From assembly GCA_025934495.1 (NCBI GenBank), contig JAICXY010000004.1, positions 1-64,000 of the forward strand: DNA of 64,000 nucleotides. Reading direction: 5' to 3'. This document shows, one piece after another, positions 1-64,000 of this stretch. Below the pieces are notes generated by a model that did not search any database, was not told the origin of the DNA, and was given only the letters and a program-made list of their open reading frames with translations. This DNA comes from Candidatus Nitrosocosmicus sp. (GTDB lineage Archaea > Thermoproteota > Nitrososphaeria > Nitrososphaerales > Nitrososphaeraceae). A program made the position numbers and the translations under genes. How positions within the stretch are numbered: position 1 is the stretch's first letter; each line of letters starts with the position of its first letter.

Positions 1-90
1 AATTCTTTTATTGTTAGTCCAGTAAATGATTTAAAAAGTAATGGTTTTTTGGACAGTCTATCATACGAAAGCAATGAGAGAACAGGTTGA
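1..90 (-). pseudogene. N-terminal fragment of a DDE_Tnp_4-type transposase (truncated by window edge)
   Basis: Reverse strand reads LSYDRLSKKPLLFKSFTGLTIKEF. The DNA matches, inverted, the sequence around 4072-4125. Confidence 0.5.
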
Positions 91-94
91 TGAA

Positions 95-343
95 TTATGA
101 TTGGACATAAAGCTGTTTACAAATAATTATGCAAGAGATTTCTTCTGTTTGACTAAATGGTAAATGAAAGTATACTTTGGCATATCTAAGTAAAAGAAGA
201 AAGATATCAGGATAACTAAATGGTTCACCCACCTTGTCTTTGTTCATCTCTTTTAGTTCAGTTTCCCAGTTGTTAATGACATCAAACCCTATCAATATTT
301 CACCACGTCTAACTAGAGATTGGTTGTAGTTGGACCATTTCAT
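95..343 (-). pseudogene. IS5-like transposase N-terminal fragment
   Basis: ORF MKWSNYNQSLVRRGEILIGFDVINNWETELKEMNKDKVGEPFSYPD...YFHLPFSQTEE resembles archaeal IS5-type transposase N-termini. Related copies at ~34190-34370 and 42787-43053. Confidence 0.65.
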
Positions 344-809
344 ATGGTTTACTGGTTGACGCTAGCTAAATGTATTTGGAAATGGAGTAATCATGCAACA
401 AAACATTATGGAAAATAAAATAAAGGTAAAACCCCATTGTATTATTTAAACACAACAATGCAAGGAATAGGAAAATTGTTCTCAAACAATATAATACATA
501 TGCGCTCAATACAAAAGGAAAGAAAAAGAACGGGCAAAAGATAGATAGATATAAAACCTATTTTTATCCTTAAAAAAGGGTGTTTGATAAACAGGCATAT
601 TAACAATTTCAAAATATAAAATTAATTAGTATACTCTTTAGAAAAGTAGCATAATATAATGTAAAAATAATATGATTAAATAGAAACAAGAGAGCATAAT
701 TCGATTTAGGATAAGATAAAATAAGATGAAGAGAAACAAAATAACCGGTAACTGATACAGATGGGTTCAATATATCTTTTAAAAAAAATCACATATAAAA
801 GATGGGCAT

Positions 810-1670
810 GTGCCAAAAGATAACAATAGTGAAAAACTTAACATGACCATAACAATACGCAAAGATCCAACATTTACTAATTTACTGCAAAACAACCTTA
901 AATCAAGGTACGAGAAAAGACGAAGAAACGTAGAAGATAATGTTCATGTTTCAGATATATTGCCTTCTACATGTATAAGAAAGCAATACTTTGGTAGAAA
1001 AAACCCCGAACTAGATGAGATCTCTAATGAATCAGTTCAGCATTTCATAAGAGGTGAATCAAGCGAGGCTGCAATCACAAGCCTTGCAGATATGGGAGTA
1101 TCCCAGATGGATCTAGAAATGGATGGCTTGATTGCACATCCTGACATCATGAACCAAGACCAAATTGTAGAACTCAAAGATACATTAAGCAACAAAAGGC
1201 TAGGCATTTACGATCACCAGTTTAAATCTTACGTAAGACAACTTCTATATTATCTAGTCATAACTGGCATAGAGAGAGGCATCATCTCTATAAGATATAA
1301 CAATAGAGAACTGAAATGGATTAAAACAGATTCAGATGGCAATGACTATTTCATCAGACCTAAAAACTCTAGAGCTCCAGAAATAGAAAGTTGGTCGGTA
1401 TTTCTTCCTAAAGATGATATCGCAAGAGAGTTGCTAAAGAATGAAATGATTAGGAGAAAAACTTTATTTCAAAAATCACTTCGAGAAAGCAACGTATCAA
1501 TACTTCCTAGGCTTAAAGAGAATATAAGAAGCAGTAAATGTCCTTGGTGCAAATTCTATGATATCTGTATGAGCAAAGAAAATGATGAAACACAAGAGGC
1601 AAAAGAAATGGTTAATGAAATTGATTTGCTCGATATAAACGGTTTCATAGATTTTAAGCCTTCTCTTTGA
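810..1670 (+). CDS. Cas4-like / RecB-family PD-(D/E)XK nuclease with Fe-S cluster cysteines
   Basis: GTG start. N-terminal Cys (SDILPSTCIRKQYF), GLIAHPD...IVELKDT nuclease-like core, and C-terminal CPWCKFYDIC cluster typical of Cas4-like proteins. Confidence 0.75.
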   Translation: MPKDNNSEKLNMTITIRKDPTFTNLLQNNLKSRYEKRRRNVEDNVHVSDILPSTCIRKQYFGRKNPELDEISNESVQHFIRGESSEAAITSLADMGVSQMDLEMDGLIAHPDIMNQDQIVELKDTLSNKRLGIYDHQFKSYVRQLLYYLVITGIERGIISIRYNNRELKWIKTDSDGNDYFIRPKNSRAPEIESWSVFLPKDDIARELLKNEMIRRKTLFQKSLRESNVSILPRLKENIRSSKCPWCKFYDICMSKENDETQEAKEMVNEIDLLDINGFIDFKPSL

Positions 1671-1884
1671 TTTTTTATAAAAATAAAGTGCAATAATCAA
1701 ACCAACGGTCGCCATAGATCCTATAGATATACAAAGAATATCATCAGTAGCCAACAACATATAAAAAAATAGATCGGTTGATCTTGATTTTTATACTTTT
1801 AAAATAAATTGTTTGAAGTTAATTAGTAAAAGTAATAATAATGACCGCAAAAAATAAAAAAAACACAAGATGGCGAATCATAAT

Positions 1885-2541
1885 GGTCCTGTTAACTTAG
1901 GCGTTTAGCACCTCCTTGTTGTGTATATTTACGAACAGGTTGAGCCGATTTTTAACATGAAATAGATTACATTTCTTATCTTTTCTCTTGCAAGGAAAGT
2001 AGTCATCGGAACATTCTTTGGTTCTATCCTTTATATACTGAATGGTTCTTTCTATCAGACTTTTCTCGAATGAAGAATGAATATGATGCTAGGTACCTCC
2101 ATCTGTGGAAACTGTAGGATGCTTTCCATATGTGCTAACCAATCCCGATAGGAATCTTTCAGCAACAAACATGTTTCTTTCCTTGGATATAGTTAGAGCG
2201 AGAATTTCCCTGTTTTTAGGCTCTATAGTAACCCATAACCAGATGAAATCTGATGAACCAACCTTGATTACTGTCTCGTCAACTATTAACTCTGAAATTC
2301 TCTTTCTTTGTGATGATATCCTTTGAGGATGATATTTCTGAATCCAATTCCAGATTGCAACGTGACTTCTCTTGATAATGTGTAAAAATGACAATGCCTT
2401 AACAACGTTCCTTAATGACAAACCAAGAAAGTACAAATATAGACCATAGCCAATGTACTCTGAAGGCGTTCTGTTTCTTGTACTTGACATACATCAAATA
2501 GAACATATTCAGCTATATCATTTCCTTAAGTTAACAGAGCC
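1885..2541 (-). mobile_element. IS6-like insertion sequence, 657 bp, transposase frameshifted
   Basis: Ends GGTCCTGTTAACTTAG / CTTAAGTTAACAGAGCC, flanked by perfect 8-bp direct repeat ATCATAAT (1877-1884 and 2542-2549). Internal ORF 2089-2490 is IS6-type (IWNWIQKYHPQ...LIVDETVIKVGSSDFIWLWVTIEP...). Confidence 0.9.
2089..2490 (-). pseudogene. IS6-like transposase, N-terminal part (C-terminus out of frame)
   Basis: DDE-type motif VDETVIKVG...WVTIEP...VSTDGGT. The homologous C-terminal peptide (SLIERTIQYIKDRTKE-like) continues in another frame below 2089. Confidence 0.85.
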
Positions 2542-2713
2542 ATCATAATACATAATTATCAGAATATTTTATATTTTAAGAATATTATTTTAGAATAGTT
2601 GTAGCCTAAATACTATATTTTATAATAACCATCCGGTTGGATCATTTTCTCATCTACATAAATTCATATAAATTCATAAAATAGTTATTCGAATCTTCTT
2701 ATCTGTACCTAAA

Positions 2714-3718
2714 TTGATTGATGACTATGAAATGTTAAAAACAAAATATAGAATTTTATCAATAACTCATCAACAAGATGTAGATGGTTTATTTTGTGGA
2801 GCTATTTTAAAAAATGCATTTCCAGATACCCTAGTTTATCTTACAAATTATGGTTACAATAATATGTTAGGGATATCAAAGACGATAGAAAATAATGTAT
2901 TAAGATCTTCAAAAAAGGGCACAGTAATAATAAGCGACTTATCCATTGATAATTTGGACGAAGTTAAACCAATAGAAAATGCAGCAATTAAAGCAAAAGA
3001 ATCCGGTTGGAAATTTATTTGGATTGATCACCATTTTTGGAGTGAAAACATGAAGGAGAAGGTAAAAACTTTTGCAACATTAATATTGTCAAAAGATGAC
3101 GAACAAAAATGCGCTGCAGAAATAATTTGTGAAACTTTAAAAATAAAAAGAACAGCGTGCCAAAGAATGACAAAATTTGCTCATGCATCTGATTTTAGAA
3201 CAGATCAAATAAATAAATTTCCACCATTACCCGAATTAATTAGATATTTTCTAACCCTGCCGGATGCTTATAAAAAATTACAAATAATAGTTAATAAAGC
3301 ATCTAAAGGTATATTTTGGGATGAAGATTTTCAAGAAGTTTATGAACACAATTATCTCCCATTGAAAGAATCGGCTATGCAAAAAGCAATTGGATCTTGC
3401 ACAATTCATAATATTAATAATTATAAAGTAGCCGTTGTCGAATCTTCACAGATACTATCCAAAAGCATTATTGCAGAAAAAATATTTGAATTACAAAAAG
3501 ACGTTCATTTGGCAGTTTTGTTTGCACCGGACGGAAAATTGAGTATTAGAAGAAAGCTCGGCTCGGATATAAGATGCGATCTTATTGCCCAAAGGTTACA
3601 CGGTGGAGGACATAGTTATGCTGCAGCTGGGATAATAAAATCAAGAACACAAAACGAAGGAGATACAAAAATAGGCACAGAAGACATAATACCAGAATTA
3701 CAAAAAGCTTTGATATAA
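2714..3718 (+). CDS. DHH/DHHA1-family phosphoesterase
   Basis: SITHQQDVDGLFCGAIL, WIDHHFW and C-terminal GGGHSYAAAG motifs. Confidence 0.85.
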   Translation: MIDDYEMLKTKYRILSITHQQDVDGLFCGAILKNAFPDTLVYLTNYGYNNMLGISKTIENNVLRSSKKGTVIISDLSIDNLDEVKPIENAAIKAKESGWKFIWIDHHFWSENMKEKVKTFATLILSKDDEQKCAAEIICETLKIKRTACQRMTKFAHASDFRTDQINKFPPLPELIRYFLTLPDAYKKLQIIVNKASKGIFWDEDFQEVYEHNYLPLKESAMQKAIGSCTIHNINNYKVAVVESSQILSKSIIAEKIFELQKDVHLAVLFAPDGKLSIRRKLGSDIRCDLIAQRLHGGGHSYAAAGIIKSRTQNEGDTKIGTEDIIPELQKALI

Positions 3719-4071
3719 ACTATATTTAGTAACGTTGATTAATTTCTATTTTCAATCAATTTATTCATTTTGACCATTACTCATACATACATTTTCAGGT
3801 AACATAGTTCATATATACCAAATAATAGTAATCCTATTCAAAAAATATAATCAGACTCCATCTATAATTTCTATGACCCATCTATTCTTCATATGTCTCA
3901 AGTCTATTTTTAATGCTACTCTTTTTTTAGTCGTTAGATAGATATAGAATAAAGACAATAGAAAATGCGTATTATTTAAAATATATCATAACCATCCCTC
4001 ATTCAATAGATCTTTGCATAATTAGAATAAAGAGCTATGTTATCAGTAATTCGTCAATGTCTTACCCTTTC

Positions 4072-4480
4072 ATTGCTTTCGTATGATAGATTGTCCAAAA
4101 AACCATTCCATTTTCAGATTTAAAGGTAAGTTATTTCAGAACAAAAAGATTCAATCTTAATAAGAGAAACTATTTGTTAAGGGAAGTCCGATAGCATGTG
4201 CTAATTGGCATATCTTCCAAGTTCCTTGGTTTTCATAAATTCCGCAGAACAACAGCTACCAAGACCTGTTGATGATAATAAAAGAAAGATGTATTATTCA
4301 GGCAAAAAGAAATACATGCTGTCAAGAATCAGTTTATGGTCAACAAAGATGTCTATATCCTTCATAAACCCACTATAAGAAAGGACGAAGACACGATCAC
4401 ATATTCAGTATAAAAGAAGAAACATCCTGCTACTTCTAAATAGATTGTTAATGTATTTGGCATTGGGTATTTGGGCATAG
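4072..4480 (+). pseudogene. Decayed DDE_Tnp_4-type transposase
   Basis: Frameshifted peptides resembling (L)xxFRMIDCPKNHSIFRFK, DDNKRKMYYSGKKKYM and THYKKGRRHD. First ~50 bp match inverted sequence at 30-85. Confidence 0.6.
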
Positions 4481-5034
4481 AAAAGATTTCCCAGAACAAT
4501 TGTCATCCATACCTAATAGAAAGAAAAGAAATCAAGAACTATCACGAGAAGAAATAGAGTATAGCACTAGTTATTCTACAAAAGGATAGTTATAGGGCAT
4601 ACCATCTGTAGAATGAAAAAGTATAGGATAATGAGTGATGTAGTTAGAACAAATTGAGATAGTATGATAAGGTATTGGATATTGTTGCAGGCCTTGTAAA
4701 CTGTAGAATTACGATCGCGTATTTATAGAAACTAAATAAGTATCATACTTGAAAGAATAAATTGTTTCTAATTATGCGCGATCTAGTAAATTGAATATCA
4801 CATTTTAGGTACGGTATAAACAGATAATTCGTATTGCCATAAAGACAAATCTGTAAATAGGCAAATTATTTCAGATGGTCAATTGTTTTACTGGATCTTG
4901 TATTAGTTAACAATTTGTAAAAACTTTTAGTAAGATTATCACTGAAAGTTAATAATCAAAAGTTTTGGTTATTATGTTTTCTATTTTAATTTATATATTT
5001 ATATATATTATTAAAGTAAAAAGTGATATATATC

Positions 5035-6477
5035 ATGGCAACACCTTCTGCTGCTGCTGCTGCTACACCTTCTTCTTCCAAATATCCTCCAGGGCCTCGC
5101 TCAATTTTGCCTAACAAGATATTGCGAGACTTTATACGAGATCCAATCAAAACCTTGATGTATATTGCGTATACCTATGGTGATATTGCTCATTTTTATT
5201 TTGGAAGACAGCATGTTTATTTGATTAACAATCCACAATATATAGAGGACATATTAATCAGAAACTACAAGAATTTTAAAAAAAGTAGAGGCCTACAAGT
5301 TTCAAAGCGTCTATTGGGGGAAGGTCTTGTAACCAGCGAAGGAGAATATCATGATCGTCAAAGAAAAATAATACAACCAGCATTTCATCCAAATCTTGTA
5401 AAAAAATATGGAGAAATTATGACTACTTATGCTGAAAATATGTGCCAGCAATGGAATGATGGAACTACTTTAGATATTCATAAGGAGATGATAAAGGTAA
5501 CATCATCCATTATTAGTAAGGCAGTACTAGGTTCAGATATAAAATCTGAAGAGGGAGACCAGGCCGGGGATGCGCTTTTGACTTGTGCAGAATATTTTAA
5601 CCATCTTCTAACGCCATTTGGCGGATTAATTGGGAAAATACCATTACTGCGTATCAATAAAGACTTTCAAGTTGCAAAAAAGAAATTGGATTCTATAGTT
5701 TACGACATGATTAAAGAACACCGTGATAATGAGCACAAAGTAGTTTCACCACAGCAAATGGACTTGTTATATACATTATTGCATGCGCAAGATGAAGAAG
5801 CTGGAATTGAGCGAATGAGTGATTCACAATTAAGAGATGAGGTGATGACGATTTTTCTTGCAGGCCATGAAACAACAGCCAATGCACTAACATGGACATT
5901 TTATCTATTATCACAAAATCCAGCTGTAGAGGCCAAACTATATGAGGAGATCTATTCTGTTCTTGGCAATAATAACGATAATAACAATTACAGGAACAAC
6001 AATACTGAAAAAAGAGTTCCAACCATTAAAGATGTGCCAAAATTAGAATACACCGAAAAGGTCTTTAGAGAATCAATGCGACTTTATCCTCCGGCATGGA
6101 CTCTGGGTCGCCAAGTTATAAATGACTACAAAGTTGGCAAATACATTATACCATCAGGCTCAATTGTATTAATGAGCCAATACGTAATGCACCGAAATCC
6201 GATTTATTTTTCCGACCCAGAACTTTTTAATCCAGATAGATGGACAAAAGAGATAAAATCGCATATTCCTCGATTCAGCTATTTTCCATTTGGAGGCGGT
6301 ATCAGAGGATGTGTAGGTGAACCATTTGCATGGATGGAAGGAATACTATTAATTGCAACTTTCTGTAAGCAGTGGAAGATGCATCATGAAATAAATCACA
6401 AGGTGGAGTTAAAGCCGCTTATTACATTACGTCCCAAATACGGAATGCAAATGAAACTTGAACGTAGAAGAGAATAA
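5035..6477 (+). CDS. Cytochrome P450
   Basis: I-helix FLAGHETTANAL, ExxR in KVFRESMRLYPP, heme loop FPFGGGIRGCVG. ATG at 5035 preferred over GTG 5023. Confidence 0.95.
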   Translation: MATPSAAAAATPSSSKYPPGPRSILPNKILRDFIRDPIKTLMYIAYTYGDIAHFYFGRQHVYLINNPQYIEDILIRNYKNFKKSRGLQVSKRLLGEGLVTSEGEYHDRQRKIIQPAFHPNLVKKYGEIMTTYAENMCQQWNDGTTLDIHKEMIKVTSSIISKAVLGSDIKSEEGDQAGDALLTCAEYFNHLLTPFGGLIGKIPLLRINKDFQVAKKKLDSIVYDMIKEHRDNEHKVVSPQQMDLLYTLLHAQDEEAGIERMSDSQLRDEVMTIFLAGHETTANALTWTFYLLSQNPAVEAKLYEEIYSVLGNNNDNNNYRNNNTEKRVPTIKDVPKLEYTEKVFRESMRLYPPAWTLGRQVINDYKVGKYIIPSGSIVLMSQYVMHRNPIYFSDPELFNPDRWTKEIKSHIPRFSYFPFGGGIRGCVGEPFAWMEGILLIATFCKQWKMHHEINHKVELKPLITLRPKYGMQMKLERRRE

Positions 6478-6673
6478 AAAATATATCGCATTGGCCAAAA
6501 TTATGCCCATGTATTAGAGTTTTCAATATGCCAATTACCAAAGTAATCAGGTATTCACATATCTGATAAAAGATATATAATTTACTTGAATTTTAAAATA
6601 TTGATATAAACAAAATACTCTCAATTCATTCTTCCATTTAATCCTTCTTTGCACCATATTGCATATTGAAAAA

Positions 6674-9091
6674 TCATATTGTTTTCTTGACTATCAAATG
6701 AAGCGTCCCATTCCTTCTATAAATATCTCCAATAATATCAAACACATTTCCTTTTTTTAGCAGTTTTCGAGGTCCTGAATAATCAAAATAATTCAAAGAC
6801 GCAAACCATTTTTCATTTACAATTACAACGGCTTTTCCAAATAATATTTTTTCTATAAAAATAGAATATTTTTTTCCAGGAATAAACTTACTAGAATCCA
6901 CCAAGGAAATAGTTTTTTTATTTATCCAAATGATTCTTTTTAATTTTTCCAAATTTTTTATTGCCTTATCTATTGCAGTAGGTTCAAATTTTATTATTTC
7001 CTTTAAATAAGATATTTCTAAACCATTTTGTCCAGATTTTGCTAGTAATTCATGAATTTGTCTTTGTATTTTTTCAATCATCTTTCGATCATCCAAAGCC
7101 AAAGATACATCATACAAATGTTCTAGATCATGTACAGAATAAGGCAAATTATCGCCATCAATATTTTTATTTTTATAAGATAATTTTTTTACAAAGTATT
7201 TTATCTTTTTACTTGAATTAGATGCTATTGAATCTATAATTGGATTAAAGTTTTCTTTATTGTCCTCAACATAGTCATTGTTATTGAAATTCCCTTTATC
7301 ACAACTCCACACATTACTATCATTTATATTAAAAATATCTATTTCAGATAAATCCATTCTATCTGGATTGCCAAAGGATCTTTTATCATAATGGTTTAAA
7401 ATAAAATTAATATCTTTTAAAACTTGCTTCATTTTAATAATTTTTCTTTGAGCAATTTCCAAATATTTTGAGTCTATGGAATTATTGGTAACTAAAACAA
7501 CAACTTTCCCATCCGAAAACCGACCAGTTCTTCCTTTTCTTTGAATGAATCTAATTTCACTGGGAACAGGCTCATAGAATACAACTAGATCCACATTTGG
7601 GATATCCAGTCCTTCTTCTGCAACAGATGTGGCAACTAAAACTGGAAAGAGTCCATTTTTAAAATCCGCTAGAATTGATAACTGTTTATCCTGGTTGAGA
7701 CCTCTCTGATCTTTTTTATTTGACTGACCATAGAAACCTTTACTTTGAATATTATGATCATTTAAAAGATTAGTAATCTCTTCCAGAGTATCTCGATATT
7801 GGGAAAAAATCAGAATCTTTTTTTCATTTGAAAAATTATTCAAATTTGAATTACTATTCTTATTTGATATTTTAATTCCCTCTTCTCGTTTAATATTTGT
7901 ATAATCAATATCAGTATAATTAGCAGCTGCATTTGTATTAGAAACATTTTCTTCTCCATTATTTGAACAAAGGAAATCTTTAACGATTAATAATACATCT
8001 AAAAGCTTGGGATGAGATAATAATATATTGTCGTTTTTTAACATTTCAATAACTTTTCGAATACGCGGATCAGAAAGTAATTCCTGATATGTTCTGGTTG
8101 GAACATCCTTATCATTACCACTATCTTCAAATTTATTGAAAAATTTTTTTAATGAGAAGATTCCCTGAGATTCAACTAAATCACGACAGTATAACAATAT
8201 CATTGACATGGATTGATATTTTAAGGCAGCATACAAATAGAAATTTTTATTACCCGAGTTGGTTATTGCAGATTTAAGGCGATCTGATAAATTTAAAAGA
8301 TCTTTTCTATAAATGTTTTCTATTTTTTTCTTTTTTATAAAATTATTATCAATCAACCATTTTATCTTATCATCTATCAATGACTGGAGAATAGCGGATA
8401 TCTCTTTATGTTTGTCATCTAAATTAACATACCTATGCTTTATGTCGATATTATAAACATAGGGCAAAACATCTGCGTCATCTTCAGATTTTACAATAAT
8501 TTGTTCAATATGGAGATTAGAACATATTTCTTGAATTTTTTCTTTATTAGATCCAGGACTTGCAGAAAGTGCCAGAAACATTGGAATGTTACTGAAATCA
8601 TCATTGTTGTAAAATTTTTTTGATATAGTTGTATAACTATAATTCTTAACAGCTCGATGAGATTCATCAAAAACTACCAAATAAAATTCATCTTTTTTCA
8701 AAAGATTGTTATCAAGATCATTTCTTACAAGTTCAGGTGTGGCAAAATATATTCTAATGGATCGGGATTTCCAAATTGTTTTACGAATATCAGGCGATAT
8801 TTTTCCAGTTAAAGCAAAACATACATTCCCAAGTTTAGTAAAGCGTTTAAATAAATCAAGGTGTTGATGCACCAAAGGACGAGATGGAGCAAGAATTAAT
8901 ATTTTTGATTTTTTCCAATTAAATAAAATATCGATGCAAATTAATAATGTAATAATAGTTTTACCTAAAGATGTTGGAACAACAATTAAAGAGTTTTTAT
9001 ATAATGTTTTTTGCAATACCGTATTTTGATATTGTCTAAATAAAATAGAGTGTTCCTTCAGTAGAGGATGGATAAAATATTTTTGATCCAA
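6674..9091 (-). CDS. Hef/FANCM-like SF2 DNA helicase (ERCC4-like helicase)
   Basis: VVPTSLGKT (Walker A), VFDESHRA (DEAH-type), ATSVAEEGLDIPNVDLVVFYEPVPSEIRFIQRKGRTGR (motifs V/VI). Confidence 0.9.
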   Translation of the reverse strand: MDQKYFIHPLLKEHSILFRQYQNTVLQKTLYKNSLIVVPTSLGKTIITLLICIDILFNWKKSKILILAPSRPLVHQHLDLFKRFTKLGNVCFALTGKISPDIRKTIWKSRSIRIYFATPELVRNDLDNNLLKKDEFYLVVFDESHRAVKNYSYTTISKKFYNNDDFSNIPMFLALSASPGSNKEKIQEICSNLHIEQIIVKSEDDADVLPYVYNIDIKHRYVNLDDKHKEISAILQSLIDDKIKWLIDNNFIKKKKIENIYRKDLLNLSDRLKSAITNSGNKNFYLYAALKYQSMSMILLYCRDLVESQGIFSLKKFFNKFEDSGNDKDVPTRTYQELLSDPRIRKVIEMLKNDNILLSHPKLLDVLLIVKDFLCSNNGEENVSNTNAAANYTDIDYTNIKREEGIKISNKNSNSNLNNFSNEKKILIFSQYRDTLEEITNLLNDHNIQSKGFYGQSNKKDQRGLNQDKQLSILADFKNGLFPVLVATSVAEEGLDIPNVDLVVFYEPVPSEIRFIQRKGRTGRFSDGKVVVLVTNNSIDSKYLEIAQRKIIKMKQVLKDINFILNHYDKRSFGNPDRMDLSEIDIFNINDSNVWSCDKGNFNNNDYVEDNKENFNPIIDSIASNSSKKIKYFVKKLSYKNKNIDGDNLPYSVHDLEHLYDVSLALDDRKMIEKIQRQIHELLAKSGQNGLEISYLKEIIKFEPTAIDKAIKNLEKLKRIIWINKKTISLVDSSKFIPGKKYSIFIEKILFGKAVVIVNEKWFASLNYFDYSGPRKLLKKGNVFDIIGDIYRRNGTLHLIVKKTI

Positions 9092-9138
9092 ATTTTTATT
9101 TGTAAATATAGTCTAAATTTTTAAAATATATTTTATTT

Positions 9139-9468
9139 TTATATTTCAAATACGTCATTAGATTCGTTTTTAATAAATGGTTTTCTCTCAGGATTAATCT
9201 CGTCTATCGATTTAGCAAGTTGTAAAACTTTTGAATTACCAATCAATTCAAGAATTGAATTAAGCTCGTCAGAGGATTTAATAACAATACCTCTTTTTTT
9301 TGATGGGGATCCATTTGCATTTAATGGATTGATTTCTATAGCAAGTGAGGCAGGTCTCCCACGATATTCAGGTAGTTTAAATAAGAAAATACCAGATATA
9401 TTAGTAGGTTTACGTTCCCAATCTTTACCTTCTTCTAAAAATTGACCTAATCTTTCTCCACTTGACAT
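9139..9468 (-). CDS. Conserved hypothetical protein
   Basis: 109-aa ORF in a compact position between repair genes. Confidence 0.55.
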   Translation of the reverse strand: MSSGERLGQFLEEGKDWERKPTNISGIFLFKLPEYRGRPASLAIEINPLNANGSPSKKRGIVIKSSDELNSILELIGNSKVLQLAKSIDEINPERKPFIKNESNDVFEI

Positions 9469-9600
9469 TATCTATTCATTAATTATTCAATAAATCACCT
9501 TATAATTTTATCTATAATAGTATAACCCATACAAAATAAAAAACAATAAAAATATATTTAAATTAAATATATCTATATTTATATATATACAGATAATAAA

Positions 9601-10971
9601 TCGCTTGAATTAAAATATGATAAAGGAACAATATTAATAGATGGGAATTTAAAGTTACCATATTTAGTTTATGATTATCGGGTAGACAAAAATAGGGCTC
9701 TTGGTAGATTCTATCCAGATATAATCAATTTTTTAAAGATAAATAATTTAAAATATATAGACAATGTTAAGGATTATATAGAATCTCAAACCCAATATAA
9801 TTTTCATGACCCAAATACTCTGAGAGATTATCAAAAAGAAGCAATTGAAAAATGGATCGCACATAATAAAAAAGGTTGTATTGTTTTACCTACAGGGGCA
9901 GGCAAAACAATAATTGCTTTAAAGACAATTACAGAAGTAAATTCATCGACTCTAGTTATAGTGCCAACATTAAATTTAATGGAACAATGGTTTGAATCTA
10001 TAAAAAAGATTTTGGTAGATAAATCTTTGATTGGTATGCTTGGAGGAGGATATAATGATATAAAAAAGATAACAGTAACAACATACGATTCTTCATACTT
10101 AAAATCTTCATTTCTAGGTAATAAATTTAAATTTTTAATTTTTGATGAAGTACATCATTTGGCCTCTGAAAAATATTGTTTGATTGGCGATCATTTTATA
10201 TCCCCTTACAGACTAGGTCTAACCGCCACAATAGAAAGAGAAGATAATAGGCATTCAATTATTTTAAAATTGATAGGAGATATAATTTATAAAAAAGATT
10301 TCTATGATCTAGCTGAGAAAAACTATTTAGCCAATTTTGTAATAAAAAAAAGAATAATAAATATGTTACCTGAAGAGATAATACAATATAATAATAAAAT
10401 GAGCGAATACAAAAAAATATTGAAAGATTCTAAAATATTTTATCCAATAAAATTAGAAAAGTTAATCATTCTTTCAGCTAATAATGACAAATTAAGAAAA
10501 GCATTATTGCTTAGAAACGAGGCCATAGAAATAGCTTTAAACAGCAAGGCCAAAATTTTAGAATTAGAAAAAATATTAAACGAAAAAGATTTGAAAAGAA
10601 AAATAATAATAATTTTCACCATACATACCAAACTAGCATATACCATATCAAATAGATTTTTAATTCCAGTAATAACTCACAAAACAAAAAATGAAGAAAG
10701 AAATGAAATATTAAAAGAATTTAAAAAAGGAAGATACAGAATTATAACTACAACCAAAGTTTTGGACGAAGGTACAGATATTCCAGATGTAAATACAGGA
10801 ATTATACTAAGTGGCACTGGAAGTAAAAGAGAGTTTATCCAAAGATTAGGAAGATTATTAAGACCAAAGAACAACAGGGAGGAGGTAGCTGAGCTCATAG
10901 AAATCATTTCATCAGATACTAGTGAAACATATACAAGTAACAAAAGAAACGTTGGAATTAAAAAAAAGTAA
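9601..10971 (+). CDS. XPB/Rad25-like DNA repair helicase (5' end extended upstream of tracked ORF)
   Basis: Tracked ORF (9961) lacks Walker A. The same frame upstream reads LRDYQKEAIEKWIAHNKKGCIVLPTGAGKTIIALK, joining VPTLNLMEQW...FDEVHHLASEKY...RLGLTATIERED...IQRLGRLLRP. Frame is open from 9562; exact start unknown. Confidence 0.85.
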   Translation, partial: SLELKYDKGTILIDGNLKLPYLVYDYRVDKNRALGRFYPDIINFLKINNLKYIDNVKDYIESQTQYNFHDPNTLRDYQKEAIEKWIAHNKKGCIVLPTGAGKTIIALKTITEVNSSTLVIVPTLNLMEQWFESIKKILVDKSLIGMLGGGYNDIKKITVTTYDSSYLKSSFLGNKFKFLIFDEVHHLASEKYCLIGDHFISPYRLGLTATIEREDNRHSIILKLIGDIIYKKDFYDLAEKNYLANFVIKKRIINMLPEEIIQYNNKMSEYKKILKDSKIFYPIKLEKLIILSANNDKLRKALLLRNEAIEIALNSKAKILELEKILNEKDLKRKIIIIFTIHTKLAYTISNRFLIPVITHKTKNEERNEILKEFKKGRYRIITTTKVLDEGTDIPDVNTGIILSGTGSKREFIQRLGRLLRPKNNREEVAELIEIISSDTSETYTSNKRNVGIKKK

Positions 10972-11061
10972 AGTGATATATGGAATACGAACACTAATAT
11001 CATATATACTCACACTCATATCTATATAATAGAAAATGAAAATTGTTAACTTTTCAATAAA

Positions 11062-13050
11062 ATGATTTCTTCAGACTTATTAAGATATAAAATAGATTAT
11101 AAAAATAATAAGATTTATCCAATTTTATGTACTATTGATAATAATAGTTCAGAATATCAATTAGCCAAAAAAATAATTGGAATTTTTGATGAATGCTATG
11201 CCAACAAGTACAACAAAGATAAACTAAATTACATGATCAAGCTTTTAGAATATTCACAGAAAGACTATAAATTAATAAGAGGACTATACTCAATTTTGGA
11301 AAAAAAATGTATTTTTAAACCAGTACTTGAAAATGAAAAAGAAGGTATAGAGTCTGAGAATCCAGATCCTTTAAATAGAATAATCCCTAAATTAACGCCA
11401 GTAGATTTAAGGAGAACAATATTCCAGGAATCAGCTCTAAATGATATTGCTATCGATGAAGATAAAAGAATTAAGATCTTAGAAAAGGTATCAAATGAAT
11501 TAAACACCGATATCAAATCGATAATAAAATTAATGTGGGCAGATTTAGAAGAAAATTCAATAATAGATAAATATAGTTCCCCCGACCCTCGACTATTACT
11601 ACTTTATTATAATATTTCACTTATTCAAACATTGCTTTTTAATTGTCTCAGAATAGAGATAAAAATTAATTCAATGAAAAGTAGTGGTTTATTGTGGAAA
11701 GTACTTTTAAGGGAGATTAAAAGACTGGGTTTAATGTACTGGCTAGAAATAGACCCCATCAATACAATTAACAATGATAAAAAAGATATAATCTGCATAG
11801 TTGAAGGAGCATCAAATATAATAAAACTTACAGAAAAGTATGGTAATTCAATAGCAAAACTGGTTCCTTTAATTTTTAATGCAACAAATTGGAGCATAAA
11901 AGCAGACATTTTGCGAACCGCTAGTAATGGAAATAAGAATATTTATCGTTTTGAAGCCTCAGAACAATTACTTTCGGATAAAATATCAACAAAAATACTA
12001 AAAGAAATACAAGAGCGCCATCAGTACCAGGAGCAAGAAGAAGAACAAGAGAACTCTGAAAAAATAGAAAAGATTGATGAAAACAAAATTATATCCAAGG
12101 AAGATCTTTTTTCAAATAATAAATCTTTTGGCGATAATAATAATACAATAATATCCTATGATAGTGGAATAGAAAAAACATTTGCAAAGAAATTTGAATT
12201 ATTTAATACAGGATGGACCATCGAAAGGGAACCTGAACCATTGATAACAAAATTAAAGACTGCATTTATTTCGGATTTTATGTTATCTAAACACCAAAAT
12301 AAAGTATTGGTTGAAATAATAGGATTTTGGACAAGAGAATATCTAGAAAGAAAAATACAAAAAATAATACAAATCATAGAAAATTATAATAATAATAATT
12401 TTTACATGATATTAATAATTAATTTTGATAATTTGGCCATGTATGAAACCAGTCAGAACTATTCCTTTTCAAACATTAAAAATAAAAGCAATATTTTAAT
12501 TATTTCCTACAAAAATGATACTATCCCTTTTAAAGAAATAATACCATTCTTAAAAAAAATTGAAAGAAAATATATAGAAAAAAATCTTGTAAATAAGATA
12601 GACAAGGACAAAATAATACAGAAAATTAATGAAATCTTAAAAGAATTTAAAATTTCGTACAAGACAAAAAATACATTAGAAGAAGTGAATAAAATTATTA
12701 TAGAAAATCAAAATAATGTAGACCCAAGTTTTAATTTAAAAGACGCACTTGAAAATAATCACGAATTTAAAAATATTGTAGAGAAAAAAATAAACGAGAA
12801 CGAGTTGATCATGGTCAAAGATTTTATTTTCAAAGAACCATTTATCAAAGAAATCTATAATGGATTAAAAGACAAGGAAATAAAAAATTTAAAAGAAGCA
12901 TGTAATTTATTATTATCTAAAAATATTCCTGAAAAAATTCATATAGATTTATTAATTTTTATGGGATTTGAAATCTATTGGAATGGTCTTGATTATTCAG
13001 AATCTAAAATTAATTTAAGAAGTAGCAATAATAAACACAAAAGCGAATAA
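11062..13050 (+). CDS. bax1: Bax1 (DUF790) XPB-associated nuclease
   Basis: DUF790-like N-terminus (MISSDLLRYKI) and nuclease-like core (DSGIEKTFAKKFE...EREPEPLITKLKTAFISDFML...VLVEIIGFWTREYLERK). Directly follows XPB. Confidence 0.85.
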   Translation: MISSDLLRYKIDYKNNKIYPILCTIDNNSSEYQLAKKIIGIFDECYANKYNKDKLNYMIKLLEYSQKDYKLIRGLYSILEKKCIFKPVLENEKEGIESENPDPLNRIIPKLTPVDLRRTIFQESALNDIAIDEDKRIKILEKVSNELNTDIKSIIKLMWADLEENSIIDKYSSPDPRLLLLYYNISLIQTLLFNCLRIEIKINSMKSSGLLWKVLLREIKRLGLMYWLEIDPINTINNDKKDIICIVEGASNIIKLTEKYGNSIAKLVPLIFNATNWSIKADILRTASNGNKNIYRFEASEQLLSDKISTKILKEIQERHQYQEQEEEQENSEKIEKIDENKIISKEDLFSNNKSFGDNNNTIISYDSGIEKTFAKKFELFNTGWTIEREPEPLITKLKTAFISDFMLSKHQNKVLVEIIGFWTREYLERKIQKIIQIIENYNNNNFYMILIINFDNLAMYETSQNYSFSNIKNKSNILIISYKNDTIPFKEIIPFLKKIERKYIEKNLVNKIDKDKIIQKINEILKEFKISYKTKNTLEEVNKIIIENQNNVDPSFNLKDALENNHEFKNIVEKKINENELIMVKDFIFKEPFIKEIYNGLKDKEIKNLKEACNLLLSKNIPEKIHIDLLIFMGFEIYWNGLDYSESKINLRSSNNKHKSE

Positions 13051-13094
13051 AAAGAGTTTTAAAATATGTGTTATATATATAAATCGGACATTAA

Positions 13095-13487
13095 ATGAAT
13101 GATAAAAAAAATCTACAAATATCAAAAGATACCTCCATAGCAGGAGCAGATAAAACAATATCAAACATGCAAGACACTGATGAAAAAAAAGGAAAGTGGT
13201 TGAGAAATATTAAAGAAAACTGGAGGAATGTTCAATGTATTTGTGGGAGCAGTTTTCACTTTAATGGAGATATAGATAAGCTTTTTGAATGGGAAAATAT
13301 TCATCTACGACATTTTGCATCCGATTCTGACAATCATTCGATAATCTCTTTTTATCCTACAGATATGATAATTTACTATCATTCCAAATCAGGCTATGTA
13401 ATTGAAAGAAGAAAACACAAAACTCATGAGATTAATGAAATTAATCAATCCTTATTCAATGGCAAAGTAACCTTAACAGGAGTATAA
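13095..13487 (+). CDS. Hypothetical protein in the XPB-Bax1 operon
   Basis: 130-aa ORF, same strand, 45 bp after bax1. Contains CICGSSFHFNGDIDKLFEWENIHLRHF. Confidence 0.6.
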   Translation: MNDKKNLQISKDTSIAGADKTISNMQDTDEKKGKWLRNIKENWRNVQCICGSSFHFNGDIDKLFEWENIHLRHFASDSDNHSIISFYPTDMIIYYHSKSGYVIERRKHKTHEINEINQSLFNGKVTLTGV

Positions 13488-13515
13488 TATCAGCAGCAGG
13501 TATTGAAAATAGGTA

Positions 13516-14901
13516 TTGGGTACAAAAAATACAAATATTGCAATAATAGGAGCAGGAATTTTAGGAACAACTTTATCGTACATAATTTCATCTTTATCTA
13601 ATTCAAAAATTATTTTAATTGAACAGGAAAACAATGCTGGACACCATGCTAGTTCTAGAAATACAGGTAAAGTTCATGCACCATTTATTTACAATCCTGA
13701 AAAAAAGAATGGCTTAGCAAAAGCAGCATTGTTTGGGTATGATTTTTGGAATAATTACTGCATGGCTAAAAAAATCAATTTTAAGGAAGATGGAATAATG
13801 GAAGTAGCAACGAATGATAAAGGCACTAAAACAATCTACAAACACCTAGAATGGGGAATGCAGAACGGACTAGAAAAAAAAGATATTCAAATTTTGGAAA
13901 AAAAAGAAGTTGAAAGTATTGAACCTAATATTACATGCCAAAGTGCAATACTATGTAATAGAGATGCATCTGTAGATTATGGGGAAATAACACGATGTTT
14001 GGCTATTGACGCCTTTAAAAATAAAGTAGACCAAATAATGAATTCAAAGGTTATTAAAATCGAAAATGAACTAGCATCCAATAAAGAAATTACTTTAAAA
14101 TATAAACAGTATCCATGCAACAGTTGCAATAGTGATGGAAATGAAAAGGAAATTAAATGCGACTTTTTGATAAATGCGGCTGGAGGAAGCGCATTAGATA
14201 TAGTAAACATGATGAAACTGAATCTTGATTATACAAATCTATATTTTCGAGGGGAATATTGGATTGCACCATTGAAATACAAGTATTTGACCAATCACAG
14301 TATTTATTCAGTTCCTGAATTCCAACAATTTCCATTTCTAGATCCTCATTGGATAATAAGATCTAATGGAAATAGAGAAATAGGACCCAATGCTTGTCCT
14401 GTTTTTTCCCAACATGGATATAATACAAGAATAAACTTGAAAGAATTCTTTCCCAAAATATATGATTTTGCTAAAGGATCTAATATAAAAAAGATAAAGA
14501 ACATGTTCTTTAAAAAAGAAATCACACAATTGGTATTAAAGGAAATGTTAAGTAGTCTCTCTAAGAGACACATGATAAATAGAGTTAAAAAATTTTTACC
14601 CCTATTAAAATCTAAAGATTTTATAAGGAAAGGTACATCAGGTATAAGAACCAATTTGATCGATAAATATGGAAATTTTATTACAAATCCAGTATTTATA
14701 AGCAGTAACAATGCTCTACATATTTTAAATTATAATTCACCAGGAGCTACAGGGGCTTTTTCAATTGGTTTTGTGCTGGCCTTTAAACTTATAGAAAAAG
14801 GAGTAGTAAAAAAAGATAAAGAAATACAAACGCATTTTTTTAAAGAAAAGTTAATTATGGACTGCATAAAAGAAGTAAAAATATCTTTGATTAAAATTTA
14901 A
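13516..14901 (+). CDS. FAD-dependent oxidoreductase (L-2-hydroxyglutarate oxidase / malate:quinone oxidoreductase-like)
   Basis: Dinucleotide-binding NIAIIGAGILGTTLSYI, SSRNTGKVHAPFIYNPEKK, C-terminal NYNSPGATGAFSIGF. TTG start. Confidence 0.75.
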   Translation: MGTKNTNIAIIGAGILGTTLSYIISSLSNSKIILIEQENNAGHHASSRNTGKVHAPFIYNPEKKNGLAKAALFGYDFWNNYCMAKKINFKEDGIMEVATNDKGTKTIYKHLEWGMQNGLEKKDIQILEKKEVESIEPNITCQSAILCNRDASVDYGEITRCLAIDAFKNKVDQIMNSKVIKIENELASNKEITLKYKQYPCNSCNSDGNEKEIKCDFLINAAGGSALDIVNMMKLNLDYTNLYFRGEYWIAPLKYKYLTNHSIYSVPEFQQFPFLDPHWIIRSNGNREIGPNACPVFSQHGYNTRINLKEFFPKIYDFAKGSNIKKIKNMFFKKEITQLVLKEMLSSLSKRHMINRVKKFLPLLKSKDFIRKGTSGIRTNLIDKYGNFITNPVFISSNNALHILNYNSPGATGAFSIGFVLAFKLIEKGVVKKDKEIQTHFFKEKLIMDCIKEVKISLIKI

Positions 14902-14986
14902 AATTTATATCAAAATATCATTTTAAAAAGAAAAATATATCGATTGTTTAAAATTATACACAATTTCAATAATATACCAAAGCCAT

Positions 14987-15060
14987 GGGATCATAGTCTA
15001 GCTTGGTATGATGCCAGCCTCGGGCGCTGGAGATCGCCGGTTCGAATCCGGCTGGTCCCA
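14987..15060 (+). tRNA. tRNA-Pro (anticodon CGG)
   Basis: GGGATCA/TGGTCCC acceptor pairing, CCAGC-CTCGGGC-GCTGG anticodon arm, GCCGG-TTCGAAT-CCGGC T-arm. Confidence 0.95.
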
Positions 15061-15478
15061 CTTATTTCCAGCAATCCAATCAAGTTTCGTAGTACTAGTA
15101 AATAAAACAAATTTTTATACATCTTATTCAATTATTTCTTCCAATAATTAGAAACAATACAAATTTTGATATGATATAAAATTTTAATATCTTTTAATAA
15201 ATTACTGGAATTATTAGAATAATCTCACCATCCCTATATTATATATTACATATACATCCTTAGCATTAGAAATTTAATTTAATTATGATGATAGGAATTA
15301 GATGACAAATCGATTAATTCATTCATTCATCTAACTATGCAAAAATTTAAAACTGCAATGAAATAGTATGCAAACAATAAAATAAATAAAAACAACAACA
15401 ACAACAACAACAAAGATGAAGAAAATACTATAATATTGTATATAATAGATTAACACATAACTAGATTACTTTGCACAA

Positions 15479-16744
15479 GTGTTAAATATTATCATCAATA
15501 TATTAAATATAAATTATCAAATGGATGAGTTATTTAAAAAAGTTTATAGAAACTCTAAAACCTCAAGAGTAATCAACCATTTTAAAAAGTTTTCACATAA
15601 AGGAGAATCAAGTGGAAGTTACGAATCTTCTGCTATCTCTTCAACGGACTTGGTTCAAGAAGGTATTTTAGCAGGTCAAAAAATAGCAAAAATTTCTGTT
15701 ATAACTTTAATAAGTATTGGAATAGTGGAGATAATTGCAGGATATTATAGCGGCAGTAATGTAGCAACCGCAGATGGAATCGATTCTTTATCTGATGCAC
15801 TAATTTCTTTTATGGTTTTAATTGGTTTGAGAATTGCCGTTAAACCAGCTGACAGAAAGTTTCACTTTGGCTATCACAAAGTAGAAAGCTTTGCAGCTCT
15901 AATGGCTGCAATAGGAATGATAATTATTGGAGTGGTTATATTGTATAACTCATATCATGCTCTAGTACAACATCACCAAATAAATCATCCTTACATAACC
16001 ATGATAGTATTAGCAGGTGCAAGTGCTCTTTCTTTACACAGGGCATTTCAAATGCGTAGTATAGCAAACAAATATAATTTAATTTCCCTCAAAACAGATG
16101 CAAAAAATTCTATCAAAGATGGTTCTGCTTCTGTTGTGGGTTTCCTTAGTATTTTAATTTCAACGCAATTCGGATTTATACAGATGGATGCAATAGGTGG
16201 GATGGTTATCGCATTTTACATCTTTTCTGTTTCATATATCACATTAAAGAGATCATCACTTATACTTGTAGATTCATGGCAAAATCCAAAGTTAACCGAT
16301 CTAATAAAAAATGTAATATATGAACAGTTTCACGATGAAAAAATCCATGTAAGAGAGGTATTGCTTCGATCATCTGGAATGATTGATCAAGCCGAAATCC
16401 ACATAGAAATTGACGGGGAGGAATCAGTGTCAGAGGTAGAAGAACTATCTATTAGAATTCAAGAAATCATTAATACGAAATTTCCATCCATTGAAAGAAT
16501 TTCTGTAATACCCCATTCTTATTCAAAAGTTAATAATAATGGCAATGTTATATCAAAGACGAATTTATTAAGAAACATAAAGTTAAAAAAACCATTAAAA
16601 TACACAACAAACATACCTTCTTATTCTTATTCAAAAGTTAATAATAATGGCAATGTTATATCAAAGACGAATTTATTAAGAAACATAAAGTTAAAAAAAC
16701 CATTAAAATACATGAACAAAAATAAACAAGGACAGCAAAAATAA
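15479..16744 (+). CDS. Cation diffusion facilitator (CDF) family transporter
   Basis: ATADGIDSLSDALISFMVLIGLR, HFGYHKVESFAALMAA, C-terminal CDF cytoplasmic domain. Start may be the in-frame ATG (MDELF) at ~15521. Confidence 0.88.
   Translation: MLNIIINILNINYQMDELFKKVYRNSKTSRVINHFKKFSHKGESSGSYESSAISSTDLVQEGILAGQKIAKISVITLISIGIVEIIAGYYSGSNVATADGIDSLSDALISFMVLIGLRIAVKPADRKFHFGYHKVESFAALMAAIGMIIIGVVILYNSYHALVQHHQINHPYITMIVLAGASALSLHRAFQMRSIANKYNLISLKTDAKNSIKDGSASVVGFLSILISTQFGFIQMDAIGGMVIAFYIFSVSYITLKRSSLILVDSWQNPKLTDLIKNVIYEQFHDEKIHVREVLLRSSGMIDQAEIHIEIDGEESVSEVEELSIRIQEIINTKFPSIERISVIPHSYSKVNNNGNVISKTNLLRNIKLKKPLKYTTNIPSYSYSKVNNNGNVISKTNLLRNIKLKKPLKYMNKNKQGQQK
16515..16712 (+). repeat. Intragenic direct repeat: two identical 90-bp copies, 108-bp period
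   Basis: 16515-16604 and 16623-16712 are identical. Peptide SYSKVNNNGNVISKTNLLRNIKLKKPLKY occurs twice. Confidence 0.95.
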
Positions 16745-17145
16745 ATATTTTAAAAGTAAATTAAAAATTTTAATAATTTGTTAATTTATAAAATAAATAA
16801 ATTTGAAAAAAGAATATATTCAACTTTTTATTATTTTTATCTTGTCCTCTTAAACCATATTTCTTCTGTTTAGGTACAATATACGATTTCTTTAAGGTCA
16901 TAAAAATCACATAAACAAGTTTAAAACCCATCATTAAAAAAATATATCTAAACCGATACCAATAGTCAAATAACTTCCATCATTAAAGTCACCTGCTGAA
17001 TTATCTTATTAAATTAGTGATTGATAAAGATAAGTATGATTTAAACAACCTTTTTAAAAACAGTAATGATAGCGAATATTAAAGAAATACATCAAATAAA
17101 ATAAAATTATTCAAATTATAATAATATAAAACGATTGAAAACAAT

Positions 17146-17980
17146 GGCTCTGTTCACTTAACGAATGATCTATATCTCAAAGGTGTTCTACATCTTTTGT
17201 GAATGTGAATAGCAGCAATAGGACATCTTCGGATTATGTATTCTATAGTTTGTATTTTTACTTTTCAGATCTATCTTTAAGAACAACGTCTGATAGACTG
17301 TCATCCTGTTTTATCAAACGAAATCACGTATATTTGGAATTGGATTCAAAGATATAATCCACAAAAAATATCTTCCAAGAAAAAGAAAGTCTTAGAGTAT
17401 TATTATATACAAAAAGATGAAACAGTCATTAAGATTGGTTCTGAATTAATATGGCTTTGATGGGTGGCTATTATCGAGCTTGAAAGTAAAGAAATCCTTG
17501 GAACAAGCATATCGAAGGAACGGAATATGTTTGTAACAGAATGCTTTGTAGAATAACTATGAAAATCGTTTTTATTCTTGGAAATAATTAATCGAGTCTA
17601 TTAACGCGAAAATACTATGATTCAAGTTAATTTATTGTAATTTTTTGGAAAAGTGAGTTATTCGACAAATTATAAAAGAACACTTTCTATCTTTATCATC
17701 GACAAACATGGTCGACAGCCAGTTTCCACAGATGGTAGTGGTACAGAGTATCCGCCACAAGCATGTAAATTCATGAAACTAAAACATCATCTACATTCCA
17801 CTTGAGAGAAAAGCATCATTGAAAGAACTATTCAGCAGTACATAAAGGATAGAACCAAAGAATGTTTTGAGGATTATTTTTCATGTCGAAAAAAGAAATG
17901 TAAATTAAAATATATATTAATTGGTTGGATTTATTTACAGATTTTCATAACAAGAAATTAAACCTAAAGTGACCCGAGCC
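17146..17980 (+). mobile_element. Decayed IS6-like element (~835 bp)
   Basis: Ends GGCTCTGTTCACTTAA / CTAAAGTGACCCGAGCC; flanks AAAACAAT / AAAACGAT (7/8). Frameshifted peptides IWNWIQRYNPQKISSKKKK, DETVIKIGSELIWL, IIERTIQYIKDRTKECFEDYFSC. Confidence 0.8.
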
Positions 17981-18011
17981 AAAACGATAGATTGGAGATT
18001 ATAGGTAATAG

Positions 18012-18101
18012 TAGCCCGGCCCAGATTCGAACTGGGGTCAAAGGCTCCAAAGGCCTCTATGCTTGTCCGCTACATTCGGTATTTATTGATACTACCGGGC
18101 T
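18012..18101 (-). tRNA. tRNA-Gln (anticodon TTG) with ~17-nt insertion in the D-arm region
   Basis: Reverse strand AGCCCGG...CCGGGCT acceptor, GAGGC-CTTTGGA-GCCTT anticodon arm, CCCAG-TTCGAAT-CTGGG T-arm. 90 nt versus ~73 expected; the extra sequence ATCAATAAATACCGAAT lies after TAGT. Confidence 0.88.
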
Positions 18102-18141
18102 TTCCGGGCATTTTATTATAAAATTTACCTACAATATAATT

Positions 18142-19257
18142 TTACGCATTAGAGATTATATAAGATATGAGTTTATCGATGGGATCCTCCATCTCGGTTA
18201 ATATCTTGTTAGCTTTTTTCTTCAATAATCGACAATTATCTTCATTGTCCAAAAACCAATTTACAATAGATACAATAGATGATACAGTAAAAGCTCTTTT
18301 TATTAAACCTGTTTTTTGAAGATAATCATCTACATAAAAATGGACAGGAGCTATAGAAATTGTGGGTATGCCCAAAAGTGCAGATTCTGCAGTCATAGTA
18401 CCACCAGCACCGATAAAAATATCAATATTTTTCAATAGGTCAAGGCCATCAACTACATCGGTTAGTACTATAGCTTTATTTTCAAATCGTTTTGATATTT
18501 CCGCAATTTGATCAGAGTATCTGCAAAGAATAAGAATATTATATTTTTTATTAAAATATTTTACTATGGAATCGACTAAATGTAATGGTTTGACAATTAA
18601 TTTATGATTAGATATGTATGAAGCTTTTGATTCTTCTAATCTTACTAAAATTGATTTTTTTGATTGATCAATTTTTAATTTTTCAAAAATATCTACATAG
18701 TTATTATTATTTTGACTAGAATTTGCATTATTAGTATTATTATGACGATGTAACCAAGCAACAGGATCCAATCCATTATATCGAATAACATTTTTCGAAG
18801 ATATGCCATATTTAGTCCAAGAAGATAAAGGAATCATCGATGGCGAAAATAATTTAGTTAAAAGCGGTACTGAGAGTCTTGCAACTGCTTCTGCGTGTGG
18901 AGAATCATTAAAGCCTAGGTGAGTAACTCCTAAACCAAAAGAAACTCTAGAAGCTTCTGGAGATGAGAAACTGATTACTAGGTCTGGAGAAAAATTATGA
19001 ATTATTTTTAATAACTCCATGATTCTATTTGTACTTTCACAGAGTTTGTTGTAGAGATCAGCTCCACCATGATTTCCTACAATTAAAAGATCCAATTTTC
19101 TTATTTTAGATAATTCGTTAGCCTCTCTATAATTTCTAGAAGTACATAGAATTTCATTGTTTTGTTTTTTTAAGATATCGATTGCAGGTTTAAAAAACAT
19201 AATTTGTTTAGGAGTCAAGATATCAAACCAAATTCTCACAACAATTACAATAATCAA
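18142..19257 (-). CDS. DUF354 family protein (glycosyltransferase/epimerase-like)
   Basis: VRIWFDILTPKQIMFFKP N-terminus, GLGVTHLGFNDSPHAEAVARLSVPL, IFIGAGGTMTAESALLGIPTI. Confidence 0.8.
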   Translation of the reverse strand: MIIVIVVRIWFDILTPKQIMFFKPAIDILKKQNNEILCTSRNYREANELSKIRKLDLLIVGNHGGADLYNKLCESTNRIMELLKIIHNFSPDLVISFSSPEASRVSFGLGVTHLGFNDSPHAEAVARLSVPLLTKLFSPSMIPLSSWTKYGISSKNVIRYNGLDPVAWLHRHNNTNNANSSQNNNNYVDIFEKLKIDQSKKSILVRLEESKASYISNHKLIVKPLHLVDSIVKYFNKKYNILILCRYSDQIAEISKRFENKAIVLTDVVDGLDLLKNIDIFIGAGGTMTAESALLGIPTISIAPVHFYVDDYLQKTGLIKRAFTVSSIVSIVNWFLDNEDNCRLLKKKANKILTEMEDPIDKLISYIISNA

Positions 19258-19366
19258 ATAACATTAAATATTTTTTCGCTTTATATAACAAAGGGAAAAG
19301 TTCTACATAACTCACTTCACTAAAACTAAATAAAGAAATAGAAATCTTAAGATAATGGTGGAGTAA

Positions 19367-20629
19367 AGAATTTCAGAAAAGTCTATTAAAATTAATAATA
19401 ATATAAAAAATGGAAATATAAAAGATATAGGAATAGATGGATCGAAGGAATCAGGTATAAATAAAATCAAGGATGCAAATATTGTAATTTACGGATTAAG
19501 TACTGAAGGATATGAAATAGCAAAACGAATATTACAAAATCACGCCAGAGTTGTAATAATTGATGAGAATTCGAGATTAGGGATTTTGTTGACCAGTAAA
19601 ATAGTAAAAGAATATCCTAACATAGCATTTTTAATGGAGGAAGAATTATTATTAAACTTAGAGCCATTTGATAAAGTCATAAGTAATGCACCAATCATTT
19701 TTTTTGCCCCCAGAATTAGAAAAACAAACTATGATGTAAAAAATGACATTATCCCAAAATTTAAGGAAATTATAGCTAATTTAAAAAAAAACACATCAAT
19801 AGTATTTAATATTCCTTTAGGAATTGGTGGTAATAATGAAATTATTTCATTGATAGAACATTTATCCGGTTTTACCGTAGGAACAGAAATTCATTATTAT
19901 TATAATCCCATTGATAAAATTAAAACAAATGAAATAATTGTAGGATCATATCAGCAAATAAATGATCCTTATTTTAATAGTATTATAAATTTAATATACA
20001 AGTACAATGTACAAAAGATAAAGACAGTAAGTATTTCATCTTCAGAGTTATTATATACAATAAATATCGTAAAGAGATATTCTAATCTCACATCAATCAA
20101 TGAAATCGCAAAGCTCAATAGGCTAAAGGAGATCAGAACAGAAATATCTCGAAACAATATTGAGCCAATCTATTTTGATGACATAGTAAACGGTTTATTT
20201 GATTTAAGAATTTTGAGTTTATCATTAACAAATTCCTCAGCTTTGGGATACATTGTAAATGGTACAATAAGGTCTATCGAAGGTTTTGTAAAAAGTCTTG
20301 TTGAAGAAATAAGAAGCCAATTAAAAGAGAGAGAGATAAAAGCGAGTAGAACAAAAGTTACCATATTATGGACTATCGATAATAATGAAATAAGAGGAGA
20401 TAAAACAATAATGCGAGATTTATTGAGATTAAAACTAATTGATTATATCGACGAAGTAGAAATACAAGATATTGAAAATTTTTTACCAAATATTGTAACA
20501 AGCATAATAATCACGTGCTCAAGTGAAGATCATAAAAAAATAATATCAAGAATAGCTGAGAGCCATCACCGCAATTATAAAATAATAATAGTTCCAGCTA
20601 ACACCTTTTTTAATACAATAGAAATATAA
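19367..20629 (+). CDS. Nucleotide-sugar dehydrogenase-like NAD-binding protein (5' end problematic)
   Basis: Tracked ORF starts at TTG 19586. Upstream same frame encodes Rossmann-like ANIVIYGLSTEGYEIAKRILQNHARVVIIDENSRLG. In-frame ATG at 19355 is followed by TAA at 19364. Confidence 0.6.
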   Translation, partial: RISEKSIKINNNIKNGNIKDIGIDGSKESGINKIKDANIVIYGLSTEGYEIAKRILQNHARVVIIDENSRLGILLTSKIVKEYPNIAFLMEEELLLNLEPFDKVISNAPIIFFAPRIRKTNYDVKNDIIPKFKEIIANLKKNTSIVFNIPLGIGGNNEIISLIEHLSGFTVGTEIHYYYNPIDKIKTNEIIVGSYQQINDPYFNSIINLIYKYNVQKIKTVSISSSELLYTINIVKRYSNLTSINEIAKLNRLKEIRTEISRNNIEPIYFDDIVNGLFDLRILSLSLTNSSALGYIVNGTIRSIEGFVKSLVEEIRSQLKEREIKASRTKVTILWTIDNNEIRGDKTIMRDLLRLKLIDYIDEVEIQDIENFLPNIVTSIIITCSSEDHKKIISRIAESHHRNYKIIIVPANTFFNTIEI

Positions 20630-20673
20630 TTTATGAAAATAATCCAAATATCGGATATTTATATACGGTGAAC

Positions 20674-21165
20674 TTAGGAATTCCAATTGTCCTTTTTTTT
20701 ATCATATTCTTCTCTGGAATATTTTACTATTGCAGGGTGTCCCATAACCACCACATTTGGAGGAACATCTTTTGTAACTACAGAAGCCATAGCAATAACG
20801 CTATTCTTGCCTATTTTTACTCCCGGTTTAAAAACAGATCTGCTACCAATGATCACGCCGTCTTCAACAATTACACCAATCATCTTTTTACTCATGGGAT
20901 ATGGATCATTTGTAAATGTTGTAGAGGGACCAATAAAAACATCGTTTCCAATCTCAGTAAGGGGTGGAATATAAACCGAACCTTCAATCCTACAATTGTT
21001 ACCAATTTTAACCCCATAATCAATATGGGTAAGAGATCCAATCATGACATTATTACCTATGTATGTATTTTCACCCACATATGCAAAATGCCATATTTTG
21101 ACATTTTCCCCTATTTTTGATTTAGGTGAAACAAAATTAATTACACGATTAATAGAACTTTCCAC
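20674..21165 (-). CDS. Left-handed beta-helix (hexapeptide) acyltransferase, WbpD-like
   Basis: Hexapeptide repeats (IGENVKIWHFAYVGENTYIGNNVMIGSLTHIDYGVKIGNNCRIEG...IGKNSVIAMASVVTKDVPPN). Confidence 0.88.
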   Translation of the reverse strand: MESSINRVINFVSPKSKIGENVKIWHFAYVGENTYIGNNVMIGSLTHIDYGVKIGNNCRIEGSVYIPPLTEIGNDVFIGPSTTFTNDPYPMSKKMIGVIVEDGVIIGSRSVFKPGVKIGKNSVIAMASVVTKDVPPNVVVMGHPAIVKYSREEYDKKKDNWNS

Positions 21166-21517
21166 TATTTGTTATCACTAGGATTACCAATATAAAAATC
21201 ATTATACAGTATACAGGATACTTACACTAGCATATTAAATTTCAAACATGTTCTTAATCATACTCTATATTGAAACATATGTAATAAATTATTTGAATCA
21301 TCAAATGCAGAGCAACCTTGCTTTTTGGTTCACCCATTGTTATGTAGTATTTGAATTTTGAAATATTTGATAATCGTTTTGTTTTACATCGATCTCAATG
21401 ACTATATAATAAAATAATGAAATAGATTTTTATTTATAGTTGTTTTAGTTTTCATAAACAATATGAAGAGACAATCCAATAAATAATGAGTAAAATATGA
21501 CAATTCGTTAAATCGAA

Positions 21518-22471
21518 TCAATACTCAAGATATACTGGAGCACCTGTATTGCTGGAAATAAGTGCAGCTTCTGCTATTTTTGTAACAGCACTGGCTTCTT
21601 CTGGAGTTACCAAAAATTTTGTTATTTTACCTGATAAAGCTTTAAGAAAATTTTCTAATTCGAGGGTCAAAGGTTCTTCAAAGGTTCTTCTTGGAATAAG
21701 AGTCTTATTCTCGTCATCTATTTTTATTTCCTGAGTTATAAAATCCCCTGTAATAATGCCTTCTGAACATACAGCGCTGAATCTTCTAACTTTTTTTGGA
21801 GTAATCCAGTTAGATGCAATAATTGCAACTTTTTGATTTTGAAACCCTAACATGATTGTAGCAAAATCTTCAGAAGAATGAAACTTTTTTCCAGAGCGAG
21901 CAAAAACAACTGTAGGCCTTGAATCAAAAATAAATAAAGCTGTATCGATATCGTGTACAGAAGTATCATAGATTATGCCTACATCTTTTATATGTAAAGG
22001 CATCCTATTCTCACGATGAAATTCCATCATCAATAATTCTCCATAGGTATTTTCTTCAATAATGTGTTTGAGATCCTGAATTGCAGGATTAAATCTTTCG
22101 ATATATCCAGTTGTCAATATTACTTTATATTGTTTTGACAATTTAGTTAATTCTTCACATTCCGCCGATGAAAATGATAATGGTTTTTCAACAAAAATAT
22201 TTATTTTGCGTCTTATAATTTTTTGTGCAATGGGAAAATGGGTTTTAGTAGGTGTGCAAACCAAACAGGCATCAAGACCCTGTTCTTTTTCAAGTAACTC
22301 ATCTAAACCAGAATAGCAATTTATTTTATATTTTTTTGAAATATGTTGGAGTCTATTTTCATCAGAATCGCACACTGCATATAAAACACCTAAATCATTT
22401 AATACACGAACGTGATTTTTTCCCCAGCCTCCGGTCCCGATTACTGCAAGTTTTAAATTATAATTATTCAT
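21518..22471 (-). CDS. Gfo/Idh/MocA family oxidoreductase
   Basis: LAVIGTGGWGKNHVRVLNDL, VCTPTKTHFPIAQ, NIFVEKPLS, GYIERFNPA. Confidence 0.92.
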   Translation of the reverse strand: MNNYNLKLAVIGTGGWGKNHVRVLNDLGVLYAVCDSDENRLQHISKKYKINCYSGLDELLEKEQGLDACLVCTPTKTHFPIAQKIIRRKINIFVEKPLSFSSAECEELTKLSKQYKVILTTGYIERFNPAIQDLKHIIEENTYGELLMMEFHRENRMPLHIKDVGIIYDTSVHDIDTALFIFDSRPTVVFARSGKKFHSSEDFATIMLGFQNQKVAIIASNWITPKKVRRFSAVCSEGIITGDFITQEIKIDDENKTLIPRRTFEEPLTLELENFLKALSGKITKFLVTPEEASAVTKIAEAALISSNTGAPVYLEY

Positions 22472-22525
22472 TTACAATACACCAAATGATAAAAGAATTA
22501 CAAAACAAATAATCATTAAATATAT

Positions 22526-23443
22526 CTACCATACAGAAGTAAGCCAGTCTTTGTATTGATCAATTTTAGATAATACCAGGTTTTGATAAGAATCTGATAT
22601 CTGTTTTGTAATATTGCCGACCAAGCCATTCCCAATAACATGGTTATCAACACCTATAACAGATGTTATTTCAGCAGCTGTCCCTGTTACAAATATTTCA
22701 TCTGCAGAATACAATTCAGACCGTGTTATTGAACGTTCGATAACTTTATAGCCGAGATTCAGCGCGATTGTAATTGTTGCATCTCTAGTAATTCCCTCAA
22801 GAACAGAATCTGAGAGAGACGGGGTATAAATTTTATTTTTTCGTATAACAAAGATATTTTCGCCTGGCGCTTCGCTGACATTTCCATTATAATCTAACAA
22901 AATAGATTCATCATATCCATTTCTCTTGCATTCTTGGGTAGCTAATACAGAATTTAGGTAATTCCCTCCGGCTTTTGCCATAGGAGGAGTAGAATTCCCA
23001 TTAATTCGCCTCCAAGACGATATACAGGTTCTTATACCGCTTTCAGAGAAATAACGACTAAACGGAAATACAATTATGGCAAGGTGTGTGGGAGAATCTT
23101 TCGTAATATTCAAATCAATTCCATGTAATCCAACAAAAAGTAAAGGTCTAATATAACAAGACTGTTTAATATTATTTTTTCTTAACAATTCAATAACATA
23201 ATTGCATATTTCATCTACAGAATATTTTGAATTTATAGAATATGCCTCTGCAGATCGAATTAATCTTTGTATATGTTCTCTAAGTTGAAAAATGTACAAA
23301 TTATCCCCATTTGAATAACCTCTAATACCTTCAAAAACTGATGTTCCATAGTGCAATGCATGGGTCGTAATTGGCACAGTGACAGATTCCCAGGGTTTGA
23401 ATTCGCCATCAATCCAAATAAAATCAGCATTTTTAGTTTTCAT
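22526..23443 (-). CDS. ilvE: Branched-chain amino acid aminotransferase (class IV)
   Basis: ALHYGTSVFEGIRGY, CYIRPLLFVG, KAGGNYLNSVLATQECKRNGYDESILLDYNGNVSEAPGENIF, VLEGITRDA. Confidence 0.93.
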   Translation of the reverse strand: MKTKNADFIWIDGEFKPWESVTVPITTHALHYGTSVFEGIRGYSNGDNLYIFQLREHIQRLIRSAEAYSINSKYSVDEICNYVIELLRKNNIKQSCYIRPLLFVGLHGIDLNITKDSPTHLAIIVFPFSRYFSESGIRTCISSWRRINGNSTPPMAKAGGNYLNSVLATQECKRNGYDESILLDYNGNVSEAPGENIFVIRKNKIYTPSLSDSVLEGITRDATITIALNLGYKVIERSITRSELYSADEIFVTGTAAEITSVIGVDNHVIGNGLVGNITKQISDSYQNLVLSKIDQYKDWLTSVW

Positions 23444-23505
23444 AGATTTGCAAGTTTTTTACTAACATAAAAGTGTTAAATTATAATTTTCTTAATATAT
23501 AAAAA

Positions 23506-24162
23506 TTAGATAAAACCGTCTTTGGGAAATTTCATTCCAAGCACGCGTATAGTTTCATCAGTAGAAGTTGAAAAATGTTCAATAACACTCCAGTTATCTT
23601 TAATCACATTGCACACTTTCGATGAAACAAAATTATTCCATTCTAAATCTAAGTTTGTGGACCCGGATAACATTTTGTACGATAGAGCAGAACGGTATAA
23701 TAGATTTTTTACATTTGTAGAAGAAATACTTTGTCTATTGGCTTGTACTGGTCTGAATCCAAAAAGCTTTAATAGGATCCTTTCGATTCTATCGCCAGTA
23801 TAAGTAATAAAATCAGATTCTCTGACACTTGAAATAATATTCTTTCTTAACTTTTGAGAAGGACGAGAGATAAAAGGGGGAAGATATTTTATATATGGAG
23901 AAAAAAAGGTATAGTTTTCCATAATGCGAATATCCTCATTATAATCAAATGATTCAAGAATCATTTGTTTCCGAATTTCAAAAGAAAAAGGAAAGCTCCT
24001 GGTAGTCACTTCTTTTTTATTTTTAAAAAATCTAACTGGGAAAATATAAACTGTATAATATTCTAATAATTTCCGTATTATTTCCTCATGCGAAAGTGTT
24101 AGAGGATTTAAATGAGCTAAAAATATTGCGGCCGTATTTTTTAAATTTGTGCCTTTTTCCAT
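23506..24162 (-). CDS. Nucleotidyltransferase-superfamily (NMNAT-like) protein
   Basis: AIFLAHLNPLTLSHEEII (degenerate HxGH region) and SISSTNVKNLL (ISxTxxR-like). Confidence 0.55.
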   Translation of the reverse strand: MEKGTNLKNTAAIFLAHLNPLTLSHEEIIRKLLEYYTVYIFPVRFFKNKKEVTTRSFPFSFEIRKQMILESFDYNEDIRIMENYTFFSPYIKYLPPFISRPSQKLRKNIISSVRESDFITYTGDRIERILLKLFGFRPVQANRQSISSTNVKNLLYRSALSYKMLSGSTNLDLEWNNFVSSKVCNVIKDNWSVIEHFSTSTDETIRVLGMKFPKDGFI

Positions 24163-24199
24163 AATACAAAAGGAGAGATATTAAAAACTTTTTGGATAT

Positions 24200-24526
24200 T
24201 TATGCACGTCTTTTGATCTGTATTTCTATTGTCGAAACATTTCTTGTTCTTCCATCTTCAGCTTGAACTGTTTCTGATCCAATTATGATATCACCGATTG
24301 AATAACCTGCATTTTCCATCCTTTTTAATATTATTTGAGATACATCCACAGCTCGTCCAATGCTCAGACCCCTTGCTTTAATAGTTACAGAAGGTTGATT
24401 TGCTAATTGAATTAGTGTTGAAGTCACATATGCCATTAAGGGTTTCTTTCCTATATATATGGAGTCTCTTGTAGGGTTATTTTCTTTATTTTGTTGATTA
24501 GGTTGTGATTGTACTTCTGACATCAA
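24200..24526 (-). CDS. alba: Alba DNA/RNA-binding protein
   Basis: IYIGKKPLMAYVTSTLIQLANQ...VTIKARGLSIGRAVDVSQII. Confidence 0.93.
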   Translation of the reverse strand: MMSEVQSQPNQQNKENNPTRDSIYIGKKPLMAYVTSTLIQLANQPSVTIKARGLSIGRAVDVSQIILKRMENAGYSIGDIIIGSETVQAEDGRTRNVSTIEIQIKRRA

Positions 24527-24622
24527 TACAATTAATTTGAGAGGATAATTTAAATCTAAGATTTTTAAAGAATTCGGTTTCTTATCTTATTTCTTTTTTC
24601 CTTCCATCATAATAAATATATT

Positions 24623-26125
24623 TTATGGAATATCGATAATGTTTTTTTCAACCGCTAGTTTTAGATCATTTATTTTATTTTTAAGTGAATCTATTCGCAA
24701 ATTAATTTTTTTTTGATATTCATTCATCTTTATGTTTAAAAATAAAATCATTGCCAATTGTTCGTTTTTATTTGGTGAGCCTTTAGTAATTCTATAATTA
24801 ATGGAATTTTCTGGAGTAATATCTTTAATCAAAAAATAAATCTCTTCAGAAGTAATTCCATATTTTAACAAATCCGTATCAGATAAAACTTGAGAAATAT
24901 CGTCGGTACTTAATAATTTAAGTGGAATATTGCCTTTTTTAACCGCACAATCAACAAGTCCACCAACTAATTTATGAGCATGTCTAAACGAAATTTCTTT
25001 CCTCTTAATTAATTGTTCAGCTATATCAAGAGAAATCGCATAACTTTCCGATGAAATTTTGTGCATTCTTTTTTTGTCTATATTAATGGTTTTGATTATT
25101 CCATCTGTTATCAACAAAGAATCTTCAACTATTAAAGATATTTTCCATAATGGAGATTTGATTTCCTGTAAATCTCTGCTATAACCCGATGGAAGACCTT
25201 TTATAATTGAAGAAATAGATTGAAAAATGCCACTAGCTAACCCAGTTTTTCCACGTATTATTTCCAGTGGATCAGGATTTTTTTTTTGAGGCATAACAGA
25301 AGACGAAGAACTAAACTTGTCGTCTAAATAGATAAAACCAAATTCAGAAGTAGACCAAATTATAAAATCTTCAGATATCTTACAGATATTTAACATACAT
25401 ATCAAACAATTTGATGCAAATTCAATCAACGTATCACGCGAACTTGTTGCATCTATGCTATTATATATTAAATCCGAGAATCCCAACATTGAGGAAACTC
25501 TTTCTCGATCAATATCTATACTGCTACCTCCAATAGCACATGCCCCTAAAGGAGAACAATTAATCCTATCATATAATTCAAAAAATCGATCAAAATCCCT
25601 AATTAATGAATAAGCATATGATAATAGATAATGAGAAAAAACGCCTAATTGTGCATGTTGTAAATGAGTATACATTGGCATAATAGAATTAACATTTTCC
25701 TCTGCTCGTTTAACTAGAGAAGTAATTACATTTAACAAATTTTTACAAATATTATTTATATCATCCCGTACTTTCATCCGCATATCTAAAACGACCTGAT
25801 CGTTTCTGGATCGAGCAGTATGCATTTTTCCTCCAGATTCCATATCAGTCATTTTAATAATCGCCGACTCAACTAATTCGTGTATATCTTCAGAATTGGA
25901 ATTTCCAAATTCTTTTAGTAACTCTGCATCTTTCAATAAACTATCCGTACTCTTTAATATTTTTTTTAATTCATTTTTTGTTAATATGCCAACTTCATAT
26001 AACATTATAACGTGAGCTTGGCTTCCTAAAATATCATAATAAAACAATATGCGATCATCATATACAGAAGATAAAAAAGAGAGTGCAGAATCATCCAAAT
26101 TTCCATGTGGTCTTGATCTATACAT
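24623..26125 (-). CDS. argH: Argininosuccinate lyase
   Basis: HTARSRNDQVVLDMRMKVRD, YTHLQHAQ, signature SSSVMPQKKNPDPLEIIRGK. Confidence 0.96.
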   Translation of the reverse strand: MYRSRPHGNLDDSALSFLSSVYDDRILFYYDILGSQAHVIMLYEVGILTKNELKKILKSTDSLLKDAELLKEFGNSNSEDIHELVESAIIKMTDMESGGKMHTARSRNDQVVLDMRMKVRDDINNICKNLLNVITSLVKRAEENVNSIMPMYTHLQHAQLGVFSHYLLSYAYSLIRDFDRFFELYDRINCSPLGACAIGGSSIDIDRERVSSMLGFSDLIYNSIDATSSRDTLIEFASNCLICMLNICKISEDFIIWSTSEFGFIYLDDKFSSSSSVMPQKKNPDPLEIIRGKTGLASGIFQSISSIIKGLPSGYSRDLQEIKSPLWKISLIVEDSLLITDGIIKTINIDKKRMHKISSESYAISLDIAEQLIKRKEISFRHAHKLVGGLVDCAVKKGNIPLKLLSTDDISQVLSDTDLLKYGITSEEIYFLIKDITPENSINYRITKGSPNKNEQLAMILFLNIKMNEYQKKINLRIDSLKNKINDLKLAVEKNIIDIP

Positions 26126-26205
26126 AAAAAATTTTTACTCTATAAGCTATATTAATAATTTTTAATATAAATAATTAATAAATACTAAGATAACAATATA
26201 CAATT

Positions 26206-26586
26206 ATGTCTCAAGATTTACAACTTACAAGGCGTCAGATATTTGAAGAACTAACCAAAATAGTAGATCCAGAAATAGGAGTATCAATTATGGAATTAGA
26301 ATTGATAGATAAAGTGGACATTGATCAGGGAAAAGTGAACGTGGATCTACACCTTACCAGCCCATTTTGTCCAGCAGTTTTTGGTTTCAAAATAGCTCAA
26401 GACGTAAAAGACAATATACACAAGGTTGAAGGCATTGAAGAAGTAAAAGTAAATGTAAGCAACCATTTCATGGCTGAAGCAATAAACAAGCAAGTTAATG
26501 ATAGTAAGCCTCCCAAATCATTATCAACAACAGAAGGTACAGATACATCTACAGCAGTAGCAAATTCTAGTTCCGATTCAAAATAA
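26206..26586 (+). CDS. MIP18/DUF59 metal-sulfur cluster assembly factor
   Basis: VDPEIGVSIMELELIDKVDI...VDLHLTSPFCPA. Confidence 0.85.
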   Translation: MSQDLQLTRRQIFEELTKIVDPEIGVSIMELELIDKVDIDQGKVNVDLHLTSPFCPAVFGFKIAQDVKDNIHKVEGIEEVKVNVSNHFMAEAINKQVNDSKPPKSLSTTEGTDTSTAVANSSSDSK

Positions 26587-27279
26587 GGTATTATATACAG
26601 ATTAAATAAAGAAACTGGTCTTCAGGAATTAGAAAAACAAATACTACATAACTTATAAAAATAATTCTTAAGTTAATGGTTTCTTTGTTGTTGGCTAATT
26701 AAGATATATAAAATAAGAAAAAGAACAAAAATTGAATTTATCTTTTTCTGACATTTTATCAAGAAAACGTCAAATAACATTCCAAATTTGTTATAGAAAG
26801 CCCTATGATATAAATTGGAAATCAATACAAAAAGACACATTAAAACATTCTTTTTATAAGGTGATAAATATAAGAATCTAGTTGATGAAACTATCAAAAT
26901 AGGATGGTTCTTAATCAATATACCCCCACGGTGGACATAAAATTGGATCAGAAAGTATGGCGATTCAACTATAGTGTTATCAAATGAGCGAAATATGATA
27001 TGAATATAAATACAACTACAGATTTACCGGCTACTGAAAATAAATTATCACACCTATTTTTTGTATATACAAGAATGAGCAAAACAGTGGTGAAAGAATA
27101 ATGCAAATAAAGATCGAACAGAAGTTATGATGATGATTATTTTGCATGTAGCCGAAAATAGAAATGCAGCCATATCACGAAAACAATAGTGAATTTGTTT
27201 GTAGCGAGTATTACAACAAAAGAATATAATTACTCAACTTTATAGAGGCAAATGAACTTATTTAAAAAATATGTTGTAA

Positions 27280-28059
27280 TTATTCTTTATTTTTTGCTCT
27301 TAGATTTGCAACCTTTTTATCATTTTTTGAAAATCCCATCATATGACCTTTAAGAAGTTGTATACCTAATGCGGGATCAACGCCCTTTGGACATACAGCA
27401 CTACATGATCCTGCAAAATGGCACCTCCAAATTCCATGTCTTTCATCAAGTATATTGAACCTAGTTGATTTATCATTATCCCTATTGTCTGCAATATATC
27501 GATAAGTTTGGGACAAAGCTTGAGGTCCAGGAAAACTGGGATCCGTTGCCACTGTAGGACATGCAGAATAGCATAAGCCACATTTTATACAATATGAAAA
27601 TTGTAGATAATCATCAACTTCTTTTGGACTTTGTTCAAATTCGACAAGATCATCTTTATCTTTAATATCGAGAGGAACAAGATCATTATGAATAAACGGT
27701 TCTATCTTTTTATGATGGTCAAAGAATTGAGAAAAATCAGTAACTAAATCACGTATTCTAGGGAAATTTGATAGAGGTTCGCAAACTATGACGTCTTTAT
27801 TTAATTCAGATATTTTTGTATAACAAGCTAAACTAGGTCTACCATTTATTTTCATACCGCACGATCCGCAAGAGGCCATTCTGCAAGAATAACGAATTCC
27901 TACACTAGTATCAGAATAACTTTTTACATGTAATAAAGCATCTAAAACAGTGGTCCAACGGTTAACAGGTACTTCAAACTCATCATAATGCGAGGACTCA
28001 TTTTTGTTATAATTGGTCCGAAATACTTTTAAAACAACTTTTTTATTTTCTTCACCCAT
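27280..28059 (-). CDS. sdhB: Succinate dehydrogenase iron-sulfur subunit
   Basis: CRMASCGSCGMKINGRPSLAC and CIKCGLCYSACP...CSAVCPKGVDP. Confidence 0.95.
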   Translation of the reverse strand: MGEENKKVVLKVFRTNYNKNESSHYDEFEVPVNRWTTVLDALLHVKSYSDTSVGIRYSCRMASCGSCGMKINGRPSLACYTKISELNKDVIVCEPLSNFPRIRDLVTDFSQFFDHHKKIEPFIHNDLVPLDIKDKDDLVEFEQSPKEVDDYLQFSYCIKCGLCYSACPTVATDPSFPGPQALSQTYRYIADNRDNDKSTRFNILDERHGIWRCHFAGSCSAVCPKGVDPALGIQLLKGHMMGFSKNDKKVANLRAKNKE

Positions 28060-28130
28060 TTTTAAACACCTAAATTATTATTCAATACCCGTAGCCCATT
28101 AATTCATTCAAATAACTTTTATTCACCATA

Positions 28131-28502
28131 TCATAATCCACTTGCAATAACAATTGTTCTTGTACCATAGGCTATTATACCAATCATAGATATTAACACC
28201 AATATAGTTATTGTGGATTCCCATCTAGAGGATTGCTTGAGTTCGATTAAAATAATCCTCAATCCATTGAAACCGTGAATAGATATCAGAACTAATATGG
28301 ATTCTAAAAGCAATGCATAAAATATATTATGATAATTAGATATTACATTTTGATAAAGTAAACTTTGGCCAAATGGCATAATAAGCCTAAATAAAATATG
28401 AATGGCAACAGCAAATAAAGACACAATTCCAGTTAAATAATGAATTTTCATTATTTGGCTTTCGCGCAATCTTAATGACGCCATATTAAAATTTACTCCC
28501 AT
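28131..28502 (-). CDS. sdhD: Succinate dehydrogenase membrane anchor subunit
   Basis: Hydrophobic multi-TM ORF within sdh operon; HGFNGLRIILIEL. Confidence 0.75.
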   Translation of the reverse strand: MGVNFNMASLRLRESQIMKIHYLTGIVSLFAVAIHILFRLIMPFGQSLLYQNVISNYHNIFYALLLESILVLISIHGFNGLRIILIELKQSSRWESTITILVLISMIGIIAYGTRTIVIASGL

Positions 28503-28571
28503 TAGAATTCTTCAAATTAATAATACACATATCCATTTATACCATCTACTCCTTTACCTTTGACTTTACCT

Positions 28572-29039
28572 TTAGCCACCTTGGCCAAACAGAACCATTC
28601 CACCATATAACATAGCAATACATGCTAGCAATATGGCAACCCAGATACCAGATTTTTGTTTGTAATTTAAAGATGCGGCATGGTATGGATAATCCGGTCT
28701 CCCTGGTTTTCCTAAACCTTTGCCTGATTCAGTAAAAATAAGACGTATCCCGTTAACGGTATGAAAAGTACTTGCGCCTATAACAAACAACAGAAATAGG
28801 TGACCACCAAGTGTTTGAGTTAACTGTAGCATGCTATTCCATGCATTAATTCCATTTGTTAGTGAGCTAGTTTCATATACATGCCCAATAAAATAAATTA
28901 ATAATCCTAAACCGGTTAAACGTTGAAGCCAATAGGATACTCGTTCCCAGCCATATCGTGTTGGATTAAGCCAGCCTCTTATACCTTCACGTCCAGACGT
29001 AGTCATTGTAAAATCTTTATTATCGGGAACATTATTCAT
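28572..29039 (-). CDS. sdhC: Succinate dehydrogenase cytochrome b subunit
   Basis: RVSYWLQRLTGLGLLIYFIGHV, STFHTVNGIRLIF; abuts sdhA. Confidence 0.85.
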   Translation of the reverse strand: MNNVPDNKDFTMTTSGREGIRGWLNPTRYGWERVSYWLQRLTGLGLLIYFIGHVYETSSLTNGINAWNSMLQLTQTLGGHLFLLFVIGASTFHTVNGIRLIFTESGKGLGKPGRPDYPYHAASLNYKQKSGIWVAILLACIAMLYGGMVLFGQGG

Positions 29040-30758
29040 CTAATATCGTCTCTCCGCAGGTGCATAACGAGTAAAAGTAACTGGATGCCAATTCATTTTT
29101 GGTTCACCATCATCATTGTAATATGCAAGCGTATGTTTTAAAAAGTTATTATCATCACGCTCTTTATAATCTATTCTGGAGTGAGCTCCTCTAGATTCAC
29201 GTCTGTTTAAAGCACCAAGTAATACAACTTCAGCGACTCTTAACATGGAATCAAGTTCCATTACATTAAGAAAATTAGTGTTATATTCTTTGACTTGATC
29301 GTCAACGTGTTTCCAATATAAAGATTTGAGTTGGCGTATTTTTTTCAATCCTTCGACGAGAGATGATTCGGTTCTATAAACATATGCATTTTCGTCCATT
29401 GTATCTGTAAGTTCTTTTCTAATTTCATATGGATTTACATCACCTTTTCCTCTAAATATTCTATCAAATATTCTTTTTTCTTCAGTGGAAATTTGTTGAT
29501 TATCAACATTAATGGAATTGCTTTTATATTTAATTGAATAGTTTGCTGCCAATTCACCGGTAATGGCACCCCAGACTAGACATTCTGAAGTTGAATTTGC
29601 GCCAAGCCTATTAGCACCATGTAAACTATTACAAGCAGCTTCACCTGCAACCCATAAACCATTTAATTCTGTAGCACCATCTACGTTGGAATGAATTCCA
29701 CCCATCATATAATGGCATACAGGCCTAACTTCGATAGGTTCGTTTATCACATCGACACCAGAAAATTTTATACCGATTTCTCTAATTCCTGCTAATTTTC
29801 CTTTAATTTTTTCATCACCCAAATGTGTCAAATCTAATTTAAGACAATCAACACCTGACACATGTTTAAACCCTCTACCGGCTTGAATTTCAGTAATCAT
29901 AGCACGAGATACAACATCTCTAGACGCCAACTCCAATTTATCTTTGGCATAATTTTTCATGAATCGCTCGCCTTTAGAATTAATAAGATATCCACCTTCA
30001 CCTCTTGCCCCTTCGGTAATCAAAATTCCCGAAGGTATAATACCGGTAGGATGAAATTGAACAAACTCCATATCTTTTAAAGCTAATCCAGCTCTGTAAG
30101 CCATATCCAAACCATCGGGTGTGGAAGAGTAAGCATAAGTGGAAAAGCTATAAATTCTTCCTGCACCTCCGGTACATATTATTCCAGAAGGAGCAACCAT
30201 ATTTACAAAGTGACCATTTTTAATTTCTATACAAGTAAAGCCTTGAAAAGTATTGCTATTATGAAGTATCGAGGTGCAAAACCATTCATTAAAGAAGGTT
30301 ATATTTTCATATTTAAGACAGGTATCATATAAAGTCTGCATTTCATAGAAACCCACTTTATCTTGAGCATAAGTTGCTCTAGGAAAGGAATAACCCCCAA
30401 ATTTTCTTTGATCAATCCTACCATTTTCTTTTCTTGACCAAGGCATTCCCCAGCGATCCAATTGAATAATTTCATAGGGAATCTTTTTAACCAGCAACTC
30501 TGCAACATCTTGGTCTGCCAAAAAATCGCTTCCTTTAATAGTATCGTATATATGGGATTCCAAATTATCGCCCTCATTTTCATAAAGAACTGCAGCGGTT
30601 CCTCCTTCGGCAGATACGGAGTGAGAACGCATTACCTGAACTTTTGAAATTACTGCAATTTTCAGATTTTTATTTTTTGATGCAGCAGATATAGCAGCAC
30701 GTAATCCTGCAAGTCCAGAACCAACAATAATAATATCATATAAAAGAGTCTCGGTCAA
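29040..30758 (-). CDS. sdhA: Succinate dehydrogenase flavoprotein subunit
   Basis: IIVGSGLAGLRAAI, SVSAEGGTAA, HPTGI...LITEGARGEGGYL, HYMMGGIHSN, SLHGANRLGANS. Confidence 0.96.
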   Translation of the reverse strand: MTETLLYDIIIVGSGLAGLRAAISAASKNKNLKIAVISKVQVMRSHSVSAEGGTAAVLYENEGDNLESHIYDTIKGSDFLADQDVAELLVKKIPYEIIQLDRWGMPWSRKENGRIDQRKFGGYSFPRATYAQDKVGFYEMQTLYDTCLKYENITFFNEWFCTSILHNSNTFQGFTCIEIKNGHFVNMVAPSGIICTGGAGRIYSFSTYAYSSTPDGLDMAYRAGLALKDMEFVQFHPTGIIPSGILITEGARGEGGYLINSKGERFMKNYAKDKLELASRDVVSRAMITEIQAGRGFKHVSGVDCLKLDLTHLGDEKIKGKLAGIREIGIKFSGVDVINEPIEVRPVCHYMMGGIHSNVDGATELNGLWVAGEAACNSLHGANRLGANSTSECLVWGAITGELAANYSIKYKSNSINVDNQQISTEEKRIFDRIFRGKGDVNPYEIRKELTDTMDENAYVYRTESSLVEGLKKIRQLKSLYWKHVDDQVKEYNTNFLNVMELDSMLRVAEVVLLGALNRRESRGAHSRIDYKERDDNNFLKHTLAYYNDDGEPKMNWHPVTFTRYAPAERRY

Positions 30759-31010
30759 ATATTTTATCTCATTTAAATATCTATATATTTCAATAATAAA
30801 TCCTTTCTAATACCTAATAACAAATTATCATGTGATTTAGTATATTGTAATAACTGATTATTAGATAAATGGTAATTCGGAGAAAATATAATGTATTATG
30901 TCCAAGACAATTAAAAAAATCCGCAAAATATTTCTCAAGATTGATTAAATGCGTTTACCCTCGATTCATAATAATACCTTCCTGAGATCTAAAGTTAAGA
31001 CAAAACTGCG

Positions 31011-31707
31011 GGTTCTGTTCACTTAAGTAAAGCCTATAGCGTGAAGATGCCATATCTCCTTTGTGATAAGAAATAGAGCGCATTCTTTAGAGTATATTGA
31101 CTAGGTTTATATTTTTACTTTTCAGGTTTATCTTTAAGAAAAGCAGAGCAGATGGACTATCAGATTGCTTTATTAAAAGAAATTATGTATATTTGTAATT
31201 GAATTCAAAAGTAATCCTCAATGGATATCCTCCAAGAAAAAGAAAATCTCCGAGTATTCTTTTATACAAAAAGATGAGGTTGCTGTAATAAAAGTTAGAC
31301 CAGAGTACATTTGGGTATGATTGGTTGCAATTATTAAACTGAGAACAAAGAAATCCTTGGGATGAGTGTATCAAAAGAATGAAAAATATGTTTGTTATCA
31401 AGCGATTTATTTCAGATGTTGTAGAAGAATATAGGAAGAAGATCCGGTTTCCACAGATGGATGTAGTTGGTATCAATCGCAAGTCTGCCAGTTTGAAGCT
31501 AGGTCATCATATCCATTCTTTTGTGTATAAGATTGAGAAAACTATCATTATTGAAACTATTCAGTATATTAAAGACAGAACCAAATAATGCTTCGATGAT
31601 TTCTTCCCATGCAGAAAAAAGAAGAAATGTAAATAGAGTATGTGATTAATTGGTTGAATCTATTTGTAGGTTATTATAATAAGGTTAGGTCTTAAATGAA
31701 CAGAGCC
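31011..31707 (+). mobile_element. Decayed IS6-like element
   Basis: Ends GGTTCTGTTCACTTAAG / CTTAAATGAACAGAGCC; flanks AAACTGCG / AAACTATG (6/8). Peptides TIIETIQYIKDRTK and PKEILGMSVSKE-like in broken frames. Confidence 0.75.
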
Positions 31708-31870
31708 AAACTATGGGCATTTTGTCAAAATTATTTGTATAATGGGCTACAAAACCCTATTTATTATTTTGAAAATGTTTTCCAAATTCTTAACTTTCCA
31801 TAGCCTTTAATCATGTTCTTTATATTTTTATTCTTGTCCTCATTGATCGCTTTGGTATGATACAGTAATT

Positions 31871-33087
31871 GGCTCTGTTAACAGTTGTGTAGACATGTAG
31901 ATACTATCTTTATGTAAACTGATCACGCTTGTTTAGCAATCATAATACATTTAGCTTACTCTTCTATAATTTATTATTATGAGGGATACTTTCCTCATCA
32001 GAATGCTTACTGATAAGGAAAAAGATATTCTTTATCAGTTGATGCTTTACGATAAAGAAGATGGATATAGGGCCAAAACAATCCTGCTCAAAGCCGATGG
32101 ATATACAGGCCCTGAAATAAGAAGAGCGAATAACCATCATGATGTCAATATCCGAAAGGGGATACATCGTTTTATGAGAAAGGGTTAGATGGGATAGTCT
32201 CAAAAATACACGAACACAAGCCAATCAAAATAACCAATATGACATAGAAAAAAAGATTGTTGAAATAATAACCATAAATCCAAGAATGGATTATGGTGAT
32301 GGACTATCATTTTCAACATGGTCATTACGTGTGTTGGCCTTGAGGATTCGTTACAAGGGAGATAAACATGGTTGAAATTAAGCCATGCTCAAATTAGAAA
32401 TATCATTCTAAAGCAAGGTTTCAAATGGCAATTCTAAAATAACCTTGGGATCCACCTGGACCCAGAATATCATTTGAAAAAAAGAGAATAGAGGAATTAA
32501 GATATAGCCTACCTGCTAACTCAATCCTACTTTATAAAGATGAAAAGGGATCCATAGCTGCAAAACATGCGGTATAATATCATGGTCCTCAATACAATCC
32601 AAAATATCCAAGGCTCAACAGAAGATAAGAGGAATTTTGAATGTATTTGGTGTTTATGATTACAATAATAACAAGATAAGGATTCATTCATACAAAAAGA
32701 AAACAGCAGGAAAACAGTTTTTAGATTTTACAGTAGTATAGTAGACCAAAATATGATTCAAGTGTAGAACAGATATTTTTGGTACTAGATAATGTATCGA
32801 TACACAAATCTAACAAGGTAAAAGAAACTCTAGTAAAGTATCACCCAAGGATACAGCTAGTATATTTCTTTCAACTAGATCTGAATTAAACTTAATAGAA
32901 GTCATGTGGTTATATCGAATTCATAGGCAAGCCATAAACAATTCCACGTTTTTCAATGAACGAGATATTGGTAAAGCAATAGTATCAGATTGGACTATAA
33001 ATTATAATAAAAAACATGTAGACAAAATGAGTATAAACAGTTTACATGAAGAAAGTATCTTTAGATTACATAACTGTTAACAGAGCC
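31871..33087 (+). mobile_element. Decayed IS630-like element
   Basis: TIRs GGCTCTGTTAACAGTTGTGTAG / TTACATAACTGTTAACAGAGCC. HTH fragment LTDKEKDILYQLMLYDKEDGYRAKTILLKADGYTGPEIRR, later LDNVSIHKSNKVKETLVKYHPRIQLVYF in broken frames. Confidence 0.75.
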
Positions 33088-33155
33088 ATTCAAGACAAGG
33101 ATTATTTAGATTACATAACTTCTTTAATAACACTATTATAAATAATTATTATGTT

Positions 33156-33653
33156 TTGTATATGGTCTTAAATGTAGATTTTTCTGACATTCTTAGTATA
33201 TCTCAGACAATTGGTATTATAGCAACACTACTGTTGAGCTTGTATTACAACAGGAGACAAATACAAAACCTATCAACTGATATCGAAACTCAGGTTCTCA
33301 ATGACTTGGATGAAAAAGTACATAGATTAAATGAATCTATGGTTGAACATCCAGAGTTATCAAGAGTTGTAACTAATCTACCATCAATTTCTTTAGATGA
33401 GCGATTTTCTTTTGATGTACTTAATGTATGGTCACATGCTTATGATATGCGAGAACGAAAAGTACTTAATGACAATGAATGGTCTGGCTGGGTGCATTGG
33501 ATGAGAAATGCCTTTAAAGAGGGTACAATAAAGGAACATTGGGAACAGATACACCGTAATGAATGGTTTGATCCTGCCTTTGAAGACTTTATGAATAAGG
33601 AGGTAATAGCACCTATTGAAAAAGGATATAATGAAAAAGCAACAACAGCATAG
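33156..33653 (+). CDS. Hypothetical protein, N-terminal TM helix
   Basis: 165-aa ORF; ISQTIGIIATLLLSLYYNRRQIQNL then soluble helical domain. Confidence 0.65.
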   Translation: MYMVLNVDFSDILSISQTIGIIATLLLSLYYNRRQIQNLSTDIETQVLNDLDEKVHRLNESMVEHPELSRVVTNLPSISLDERFSFDVLNVWSHAYDMRERKVLNDNEWSGWVHWMRNAFKEGTIKEHWEQIHRNEWFDPAFEDFMNKEVIAPIEKGYNEKATTA

Positions 33654-34189
33654 TTTTTCTATACTTTCATTGTTTCCGACACTATTTTTCTTATTGACTA
33701 TGTCGTGAAGAAGTAATGATAATCCTAATCGACTCAGAGAACGAGGTTTACATATTGTAAGGGAATAATAGGGCCTTGGAATACTGATCTCACTATTATC
33801 TAATGATATTGATTGAGGAGATATTTTCAAGCAAATAAGACGACGGATGATGAAAATAAAACCTTGGTCCATTAGGTTAAAAAATCATGGTGATGATAAT
33901 GATATTGGTTCATTATAAAGGATCTTGATACTCATGTAAATCCTTCTTTCTTATTTTTCATTTTCATCTTACATCCATTAGTCTCTAAACTATATCCTGC
34001 TTGCCTATTGCAATTATACTATTTCTATAATCAAATTCATTATTTTTGTTATATTTTATCTTGATTTCCAAACAGTTTATTCTTCTGTTTATTGTAGTAT
34101 AATTAGGGATAGAAGGTACATTCCCTTTAGCATGGCCATGTGCAATGCTTTCTTCTATCTGTTTATAAAGTAAATGAAATTACACTTTA

Positions 34190-34370
34190 GCATATCCAAG
34201 TAAAAGAATGATAAATGTATTTGGATAATGAAATGGTTCCTAATTCTACTTTATCTTTGTTCATCTCTTTTAATTCAGCATCCCAGTTATCAATAACATC
34301 AAAGGCTATCAGTATTTCACTACGTCTAACAAGAGATTGGTTGTAGGTGGACCATTTCATATATGTAATT
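34190..34370 (-). pseudogene. IS5-like transposase N-terminal remnant
   Basis: DNA closely parallels 150-343 (TTTGTTCATCTCTTTTAATTCAG...CAAGAGATTGGTTGTAGGTGGACCATTTCATAT). Confidence 0.65.
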
Positions 34371-34897
34371 AGTTGAAGTTAGAATGCATTTGGAAACAAA
34401 AAAATCATGCAACAAAGCAGAAGATGCTACAAGATTTTCATGTCATCATAACTATGAACTTAAGGAATTTTTCCATCATACCTGCTATCAATGATAAAAT
34501 ACATTTCTACAAATTTTTGTAAATTAGATTGATTATATTGTGCTCAAAATATCATGATTTTATTGAAATTGAGTGGAAATAGATATTTTGAATAAACTAA
34601 TTATTCTAGAAAAACCTTAAGTTACCAGAGCCTCTTGACGTATTCAGTTAAATATGTTCAATTAGAAATAATTATATCACCTACCAAGATTTTGCACCTG
34701 TTTTTGCAATAATAACTTTATCACACAATTTGCCATATTAGGTAATATATATTTTATATCTTTTGTACTTTTATTATTTGTTTTTGATATATTTCAAATA
34801 TACTAATGCTTTTTTCAATATAGAAAGGTAATATGCTTCAACATTAACCTACGTTTAGGATGGAATAATTGCTATAATCGCAACACTTTAACAAATT

Positions 34898-35245
34898 TTA
34901 TTGACTTTTTTGCAATAGGTTTTCTAAACCATTTTCTCCTACTGCACCCACAGCCCTATCTACGGGTTGTCCGTTCTTAAACATCACAAATGTCGGTATG
35001 GCATATACATCAAAACGCATAGCTATCGATTGATTGTCATCCACATTTAATCGTCCAAATTTTACTTTGTCACCATATTTTTTAAACAGCTTATCAAAAA
35101 TAGGAAGCATAAATTGACAAGGTCCACACCAGGTAGCCCAAAAATCAACTAAAATATATGTATTACCTGATAATACATTTTCAAAGTTTTTTTCAGATAA
35201 TTCAATGATATTGCCAAATTGTGATGGAGTAAATTCGTTAGTCAT
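34898..35245 (-). CDS. trxA: Thioredoxin
   Basis: VDFWATWCGPCQFMLPIFDKL, YAIPTFVMFKNG. Confidence 0.95.
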   Translation of the reverse strand: MTNEFTPSQFGNIIELSEKNFENVLSGNTYILVDFWATWCGPCQFMLPIFDKLFKKYGDKVKFGRLNVDDNQSIAMRFDVYAIPTFVMFKNGQPVDRAVGAVGENGLENLLQKSQ

Positions 35246-35322
35246 TTTTATGGATAACCTATATCAGCAAATGATATATAAGAATTTTTTAATTCCAACC
35301 GTAAAAGAATAAGATATGATAT

Positions 35323-35766
35323 TTACAAATCAACAATATATTCTATAACAAATTCACCGTTAGATGGTTCTTTAAAAATTTTCATTTCATGATAGGTTAT
35401 ACCTTTGATTTCGACTTTAAGTTCATGCTTTTCGATATCAAATAGATCACCTTCACCATAACCATCTATATAATATTTGTTTAATTCTTTATTAAAATAA
35501 ATAAAAATATTATATTCGGATAAAATGATTTTATCTATTAATAATAATAATAACACTTTTTCTAACCAATCAAACAATAAATTTTCTAAATCAAAACCTT
35601 CAGCTGAGATAGGGATTTTTAATTTTTTTTCGACATGATCGATATCATACATAGTATTTACAAGTCCTTTAGCTGAATATTGGAAAGCATTCGCTAAAGT
35701 TTTTCCTTTACACCGTATATAAGCATCAGTCATATGCTCTAAATATTCGACATTCTCAAGAATCAC
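35323..35766 (-). CDS. Archease
   Basis: EHMTDAYIRCKGKTLANAFQYSAKGLVNTM, GEGDLFDIEKHELKVEIKGITYHEM. Confidence 0.88.
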   Translation of the reverse strand: MILENVEYLEHMTDAYIRCKGKTLANAFQYSAKGLVNTMYDIDHVEKKLKIPISAEGFDLENLLFDWLEKVLLLLLIDKIILSEYNIFIYFNKELNKYYIDGYGEGDLFDIEKHELKVEIKGITYHEMKIFKEPSNGEFVIEYIVDL

Positions 35767-35845
35767 AATACCTTATACGTATTAATAGATATTATAATTA
35801 ACCGGAAAATCTAAATTATAAAAAAAAATCAATCGTTCAATAATA

Positions 35846-37132
35846 ATGAAATTTGATTTGCCAAGGGGGATGAGAGACATTGAAACAGATGAGTTTGAAA
35901 ATATTAATTTAATTAAAAATGTTTTTTATGAATCTACAAAAGTTTTTAATTTTAAAACAATGGAACCATCGCCTTTAGAATTACTATCTACACTAGAATC
36001 AAAATCAGGCCCAGGAATAATTAATGAAATTTATAGTTTCATAGATAAGGGCAATAGAAAAGTAGCACTCAGATTTGATTTAACCATAGGGTTAACAAGA
36101 TTTTTTGTTTCAAGACGAGATTTAAAAATCCCGGCAAAAATTGCTTCATTTGGTGGAGTATGGAGATATGATGAACCTCAATCAGGACGATATCGATTTT
36201 TTCATCAATGGGATATTGAAATTTACGGCCCAAATAGCTTGGATGCAGATACAGAAATAATTGAATTTACATCAGTTTTTCTTAATAAATTGGGTTTAAA
36301 AAAGATAATAATTGATATTAATAGCAGAGAACTGCTTGAAGAATATATCAAAAATAATTTAAACATTACAGAAGAAGAAACACTTTTTGAAATATTCAGA
36401 GCGATAGACAAAGTACCTAAAAAAGGAAAAAATGGGGTTATAGAGGAATATAAAAAAAAAATCAATGATAAAGTTTTAGAAAAAGCTATGATCTTTGCAG
36501 AAAAGAAAGGCAGTTATGAAGAAATAAATAATTTTATAGAACCATTGAAATTAAAGTCATGGGAAAGTATAAAAAAAGTAGTTCAATCACTATCAAATAG
36601 AAAAGTAAATAATATTAGGATAAATTTAGGCATTGTAAGAGGTTTGGATTATTATTCAGGAATTGTTTTTGAAGCTATAGATCTAGAAAATGATATTGGT
36701 TCGCTAGTGGGTGGGGGCAGATATAACAAACTTACGGATACATTTGGAAGAAAAGATATGGGTGCCACAGGTGCTGCAGGAGGTATTGAAAGAATCATTC
36801 TAGCAATGAAAAAATACAATATTATTAAAGAGGAGTATACGAAGGATTTAATATTTATAGCATTTGATTCTCCAAAAATGGCAAATAATGTAGAAAGATT
36901 AGCCTCAAGTCTAAGAAAAGAAAATAAACCTGTAGATTATGATTTGCTAGGTAGATCACTTTCTAAACAAATTATTGATGCAGAAAATAAAAAAGCTAAA
37001 AATACCATCATTTTCAAGTCGGATCAATTAGAATCAGATGGAAATATTATTTTACGAAATAATGCCGATAAAAAGGAAAAAAAAATAAATATATCTGAAA
37101 ACTTTGATAAATTATTTAATGAATTAAACTAA
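35846..37132 (+). CDS. hisS: Histidyl-tRNA synthetase
   Basis: LPRGMRDIE, ALRFDLTIGLTRF, WRYDEPQSGRYRFFHQWDIEIYG, VRGLDYYSGIVFEA, GSLVGGGRYN. Confidence 0.95.
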   Translation: MKFDLPRGMRDIETDEFENINLIKNVFYESTKVFNFKTMEPSPLELLSTLESKSGPGIINEIYSFIDKGNRKVALRFDLTIGLTRFFVSRRDLKIPAKIASFGGVWRYDEPQSGRYRFFHQWDIEIYGPNSLDADTEIIEFTSVFLNKLGLKKIIIDINSRELLEEYIKNNLNITEEETLFEIFRAIDKVPKKGKNGVIEEYKKKINDKVLEKAMIFAEKKGSYEEINNFIEPLKLKSWESIKKVVQSLSNRKVNNIRINLGIVRGLDYYSGIVFEAIDLENDIGSLVGGGRYNKLTDTFGRKDMGATGAAGGIERIILAMKKYNIIKEEYTKDLIFIAFDSPKMANNVERLASSLRKENKPVDYDLLGRSLSKQIIDAENKKAKNTIIFKSDQLESDGNIILRNNADKKEKKINISENFDKLFNELN

Positions 37133-37238
37133 AGATAATATTAAATATAATTTTTCCGGCATTATTTTTTAATTATTTCTTTTTGGATATTTAATTAATT
37201 AATGAGTAAAAATCATGCTAAATTGATAGATTGGAATA

Positions 37239-37520
37239 TCAATAGTCAAGTTTTATGGTATTGGTACTTTTCATTTTAATAAAACCACTTGGAGTTTTAG
37301 CATATACTTTTCTAACCACCAAGTCAGGAGGATCGTAACTGATATACAAATCACCTTCATTTAATTCTTGAACATTATAATTAATTTCAATTAAATCTTC
37401 CCGAATTCCATTTCCTTTCAATATTGTTTTTGCCTTTGCAATCAAGTCAGGATCAGAAGTATTGGGGGCAAAAAAGATTTTTCCAATTAAATTAAAATCA
37501 GTCATCAATCTCATGTACAA
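37239..37520 (-). CDS. Conserved hypothetical protein
   Basis: 93-aa ORF; likely start at MTDFNLIGKIFF. Confidence 0.5.
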   Translation of the reverse strand: MYMRLMTDFNLIGKIFFAPNTSDPDLIAKAKTILKGNGIREDLIEINYNVQELNEGDLYISYDPPDLVVRKVYAKTPSGFIKMKSTNTIKLDY

Positions 37521-37566
37521 GAATTAATAATTATATATATGCATCACGTTATAGCAACAACATATT

Positions 37567-39351
37567 TTACAAATATCCAAAAGCAGGATCGGATTTTCTT
37601 CTCAGTGTAACAATATAATCCAGCACAGCTTTTTCGTCTTCATTTAATTTATGATTAAATCGTCCAAGTAGTATTTTTGCTTGTTTGCTATTCAGATAAG
37701 TATAAAATATATCACCTTCATTTAGTTGCCGGCCTATCTGTGGTCCATTAATAGATACTGCGACCTGCATACCTTTAGTAGCTTCATCAATAGTCTTTCC
37801 TTTATCTTGAATTTGGTGAATTATTCCAACTCTTTTTCCATCAATATTCATTATTGACATCTTTTGTTTTATTTTACCTATGCTTATTTCTGCGCCAAAT
37901 ACTGCAGGATCACTTCTTCTAAAAACATATCCTTTCATAAATTCAAATTTACAGATTGGTGGAACTTCATTGAATAAAATAGAATCCTCATGTTCTTTTT
38001 GATATGAAACCCAGTCCATATAACTTCGAACAAGATTATAAATAATTTTTTCGTTAAAGATCTTTATACCGCGCTCAAATGATTCTTTTTCTGCATCTTC
38101 CAAAATTTTTACATTAAATCCAAGAATTACACCTAAATGACGATCCTTGTCTTTAACAGCCGATGCAGCCATTACATCCCTTCTACTTATTTGACCAATA
38201 TCCGATGATCTAATGGGAATTTTATCTTTTTTTAACATTTCAGATATTGCTTCTATAGATCCGATTGTATCACATCTTAAAATAACGCCATTTGATTCAT
38301 TATTAACAATTACGGATTTAACTTCAGATTCTACAATTTTTTTGATTTCGTTTTCTTCATCTTTTGATGCAAGTCCATATAACGGACTTCCAGCAATAAC
38401 ATTATCTAGATCGGGTGAAGTAATCTTTAACCCTGCAGCAGATACTACCATATCAACATTTCTAAACTTATCCCGTGGGTCCCGCATTTCATCAAGGGGT
38501 TTTGGTAAAAGCAATGATTTAACTTTGATTACAACTGCTGACTCTCGTTTTGCAACAACCATTAGATCGCCTTGTCGAATAATTCCATCTAAAAGTATTA
38601 TATTGGCAGAAGGCCCTAACCCAATTTCCTCTTTTACTTCCAATATAATGCCACGTGCAGTGCCTTCGTGTCGTTCCAATTTGTGAGTCATATATTGTTG
38701 TGTTAATCCAACCAAAACTGTAAGAAGTTCAGGAATGCCTACACCACTGAATGCACTAACAGGCACTAAAGCTACTTCTTTTGCAAAATCTTTAACACGC
38801 CAAAAAGCCTCGGAAGTAAATCCTAATTCAGACAGAGAACCCAAAACATTGTAAATCTTATTATCAAGATCAAGTTGAACTTCCTTTGATTGAATTTTTA
38901 TTTCTTCGGTAATAAAATCAGTTTTTCCATTTTTCCATCCAGTTATACGGTCAACTTTATTTATTGCAACTACAAATGGAACTTTCCTTTTTTTTAAAAT
39001 ATTAATACTTTCTATAGTCTGAGGTTCAAATCCTTTATTTACATCAACAACAACTATGGCTATATCTGCAGCAGATCCTCCTCGTATCCTTAAATTAGCA
39101 AAAACCTCATGTCCAGGAGTATCAATAACTAACAAACCTGGAATAGAATGAGCATGAGAGGAAATTTTTTTAAATAAAGATCCGGTCAAACTTTGAATAA
39201 TCTCTATTGGAAAAAAACTAGCACCGATATGTTGTGTAATACCACCAGCTTCGTGAGATTGGACAAATGTTCCTCGTATTTTATCCAATAGAGAAGTTTT
39301 ACCAGAGTCTACATGACCTAAAACTACTACTACGGGTTGGCGCAGATGCAC
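37567..39351 (-). CDS. infB: Translation initiation factor aIF5B/IF-2
   Basis: VVVLGHVDSGKTSLLDKIRGT, GGITQHIGA, IDTPGHEVF, NKVD. Confidence 0.96.
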   Translation of the reverse strand: MHLRQPVVVVLGHVDSGKTSLLDKIRGTFVQSHEAGGITQHIGASFFPIEIIQSLTGSLFKKISSHAHSIPGLLVIDTPGHEVFANLRIRGGSAADIAIVVVDVNKGFEPQTIESINILKKRKVPFVVAINKVDRITGWKNGKTDFITEEIKIQSKEVQLDLDNKIYNVLGSLSELGFTSEAFWRVKDFAKEVALVPVSAFSGVGIPELLTVLVGLTQQYMTHKLERHEGTARGIILEVKEEIGLGPSANIILLDGIIRQGDLMVVAKRESAVVIKVKSLLLPKPLDEMRDPRDKFRNVDMVVSAAGLKITSPDLDNVIAGSPLYGLASKDEENEIKKIVESEVKSVIVNNESNGVILRCDTIGSIEAISEMLKKDKIPIRSSDIGQISRRDVMAASAVKDKDRHLGVILGFNVKILEDAEKESFERGIKIFNEKIIYNLVRSYMDWVSYQKEHEDSILFNEVPPICKFEFMKGYVFRRSDPAVFGAEISIGKIKQKMSIMNIDGKRVGIIHQIQDKGKTIDEATKGMQVAVSINGPQIGRQLNEGDIFYTYLNSKQAKILLGRFNHKLNEDEKAVLDYIVTLRRKSDPAFGYL

Positions 39352-39756
39352 TTATAAAAATATTACAGACGACTCTTTTATGAAGCTTTCATGTGAATCA
39401 GAAGCATGAACAATATTCTCGGTAATTCCTAATCCAAAGTCACCTCTGATTGTTCCAGGAGCAGCATCAAATGATTTTGTAAGGCCGATCATAATCCTAA
39501 CTGTGCTTATAGCATTGTTCCCTTCAAGGATACATGCTACAACGGTTCCAGAACAAATAGAAGTAACTAATTCATTAAAAAAAGGTTTAGTGCTGTGCAT
39601 AGAATAAAATTCCTGTGCTTTATCTACTTTGAAATTATATGTTTTTAATTGTTGTATATCAAAGCCTTTTTCTTCAAAACGCTGTAAAACCTTGCCTACT
39701 AGTTTTCTTTTGAATGCATCAGGTTTTACCAATATCAAAGTTTTTTCAATACTCAT
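39352..39756 (-). CDS. ndk: Nucleoside diphosphate kinase
   Basis: TLILVKPDAFKRKLVGKVLQRFE, ENIVHASDS. Confidence 0.95.
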   Translation of the reverse strand: MSIEKTLILVKPDAFKRKLVGKVLQRFEEKGFDIQQLKTYNFKVDKAQEFYSMHSTKPFFNELVTSICSGTVVACILEGNNAISTVRIMIGLTKSFDAAPGTIRGDFGLGITENIVHASDSHESFIKESSVIFL

Positions 39757-39969
39757 TTATTTTCGCTTCTTGATTCCACCTTTAATATATTTGTCAGTCC
39801 ATTTGAAAACTCTTGGATCTCTTTTTAATTCACGTAGATTTTTTTTGCATTTTGCAGAACAAGTCCATTGAATTGACCCATCATTTTTAACTAGCATAAT
39901 TCCCTTGCCAGTGTCAACGTGTTTTCCGCAGAAAAAACATTTCCTTAAAGATACGACATTCTTACTCAT
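39757..39969 (-). CDS. rpl24e: Ribosomal protein L24e
   Basis: CFFCGKHVDTGKGIMLVKNDGSIQWTCSAKCKKN. Confidence 0.95.
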   Translation of the reverse strand: MSKNVVSLRKCFFCGKHVDTGKGIMLVKNDGSIQWTCSAKCKKNLRELKRDPRVFKWTDKYIKGGIKKRK

Positions 39970-40005
39970 TGTTAATAATCACCATTAATAATATGCAATT
40001 TTGAA

Positions 40006-40218
40006 TCATTTTATCTTTCTTGCCTCTCTCTCGGTTTCTCTAAGCATCAAAATATCATTCATTTTTACAGGACCTTTTACATTTCTTGTCAGTATTCGTC
40101 CTTTATCTTTTCCTTCAGATATTCTTACACGTACCTGAATTACTTCTCCAGCTATACCAGTTCTACCTACAATCTGAATTACTTCTGCAGGGATTACCTT
40201 TTCCTCTGCCTTACTCAC
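40006..40218 (-). CDS. rps28e: Ribosomal protein S28e
   Basis: [34 protein letters not shown]. Confidence 0.95.
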
Positions 40219-40245
40219 CTATTAAACACACCCTCACACACACAA

Positions 40246-40626
40246 TTATTCAGATTTATTTTTTAAATTGTCGACAGTACTTGTAATTTGTTCTAGGATC
40301 TGTTGCGATTCACCCGCGTCAATAATTGTAGCTGCAGCAGATCCTACTTCTATTCCCAGTGCGTTCCCCAAGTCCTTTTTACTAGGTACAAAAACATATT
40401 TTGATGTACGTTCATCGCATAAAATTGGCAAATGTGCAACGACTTCTGGTGGTTCAACATCCTCAGCGATAATAACTAATTTACTGATTCCTCGCTCTAT
40501 TGCCTTTGTAGTTTCATTTGTTCCTTTTCTAACCAAGCCGCTTTGTTTAGCCAATCGAACAGCTTCATAAATTGCATTAACCAAGTCTTGGGGTGTGTCA
40601 AATTTTACATAATATGGTTTACTCAT
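40246..40626 (-). CDS. rpl7ae: Ribosomal protein L7Ae
   Basis: VRKGTNETTKAIERGISKLVIIAEDVEPPEVVAHLPILC. Confidence 0.96.
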   Translation of the reverse strand: MSKPYYVKFDTPQDLVNAIYEAVRLAKQSGLVRKGTNETTKAIERGISKLVIIAEDVEPPEVVAHLPILCDERTSKYVFVPSKKDLGNALGIEVGSAAATIIDAGESQQILEQITSTVDNLKNKSE

Positions 40627-40710
40627 AATTCACAATCACCCATTGGGATCATTTCCATCCTTAAATATCATAAAAAAGAGTATTAAAAACGTTGTCCTGT
40701 GGTGAGCATA

Positions 40711-42150
40711 TTAAATAGGAAAAGATTTTTTGATCAAATCGACATATTCCCTTATTTTCGAATCAAGTAAAAATTTATCATCAGATTCAGCATAGATTCT
40801 CAATAAAGGTTCAGTACCGCTAGGTCTAAACATTATCCACGATTCATCGTCAAACCAAATTTTGATACCATCCATATTTTCAATTTTTTGTATAGATCCA
40901 TGATTTTTACATAAATTGAGAACTTTTGGTATATCCTCTATATTTAATAATTTCAAACTTGATTTATATTGATATGTATTTGGTAAGATGTGGAATATAT
41001 GGGATAAAGAAACAATTGTTTTATCATGGTTGGTGCAATCATTAACACCTCGGTTTAATTCCGATGGATTTTGTTTAAAATAACTCAACATTTCTAAAAT
41101 TAAAGCAGTTGTAATTGCACCATCACGAACATAGTTTAAAAGACCATAAAAGAAACCACCATTTTCTTCAAAGCCAATTTTCGAATTAGTATTTTTCATA
41201 GAATGTGTAACTTCAACGCTTCCGACCTTTGTAAAAATTAAGTTATTGTCAAGATCCTTACAAATTTTAGATATAATTGTTGAAGAATTAATGGGGCATA
41301 CAACAGATGTTTGAAGTTTTTTAATTTTAATCAAATAAAAAGCCAATAAGGAGCCGGTTTTATCACCCCAGTGTATAACACCTTGTTCGTCACAAAATAT
41401 GCTTCTATCGCCATCACCATCATAAGCAACACCTAAATCAGCCTCAGTAGTTTTTACCAACTCGGTAAGATTGTACAAATTATCATTTTTTGGTTCGGAT
41501 CCACGTGCGGAAAAACTCTCATCAATATTTCCGTTTATAATTAATATTTCACAGCCTAATTTTTTTGCGATTAATGGGGCAACTAAAGATTGTACACCAT
41601 TGCCAAAATCCATCACAATTTTAAATTTATGGCGTTTTATGGCCTCTACATCTACTAAGGATAACACTTTAGCAATATATTTTTCTAAAGCATCGTCTAA
41701 AATGAAAAAATTTCCAAAATCAGAATTTGCTATTTTTGAAAATTTCTTTTGATAATAGATACCTTCTATAGCAATTTCTACTTCTCTAGATAATTCTATT
41801 CCAGTACTAGATATAGGTTTTATACCATTGAATTCGGGAGGATTATGTGATGCCGTTATCATTATTCCACCAGCGAATTTAGAATTTTTTACTGTAAATT
41901 GCAAACAAGGCGTCGGAGTCAACCCCATATCATAGACATCCATACCCAAAGACATCAGTACCGAGGAAACGATTTTTGAAAGAGCAAAACTTGATGATCG
42001 TCCATCATAACCTAAAACTATAGGACCATGAGTAAAAAAAGAACCAATAGAATAGGATACATCGATCACAAACTCTATTGAAAACGCAGAAGAACCAAAA
42101 ATTCCCCTAATCCCATTTGTTCCGAATAATTTTTTATTAGATAAACTCAT
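40711..42150 (-). CDS. glmM: Phosphohexomutase (phosphoglucosamine/phosphomannomutase)
   Basis: MITASHNPPEFNGIK, VAYDGDGDRSIFCDE, FRPSGTEPLLRIYAES. Confidence 0.9.
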   Translation of the reverse strand: MSLSNKKLFGTNGIRGIFGSSAFSIEFVIDVSYSIGSFFTHGPIVLGYDGRSSSFALSKIVSSVLMSLGMDVYDMGLTPTPCLQFTVKNSKFAGGIMITASHNPPEFNGIKPISSTGIELSREVEIAIEGIYYQKKFSKIANSDFGNFFILDDALEKYIAKVLSLVDVEAIKRHKFKIVMDFGNGVQSLVAPLIAKKLGCEILIINGNIDESFSARGSEPKNDNLYNLTELVKTTEADLGVAYDGDGDRSIFCDEQGVIHWGDKTGSLLAFYLIKIKKLQTSVVCPINSSTIISKICKDLDNNLIFTKVGSVEVTHSMKNTNSKIGFEENGGFFYGLLNYVRDGAITTALILEMLSYFKQNPSELNRGVNDCTNHDKTIVSLSHIFHILPNTYQYKSSLKLLNIEDIPKVLNLCKNHGSIQKIENMDGIKIWFDDESWIMFRPSGTEPLLRIYAESDDKFLLDSKIREYVDLIKKSFPI

Positions 42151-42189
42151 CTATGATTACACTTTATTATTTATGATATTTTTAGTTAT

Positions 42190-43210
42190 TCTATGCTTCA
42201 ACCGGTAAAAGATTACCCTGTTGTATACCTAATTTTCCTCAAATTATTTCCATCCATTTTATGCAATTCTTCTGAACAGGTTGTACAATGATATCTTGAT
42301 TGTCATCTCCTTTACCATGCTTTGAAAACTGATAGCGGATTTGTATTCACCAAACATCCGCTTTATAGAAGAAAAAACAGTTCAACAATTCATCTGCTTC
42401 AATACTTACTACTCTTTCCATTTTAACAGACCTTTGATTGAGAATAAATTTCTCTATTTCTGGGCTTGTTGTTTTTTCTTGAAATGATGGAATTCTTTCT
42501 GACCTTAATGACCGGTCGAATCTTTTTTCTTTTTCTATTGAAGATAGTTGAAATTATTAATACTATAATATGATCCATCACCTAAGGCTGATTTGATTTT
42601 AATATCTTTATTGCTTCTTTTCAAAATATATTCAATCAACTTTGACATAACCTTTCTTCCATCATAATGTACTTTTTCATAAGTAACTCCAAAGTAAGGA
42701 TTTCCTTAGTCTTTATATTTATAGCAATGCGAATTTTTAAATATCCTTTCTTTTTAATCTGTTATTTCTCTTGTATCCACTGGCCACTATTTATTTACCT
42801 TTATTTCTGTACTGTTTAATGCTATGATAATGCCATTATCATTATTATCTAACACGTTGAAAAAGATATCTACTTTGTTTATTCTTCTATAACAAACCTG
42901 TGAATAACTTGAATGAATCGTAAGATTCTTTCCAGTGGCTTTGATTCCATCGATTTGTCTATATGGTAGATGAAAATATATTCTCATGTGACCAATGCTA
43001 AGTAGGAAAGAATCAGAAAAGGGATATGGTTTACCTATTTTATTTTTATTCATTTTGCCAAGATCGCCGTCGCATATATCCAGAAAATAATAAGAAAAAG
43101 TATCTCTCCTCTTCTTACAAGAGATTAATTATAAAAAGGCCAATGGATCACAATTATTGAATAAACTAACCCTATCTAAAAAGATCAAGTTATGCAACAA
43201 AGCCGGTAAA
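42190..43210 (-). mobile_element. Decayed IS5-like element
   Basis: N-terminal ORF 42787-43053 (NKIGKPYPFSDSFLLSIGHMRIYFHLPYRQIDGI), SGQWIQEK-like and C-terminal SKHGKGDDNQDIIVQ in other frames. Terminal ATGCAACAAAGC shared with ~34409 and (ATGCAACAAAAC) ~395. Confidence 0.65.
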
Positions 43211-43237
43211 AAATCCTTTACATATAATAGATTTGAG

Positions 43238-43420
43238 GGCTCTGTTCACTTAAGAAATAAGTTTTCTTTTATTTAATACTCGAGAGTTGTTGTTTAACAC
43301 GAGAACAATATTGTTTTGTAAGATTTAAGATGAATATAGTCCGAATAAATTCCAAAATTGATAAAATTAATTTATTGTAAAATAAAAATGTCATGGCAAA
43401 ACCTTTAAGTGAACAGCGCC
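43238..43420. mobile_element. MITE-like non-coding derivative with IS6-like ends (~183 bp)
   Basis: GGCTCTGTTCACTTAAG ... CTTTAAGTGAACAGCGCC inverted ends, no transposase ORF. Confidence 0.6.
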
Positions 43421-43752
43421 AAATATCTAGATTATAGGTATATAAATTATGTTAAATCTTGCATAAAATCTTCTGTCAACTCCATCTATATCGTTAATAC
43501 CTTTTCACTTCCTTCTTTTTTTGTTATTGTTGTTGGCTTAATAAACAAAATATATTATTTACCCTTTCTGGAATTCTTTGACAACTGATACTTGATAGGA
43601 TGTTGTCCAACTAGATCCTCCATTTCATACGGGATATGTTCGCTTTGGTGTTAACAAAACATACAACATTAGACTATCCTAAAAAATATAATATCGTCAA
43701 ATCCGATTTTACAATCGAAAGTAAATATATGAATACTAGATTACTTTAATAA

Positions 43753-44967
43753 TTGATAATTGGATTATTGGGAAAAGCTAATGTTGGTAAATCAACATTC
43801 TTTAATTCTGCAACGGATTTATTTGTTCAGGTAGCCAATTTTCCATTTACTACCATTGAACCTAACATTGGTATTGCTTTTGTAAGAGTTAACTGTGTTT
43901 GTAAAGAAATGAGTATATTGGATAATCCAGTTAATTCTAAATGTATTAATGGTTTTCGTTTTATCCCAATAAAACTGGTGGATATAGCAGGTTTAGTGCC
44001 GGGTGCTCATTCTGGAAGAGGTTTGGGAAATAAATTTTTAGATGATGCCCGCCAGGCTGATGTGCTTATTCACGTTGTAGATATATCTGGTTCTACTGAT
44101 GAAGAGGGAAAACCCGTTAGTATGGGCTCTGGAAATCCATTATCAGATATAGAATTTGTGGAAAATGAATTTGATTTATGGATACGTTCTTTAATTTTAA
44201 AAGATTGGGATAAAGTTGTAAAAGAAAGTGAAAATTTAAAACAAAGAATAGAATATACAATATCAAAAAGACTTTCTGGTTTATCTATTAATGAAAAAGT
44301 AGTCCGGGATTCTATGAATACTGTTGGTTTAATTAAAAAGCCTTTGGATTGGAATGAAAACGACTTACTTTTACTGTGTAAACAAATACGACTCTTATCA
44401 AAACCTATTATTATAGCTGCTAATAAAGCAGATCTGCTGCCGTCTTCTGTTTCTTCTTCAGATCAAAATATTTCTAAATTAAAAACTTTGAATCGAGTAT
44501 TTTTTCCATGCGTTTCAGAAGCTGAACTGTTGTTAAAGAGAGCCTTGCAGAAGAATCTAATTTATTATTTGCCAGGGGACTCTGACTTTGAGATAAAAAA
44601 TTCTGATAATCTTTCCCCCAAACAACTGGATGCTTTAGGTATGGTATCTAAGGTTTTAAAGAAATTTGATTCTACGGGCGTTCAAAAAATCCTAAATTAT
44701 GCCTGCTTTAATATTCTAAATAATATTGTGGTCTATCCTGTTGAAGATGAATTTAAATTTACTGATAAAAAAGGTAATGTTTTACCTGATGCACGGATAG
44801 TTTCAAAAGATACTACAGCAAGAGATTTGGCAAATCTTATTCATAAAGAATTAGGACAAGGATTCCTTTATGCTATTGATGCGAGATCAAAGCAAAGAAT
44901 TGGTGCCGAACATGTATTAAAAAATAATGATATTATTAAAATAGTTTCTACTACCAGTAGAAATTAA
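43753..44967 (+). CDS. YchF/Obg-like GTPase with C-terminal TGS domain
   Basis: GLLGKANVGKSTFFNSAT, VDIAGLVPGAHSGRGLGNKFLDDARQADVLIHVVD, TARDLANLIHKELGQGFLYAIDARSKQRIGAEHVLKNNDIIKIV. Confidence 0.9.
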   Translation: MIIGLLGKANVGKSTFFNSATDLFVQVANFPFTTIEPNIGIAFVRVNCVCKEMSILDNPVNSKCINGFRFIPIKLVDIAGLVPGAHSGRGLGNKFLDDARQADVLIHVVDISGSTDEEGKPVSMGSGNPLSDIEFVENEFDLWIRSLILKDWDKVVKESENLKQRIEYTISKRLSGLSINEKVVRDSMNTVGLIKKPLDWNENDLLLLCKQIRLLSKPIIIAANKADLLPSSVSSSDQNISKLKTLNRVFFPCVSEAELLLKRALQKNLIYYLPGDSDFEIKNSDNLSPKQLDALGMVSKVLKKFDSTGVQKILNYACFNILNNIVVYPVEDEFKFTDKKGNVLPDARIVSKDTTARDLANLIHKELGQGFLYAIDARSKQRIGAEHVLKNNDIIKIVSTTSRN

Positions 44968-44970
44968 TTT

Positions 44971-45996
44971 ATGCTTTGTTTGGGAATTGAAAGTACAGCT
45001 CATACTTTTAGCTGTTCTGTAATTAACAGCGGTAACAACAACGATAATGATAATATTGTGTTATCTGAAGTCCGTGATATTTATAAAGCGCCTATCGGGT
45101 GGGGAATTCATCCAAGGGATGCATCTAAACATCATGCACAAGTTGCACCAAAAATCCTAAAAGAATGCCTTGATAAAGCTCAAGTTAGTATAAAAAATAT
45201 CGATCTAATTTCCTATTCTGCTGGACCTGGATTGGGTCCATGTTTGCGAATTGGAGCTGTGATAGCTAGGTCTTTATCTGCCTTTTATGATATTCCATTA
45301 ATTCCTGTTAACCATGCTATTGGTCATATAGAATTGGGTATAAAACTTACCGAACTAAATAGTCCTCTTACACTTTTAGTTTCAGGTGGTCATACTATGA
45401 TTCTTGTGTTTCACAAAAATAAATGGAGGATTTTTGGTGAAACTTTGGACATTACCTTAGGCCAGCTTTTTGATCAGGTTGGACGAAGTATGGGTTTTGC
45501 ATCTCCTTGCGGAAATAAAATAGAAGAATTATCTAACTTATCTGATAAAAATTCAGTATACCCGTTACCTTATGTTATTAAGGGAAATGATGTTTCATTT
45601 TCTGGGTTGTTGACTGCTGTTAAAGCGTTGATGCGTAATAAAGAATATGCTTTACCAGATATATGTTTCTCTTTGGAAGAAACCGCGTTTTCTATTATGG
45701 TAGAAGCGGTTGAACGTGCATTATCGTTTACTGAGAAAAAGGAATTTCTGGTAGTTGGTGGGGTATCTGCTAATAACCGTTTATCTCGAATGTTGCAGAT
45801 CGCCTGTGATTATCATGATTCTATTTTCAAGTCATGTCCTTTACAGTTTTGTGGAGATAATGGTGTACAAATTGCATGGGCGGGACTTCAATCGTTTCTT
45901 TATTCTTCGTCTTCAAAAGTCCACCCTGAAAAAGCACCAATATCTCAATCTTGGAGATTGGATACAGTTGACATCTTGTGGAGGGATAGTGAATGA
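44971..45996 (+). CDS. kae1: KEOPS component Kae1 (TsaD family)
   Basis: LGIESTAHTFSCSV, HHAQ, HAIGHIELG, LLVSGGHTMIL, VGGVSANNRL. Confidence 0.95.
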   Translation: MLCLGIESTAHTFSCSVINSGNNNDNDNIVLSEVRDIYKAPIGWGIHPRDASKHHAQVAPKILKECLDKAQVSIKNIDLISYSAGPGLGPCLRIGAVIARSLSAFYDIPLIPVNHAIGHIELGIKLTELNSPLTLLVSGGHTMILVFHKNKWRIFGETLDITLGQLFDQVGRSMGFASPCGNKIEELSNLSDKNSVYPLPYVIKGNDVSFSGLLTAVKALMRNKEYALPDICFSLEETAFSIMVEAVERALSFTEKKEFLVVGGVSANNRLSRMLQIACDYHDSIFKSCPLQFCGDNGVQIAWAGLQSFLYSSSSKVHPEKAPISQSWRLDTVDILWRDSE

Positions 45997-46019
45997 GGAT
46001 ATAGGGTGATAATTCATTA

Positions 46020-46406
46020 TTAGTTTGCCGTCTTATCGCCACTATAATACATTTTATCGAATGTGTCAATCTGTTTTTGAATTTCTTTTACCCATTTTCC
46101 TGGGCTTAGAACTCCAAATTTGTAAATTGTGTTGTTTTTTAATATTAAAATCAATTTTTTAATAATTATTCCCTCTGATTTTATATTTGATATTTGATCG
46201 AATTCTATTTCTAATTTTTCAGAAAGCAATTTCTTTGATAAAGTTACCATTCGACCTTTGGTTTTTTCAAAGACTATTTTTTTATTTGTGAGTGTTAGAA
46301 TACCGCTTTTTAAATTATCTTCCGAACAATCTTCTTGCAAAATTATTTTTTCATTATTTGGACGCTGTGATTGTGGTGGTACTGATGTTGGTGATTTTTC
46401 ATCCAT
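46020..46406 (-). CDS. Hypothetical protein, possible PH/GRAM-like fold
   Basis: GILTLTNKKIVFEKTKG...EIEFDQISNIKSEGI...KNNTIYKFGVL pattern. Confidence 0.55.
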   Translation of the reverse strand: MDEKSPTSVPPQSQRPNNEKIILQEDCSEDNLKSGILTLTNKKIVFEKTKGRMVTLSKKLLSEKLEIEFDQISNIKSEGIIIKKLILILKNNTIYKFGVLSPGKWVKEIQKQIDTFDKMYYSGDKTAN

Positions 46407-46443
46407 GATTTTTAAATCTGTTACGCACTACTAAAATTATCTA

Positions 46444-47058
46444 TTGGAAAAAAAAATGTTATTGAAAAAGGGAGCCGAATCTGAATTATATCTAATTGAT
46501 TGGTATGGACAGAACGCTGTTTCAAAGATTAGAGTATCTAAAAAATACCGCCATCATTCTATTGATTTAATTTTAAGGAAACATAGAACCTTGCATGAAG
46601 CACGGATCATGTCATCTGTAAAAATGTTTGATGTTGTAACTCCATTTGTTTATTTCCTTGATTCAAATAATTTTGAAATAATAATGGAATACATCGTTGG
46701 AAATGTACTTAAAGATGTTTTCTCTCCGAACTTTTGTACCGAGTTAGGGCAAATTGTGGCAAAGCTTCATCTTAACAATATTATTCATGGTGATTTAACA
46801 ACTTCTAATTTTATCATTACACCTCAAAATCACTTGGTTGTTATTGATTTTGGTTTATCTTTTTATTCAGAACGAATGGAAGATAAAGCAGCTGATATCC
46901 GGTTATTTAAAGAAATATTAAATAGTGTTCACGTAGAATTTTTTAAAACATCGTTTGAAAATTTTTATCTTGGTTATAATAAAATTTATGGCAAAGAGTC
47001 CTTAAAACTATTTAATACAGTCGATGAAATAGAACAAAGGGGCAGATATTCAAGATAA
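46444..47058 (+). CDS. bud32: KEOPS component Bud32 kinase
   Basis: LLKKGAESELYLIDWYGQNAVSKIRVSKKYRHHSID, NIIHGDLTTSNFI, VIDFGLSFYSERMEDKAADIRLFKEIL. Confidence 0.95.
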   Translation: MEKKMLLKKGAESELYLIDWYGQNAVSKIRVSKKYRHHSIDLILRKHRTLHEARIMSSVKMFDVVTPFVYFLDSNNFEIIMEYIVGNVLKDVFSPNFCTELGQIVAKLHLNNIIHGDLTTSNFIITPQNHLVVIDFGLSFYSERMEDKAADIRLFKEILNSVHVEFFKTSFENFYLGYNKIYGKESLKLFNTVDEIEQRGRYSR

Positions 47059-47101
47059 ATTTTTTTGTAATTATGTTTGCATATTTTTAGAATATATATT
47101 T

Positions 47102-47311
47102 TTAATTTTGCCTCATGATCTTTTTGCATAATCCCTTTTCTTTATGTTGGGTAAAATGGTCCTGACAAAAATCAATACTGCATTCATAACAGTGCCATCC
47201 ACATAAAGTATAACATACATTGCATTTTGATATTGGCTTGTTATAGTCAAATTCTTTTGATTGTTTAACTATCCTAGGTTTTTGTACTTTTTTTTGTGAT
47301 TGTTGTCTCAT
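47102..47311 (-). CDS. Small Cys/His-rich zinc-finger protein
   Basis: CNVCYTLCGWHCYECSIDFCQDHFTQHKEKGLC. Confidence 0.6.
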   Translation of the reverse strand: MRQQSQKKVQKPRIVKQSKEFDYNKPISKCNVCYTLCGWHCYECSIDFCQDHFTQHKEKGLCKKIMRQN

Positions 47312-47471
47312 TACATCTATCCTCTGTTAATATAAAACATCTGGATGATGCTTGTGAGATATACTCCAACTATATGGATCTATCAACTTGTTTCATAAAA
47401 TCAGAGTCTTATTTAAGCTTTTAAAAACTTGCAGTTATTTTTTAATGTCATGTCTTGATTACATATACTCA

Positions 47472-47595
47472 TGCGGGAGGTGGGATTCGAACCCACGAAT
47501 CCCTAAGGAACAGGGTTGTAGGAAACTTCCAAGCTCATTCTAAGCCTCGCACTTTTTTTGGACCTGCGCCGTTGACCGGGCTTGGCAACCCCCGC
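47472..47595 (-). tRNA. tRNA-Leu containing a long intron-like insertion (~35-40 nt) in the anticodon region
   Basis: Reverse strand GCGGGGG...CTCCCGCA acceptor, TTGCCAAGCCCGGTCAACGGCGCAGG Leu-type D-arm, variable arm TTCCTTAGGGA, T-arm GTGGG-TTCGAAT-CCCAC. Total 124 nt. Anticodon not resolved (possibly CAA). Confidence 0.8.
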
Positions 47596-48062
47596 ATTAT
47601 TCTTAATGTTATTAAAGCCAAATTTATCTATTGTTAATCTGAAATAGTTTTATGTATAATCATCGGATCAGGTATAGATTTATTGAGGACGGCTCTGTTC
47701 ACTTTAGGAAAAATTTTATTTTAAACGTCGAATCTGTATTGATTATACAAATTGTTTATCTGATTTTCAGTTCAGATCAACCTAAATTATTGAAAAACTT
47801 GATAAAAATAACTGATGAATTAAAAATGGTTTATAAAATCAAGTTAACAGGTCCTTCTGCTTGGAAAGTAGCTTCAAATTATTAGGTTATATTTTAGTAT
47901 TACCTAGTTCTCGCTATAATGCTTTTTCCATTTTTTTACATGTAAAAAATGTCGTACATTAAAATAGAGAATAATCCCGTAGATGAATTTATTGCTATTA
48001 TATAATCAACAAGTTTCAATAAACATATTTAATCATTTAATCACTCTTCATATTATTCAATA

Positions 48063-49427
48063 ATGATTACCTTTATTCGCTCTTTTATTATATTTTCTTT
48101 ATCCTTATCGATATTTGTTTTATTTGGACAATTTAATTTTGGTAAAGTAGTAGAAGCACAACAGCAGCTTTCTACCTTTTTACCATCTAATAATAATTGC
48201 ATTAAATATAATAATGTTAAAAGATTAATTGTAGTTTCTTGCAAATTTGCAACTTTAACTGATGTATATAATCAGGTAAACAACCGCTATATTTTAGACA
48301 AACAGCCACAAGGTGTATGGCTTTTGAATGCTAATATAACAATACAAAAGGGATCAACCTTGACCATCGATCCCAAAGATACAACATGGCTAAAGATTAT
48401 TGCAGATGAAAAAACACTTGCATATGTAATTCATGTAAAGGGTAGTTTAAAGATTGATTCAGTTAAGGTAACTTCCTGGAATCCTCAAACAAACAATTAT
48501 GCAATGAGTTATGGATCAAGGGAAACAGGCAGTCCGCTTACCAGAGCCTGTGGTCACAGCTGTTCTATAGCGATAAAAGATACGCTAACTCATCATGGAG
48601 CTCCTAGACCGTTTATAAAAGTCGAACCTCATGCTACTGGAACTACAAACATTACAAATTCTTATCTTGGATATTTGGGGTATGAAGCAGGATGGGGTAA
48701 AAAGGCAGAAGGAATTCATTATAGCTCTGGTGATGGAAGTATTATTAGAAACAATAACATCGATCACCTATATTTTGGATTTTATTCAGTTGGTGTAGGT
48801 AACATGCTTATTGAGAATAACCAAATCCACGATAGCGGTCATTACGGCATCGATCCGCACACGGGAACTCATGATATGATAATTCGAAACAATACCGTTT
48901 ATAATAATAATGGCACGGCTATAATTTGCTCTCTGAATTGCTACAATATTTTGTTTGACGGTAATATAGTACATGATAATAATGGAGCTGGAATCTCATT
49001 TAGTAGAAATACCAGTAATTCTCTTGCTATAAATAACATCATAGAAAATCAGAATATACCTATAGAATTAACAAATTCTCATAATGATCAAATATATAAT
49101 AATAAAATTTCAAAAACTACTACTGCTGGGATTACCTTGAAAGCCGGTTCTTCTGGAAATGATATTCACAACAATATTATCAGGCATGCAAAAAGCGGAT
49201 TTGAATTAAGAGATTCACACGACAATAAAATCTATAAAAATAAAATTTTTAATACTCATGCGGCAGCAATTACCTTGAAAGCCGGTTCTTCTGGAAATGA
49301 TATTCACAACAATATTATCAGGCATGCAAAAAGCGGTATAAGTATCGACGATATTTCCAAAAATAATATGATAAGGTCCAACAAGTTAGACGATCTTCAC
49401 AAAGAAAAGGGAATAGCTGAAAAATAA
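48063..49427 (+). CDS. Secreted right-handed beta-helix protein, AlgG/C5-epimerase-like
   Basis: Signal peptide-like N-terminus; parallel beta-helix repeats; HDSGHYGIDPHTGTHDMIIRNNTVYNNNGTAIICS. Confidence 0.75.
   Translation: MITFIRSFIIFSLSLSIFVLFGQFNFGKVVEAQQQLSTFLPSNNNCIKYNNVKRLIVVSCKFATLTDVYNQVNNRYILDKQPQGVWLLNANITIQKGSTLTIDPKDTTWLKIIADEKTLAYVIHVKGSLKIDSVKVTSWNPQTNNYAMSYGSRETGSPLTRACGHSCSIAIKDTLTHHGAPRPFIKVEPHATGTTNITNSYLGYLGYEAGWGKKAEGIHYSSGDGSIIRNNNIDHLYFGFYSVGVGNMLIENNQIHDSGHYGIDPHTGTHDMIIRNNTVYNNNGTAIICSLNCYNILFDGNIVHDNNGAGISFSRNTSNSLAINNIIENQNIPIELTNSHNDQIYNNKISKTTTAGITLKAGSSGNDIHNNIIRHAKSGFELRDSHDNKIYKNKIFNTHAAAITLKAGSSGNDIHNNIIRHAKSGISIDDISKNNMIRSNKLDDLHKEKGIAEK
49131..49336 (+). 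repeat. Intragenic 68-bp direct repeat, 138-bp period
   Basis: 49131-49198 and 49269-49336 identical; peptide ITLKAGSSGNDIHNNIIRHAKSG occurs twice. Confidence 0.95.
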
Positions 49428-49850
49428 AGGGGCTAATTTGATGAATAATAATGATTTTCAAATTTTATTGGCAAGGGATATAAAATATTATTTGATTCAA
49501 ACCAAGATAAAACATTCTATTCTATTTTAAAATACGTATGTTATCTGCTTATCATAAATATACTATATAATATCAAAAATGTAAAAATAAATTAAAATTA
49601 TTGAGTTAAAGGATTGATCTGTTGTTGCGTTATAAGAAACATTTGTTGTTAATATGTTAGATAGCGGTGTCATTTTATTTGGGGTAGGTTAGAACAAAAT
49701 CAAATCAAATCATGTACAGAATTAGCTTTCAATCTTCAAACCAATGCAATAAAAAATAGCATTGCATTAACAGTCAAAAAATTCATAATGGAGATTTTTA
49801 GCAAGCAGCAGAATTTTTATCAACCAAGAAACAAAACAAGCTTGATTTAA

Positions 49851-51239
49851 GTGGCAGGAATAATTGCAATATGTAGCATTAATGAAAATTATGAAAAAGA
49901 AAAACTAATTTATAACATATTTAGAGGTATGCAATTACTCCAACACCGTGGTAAAGCTTTCTGGAAAATAAGCTCAGGTCAATTTTATATAGAAGGATAT
50001 GGATCTTTACCACCATTTAATCCTGTAGAGGAAGAAATACAAAAACAAAAGAAAAACATCGTAAACACAGCCACAGGATATCTTTCTAAAAAAAAACCTA
50101 AACACCAAACACCCCAAGGAATCAATTTTGCAGCAGATGGTTTTTTCATAGATATGGACAAATTATCAACTCATCCATTAATAAAAAATAATAAAAATAT
50201 CGAACCCATATATCAAATTTATTTTATTTTTAAAGAATTACTATTGGAAAGAAATGATTCCTATAAAGCAGCAGAATTTTTAGACAGACATTTGAGAGGC
50301 AACCTGATAATAAGTTTGAATGATATAATATATGTTTTTAGAAATAGTACAGGATTCAAACCCTTATTTATAGGAGAAGATAAAAAAGAGCAGTTTTTTA
50401 TAGCAATATCTGAAAACTATATTGAAAATTTTTTTAATAGTTTAAAACTAAGAGAAACAAGTCCGGGTCAATTAATTAGTTTTGATTTAAAAAATGGTAT
50501 CAAAATTCTCACACAATTAGATAGAAACAGAATACTAATGGATCCTTTTGAATTCATACGAGAATCACATGTATCAAGTATTTTCAATAATATGAGTATA
50601 TATACAATAAGAAAAAATATTGGTAGATTGCAAGCAGAATTTCTGTCAAAAGAAAACGTCGATATAAATATGATCTATGCAGAACCAGATTATGCCAGGC
50701 CTATGGCACTAGGCTTTAATATAGAATATAAAAATAAAAAGAAAAACAATATTGTTGAAATGTATGAAGGCGTAATCAAAGACAGATATGACGATTCGGA
50801 TCATATGATTGATTATTCTGAGCAGGTCAGTAAGAACAAATTATTATCAAATGGAAAAACATTAAAATTTATCATAGAACCACTTACAAAGGACAAAGAT
50901 GTTACATCCATACAGGGAACAATTCAAACAGGAGGTACAATTCTTGAAACAATATATTATTTGAGAAAAGCTGGTGCAAAAAAGATTAATATAATTGTAA
51001 GCTATGTTCCTACAATTGATGGCCGACAAGTCGGTTTATACACTCAACAAAGAGATTTAATTGCCAGGAAATATATCGGTAAAATAGCAAATATAAATGA
51101 TATAAATGACAAAATTGCTATAGAACTAGGAGCAGACAAAATATTTTATAATTCATCAGAAATATTATCCAAAGGAATAGGGGTGCCTGAAAGTCAGCTG
51201 TGGTTTCCAGAATGGATCCGTTTCTTAGACTATAAATAA
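49851..51239 (+). CDS. PurF-like class-II amidotransferase/PRTase paralog lacking catalytic Cys
   Basis: N-terminus MAGIIAICSIN...GMQLLQHRG is PurF-like but has Ala at the catalytic Cys position. C-terminal PRTase-like SIQGTIQTGGTILETIYYLRKAGAKKINIIVSYVPTID. Confidence 0.75.
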   Translation: MAGIIAICSINENYEKEKLIYNIFRGMQLLQHRGKAFWKISSGQFYIEGYGSLPPFNPVEEEIQKQKKNIVNTATGYLSKKKPKHQTPQGINFAADGFFIDMDKLSTHPLIKNNKNIEPIYQIYFIFKELLLERNDSYKAAEFLDRHLRGNLIISLNDIIYVFRNSTGFKPLFIGEDKKEQFFIAISENYIENFFNSLKLRETSPGQLISFDLKNGIKILTQLDRNRILMDPFEFIRESHVSSIFNNMSIYTIRKNIGRLQAEFLSKENVDINMIYAEPDYARPMALGFNIEYKNKKKNNIVEMYEGVIKDRYDDSDHMIDYSEQVSKNKLLSNGKTLKFIIEPLTKDKDVTSIQGTIQTGGTILETIYYLRKAGAKKINIIVSYVPTIDGRQVGLYTQQRDLIARKYIGKIANINDINDKIAIELGADKIFYNSSEILSKGIGVPESQLWFPEWIRFLDYK

Positions 51240-51305
51240 GCAGACAGATAGGTTAACAATAATGAATATTAATGTTATTACTCTACAAACATATAGCATA
51301 TATTC

Positions 51306-51599
51306 TTGATATTGACTCGTAAAAAAACAGTCTCGGAAAAAAATTTATACATGGAAGAAAATGTCATATATAAAATAGAATTAAGAGAATATAAATTAAT
51401 TTCTTATAACAGTGAAGAGAATTTTTCAATTATATTATACGTTAATACAAATCATGGAGAAATAGAAATAGACTATTTGGGGAAATTAACCAAAGATAAA
51501 GGAAAATTTGAAGAATGTTTTAATTTTTTATGTAATTATAATGATATTTCGTCTACACTCAATAGAGTAATCATCGAGATCAAAACCAGGGCAGAATAA
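51306..51599 (+). CDS. Hypothetical protein
   Basis: 97-aa ORF following the PurF-like gene. Confidence 0.45.
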   Translation: MILTRKKTVSEKNLYMEENVIYKIELREYKLISYNSEENFSIILYVNTNHGEIEIDYLGKLTKDKGKFEECFNFLCNYNDISSTLNRVIIEIKTRAE

Positions 51600-51605
51600 A
51601 ATAAC

Positions 51606-52148
51606 TCATATCAAATTAAATAATTCATTTAATTTTCTTATTCGAGGATAATTTGTCAAAGTTTTATTCCAAGGTTGATCAAAAATAACTATTCTCCGCG
51701 GATAGAGTATTTCAACGGCATTGATAGGAGAATCATCAACAAGAAGAAAAAAAGGATAACAAGCTTTTGATGTGTTATCAAAAATAAAAACTATATCATT
51801 GAAATAAATATTGTGAAGGTCCAACCAATTAGCTACAAAACTCATAGTAGCGCGATCACGTTTTGTTATAATAGAAATTCTATATCCTGCTTTTTGTAAT
51901 AGATCAGTAACTATTGAAATATCGGTACTGGTAGGAGGTATATCTTTCCATCGGTATTTCCATACATGAGTAAAGAGATCATGAATACATTTTTCAGACA
52001 GAGGCAAAATATTATGCAGATCCCATTCAATTATATCTTGTTTTATTATAGAAGTATTATAAATAAGATTATATTCTTCTAACCAAGTATACATAACATC
52101 AGCAAGAACAGAATCTAAATCCAATGCGATGGTTTTTTGATCTGTCAT
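51606..52148 (-). CDS. HAD-family 5'(3')-deoxyribonucleotidase-like protein
   Basis: IALDLDSVLADVMYTWLEEYN (DxDxV motif), ISIITKRDRA, LLVDDSPINAVE. Confidence 0.75.
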   Translation of the reverse strand: MTDQKTIALDLDSVLADVMYTWLEEYNLIYNTSIIKQDIIEWDLHNILPLSEKCIHDLFTHVWKYRWKDIPPTSTDISIVTDLLQKAGYRISIITKRDRATMSFVANWLDLHNIYFNDIVFIFDNTSKACYPFFLLVDDSPINAVEILYPRRIVIFDQPWNKTLTNYPRIRKLNELFNLI

Positions 52149-52400
52149 CTTTTAAAAATATCATCATAATAAATAACAAATTATTTTATAATTGTTATTA
52201 AAATCTAGCTTTGGCTACCTCGACTTTTTAAATATAAAATACAATTGAAAGACAAAATCGCCCCTGAATCTAAATAAGAAGTTAATATTTTTGTATTAAT
52301 AATAATAGAAATATTAATCTTTGAATTTATAGTAAAAATTTCCTCGCATACCTCTTATGCTAAAGATATAAATGAAAAAAAATGTATGAAGAAATATCAG

Positions 52401-52606
52401 GGCTCTGTAAACAGGTCGTAAATTATATGCTATGTATTCCTGTAAAATGATTATTGTGTTTGTTTACTACCATACATCTCTAGCTTGCTAATCAGCTGTA
52501 ACAAGCCTTCAACAAGTAAACGAATATCTATAATAAAAATCATGGCAAAGCAATAATAAATATTTTACAAGAGAATATATTTTGTGTATTACATAACTGT
52601 TAACAT
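52401..52606. mobile_element. Possible IS630-derived MITE/deletion derivative
   Basis: Left GGCTCTGTAAACAG, right TTACATAACTGTTAAC match the 31871-33087 element ends. No transposase ORF. Confidence 0.45.
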
Positions 52607-52778
52607 TTTCACTTTTCATGTAAAACAAATAGAAAAAGCCTTTATAAATTCCTTAAAAATATTGTTAGAATGTATATTAAATAGTATATTAAATAGATAA
52701 TGTTGTAAAAAAATACATAAAAATTAAATAATATACTTTATATTCTATTATAATTAATTACATATAGTACTTTTTGGT

Positions 52779-55073
52779 TTGGCAATTCTAAACGGCTCTG
52801 GAGAAGATACTGAAATCGGCGAGATAACAGAAGTATTGTATGGTATCGAAAATACTATAAAGAGAGGAGTCCAATTTATGCAAAATGCAAATGAACATAT
52901 GGACCTTTTCGGAGATAAAAATGGACCATCTATAATTATTGAATTTTCAGACATTTACAAAAATAACTACATCGCAGCCAAAAAAAGAGGAGCAAGAATA
53001 AGACTTATAACAGAAATTACGGAAGATAACCTTCATTACTGTAAAGAATTAATAGATATAGTTTCAGAGCTTCGTCATTTGGATGGATTTATTGGTGGAA
53101 TAGCAATCAGCGAAACAGAATACATGACAACAATAAGCTTAAAAAGAAAACAGCTATTAACACAGGTTTTCTATAGCAATGCATTTGAGGTTGTAAAGCA
53201 AGGTCAGTATATTTTCGATACCTTTTGGAATAAAGCAATACTTGCCGAACAAAGAATAAAGGAAATTGAAGAAGGTATAGAACCGGTTAAAACCGCGGTA
53301 TTAGAAAATCAAGATGATATTTATACTCACTTTGTTAATACAATTAAACAATCCAGAGAGCGGTTTGTTTGCTCGTCTATTGGTGGAATGCAGATGGTTT
53401 ATAATAATTTCTTTAATTTGTATAAAGATATAGTAGGAAAACAAAAAAAAGGCGAAGGTAATGGTGTTAAATGGCTTACCCATATAGATAATAATAAGAA
53501 TAATATCGAATTGGTAAAGACATTTTTAAACGCCGGTATGCAAATAAGACACATAAAGAATCTCCCATCAATGAATTTTTCAGTTGATAGTAATAGAATT
53601 CAGGCAACGATTGAAAGAATGGATTCTGGTAATCTTATGGATAATTTGTTAGTAAGCAATGAACCTAGCTATATCAAACACTTTATGTCCTTTTTCCAAC
53701 AATTATGGAATAATTATGGAATTGATGCTGAAGAAAGAATTAAAGATATTGAGGAAGGTATGGAATATGATAGTGAAGTTATACGACATTCAGATAGATC
53801 TCTTGAGCGATATTTAGATATTATTAATTCATCTCAAAGCGAAATTTTGTTTATATTTCCAACTCCCAAGGCTTTTATTCGTCAGCTAAAGGCGTTAGAT
53901 TTAGCTATTAAAGCATCAAATGAAAAAAAAACTCAAGTTCGAATATTAACACCTAGTAATAAAATAGTTGAGAAATATATTGAAAATTTGTTAAAAGAAG
54001 AATCTAAAAATAAAAACTTCGAAAATACAACTCACTCTTTTGTTTCTCTTTCAAATAATGATGTTAAAATTAGATACATCGAAAAGATGTCTCATACCAA
54101 AGCTACAATTTTGGTGGCAGATAGAAAAGAGTCATTAGTAATGGAACTTAAAGATGATTCAAAAGATACTTTTATCGAAGCAATAGGATTTAGTACATAT
54201 TCCAATAGCAAGCCTGCAGTATTATCATATGTTGCGATATTTGAGAATTTATGGAAACAATCTGAATTATATCAAGAAATAAAAGACTCGAATGAAAATC
54301 TTAAAATGGCAAACGAAAAATTAAAATTAAAAGATAAAATCCTTAACGAATTTGTTCATATTGCAGCTCATGAGTTACGAAATCCAATTCAACCAATCCT
54401 TGGTTTATCTCAAACCGCTAAATCACTATTAATGCAAAAAGAAAAATTAGAAGTAAATAAAGACAAGATTTTTAATCTTTTGGATATTATATTACGTAAT
54501 GCAAAAAAGCTACAACAACTTTCAGATGATATTTTAGATTTAGCTAAAATCGAAACAGGATCATTTTATTTAAATAAGGAGACTTTTGATTTAAAAGAAT
54601 TATTACAAATATTGATAGGTGATTTAAAAAACCAACAGCAAAATACTTTGTGCGATATAAAATTGCATCCCACTGTTGAAGATCAACAAAATGTACAATC
54701 ATTTCTTATAGAAGCCGATGAAGCAAGAATATCTCAAGTAGTCTATAATTTATTAATAAATGCCTTAAAATTTGCAAATAATGATTGTTTAATACAAATC
54801 CATATTGACAAAAAAGATGTAGGTGATAGAAAGGATATTATTGTAAGTATAAAAGATACAGGCACCGGTATCGATCCTGAGATATATCCAAGACTATTTA
54901 CAAAATTTGCATCAAAATCAGATAAAGGAATAGGATTGGGTCTATTCATATGTAAAAATATTATAGAAGCCCATGGCGGAACCATATGGGCTGAAAACAA
55001 TGGTGATGGTAAAGGAGCAACATTTACATTTAGCTTACCTGTGAAAATCACAAAAGATTATCATACCTCGTAA
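52779..55073 (+). CDS. Sensor histidine kinase with repeated N-terminal sensor modules
   Basis: H-box FVHIAAHELRNPIQPILGL, N/G boxes NLLINALKFA, DTGTGIDPEIYPRLFTKFASKSDKGIGLGLFICKNIIEAHGGTIWAEN. Confidence 0.93.
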   Translation: MAILNGSGEDTEIGEITEVLYGIENTIKRGVQFMQNANEHMDLFGDKNGPSIIIEFSDIYKNNYIAAKKRGARIRLITEITEDNLHYCKELIDIVSELRHLDGFIGGIAISETEYMTTISLKRKQLLTQVFYSNAFEVVKQGQYIFDTFWNKAILAEQRIKEIEEGIEPVKTAVLENQDDIYTHFVNTIKQSRERFVCSSIGGMQMVYNNFFNLYKDIVGKQKKGEGNGVKWLTHIDNNKNNIELVKTFLNAGMQIRHIKNLPSMNFSVDSNRIQATIERMDSGNLMDNLLVSNEPSYIKHFMSFFQQLWNNYGIDAEERIKDIEEGMEYDSEVIRHSDRSLERYLDIINSSQSEILFIFPTPKAFIRQLKALDLAIKASNEKKTQVRILTPSNKIVEKYIENLLKEESKNKNFENTTHSFVSLSNNDVKIRYIEKMSHTKATILVADRKESLVMELKDDSKDTFIEAIGFSTYSNSKPAVLSYVAIFENLWKQSELYQEIKDSNENLKMANEKLKLKDKILNEFVHIAAHELRNPIQPILGLSQTAKSLLMQKEKLEVNKDKIFNLLDIILRNAKKLQQLSDDILDLAKIETGSFYLNKETFDLKELLQILIGDLKNQQQNTLCDIKLHPTVEDQQNVQSFLIEADEARISQVVYNLLINALKFANNDCLIQIHIDKKDVGDRKDIIVSIKDTGTGIDPEIYPRLFTKFASKSDKGIGLGLFICKNIIEAHGGTIWAENNGDGKGATFTFSLPVKITKDYHTS

Positions 55074-55299
55074 AATATGACATCAAAGCTACTGCTACTA
55101 TTGCAGCCTATACCGTTATCAGGAAAATTGAAAAGGAATTGAAAAATCATGATGATTGTGATATAATTGTATTATAGTTTCTGCAAAAGGTTCGATTTAC
55201 TTGTTAATTGTAATTCTTTAAAGAAATTGATATAAACAAAATAGGGCAATTCTACCTGTTAATCTAACTTGCATTTCTTTATTTTGCATGGAAAAAAAT

Positions 55300-55520
55300 A
55301 TCCGATCTTTAACTTTCGAGTACAAAAAATATGATCTTATTTCAATAAATGGTGGAATAATTTTGTATATCTATAGCATAGTCCTACCAATTAAAGAATG
55401 TGGCCTTCGGTTTCGTAGTTTATCCTTTTGCCCATCCAATCATTCTTTATCATTGTATCTTTTGAACCATTTATTGGCCCATCCTATTGTTTATGTAATT
55501 CTTGTGCTATTAATTATATA
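55300..55520 (-). pseudogene. IS630/HTH-type transposase fragment
   Basis: Reverse strand TIGWANKWFKRYNDKE*LDGQKDKLRNRRPHSLIGR resembles HTH ...RWxKRY...GLxDRPRSGRP. Confidence 0.4.
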
Positions 55521-55839
55521 TGCTGTTTATCTATTAGACATGTATTATAGGAATAATCCTTTATTTTACATTCACATCTTATTCATCTTTGTATACCTTG
55601 TCTAGTACAGTGGCTTTCAACCAATACTAAATTATAGTAATAAGATCAACCAAAATCTAGATATGAATTTATATAAGTCAGTATAGAAATTACCAGGTAC
55701 TAGATATAGTATCATACCTATTTTTTTCCTTTTATATTCACAAGAAAGAATTGTGGTTTGTTGAATAACAACTTTCTTTTTTCGTAACAAGATATATAGA
55801 ATCTAGATAATATATTGAACGTTTGTAGATGATTCTATA

Positions 55840-56246
55840 AAGAAGAAGGAAAAGTTGAGAGTAGTAACGATGAATATATACCTAGATCCAAAAGTAAACC
55901 TAGAACGAAAAGATGTGACGACAGCATTAGATAGTAAAGACATCATGGTAACTAATCGGGGAGAATGGATATTAAATAAATGGAAAGAGAAAAGAATGAT
56001 TTATTAAATTTATGGTGCTGTGTTGACGTAAAGATAAAGAAAACAGTATCAATTGAAGAATCAAAAGAAAATATTTATGATGGAAAAATACTGAAGGAAT
56101 TGGTTGGAGATGTTATTTCTAAAAATGACAATATTCAAAAAGTATTGACTGCGGAGCCTTACGATTCCAAAGACAATTTCAAGTACCATGATGAATTAAA
56201 AATAGCGCCTGTTAGCAAGGCAAGAAAGATTCACCATTTAAAATAA
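55840..56246 (+). pseudogene. IS5-like transposase, frameshifted catalytic-domain remnant
   Basis: NRGEWILNKWKEKR then in another frame KIKKTVSIEESKENIYDGKILKELVGDVISKNDNIQKVLTAEPYDSKDNFKYHDELKIAPVSKARK. Confidence 0.65.
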
Positions 56247-56651
56247 TAATAATTGCATATTAAGAAAATCATCTATATTATAACATCTCAAAGAAATAAA
56301 ATAAAAAAAAACATGGATGTGGGACGCGTTGGATAACCAATTTTGCATTTTGATCCATAAAGAGAACATTTGGTGAACCTGTATCATATATAAAATGGAA
56401 AAATTGTAAATGAAATAATGCTAAAATCTTCTATATATAACATGTTTGTAAATAAGACAATAATATAAAGCGGGATAAAATACGTTTTATTATTCTTAAA
56501 TTTGTTTTTCGACAGAGATAGAAATGCAAATTAGTAGATTAATAGGTAGAATTGCCTTATTTTGTTTGTAGGTTATCCGAAGAGTTCTTTGGAACTAAGT
56601 GATATATTAAAAATTATTATTTTATAAATTAATAAAATTTATAGAAAATAC

Positions 56652-58388
56652 TTGCTTATATACTTGTTTTTATGTTTTTATCTATACTCTTTGGAATCTG
56701 CCTTCACCAATAACTCCGAAAGAACGGAAATATTATATGGCTCCGATAAAGTCATGTACACATTATCTCAATTTGTTTCCAAATCAAAAACAATAAGCTC
56801 TTGTAATGATTATGTGGCGCCTTCATTGATTATGAGGATTGTGGAATATGGGAAATTACTCGATGAATTAAAAAAAAGGGATATTAAAGTAAGGTATATC
56901 ACAGATATTACTAAAGATAATTTGGCCTATTGTAGAAACCTAATGACGTTCCCTATGGAGATACGACATTTGGATGGAATCAAAGCAAACTTTTCTGTAA
57001 GCGACACAGAATATATAGCTTCTTCAAAACCACTACAAGAAATACACTCACTAGAGCCTGTTCAACAAATTATTTATAGTAATGTTAAGGATATAGTACA
57101 GCAGCAAAATTACGTGTTCGAAAGTTTTTGGAACAGATCTGTTCCTGCCAAACATAGAATAATGGAGTTGGAAGGTGGAATTGAACTAGGTCGTACAGAA
57201 GTCATTTCAAATCCCATTATAACAAAAGACTTGTTTATTAGATTAGTAAAATCATCTAAAGAACAAGTATTATTATTAATTCCCAGCATAAATGGATTTC
57301 TCCGTGAAGAAAACTTAAAAATAATTCAGTATTTAAAAGAAGCTGCATCCTATCGTGGCGTATACGTTAAGATTCTGACCCCTACCAATGATATTATCAA
57401 TGAAAAAATTCAAAACATAAAAAGCGATAATATAAAAAACCTTGATATTCAATCTTTTGAAATTATATCTGATATTCAAATAAATACAATTACCATACTT
57501 GTAGTAGACTCGAAAGAGTCATTGGTAATGGAAAAGAAAGATGATTCTAAATTGGATTTTATTGATGCCATAGGTTTATCAACTTATTCTACAAGCAAAC
57601 CCACAGTATTGTCTTATGTTTCAATTTTTGAAAGTTTGATCAATCAAGTTAAATTATATGAACAATTAAAAATTCATGGTAAAATGCAAGAAGAGTTTAT
57701 TAACGTTGCAAGCCATGAGCTTAGAACGCCAATTCAGGTCATTCTTGCTTTTACTGATCTATTGCAACATCATCCTGAAAAAAAAGATAAAATGATTGAA
57801 TCCATACAAAGAAATGCTTTAAGACTCCAAAGACTTGCAGAGGATATACTAGATGTTACAAAAATCGAAAGCAAAACGTTAAATCTACATAAAGAGAAAT
57901 TCGATTTAAGTGATTTAATATCAAATATAATAGACGACTACCGAAATAATATTGACAAAAATGATGATGGTAAATGTAAAGTTAGGTTCTTATATACTAA
58001 TGGAAAAGAGCCTTTTTTAGTAGAAGCAGATTATGCGAGAATTATTCAATCTATCACTAATATTTTAAATAATGCTGTAAGGTTTACCCAAGAAGAGAAA
58101 GAACAAGGAGAGGAGGATGCAGGAGATATATATATCACTATAGAAAAAAAGAAAATAAATAATGATCAGCAAGTCGTTGTCAGGATTAGAGATACTGGTA
58201 AAGGTATCGATAGCGATATGTTACCTAGATTATTTACCAAATTTGCCACAAAATCAACAAATGGTACAGGCCTTGGATTGTTCATCAGCAAGAGTATAAT
58301 AGAAGCCCATGGCGGAACTATATGGGCTGAAAATAATAAAGATGGTAAAGGGGCAACATTTTCATTTAATCTGCCATGTAATAATTAA
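56652..58388 (+). CDS. Sensor histidine kinase, paralog of 52779-55073
   Basis: FINVASHELRTPIQVILAF, DTGKGIDSDMLPRLFTKFATKSTNGTGLGLFISKSIIEAHGGTIWAEN. Confidence 0.93.
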   Translation: MLIYLFLCFYLYSLESAFTNNSERTEILYGSDKVMYTLSQFVSKSKTISSCNDYVAPSLIMRIVEYGKLLDELKKRDIKVRYITDITKDNLAYCRNLMTFPMEIRHLDGIKANFSVSDTEYIASSKPLQEIHSLEPVQQIIYSNVKDIVQQQNYVFESFWNRSVPAKHRIMELEGGIELGRTEVISNPIITKDLFIRLVKSSKEQVLLLIPSINGFLREENLKIIQYLKEAASYRGVYVKILTPTNDIINEKIQNIKSDNIKNLDIQSFEIISDIQINTITILVVDSKESLVMEKKDDSKLDFIDAIGLSTYSTSKPTVLSYVSIFESLINQVKLYEQLKIHGKMQEEFINVASHELRTPIQVILAFTDLLQHHPEKKDKMIESIQRNALRLQRLAEDILDVTKIESKTLNLHKEKFDLSDLISNIIDDYRNNIDKNDDGKCKVRFLYTNGKEPFLVEADYARIIQSITNILNNAVRFTQEEKEQGEEDAGDIYITIEKKKINNDQQVVVRIRDTGKGIDSDMLPRLFTKFATKSTNGTGLGLFISKSIIEAHGGTIWAENNKDGKGATFSFNLPCNN

Positions 58389-58433
58389 CGTAACCAACAA
58401 TGATAACCATATTTACGAATAATCGCATATAAA

Positions 58434-58859
58434 ATGGGGACGTTTATGACAACCAATAATAAAAGAATATTACTGGTAGATGACGAACCGGATATCATTT
58501 TAGCTTTCAAAATCGGACTGGAAGATCATGGATTTATAGTTGATGCCTTTGACGATCCACAAACAGCAGCATCCAACTTTAAATGCGATGTATATGATCT
58601 ATTACTCCTTGATATCAAAATGCCGAAATTAAATGGACTTGAGTTTTATTATCGTATGAAAGAGATTGATAAAAAAGTCAAGGTCTGTTTTATAACAGCT
58701 TCTGAAATATATTATTATGAGCATATCACAAAAGACGTTTTCAATTCATTAGGCGTAATCCGTCTTTTTAGAAAACCAATTAGAATTGATGATTTAGCGA
58801 ATGAACTAAAGAAAGAAATAGGACACCAAGTTCATAATGGTGGAAATAATGGATTGTAA
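58434..58859 (+). CDS. Stand-alone response regulator receiver
   Basis: RILLVDDEPDIILAF, LLLLDIKMPKLNGLEF, FRKPIRIDDL. Confidence 0.92.
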   Translation: MGTFMTTNNKRILLVDDEPDIILAFKIGLEDHGFIVDAFDDPQTAASNFKCDVYDLLLLDIKMPKLNGLEFYYRMKEIDKKVKVCFITASEIYYYEHITKDVFNSLGVIRLFRKPIRIDDLANELKKEIGHQVHNGGNNGL

Positions 58860-59017
58860 TCCTGTTATTATAGAAATTGGTGACTGGTTGATTGAAATTA
58901 TTTGAAGAAATAATGCCAGAATAATTCTGTAAAAATTTTATAGGCACATTCATAATCTTATACATCCTACAATTCTTGCCAATTGACATATTAAGAACCA
59001 AGTCGTGAATTAACTAA

Positions 59018-59419
59018 TTGCAGCCAAAAAAAAATACTGCAAATGGGCGTGGGTATAGAATCATGATAGTGGATGATGAACCTGATATTACATTGTCTTT
59101 TAATATGGCATTAGAAGATCATGGATTTATAGTTGATGCGTTTAACGACCCTCTATTAGCATTATCATCTTTTAAGGCTGGATTGTATGCAATGGCAATT
59201 TTAGATATAAGAATGCCAATAATGAATGGCTATGAATTGAGTGGAGAAATAAGAAAAATTGATAATAAGGTTAAGATCTCTTTTATGAGTGCATTCGATG
59301 TCTTTGAGGAAAATTTGAAAATAGCAGTACCAACACTAAACGAGGAAAAACCTCTCATTATGAAAAAACCTATATCAATAGATAATTTTGTATCTTGCGT
59401 CAAATCAAAACTAGAATAG
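59018..59419 (+). CDS. Stand-alone response regulator receiver (paralog of preceding)
   Basis: RIMIVDDEPDITLSFNMALEDHGFIVDAFNDP, AILDIRMPIMNGYEL, MKKPISIDNF. Confidence 0.9.
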   Translation: MQPKKNTANGRGYRIMIVDDEPDITLSFNMALEDHGFIVDAFNDPLLALSSFKAGLYAMAILDIRMPIMNGYELSGEIRKIDNKVKISFMSAFDVFEENLKIAVPTLNEEKPLIMKKPISIDNFVSCVKSKLE

Positions 59420-59620
59420 ATGAGCGATCAGACCACCACAACTAGAGTTATGTAACCGCAAATGGTGTAAGATTTAATATAAAATTGAAAATCAATGAGT
59501 TTAACCAAGAAAAGTGGAATTCATTTAAATGAAATATTATTTACAATATTATACAAGATTATTTAATGTTACTCCAAATTGTATAACAAGTTTTATTTAT
59601 AATTTTTAATAAGCAAAATT

Positions 59621-60418
59621 GTGTTCATAAAAAACAAAATTATGAATATTGTTACAGCTCATTCAAGTATTCCATTTTGGATAGTAATTGTGATAACAAC
59701 TGGAGTGATGATTACCGGGAGTTTGGTGAAAGACCTTACTGCACAGGCATTAACAACGCATGAAAGATATCATATTGGCTGGCAAGACGGGTGCGCTGAT
59801 GTAAATTCCCACAGCGATACTCATCACAATTTTTATTCTCATGATGATTATTACCTTCACTCATCTGACCATATGAAACATTACAATCATGGTCTTGCAG
59901 ATTGTATTTCTCAACATCCTTACAATACTATTGATATGAATCATAATACCTATAACAATAACAATAACAATAATGATAATAACCCTAGTGCAATAACAAC
60001 ATCAAATAATCAAGGACAAGAAAGATATCATATTGGCTGGCAAGACGGGTGCGCTGATGTAAATTCCCACAGCGATACTCGTGAACTTTTAAACACTCAT
60101 ACAAATCATGAATACCATTCATCTGATTATATAAGAGGCTACAATCATGGTCTTGCAGATTGTATTTCTCAACATCCTTACAATACTATTGATATGAATC
60201 ATAATACCTATAACAATAACAATAACAATAATGATAATAACCCTAGTGCAATAACAACATCAAATAATCCAGGACAAGCAAATGCTACTACTCCTACAAA
60301 TCCTGCAACAACATCAAATAATCAAGGACAAGCAAATAATCAAAGAGTATTTTGTGTAGTGGCCGTTGGAACCTGCAACGTAACAAGCGGACAAGCACAG
60401 AATCTTAACAATAAATAA
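59621..60418 (+). CDS. Secreted/anchored Asn-His-rich repeat protein
   Basis: Hydrophobic N-terminus; two copies of ERYHIGWQDGCADVNSHSDT...YNHGLADCISQHPYNTIDMNHNTYNNNNNNNDNN. Confidence 0.7.
   Translation: MFIKNKIMNIVTAHSSIPFWIVIVITTGVMITGSLVKDLTAQALTTHERYHIGWQDGCADVNSHSDTHHNFYSHDDYYLHSSDHMKHYNHGLADCISQHPYNTIDMNHNTYNNNNNNNDNNPSAITTSNNQGQERYHIGWQDGCADVNSHSDTRELLNTHTNHEYHSSDYIRGYNHGLADCISQHPYNTIDMNHNTYNNNNNNNDNNPSAITTSNNPGQANATTPTNPATTSNNQGQANNQRVFCVVAVGTCNVTSGQAQNLNNK
59762..60268 (+). repeat. 258-bp-period tandem repeat within the coding sequence
   Basis: GAAAGATATCATATTGGCTGGCAAGACGGGTGCGCTGATG... at 59762 and 60020; ACAATCATGGTCTTGCAGATTG... at 59883 and 60141. Confidence 0.93.
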
Positions 60419-60750
60419 AAATTTAATTTTTCTCTTTACTTTTTTTTCTCCCTTTTTTATTCTTTTATGACTTCATCTATTTATTATGATAAATCTGTCA
60501 TCATCCTATTCTTGTGTGAATAATATGCCTATCAATTATGTTGCCAAATAATAAGAAAAAATTATAAATGGAATTAATTATTTATATTTGACATTGTTTA
60601 TTAGTTAACAATATTTTTTTCTAAAACAGAAAATCCAAATATGGATTTTATATAATATTTGGGAACCTAAAATAACGTGTTTGAGGGTTATGTGAAGCAG
60701 GAGATGATGATGATTAACTATACTTTTACTCCCTTGCATATTTTTAAACC

Positions 60751-61191
60751 GTGTTTAGTATATTACTGTCCATGGATAATGATAGTGAAGATAATGTATC
60801 CATGTTCAAAGGTGCAAAAGCATTTTCCAGTTTTTCAGTTGACAATATACAAAAAGCAAAGGACTTCTATGGGCATATATTAGGCTTGGAATTTACCGAA
60901 TCATACGGTGGAATGTTGTTAGAGCTTCATGTTGATGGTGGCAAGAATATTTTGATATACCCTAAGCCAAGCCATACTCCAGCAACATTTACCATCCTTA
61001 ATTTTCCAGTAGATGACATTGAAAAGACCATAGACGATCTCACCAAACGCGGCGTGCGCTTTGAGATCTATAATGAAGGTGACATTAAGACAGATGAAAA
61101 GGGTATTTGTCTTAGTGATGAGGGTCCGAAGATCGCATGGTTTAAAGATCCTGCAGGCAATGTGTTGTCTATCCTTGAAGAAAGGAAATAA
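60751..61191 (+). CDS. VOC (glyoxalase/bleomycin resistance) family protein
   Basis: [37 protein letters not shown]...[15 protein letters not shown]. Confidence 0.88.
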
Positions 61192-61466
61192 TTTGGGCAG
61201 TTTTATTTACAAAAGCGGTACTGTTGACTATGTATAGCCGATAATCACAGAATACAATCAAAGTTGTACAATTGGGAGAATAAAAAATTCAGATCCATTT
61301 TGTTATTAGTAAATCAATAGAAATGGTAATACCGCCAGGCATTTGTCAATCGCCAATCAAAACTGGTGATTATATCAATAAGTGACATAATGAGAATATT
61401 CAACGACTGCTTCTCTGAGCGTTATATATAAATATTATTATATATAACATACGCGTTATTCTAAAT

Positions 61467-61814
61467 ATGCATATTTTATCTCGACGGTCTTTGCAAGATG
61501 ATACTAAAATGAAGTTGGATGAAAAAAGAACGAGTATGATAATAGAGGTGGATCTAACTAAATTAAGATTAAATATTTCCGATCGATATTTGATAGGGAA
61601 AGAAATTGTTAAAACTGCTAAAAAGAATTCTAACAAGAATGTTCTAGTACAATATGCTTTTATTTCAGACAATAAAAGAAAAGTAGTAATTTATATGACA
61701 TATGATAATGATGACGATTTTCAAGCCTTTCGTAAAAACTTTAAGCGTTTTGAAACCTTGGGCAATGATAACATTTTTTCTTTTAATGAAGGTATAAATG
61801 TTTTACAAAGATGA
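61467..61814 (+). CDS. Hypothetical protein
   Basis: 115-aa ORF, no recognised motif. Confidence 0.45.
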   Translation: MHILSRRSLQDDTKMKLDEKRTSMIIEVDLTKLRLNISDRYLIGKEIVKTAKKNSNKNVLVQYAFISDNKRKVVIYMTYDNDDDFQAFRKNFKRFETLGNDNIFSFNEGINVLQR

Positions 61815-61851
61815 GTAGGGTATTTATAGCAATATCGAATTTTCAATTTTT

Positions 61852-62403
61852 GTGACGGTTCCTGTTTATTTTAGGATTAGATGTCCAAAGCATTTAACAA
61901 GTGAAATAGTTAAACGATTAAATAAAAACCAGTTCATAATTAAAACAGTAATTCAAAAGGATTCATCATTTTTTGATAATTCCGCAACTGCATATCTAAA
62001 AGAAAAAACTGATTTTGAGGATATCTCATGTATGGCAGAAACGGATAGTGTAGAACAAAGTGACGAACTTAAATCATATCTTTATTTATATCTTGTTCAT
62101 TTTGATGTTGAGGTTTTATCATTTGACGTACCTGACTATAAAATATTAAAAGATAAACATGTATTATATATAGCTATTTCAACAGCAGGTATTGTATTTA
62201 TAACTCTGCTTGTTCATAATATGGCCCTAGCAACTCATGAAATGGGATTAATGCATAAAATAAATTGGATTGAAGTATTCGATCTCAATAATATATTTTG
62301 GAATGGAATAACTCCTGTTATTGCGGGATTAGGAGCACTGGGAATCGAAATATTTTTCCATAAACGTGTAGAATATTTCCATAAAATTCATTCAATTAAA
62401 TAA
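61852..62403 (+). CDS. Hypothetical membrane protein
   Basis: 183-aa ORF with C-terminal hydrophobic helices (LYIAISTAGIVFITLLVHN; GITPVIAGLGALGIEIFF). Confidence 0.55.
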   Translation: MTVPVYFRIRCPKHLTSEIVKRLNKNQFIIKTVIQKDSSFFDNSATAYLKEKTDFEDISCMAETDSVEQSDELKSYLYLYLVHFDVEVLSFDVPDYKILKDKHVLYIAISTAGIVFITLLVHNMALATHEMGLMHKINWIEVFDLNNIFWNGITPVIAGLGALGIEIFFHKRVEYFHKIHSIK

Positions 62404-63599
62404 ACAATGGAATTGATCTATGTTTCTAGATGTATTTTTAATAATAAAATTAGATTCTGTTCACTATTTTTTTGATTCAGTGAAAGAACTTTTATGAATT
62501 CTCTTTATAGATCAGCGTTTCAGCCAAAAAAAGAGAAAGGAACACAAGAAAAATATTCATATTATCTAATCCAAAAAATAGGTGCGCAGATATATGCATA
62601 TTAATGAAACAAATGAGAACTTGACATAATTTCACATCTTCTTTATTACTATATCATTTCTTATTGTAAAGAAACTCTACTAGTTGATTTCCATTTTATA
62701 CTGTTTCACCCATTAATTCATTTATTTGATCTCGGTCTCAAGTATATCTACCGCAGTTATATTGAGTATTTCTAGAAATACCATACCAGTTAAACCAAAA
62801 ATAATGATATTGCAAAAGAATATTTGAGAAATAATATAATTATGGATTAATATTTTTATTACAAATACCGTAATAAAGGATAGAGCCTACTATCAATACT
62901 GATAAACATAATAACCAATTAGATTGCACTTCGTTTTTGAGATTGAAATATTGTTGTAGTAATAGAGATATTTTTTGTTGATCTTGTGGTTGCATCCATG
63001 TTTCTATAAAAAAAGATTAAAGTATGTTTATTAAATGGGACTTAAATTTTAATATGTTTTTGTAATCTTTTCCAAACATAAATTGTATTATAATCTAAGG
63101 TACTAGCATTCTCTCTTTATTCTTCCGTATGTATTATATTGATACTCAAATCCTCTTTGAATTCTTGCTAATACTTCTTCTCTGGCTGTTCCCACAATTA
63201 TAGATTCACTATTATTTAATTGAAAATCATAATGGATTCTTCATCAACTATTTTTATTATTATTCCTAGATGAATCTCTATATTCTATTGGTTTAAACTC
63301 TATTGTATCAATAGGATTGGGTTGAAATAGAAAATTTACCATGTGCTCATTCTCATACGGTGATCTTTTAAATACTATGCAGTGTATCATTATGTAATTA
63401 AATATTTAATATATAAATTCTCAAAGAATAAATCTATCAACGAAAATGAAATAAAAGCATGTATTTATAGACAAGGTAGAAGGTATTTATAATATAGGTT
63501 CGATATATAAATTCTCAAGTACCTAACTACTTTTTTCCTTGCTAAAAAATGACCATATCCTATTTATTGTATAAAAAATATAGGATAATCTTTTCTCGA

Positions 63600-64000
63600 T
63601 TAAGCTGCAGATGTATACGTTGTTGTTGTGGTTCCAGCAGTGGTATTTGTATTGCTATTACTACTTCTATTATTTATTGAGGCATTAAATCTTGGATTTG
63701 CATTTTGTGCTGCTTTTATTATCTCTTCTGAATTTTGCTCAATTGTCTTTGCTGCATTGACATTTTGATTAAATATTTGTTTTGAATTGTCTTTTGTTTG
63801 TTGCAATACTGATTTCCATGAGTCAAGGCTGGAGAATATGATGCTGTTTGTATTTCTCAATGCAGATACTGCATTATCGGCAACCAAGCTTACAAACCTG
63901 CTGTATGCATTGACTGCTGCTTCAGGAGATATACATGAGTTAACTGAATTATTGAGGTTCTGTTGATATGGCCTCCATGCTGATTGAATGGAGTTTATTA
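63600..64000 (-). CDS. Helical, Ser/Thr/Asn-tailed protein, possibly phasin-like (5' end outside window)
   Basis: Frame stays open upstream of the tracked TTG start: SIQSAWRPYQQNLNNSVNSCISPEAAVNAYSRFVSLVADNAVSAL... Confidence 0.5.
   Translation of the reverse strand, partial: INSIQSAWRPYQQNLNNSVNSCISPEAAVNAYSRFVSLVADNAVSALRNTNSIIFSSLDSWKSVLQQTKDNSKQIFNQNVNAAKTIEQNSEEIIKAAQNANPRFNASINNRSSNSNTNTTAGTTTTTYTSAA

Follow-up and report, generated by a model that had tools for sequence, protein, structure and literature searches.

Features of the XPB locus

The window, i.e., the whole stretch of 64,000 nucleotides of Candidatus Nitrosocosmicus DNA analyzed in this study, carries a gene for the DNA repair helicase XPB between a small divergent gene and the gene of the XPB partner Bax1. 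Ca. Nitrosocosmicus is a genus of soil ammonia-oxidizing archaea. The features around XPB are as follows.

9139 to 9468, minus strand: divergent small gene (ORF of 109 amino acids, ATG start) that borders the XPB upstream region
9553 to 9564, plus strand: putative archaeal TATA element (TATATTTAAATT), from sequence comparison and spacing calibration
9562 to 9603, plus strand: open in-frame stretch 5' of the XPB core, without NUG (ATT 9562 and 9577, ATC 9571, and ATA 9583 in frame)
9604 to 10971, plus strand: XPB helicase CDS with the proposed start CTT 9604 (MELKYDKGTILIDG...) and the stop TAA at 10969 to 10971, from Pfam, PDB, and alignment with the ATT of L007 to L009
11062 to 13050, plus strand: Bax1 nuclease (DUF790), ATG start, downstream partner gene of XPB (Pfam DUF790, E value of 2.6e-78; NCBIfam endonuclease Bax1, E value of 2e-56)

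The divergent gene had no match in Pfam or NCBIfam. Following a TAA stop at 9559 to 9561, the XPB frame stays open on the plus strand from 9562 to 10971 (469 amino acids in the ORF listing). Its translation contains two helicase domains, with the motifs PTGAGKT and DEVHH, and Pfam identified XPB_DRD, ResIII, Helicase_C, and ERCC3_RAD25_C. XPB_DRD (PF18458) was found above the cutoff at residues 17 to 69 (9610 to 9768; E value of 1.6e-12), i.e., 5' of any canonical start. The XPB of A. fulgidus (PDB 2fwr/6p66) matched the protein over its full length (E value of 1.9e-113), and homology to the nearest solved proteins, the archaeal XPBs 2fwr, 6p66, and 5tnu, begins at the same place, ELKYDKGT. 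The adjacent Bax1 gene likewise fits an archaeal XPB. The score against the NCBIfam equivalog NF045503 (DNA repair helicase XPB) was 192 bits versus a cutoff of 610, and the protein is thus not a member of that equivalog.

Absence of a canonical start and translation of the N terminus

The first in-frame canonical start of XPB is GTG 9961, and the Walker A motif PTGAGKT (9889 to 9909) lies 5' of it. This agrees with the original prediction, which had described a frame open from 9562 with no canonical NUG until a point past Walker A; only one in-frame CTG, at 9820, precedes GTG 9961. On the plus strand from 9400 to 9616, a sequence scan found no ATG or GTG in any of the frames; the three TTG triplets in this interval are at 9442, 9462, and 9605, of which 9605 is out of the XPB frame. 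Based on local codon use, the absence of ATG, GTG, and TTG has a p value of ~0.011 over 133 XPB coding codons and of ~0.6 in the 15 codons that precede the conserved core. The case thus draws its strength from comparison, in that the same lack recurs across the genus.

Between the YDKGT of the core and Walker A, nine species pairs showed differences at codon positions 1, 2, and 3 in a ratio of 104:74:253 and 174 synonymous versus 164 other codon changes, and the sole indel in this interval was 6 nt long. This pattern of change between species shows that the N terminus of XPB is translated. Internal canonical codons differ in position from species to species, and together with the coding selection on the N terminus this means that every species must initiate XPB ahead of Walker A.

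XPB orthologs inside and outside the genus

We compared 15 species of Ca. Nitrosocosmicus, in 14 of which XPB was readable. Of the 14 genes, 10 (L001, L007 to L009, and L012 to L017) lack ATG, GTG, and TTG before the conserved core; several counts in this study were read by eye off printed codons, and the species are not independent, so the counts are not probabilities. In L015, a TTG stands directly before FDKGT, one codon before the core, and we assigned it to the core in this count. Three single-contig genomes (G004, G006, and G013) are among those without a canonical XPB start. In the other four genes, one aligned site just ahead of the core carries a canonical codon, TTG in L010 and L011 and GTG in L031 and L037; at this site, L012 of the single-contig G013 has GTC and L016 has ATA. 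In the clade of the window, the codon one position after this site is ATT in L007 to L009 and CTT (9604) in the window. At the aligned site itself, L013, L014, L015, and L017 have GCT, GCC, GCT, and ACT, respectively, with ATT, ATC, ACG, or ATC nearby, and these four are the exceptions that leave no single codon column NUN across all species of the genus. Outside the genus, all 17 XPB orthologs that were read have a canonical codon at or close to the aligned start place, mostly the weak starts GTG and TTG and otherwise ATG.

Two copies probably reflect assembly noise, namely, that of G012 (L046/L036), with many stops, and that of G011 (L031), with a frameshift.

Promoter, leader, and probable start codon of XPB

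The motif TTTAAATA or a near form occurs at the place of the XPB TATA element in most of the genus. Among 821 sampled genus genes with ATG starts, the distance from TTTAAATA/TTTATATA to the ATG peaks at 29 (27 to 31) nt, a leaderless spacing, and this spacing applied to XPB places the mRNA 5' end roughly 15 to 35 nt ahead of the conserved core. We saw no Shine-Dalgarno sequence before XPB; leaderless archaeal mRNAs do not require one.

Judged by its alignment with ATT in three sister species, CTT 9604 is the leading candidate for the XPB start in the window, with a likelihood slightly below even. A considerably less likely variant, still non-NUG, is that XPB is leaderless and would start at the mRNA 5' end on ATA or ATT (in the window, on ATA 9583) and not on the later CTT, ATT, or GTC. 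The TATA-to-ATG peak speaks for it, as does an in-frame ATA or ATT near the predicted 5' end in about 9 of 14 orthologs (hand count), but L008, L012, L013, and L031 have neither codon at that point, and indels there (2 nt between L010 and L011 and 1 nt between L012 and L037) do not keep the frame, which favors the later codon in that clade. The remaining likelihood falls to other codons within 9562 to 9606. Thus, the initiation at AUA or AUU first proposed for this gene appears right in kind, given the aligned ATT of the sister species and the ATA and ATT starts of other genus genes, but not for the best-aligned codon of the window, with ATA 9583 as the leaderless alternative.

Other conserved genes without a canonical start

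The start-less condition noticed at XPB proved broader than originally thought, extending to further conserved genes in the genus. We applied a hexamer-based scan to the window and to sampled stretches of G013, G006, and G004 (~1.4 Mb in total, from four genomes of the genus), and of the 333 ortholog groups covered, about 6 lacked a canonical start: XPB, HemC, a SUI1 paralog, a cyclase, a Rossmann-like protein, and a DAO oxidoreductase. The ortholog scan itself flagged seven groups, of which the first four named were counted, and the last two were added from separate comparisons. The three other flagged groups have an ATG 17 to 29 codons in, probably after conserved leaders, and were left out of the count. 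The features concerned are as follows.

13516 to 14901, plus strand: DAO-type FAD oxidoreductase, TTG start in the window (Pfam DAO, E value of 2.2e-32)
19358 to 19364, plus strand: Shine-Dalgarno-like GGTGGAG before the Rossmann-like gene, seen in the sequence, with the G-rich leader kept in the genus
19370 to 20629, plus strand: Rossmann-like conserved protein, proposed start ATT 19370; the first canonical codon is a TTG 73 codons in, after the IVIYGLSTEGYEIAK strand
G000:C41:9035-9316, minus strand (L247 to L260): second SUI1-domain (aIF1-like) gene, ATA at the proposed start

In HemC, GGTGA (GGTGG in L229) is followed after 6 nt by NTT in 14 of 14 genus members (L217 to L230), with ATT in six species, GTT in three, and TTT in five. 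This codon lies six residues before the ATRAS motif, in the register of the outgroup starts, which are canonical near there. The proposed HemC start (G000:C175:44675-45610, minus strand; L217 to L230) overlaps the upstream stop as NTTAA. The class III cyclase shows GGTGA, 7 nt, and then ATT or ATC in 11 of 15 species and a TTG start in L288 and L289; the N terminus of L290 (G010) has a 2-nt deletion relative to L289. Thus, HemC and the cyclase have a ribosome binding site at the right distance, and the Rossmann-like gene does so less clearly. GGTGA is rare ahead of canonical starts in the genus, and a census of codons based on Shine-Dalgarno sequences is too small as a stand-alone test.

The SUI1 paralog has ATA at the proposed start in all 13 copies with the codon read; the next codon is TCN, CCA, or TTC, and the one after it is GAR. 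A stop lies one to two codons ahead of the ATA in L253, L255, and L259, and L247, L256, and L258 have a longer open frame with a canonical codon farther upstream. The start of the Rossmann-like gene was readable in 14 genus members, and 13 of them (all but L080) have ATT after the G-rich leader; some species also have ATG or TTG farther inside the frame. The DAO oxidoreductase has GTG or TTG in the clade of the window (L097 to L100) and ATA or ATT at or near the aligned place in L101 to L109.

The same scan yielded no start-less case in a sample of G025 (49% GC) and no ATT or ATA case in a sample of G033 (34% GC, AT rich like Nitrosocosmicus); in the latter sample, CTG was seen at aIF6 and, probably, at an HflX-like gene. 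The aIF6 genes of L316 (G033) and L330 (G048) have no ATG, GTG, or TTG at the N terminus and probably start with CTG; TTG is the usual aIF6 codon in the rest of the family, and relatives have TTG or ATG at this place.

Alternative explanations

A sequencing or assembly error, or an upstream indel, could conceal a normal XPB start, as the original prediction had also proposed. Such errors occur, as the G012 copy (L046), which is error ridden with many stops, and the frameshifted G011 copy attest, but independent assemblies of other species, including the single-contig genomes G004, G006, and G013, are equally without a start, and an indel in the window would find ATG or GTG in no plus-strand frame from 9400 to 9616. 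We therefore regard this explanation as extremely improbable and reject a rescue of XPB by frameshift or indel. Equally improbable are a short protein made from GTG 9961 or another internal start and a decaying gene: annotation software would pick such a start, and the G011 copy is frameshifted, but a start at 9961 leaves out Walker A, the internal canonical codons vary between species, and the third-position excess and frame-keeping indels upstream indicate selection on the N terminus.

Scarcely more probable is a normal start supplied by an upstream exon, stop codon readthrough, or a frameshift. Most species have an in-frame ATG or TTG three codons before a conserved TAA or TAG in the Rossmann-like gene, and the NTTAA overlap of HemC resembles a +1 shift site. 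For XPB, however, all frames from the divergent gene to the core are free of ATG and GTG, and a short leader is all that the TATA element allows; for the SUI1 paralog, no upstream start is common to the copies. An intron-split XPB start was rejected, as no exon bearing ATG or GTG lies between the divergent gene and the core. We also rejected a conserved out-of-frame ATG (in AATGC) present in L010 to L012, L014, L015, L031, and L037, which is missing there in L001, L008, L013, L016, and L017 and is soon followed by a stop.

Proposed mechanism

These comparisons suggest that Ca. Nitrosocosmicus initiates certain proteins on codons like AUU, AUA, and CUU, and lineage-specific initiation on non-NUG codons is in our view very probably the best explanation. 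With similar confidence, we take the gene of the window to be an intact archaeal XPB translated from a non-NUG codon, as one case of this habit of the genus. To our knowledge, AUU, AUA, and CUU are almost never used as starts elsewhere. Several points stand against the non-NUG reading, among them the TTG beside the core of L015, the lack of a Shine-Dalgarno sequence and of a common NUN column in XPB, and the upstream canonical codons of three SUI1 paralog copies. In addition, any short stretch of an AT-rich genome will contain near-cognate codons by chance, and CUU and UUU each differ from AUG at two positions, which strains the near-cognate rule.

The weak XPB start used by relatives outside the genus was probably replaced in Nitrosocosmicus by codons such as ATT, CTT, GTC, or ATA, and likewise in several other genes. 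Such codons would most likely be read by the normal initiator tRNA at low efficiency, which would keep XPB low, and a fidelity control of the aIF1 type, by aIF1 or its paralog, might set the level. An unusual initiator tRNA was rejected, since the anticodon is normal: the initiator-type anticodon stem-loop GGGCTCATAACCC is intact and single copy in all 15 genus genomes and is also single copy in G015. Exact GGGCTCATAACCC was not found in nine searched genomes from other families of the order, and a tRNA scan of a 1.2-Mb sample detected no Met tRNA. Loss of aIF1 was rejected as well, since SUI1-domain proteins occur in every genus genome searched and the main aIF1 of L270 starts with ATG. Archaeal aIF1 selects against noncanonical starts (PMC8211752, PMC7531240), and when all 64 codons were compared experimentally as starts, ATT reached ~0.3% of the top efficiency (PMC10666635). 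By analogy with IF3/infC, start choice may be relaxed genus wide (~2% of conserved genes, with AUU, AUA, AUC, GUU, UUU, CUU, and GUC) under an autoregulated AUA-start SUI1 protein that sets the yield; we consider this extended model possible but rather doubtful.

Comparison with known systems

Reconstruction of 61,358 ancestral AUG starts found one switch to AUU, and gains of non-NUG starts are very rare (PMC5622118). Single non-NUG starts are already known: bacterial infC (IF3) starts with ATT in E. coli and ATC in Streptomyces, and sigR of Streptomyces starts with GTC, is repressed by IF3, and was proven by mutation and N-terminal sequencing (PMC5472188). A genus-conserved archaeal set of such starts was not found in the literature searched, of which coverage was partial, and its novelty is not proven. 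If true, a cultured archaeal genus with conserved non-NUG starts (XPB, HemC, and a SUI1 factor) makes archaeal start codon discrimination directly testable, and standard annotation probably shortens or loses such proteins, so that XPB would be deprived of its half with Walker A.

Like infC, the genus genes are conserved and have non-NUG starts, and the SUI1 paralog with ATA is a direct parallel; in contrast to infC, they are archaeal and comprise several unrelated genes, and autoregulation is here only hypothetical. The XPB of G013 (L012) resembles sigR in having GTC, at the aligned start site, and in being a kind of start that annotation misses, although the sigR start is proven and that of XPB is predicted. 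HemC, with ATTAA, GTTAA, or TTTAA shared with the upstream gene, resembles the ATTAA-type gene overlaps that have been attributed to annotation error or rare noncanonical starts (PMC10666635), but its pattern is conserved over a genus. The archaeal XPB-Bax1 systems (A. fulgidus 2fwr and S. tokodaii 5tnu) agree with the window in their domains, the N-terminal DRD, and the neighboring Bax1 gene, and the sole difference is the start codon.
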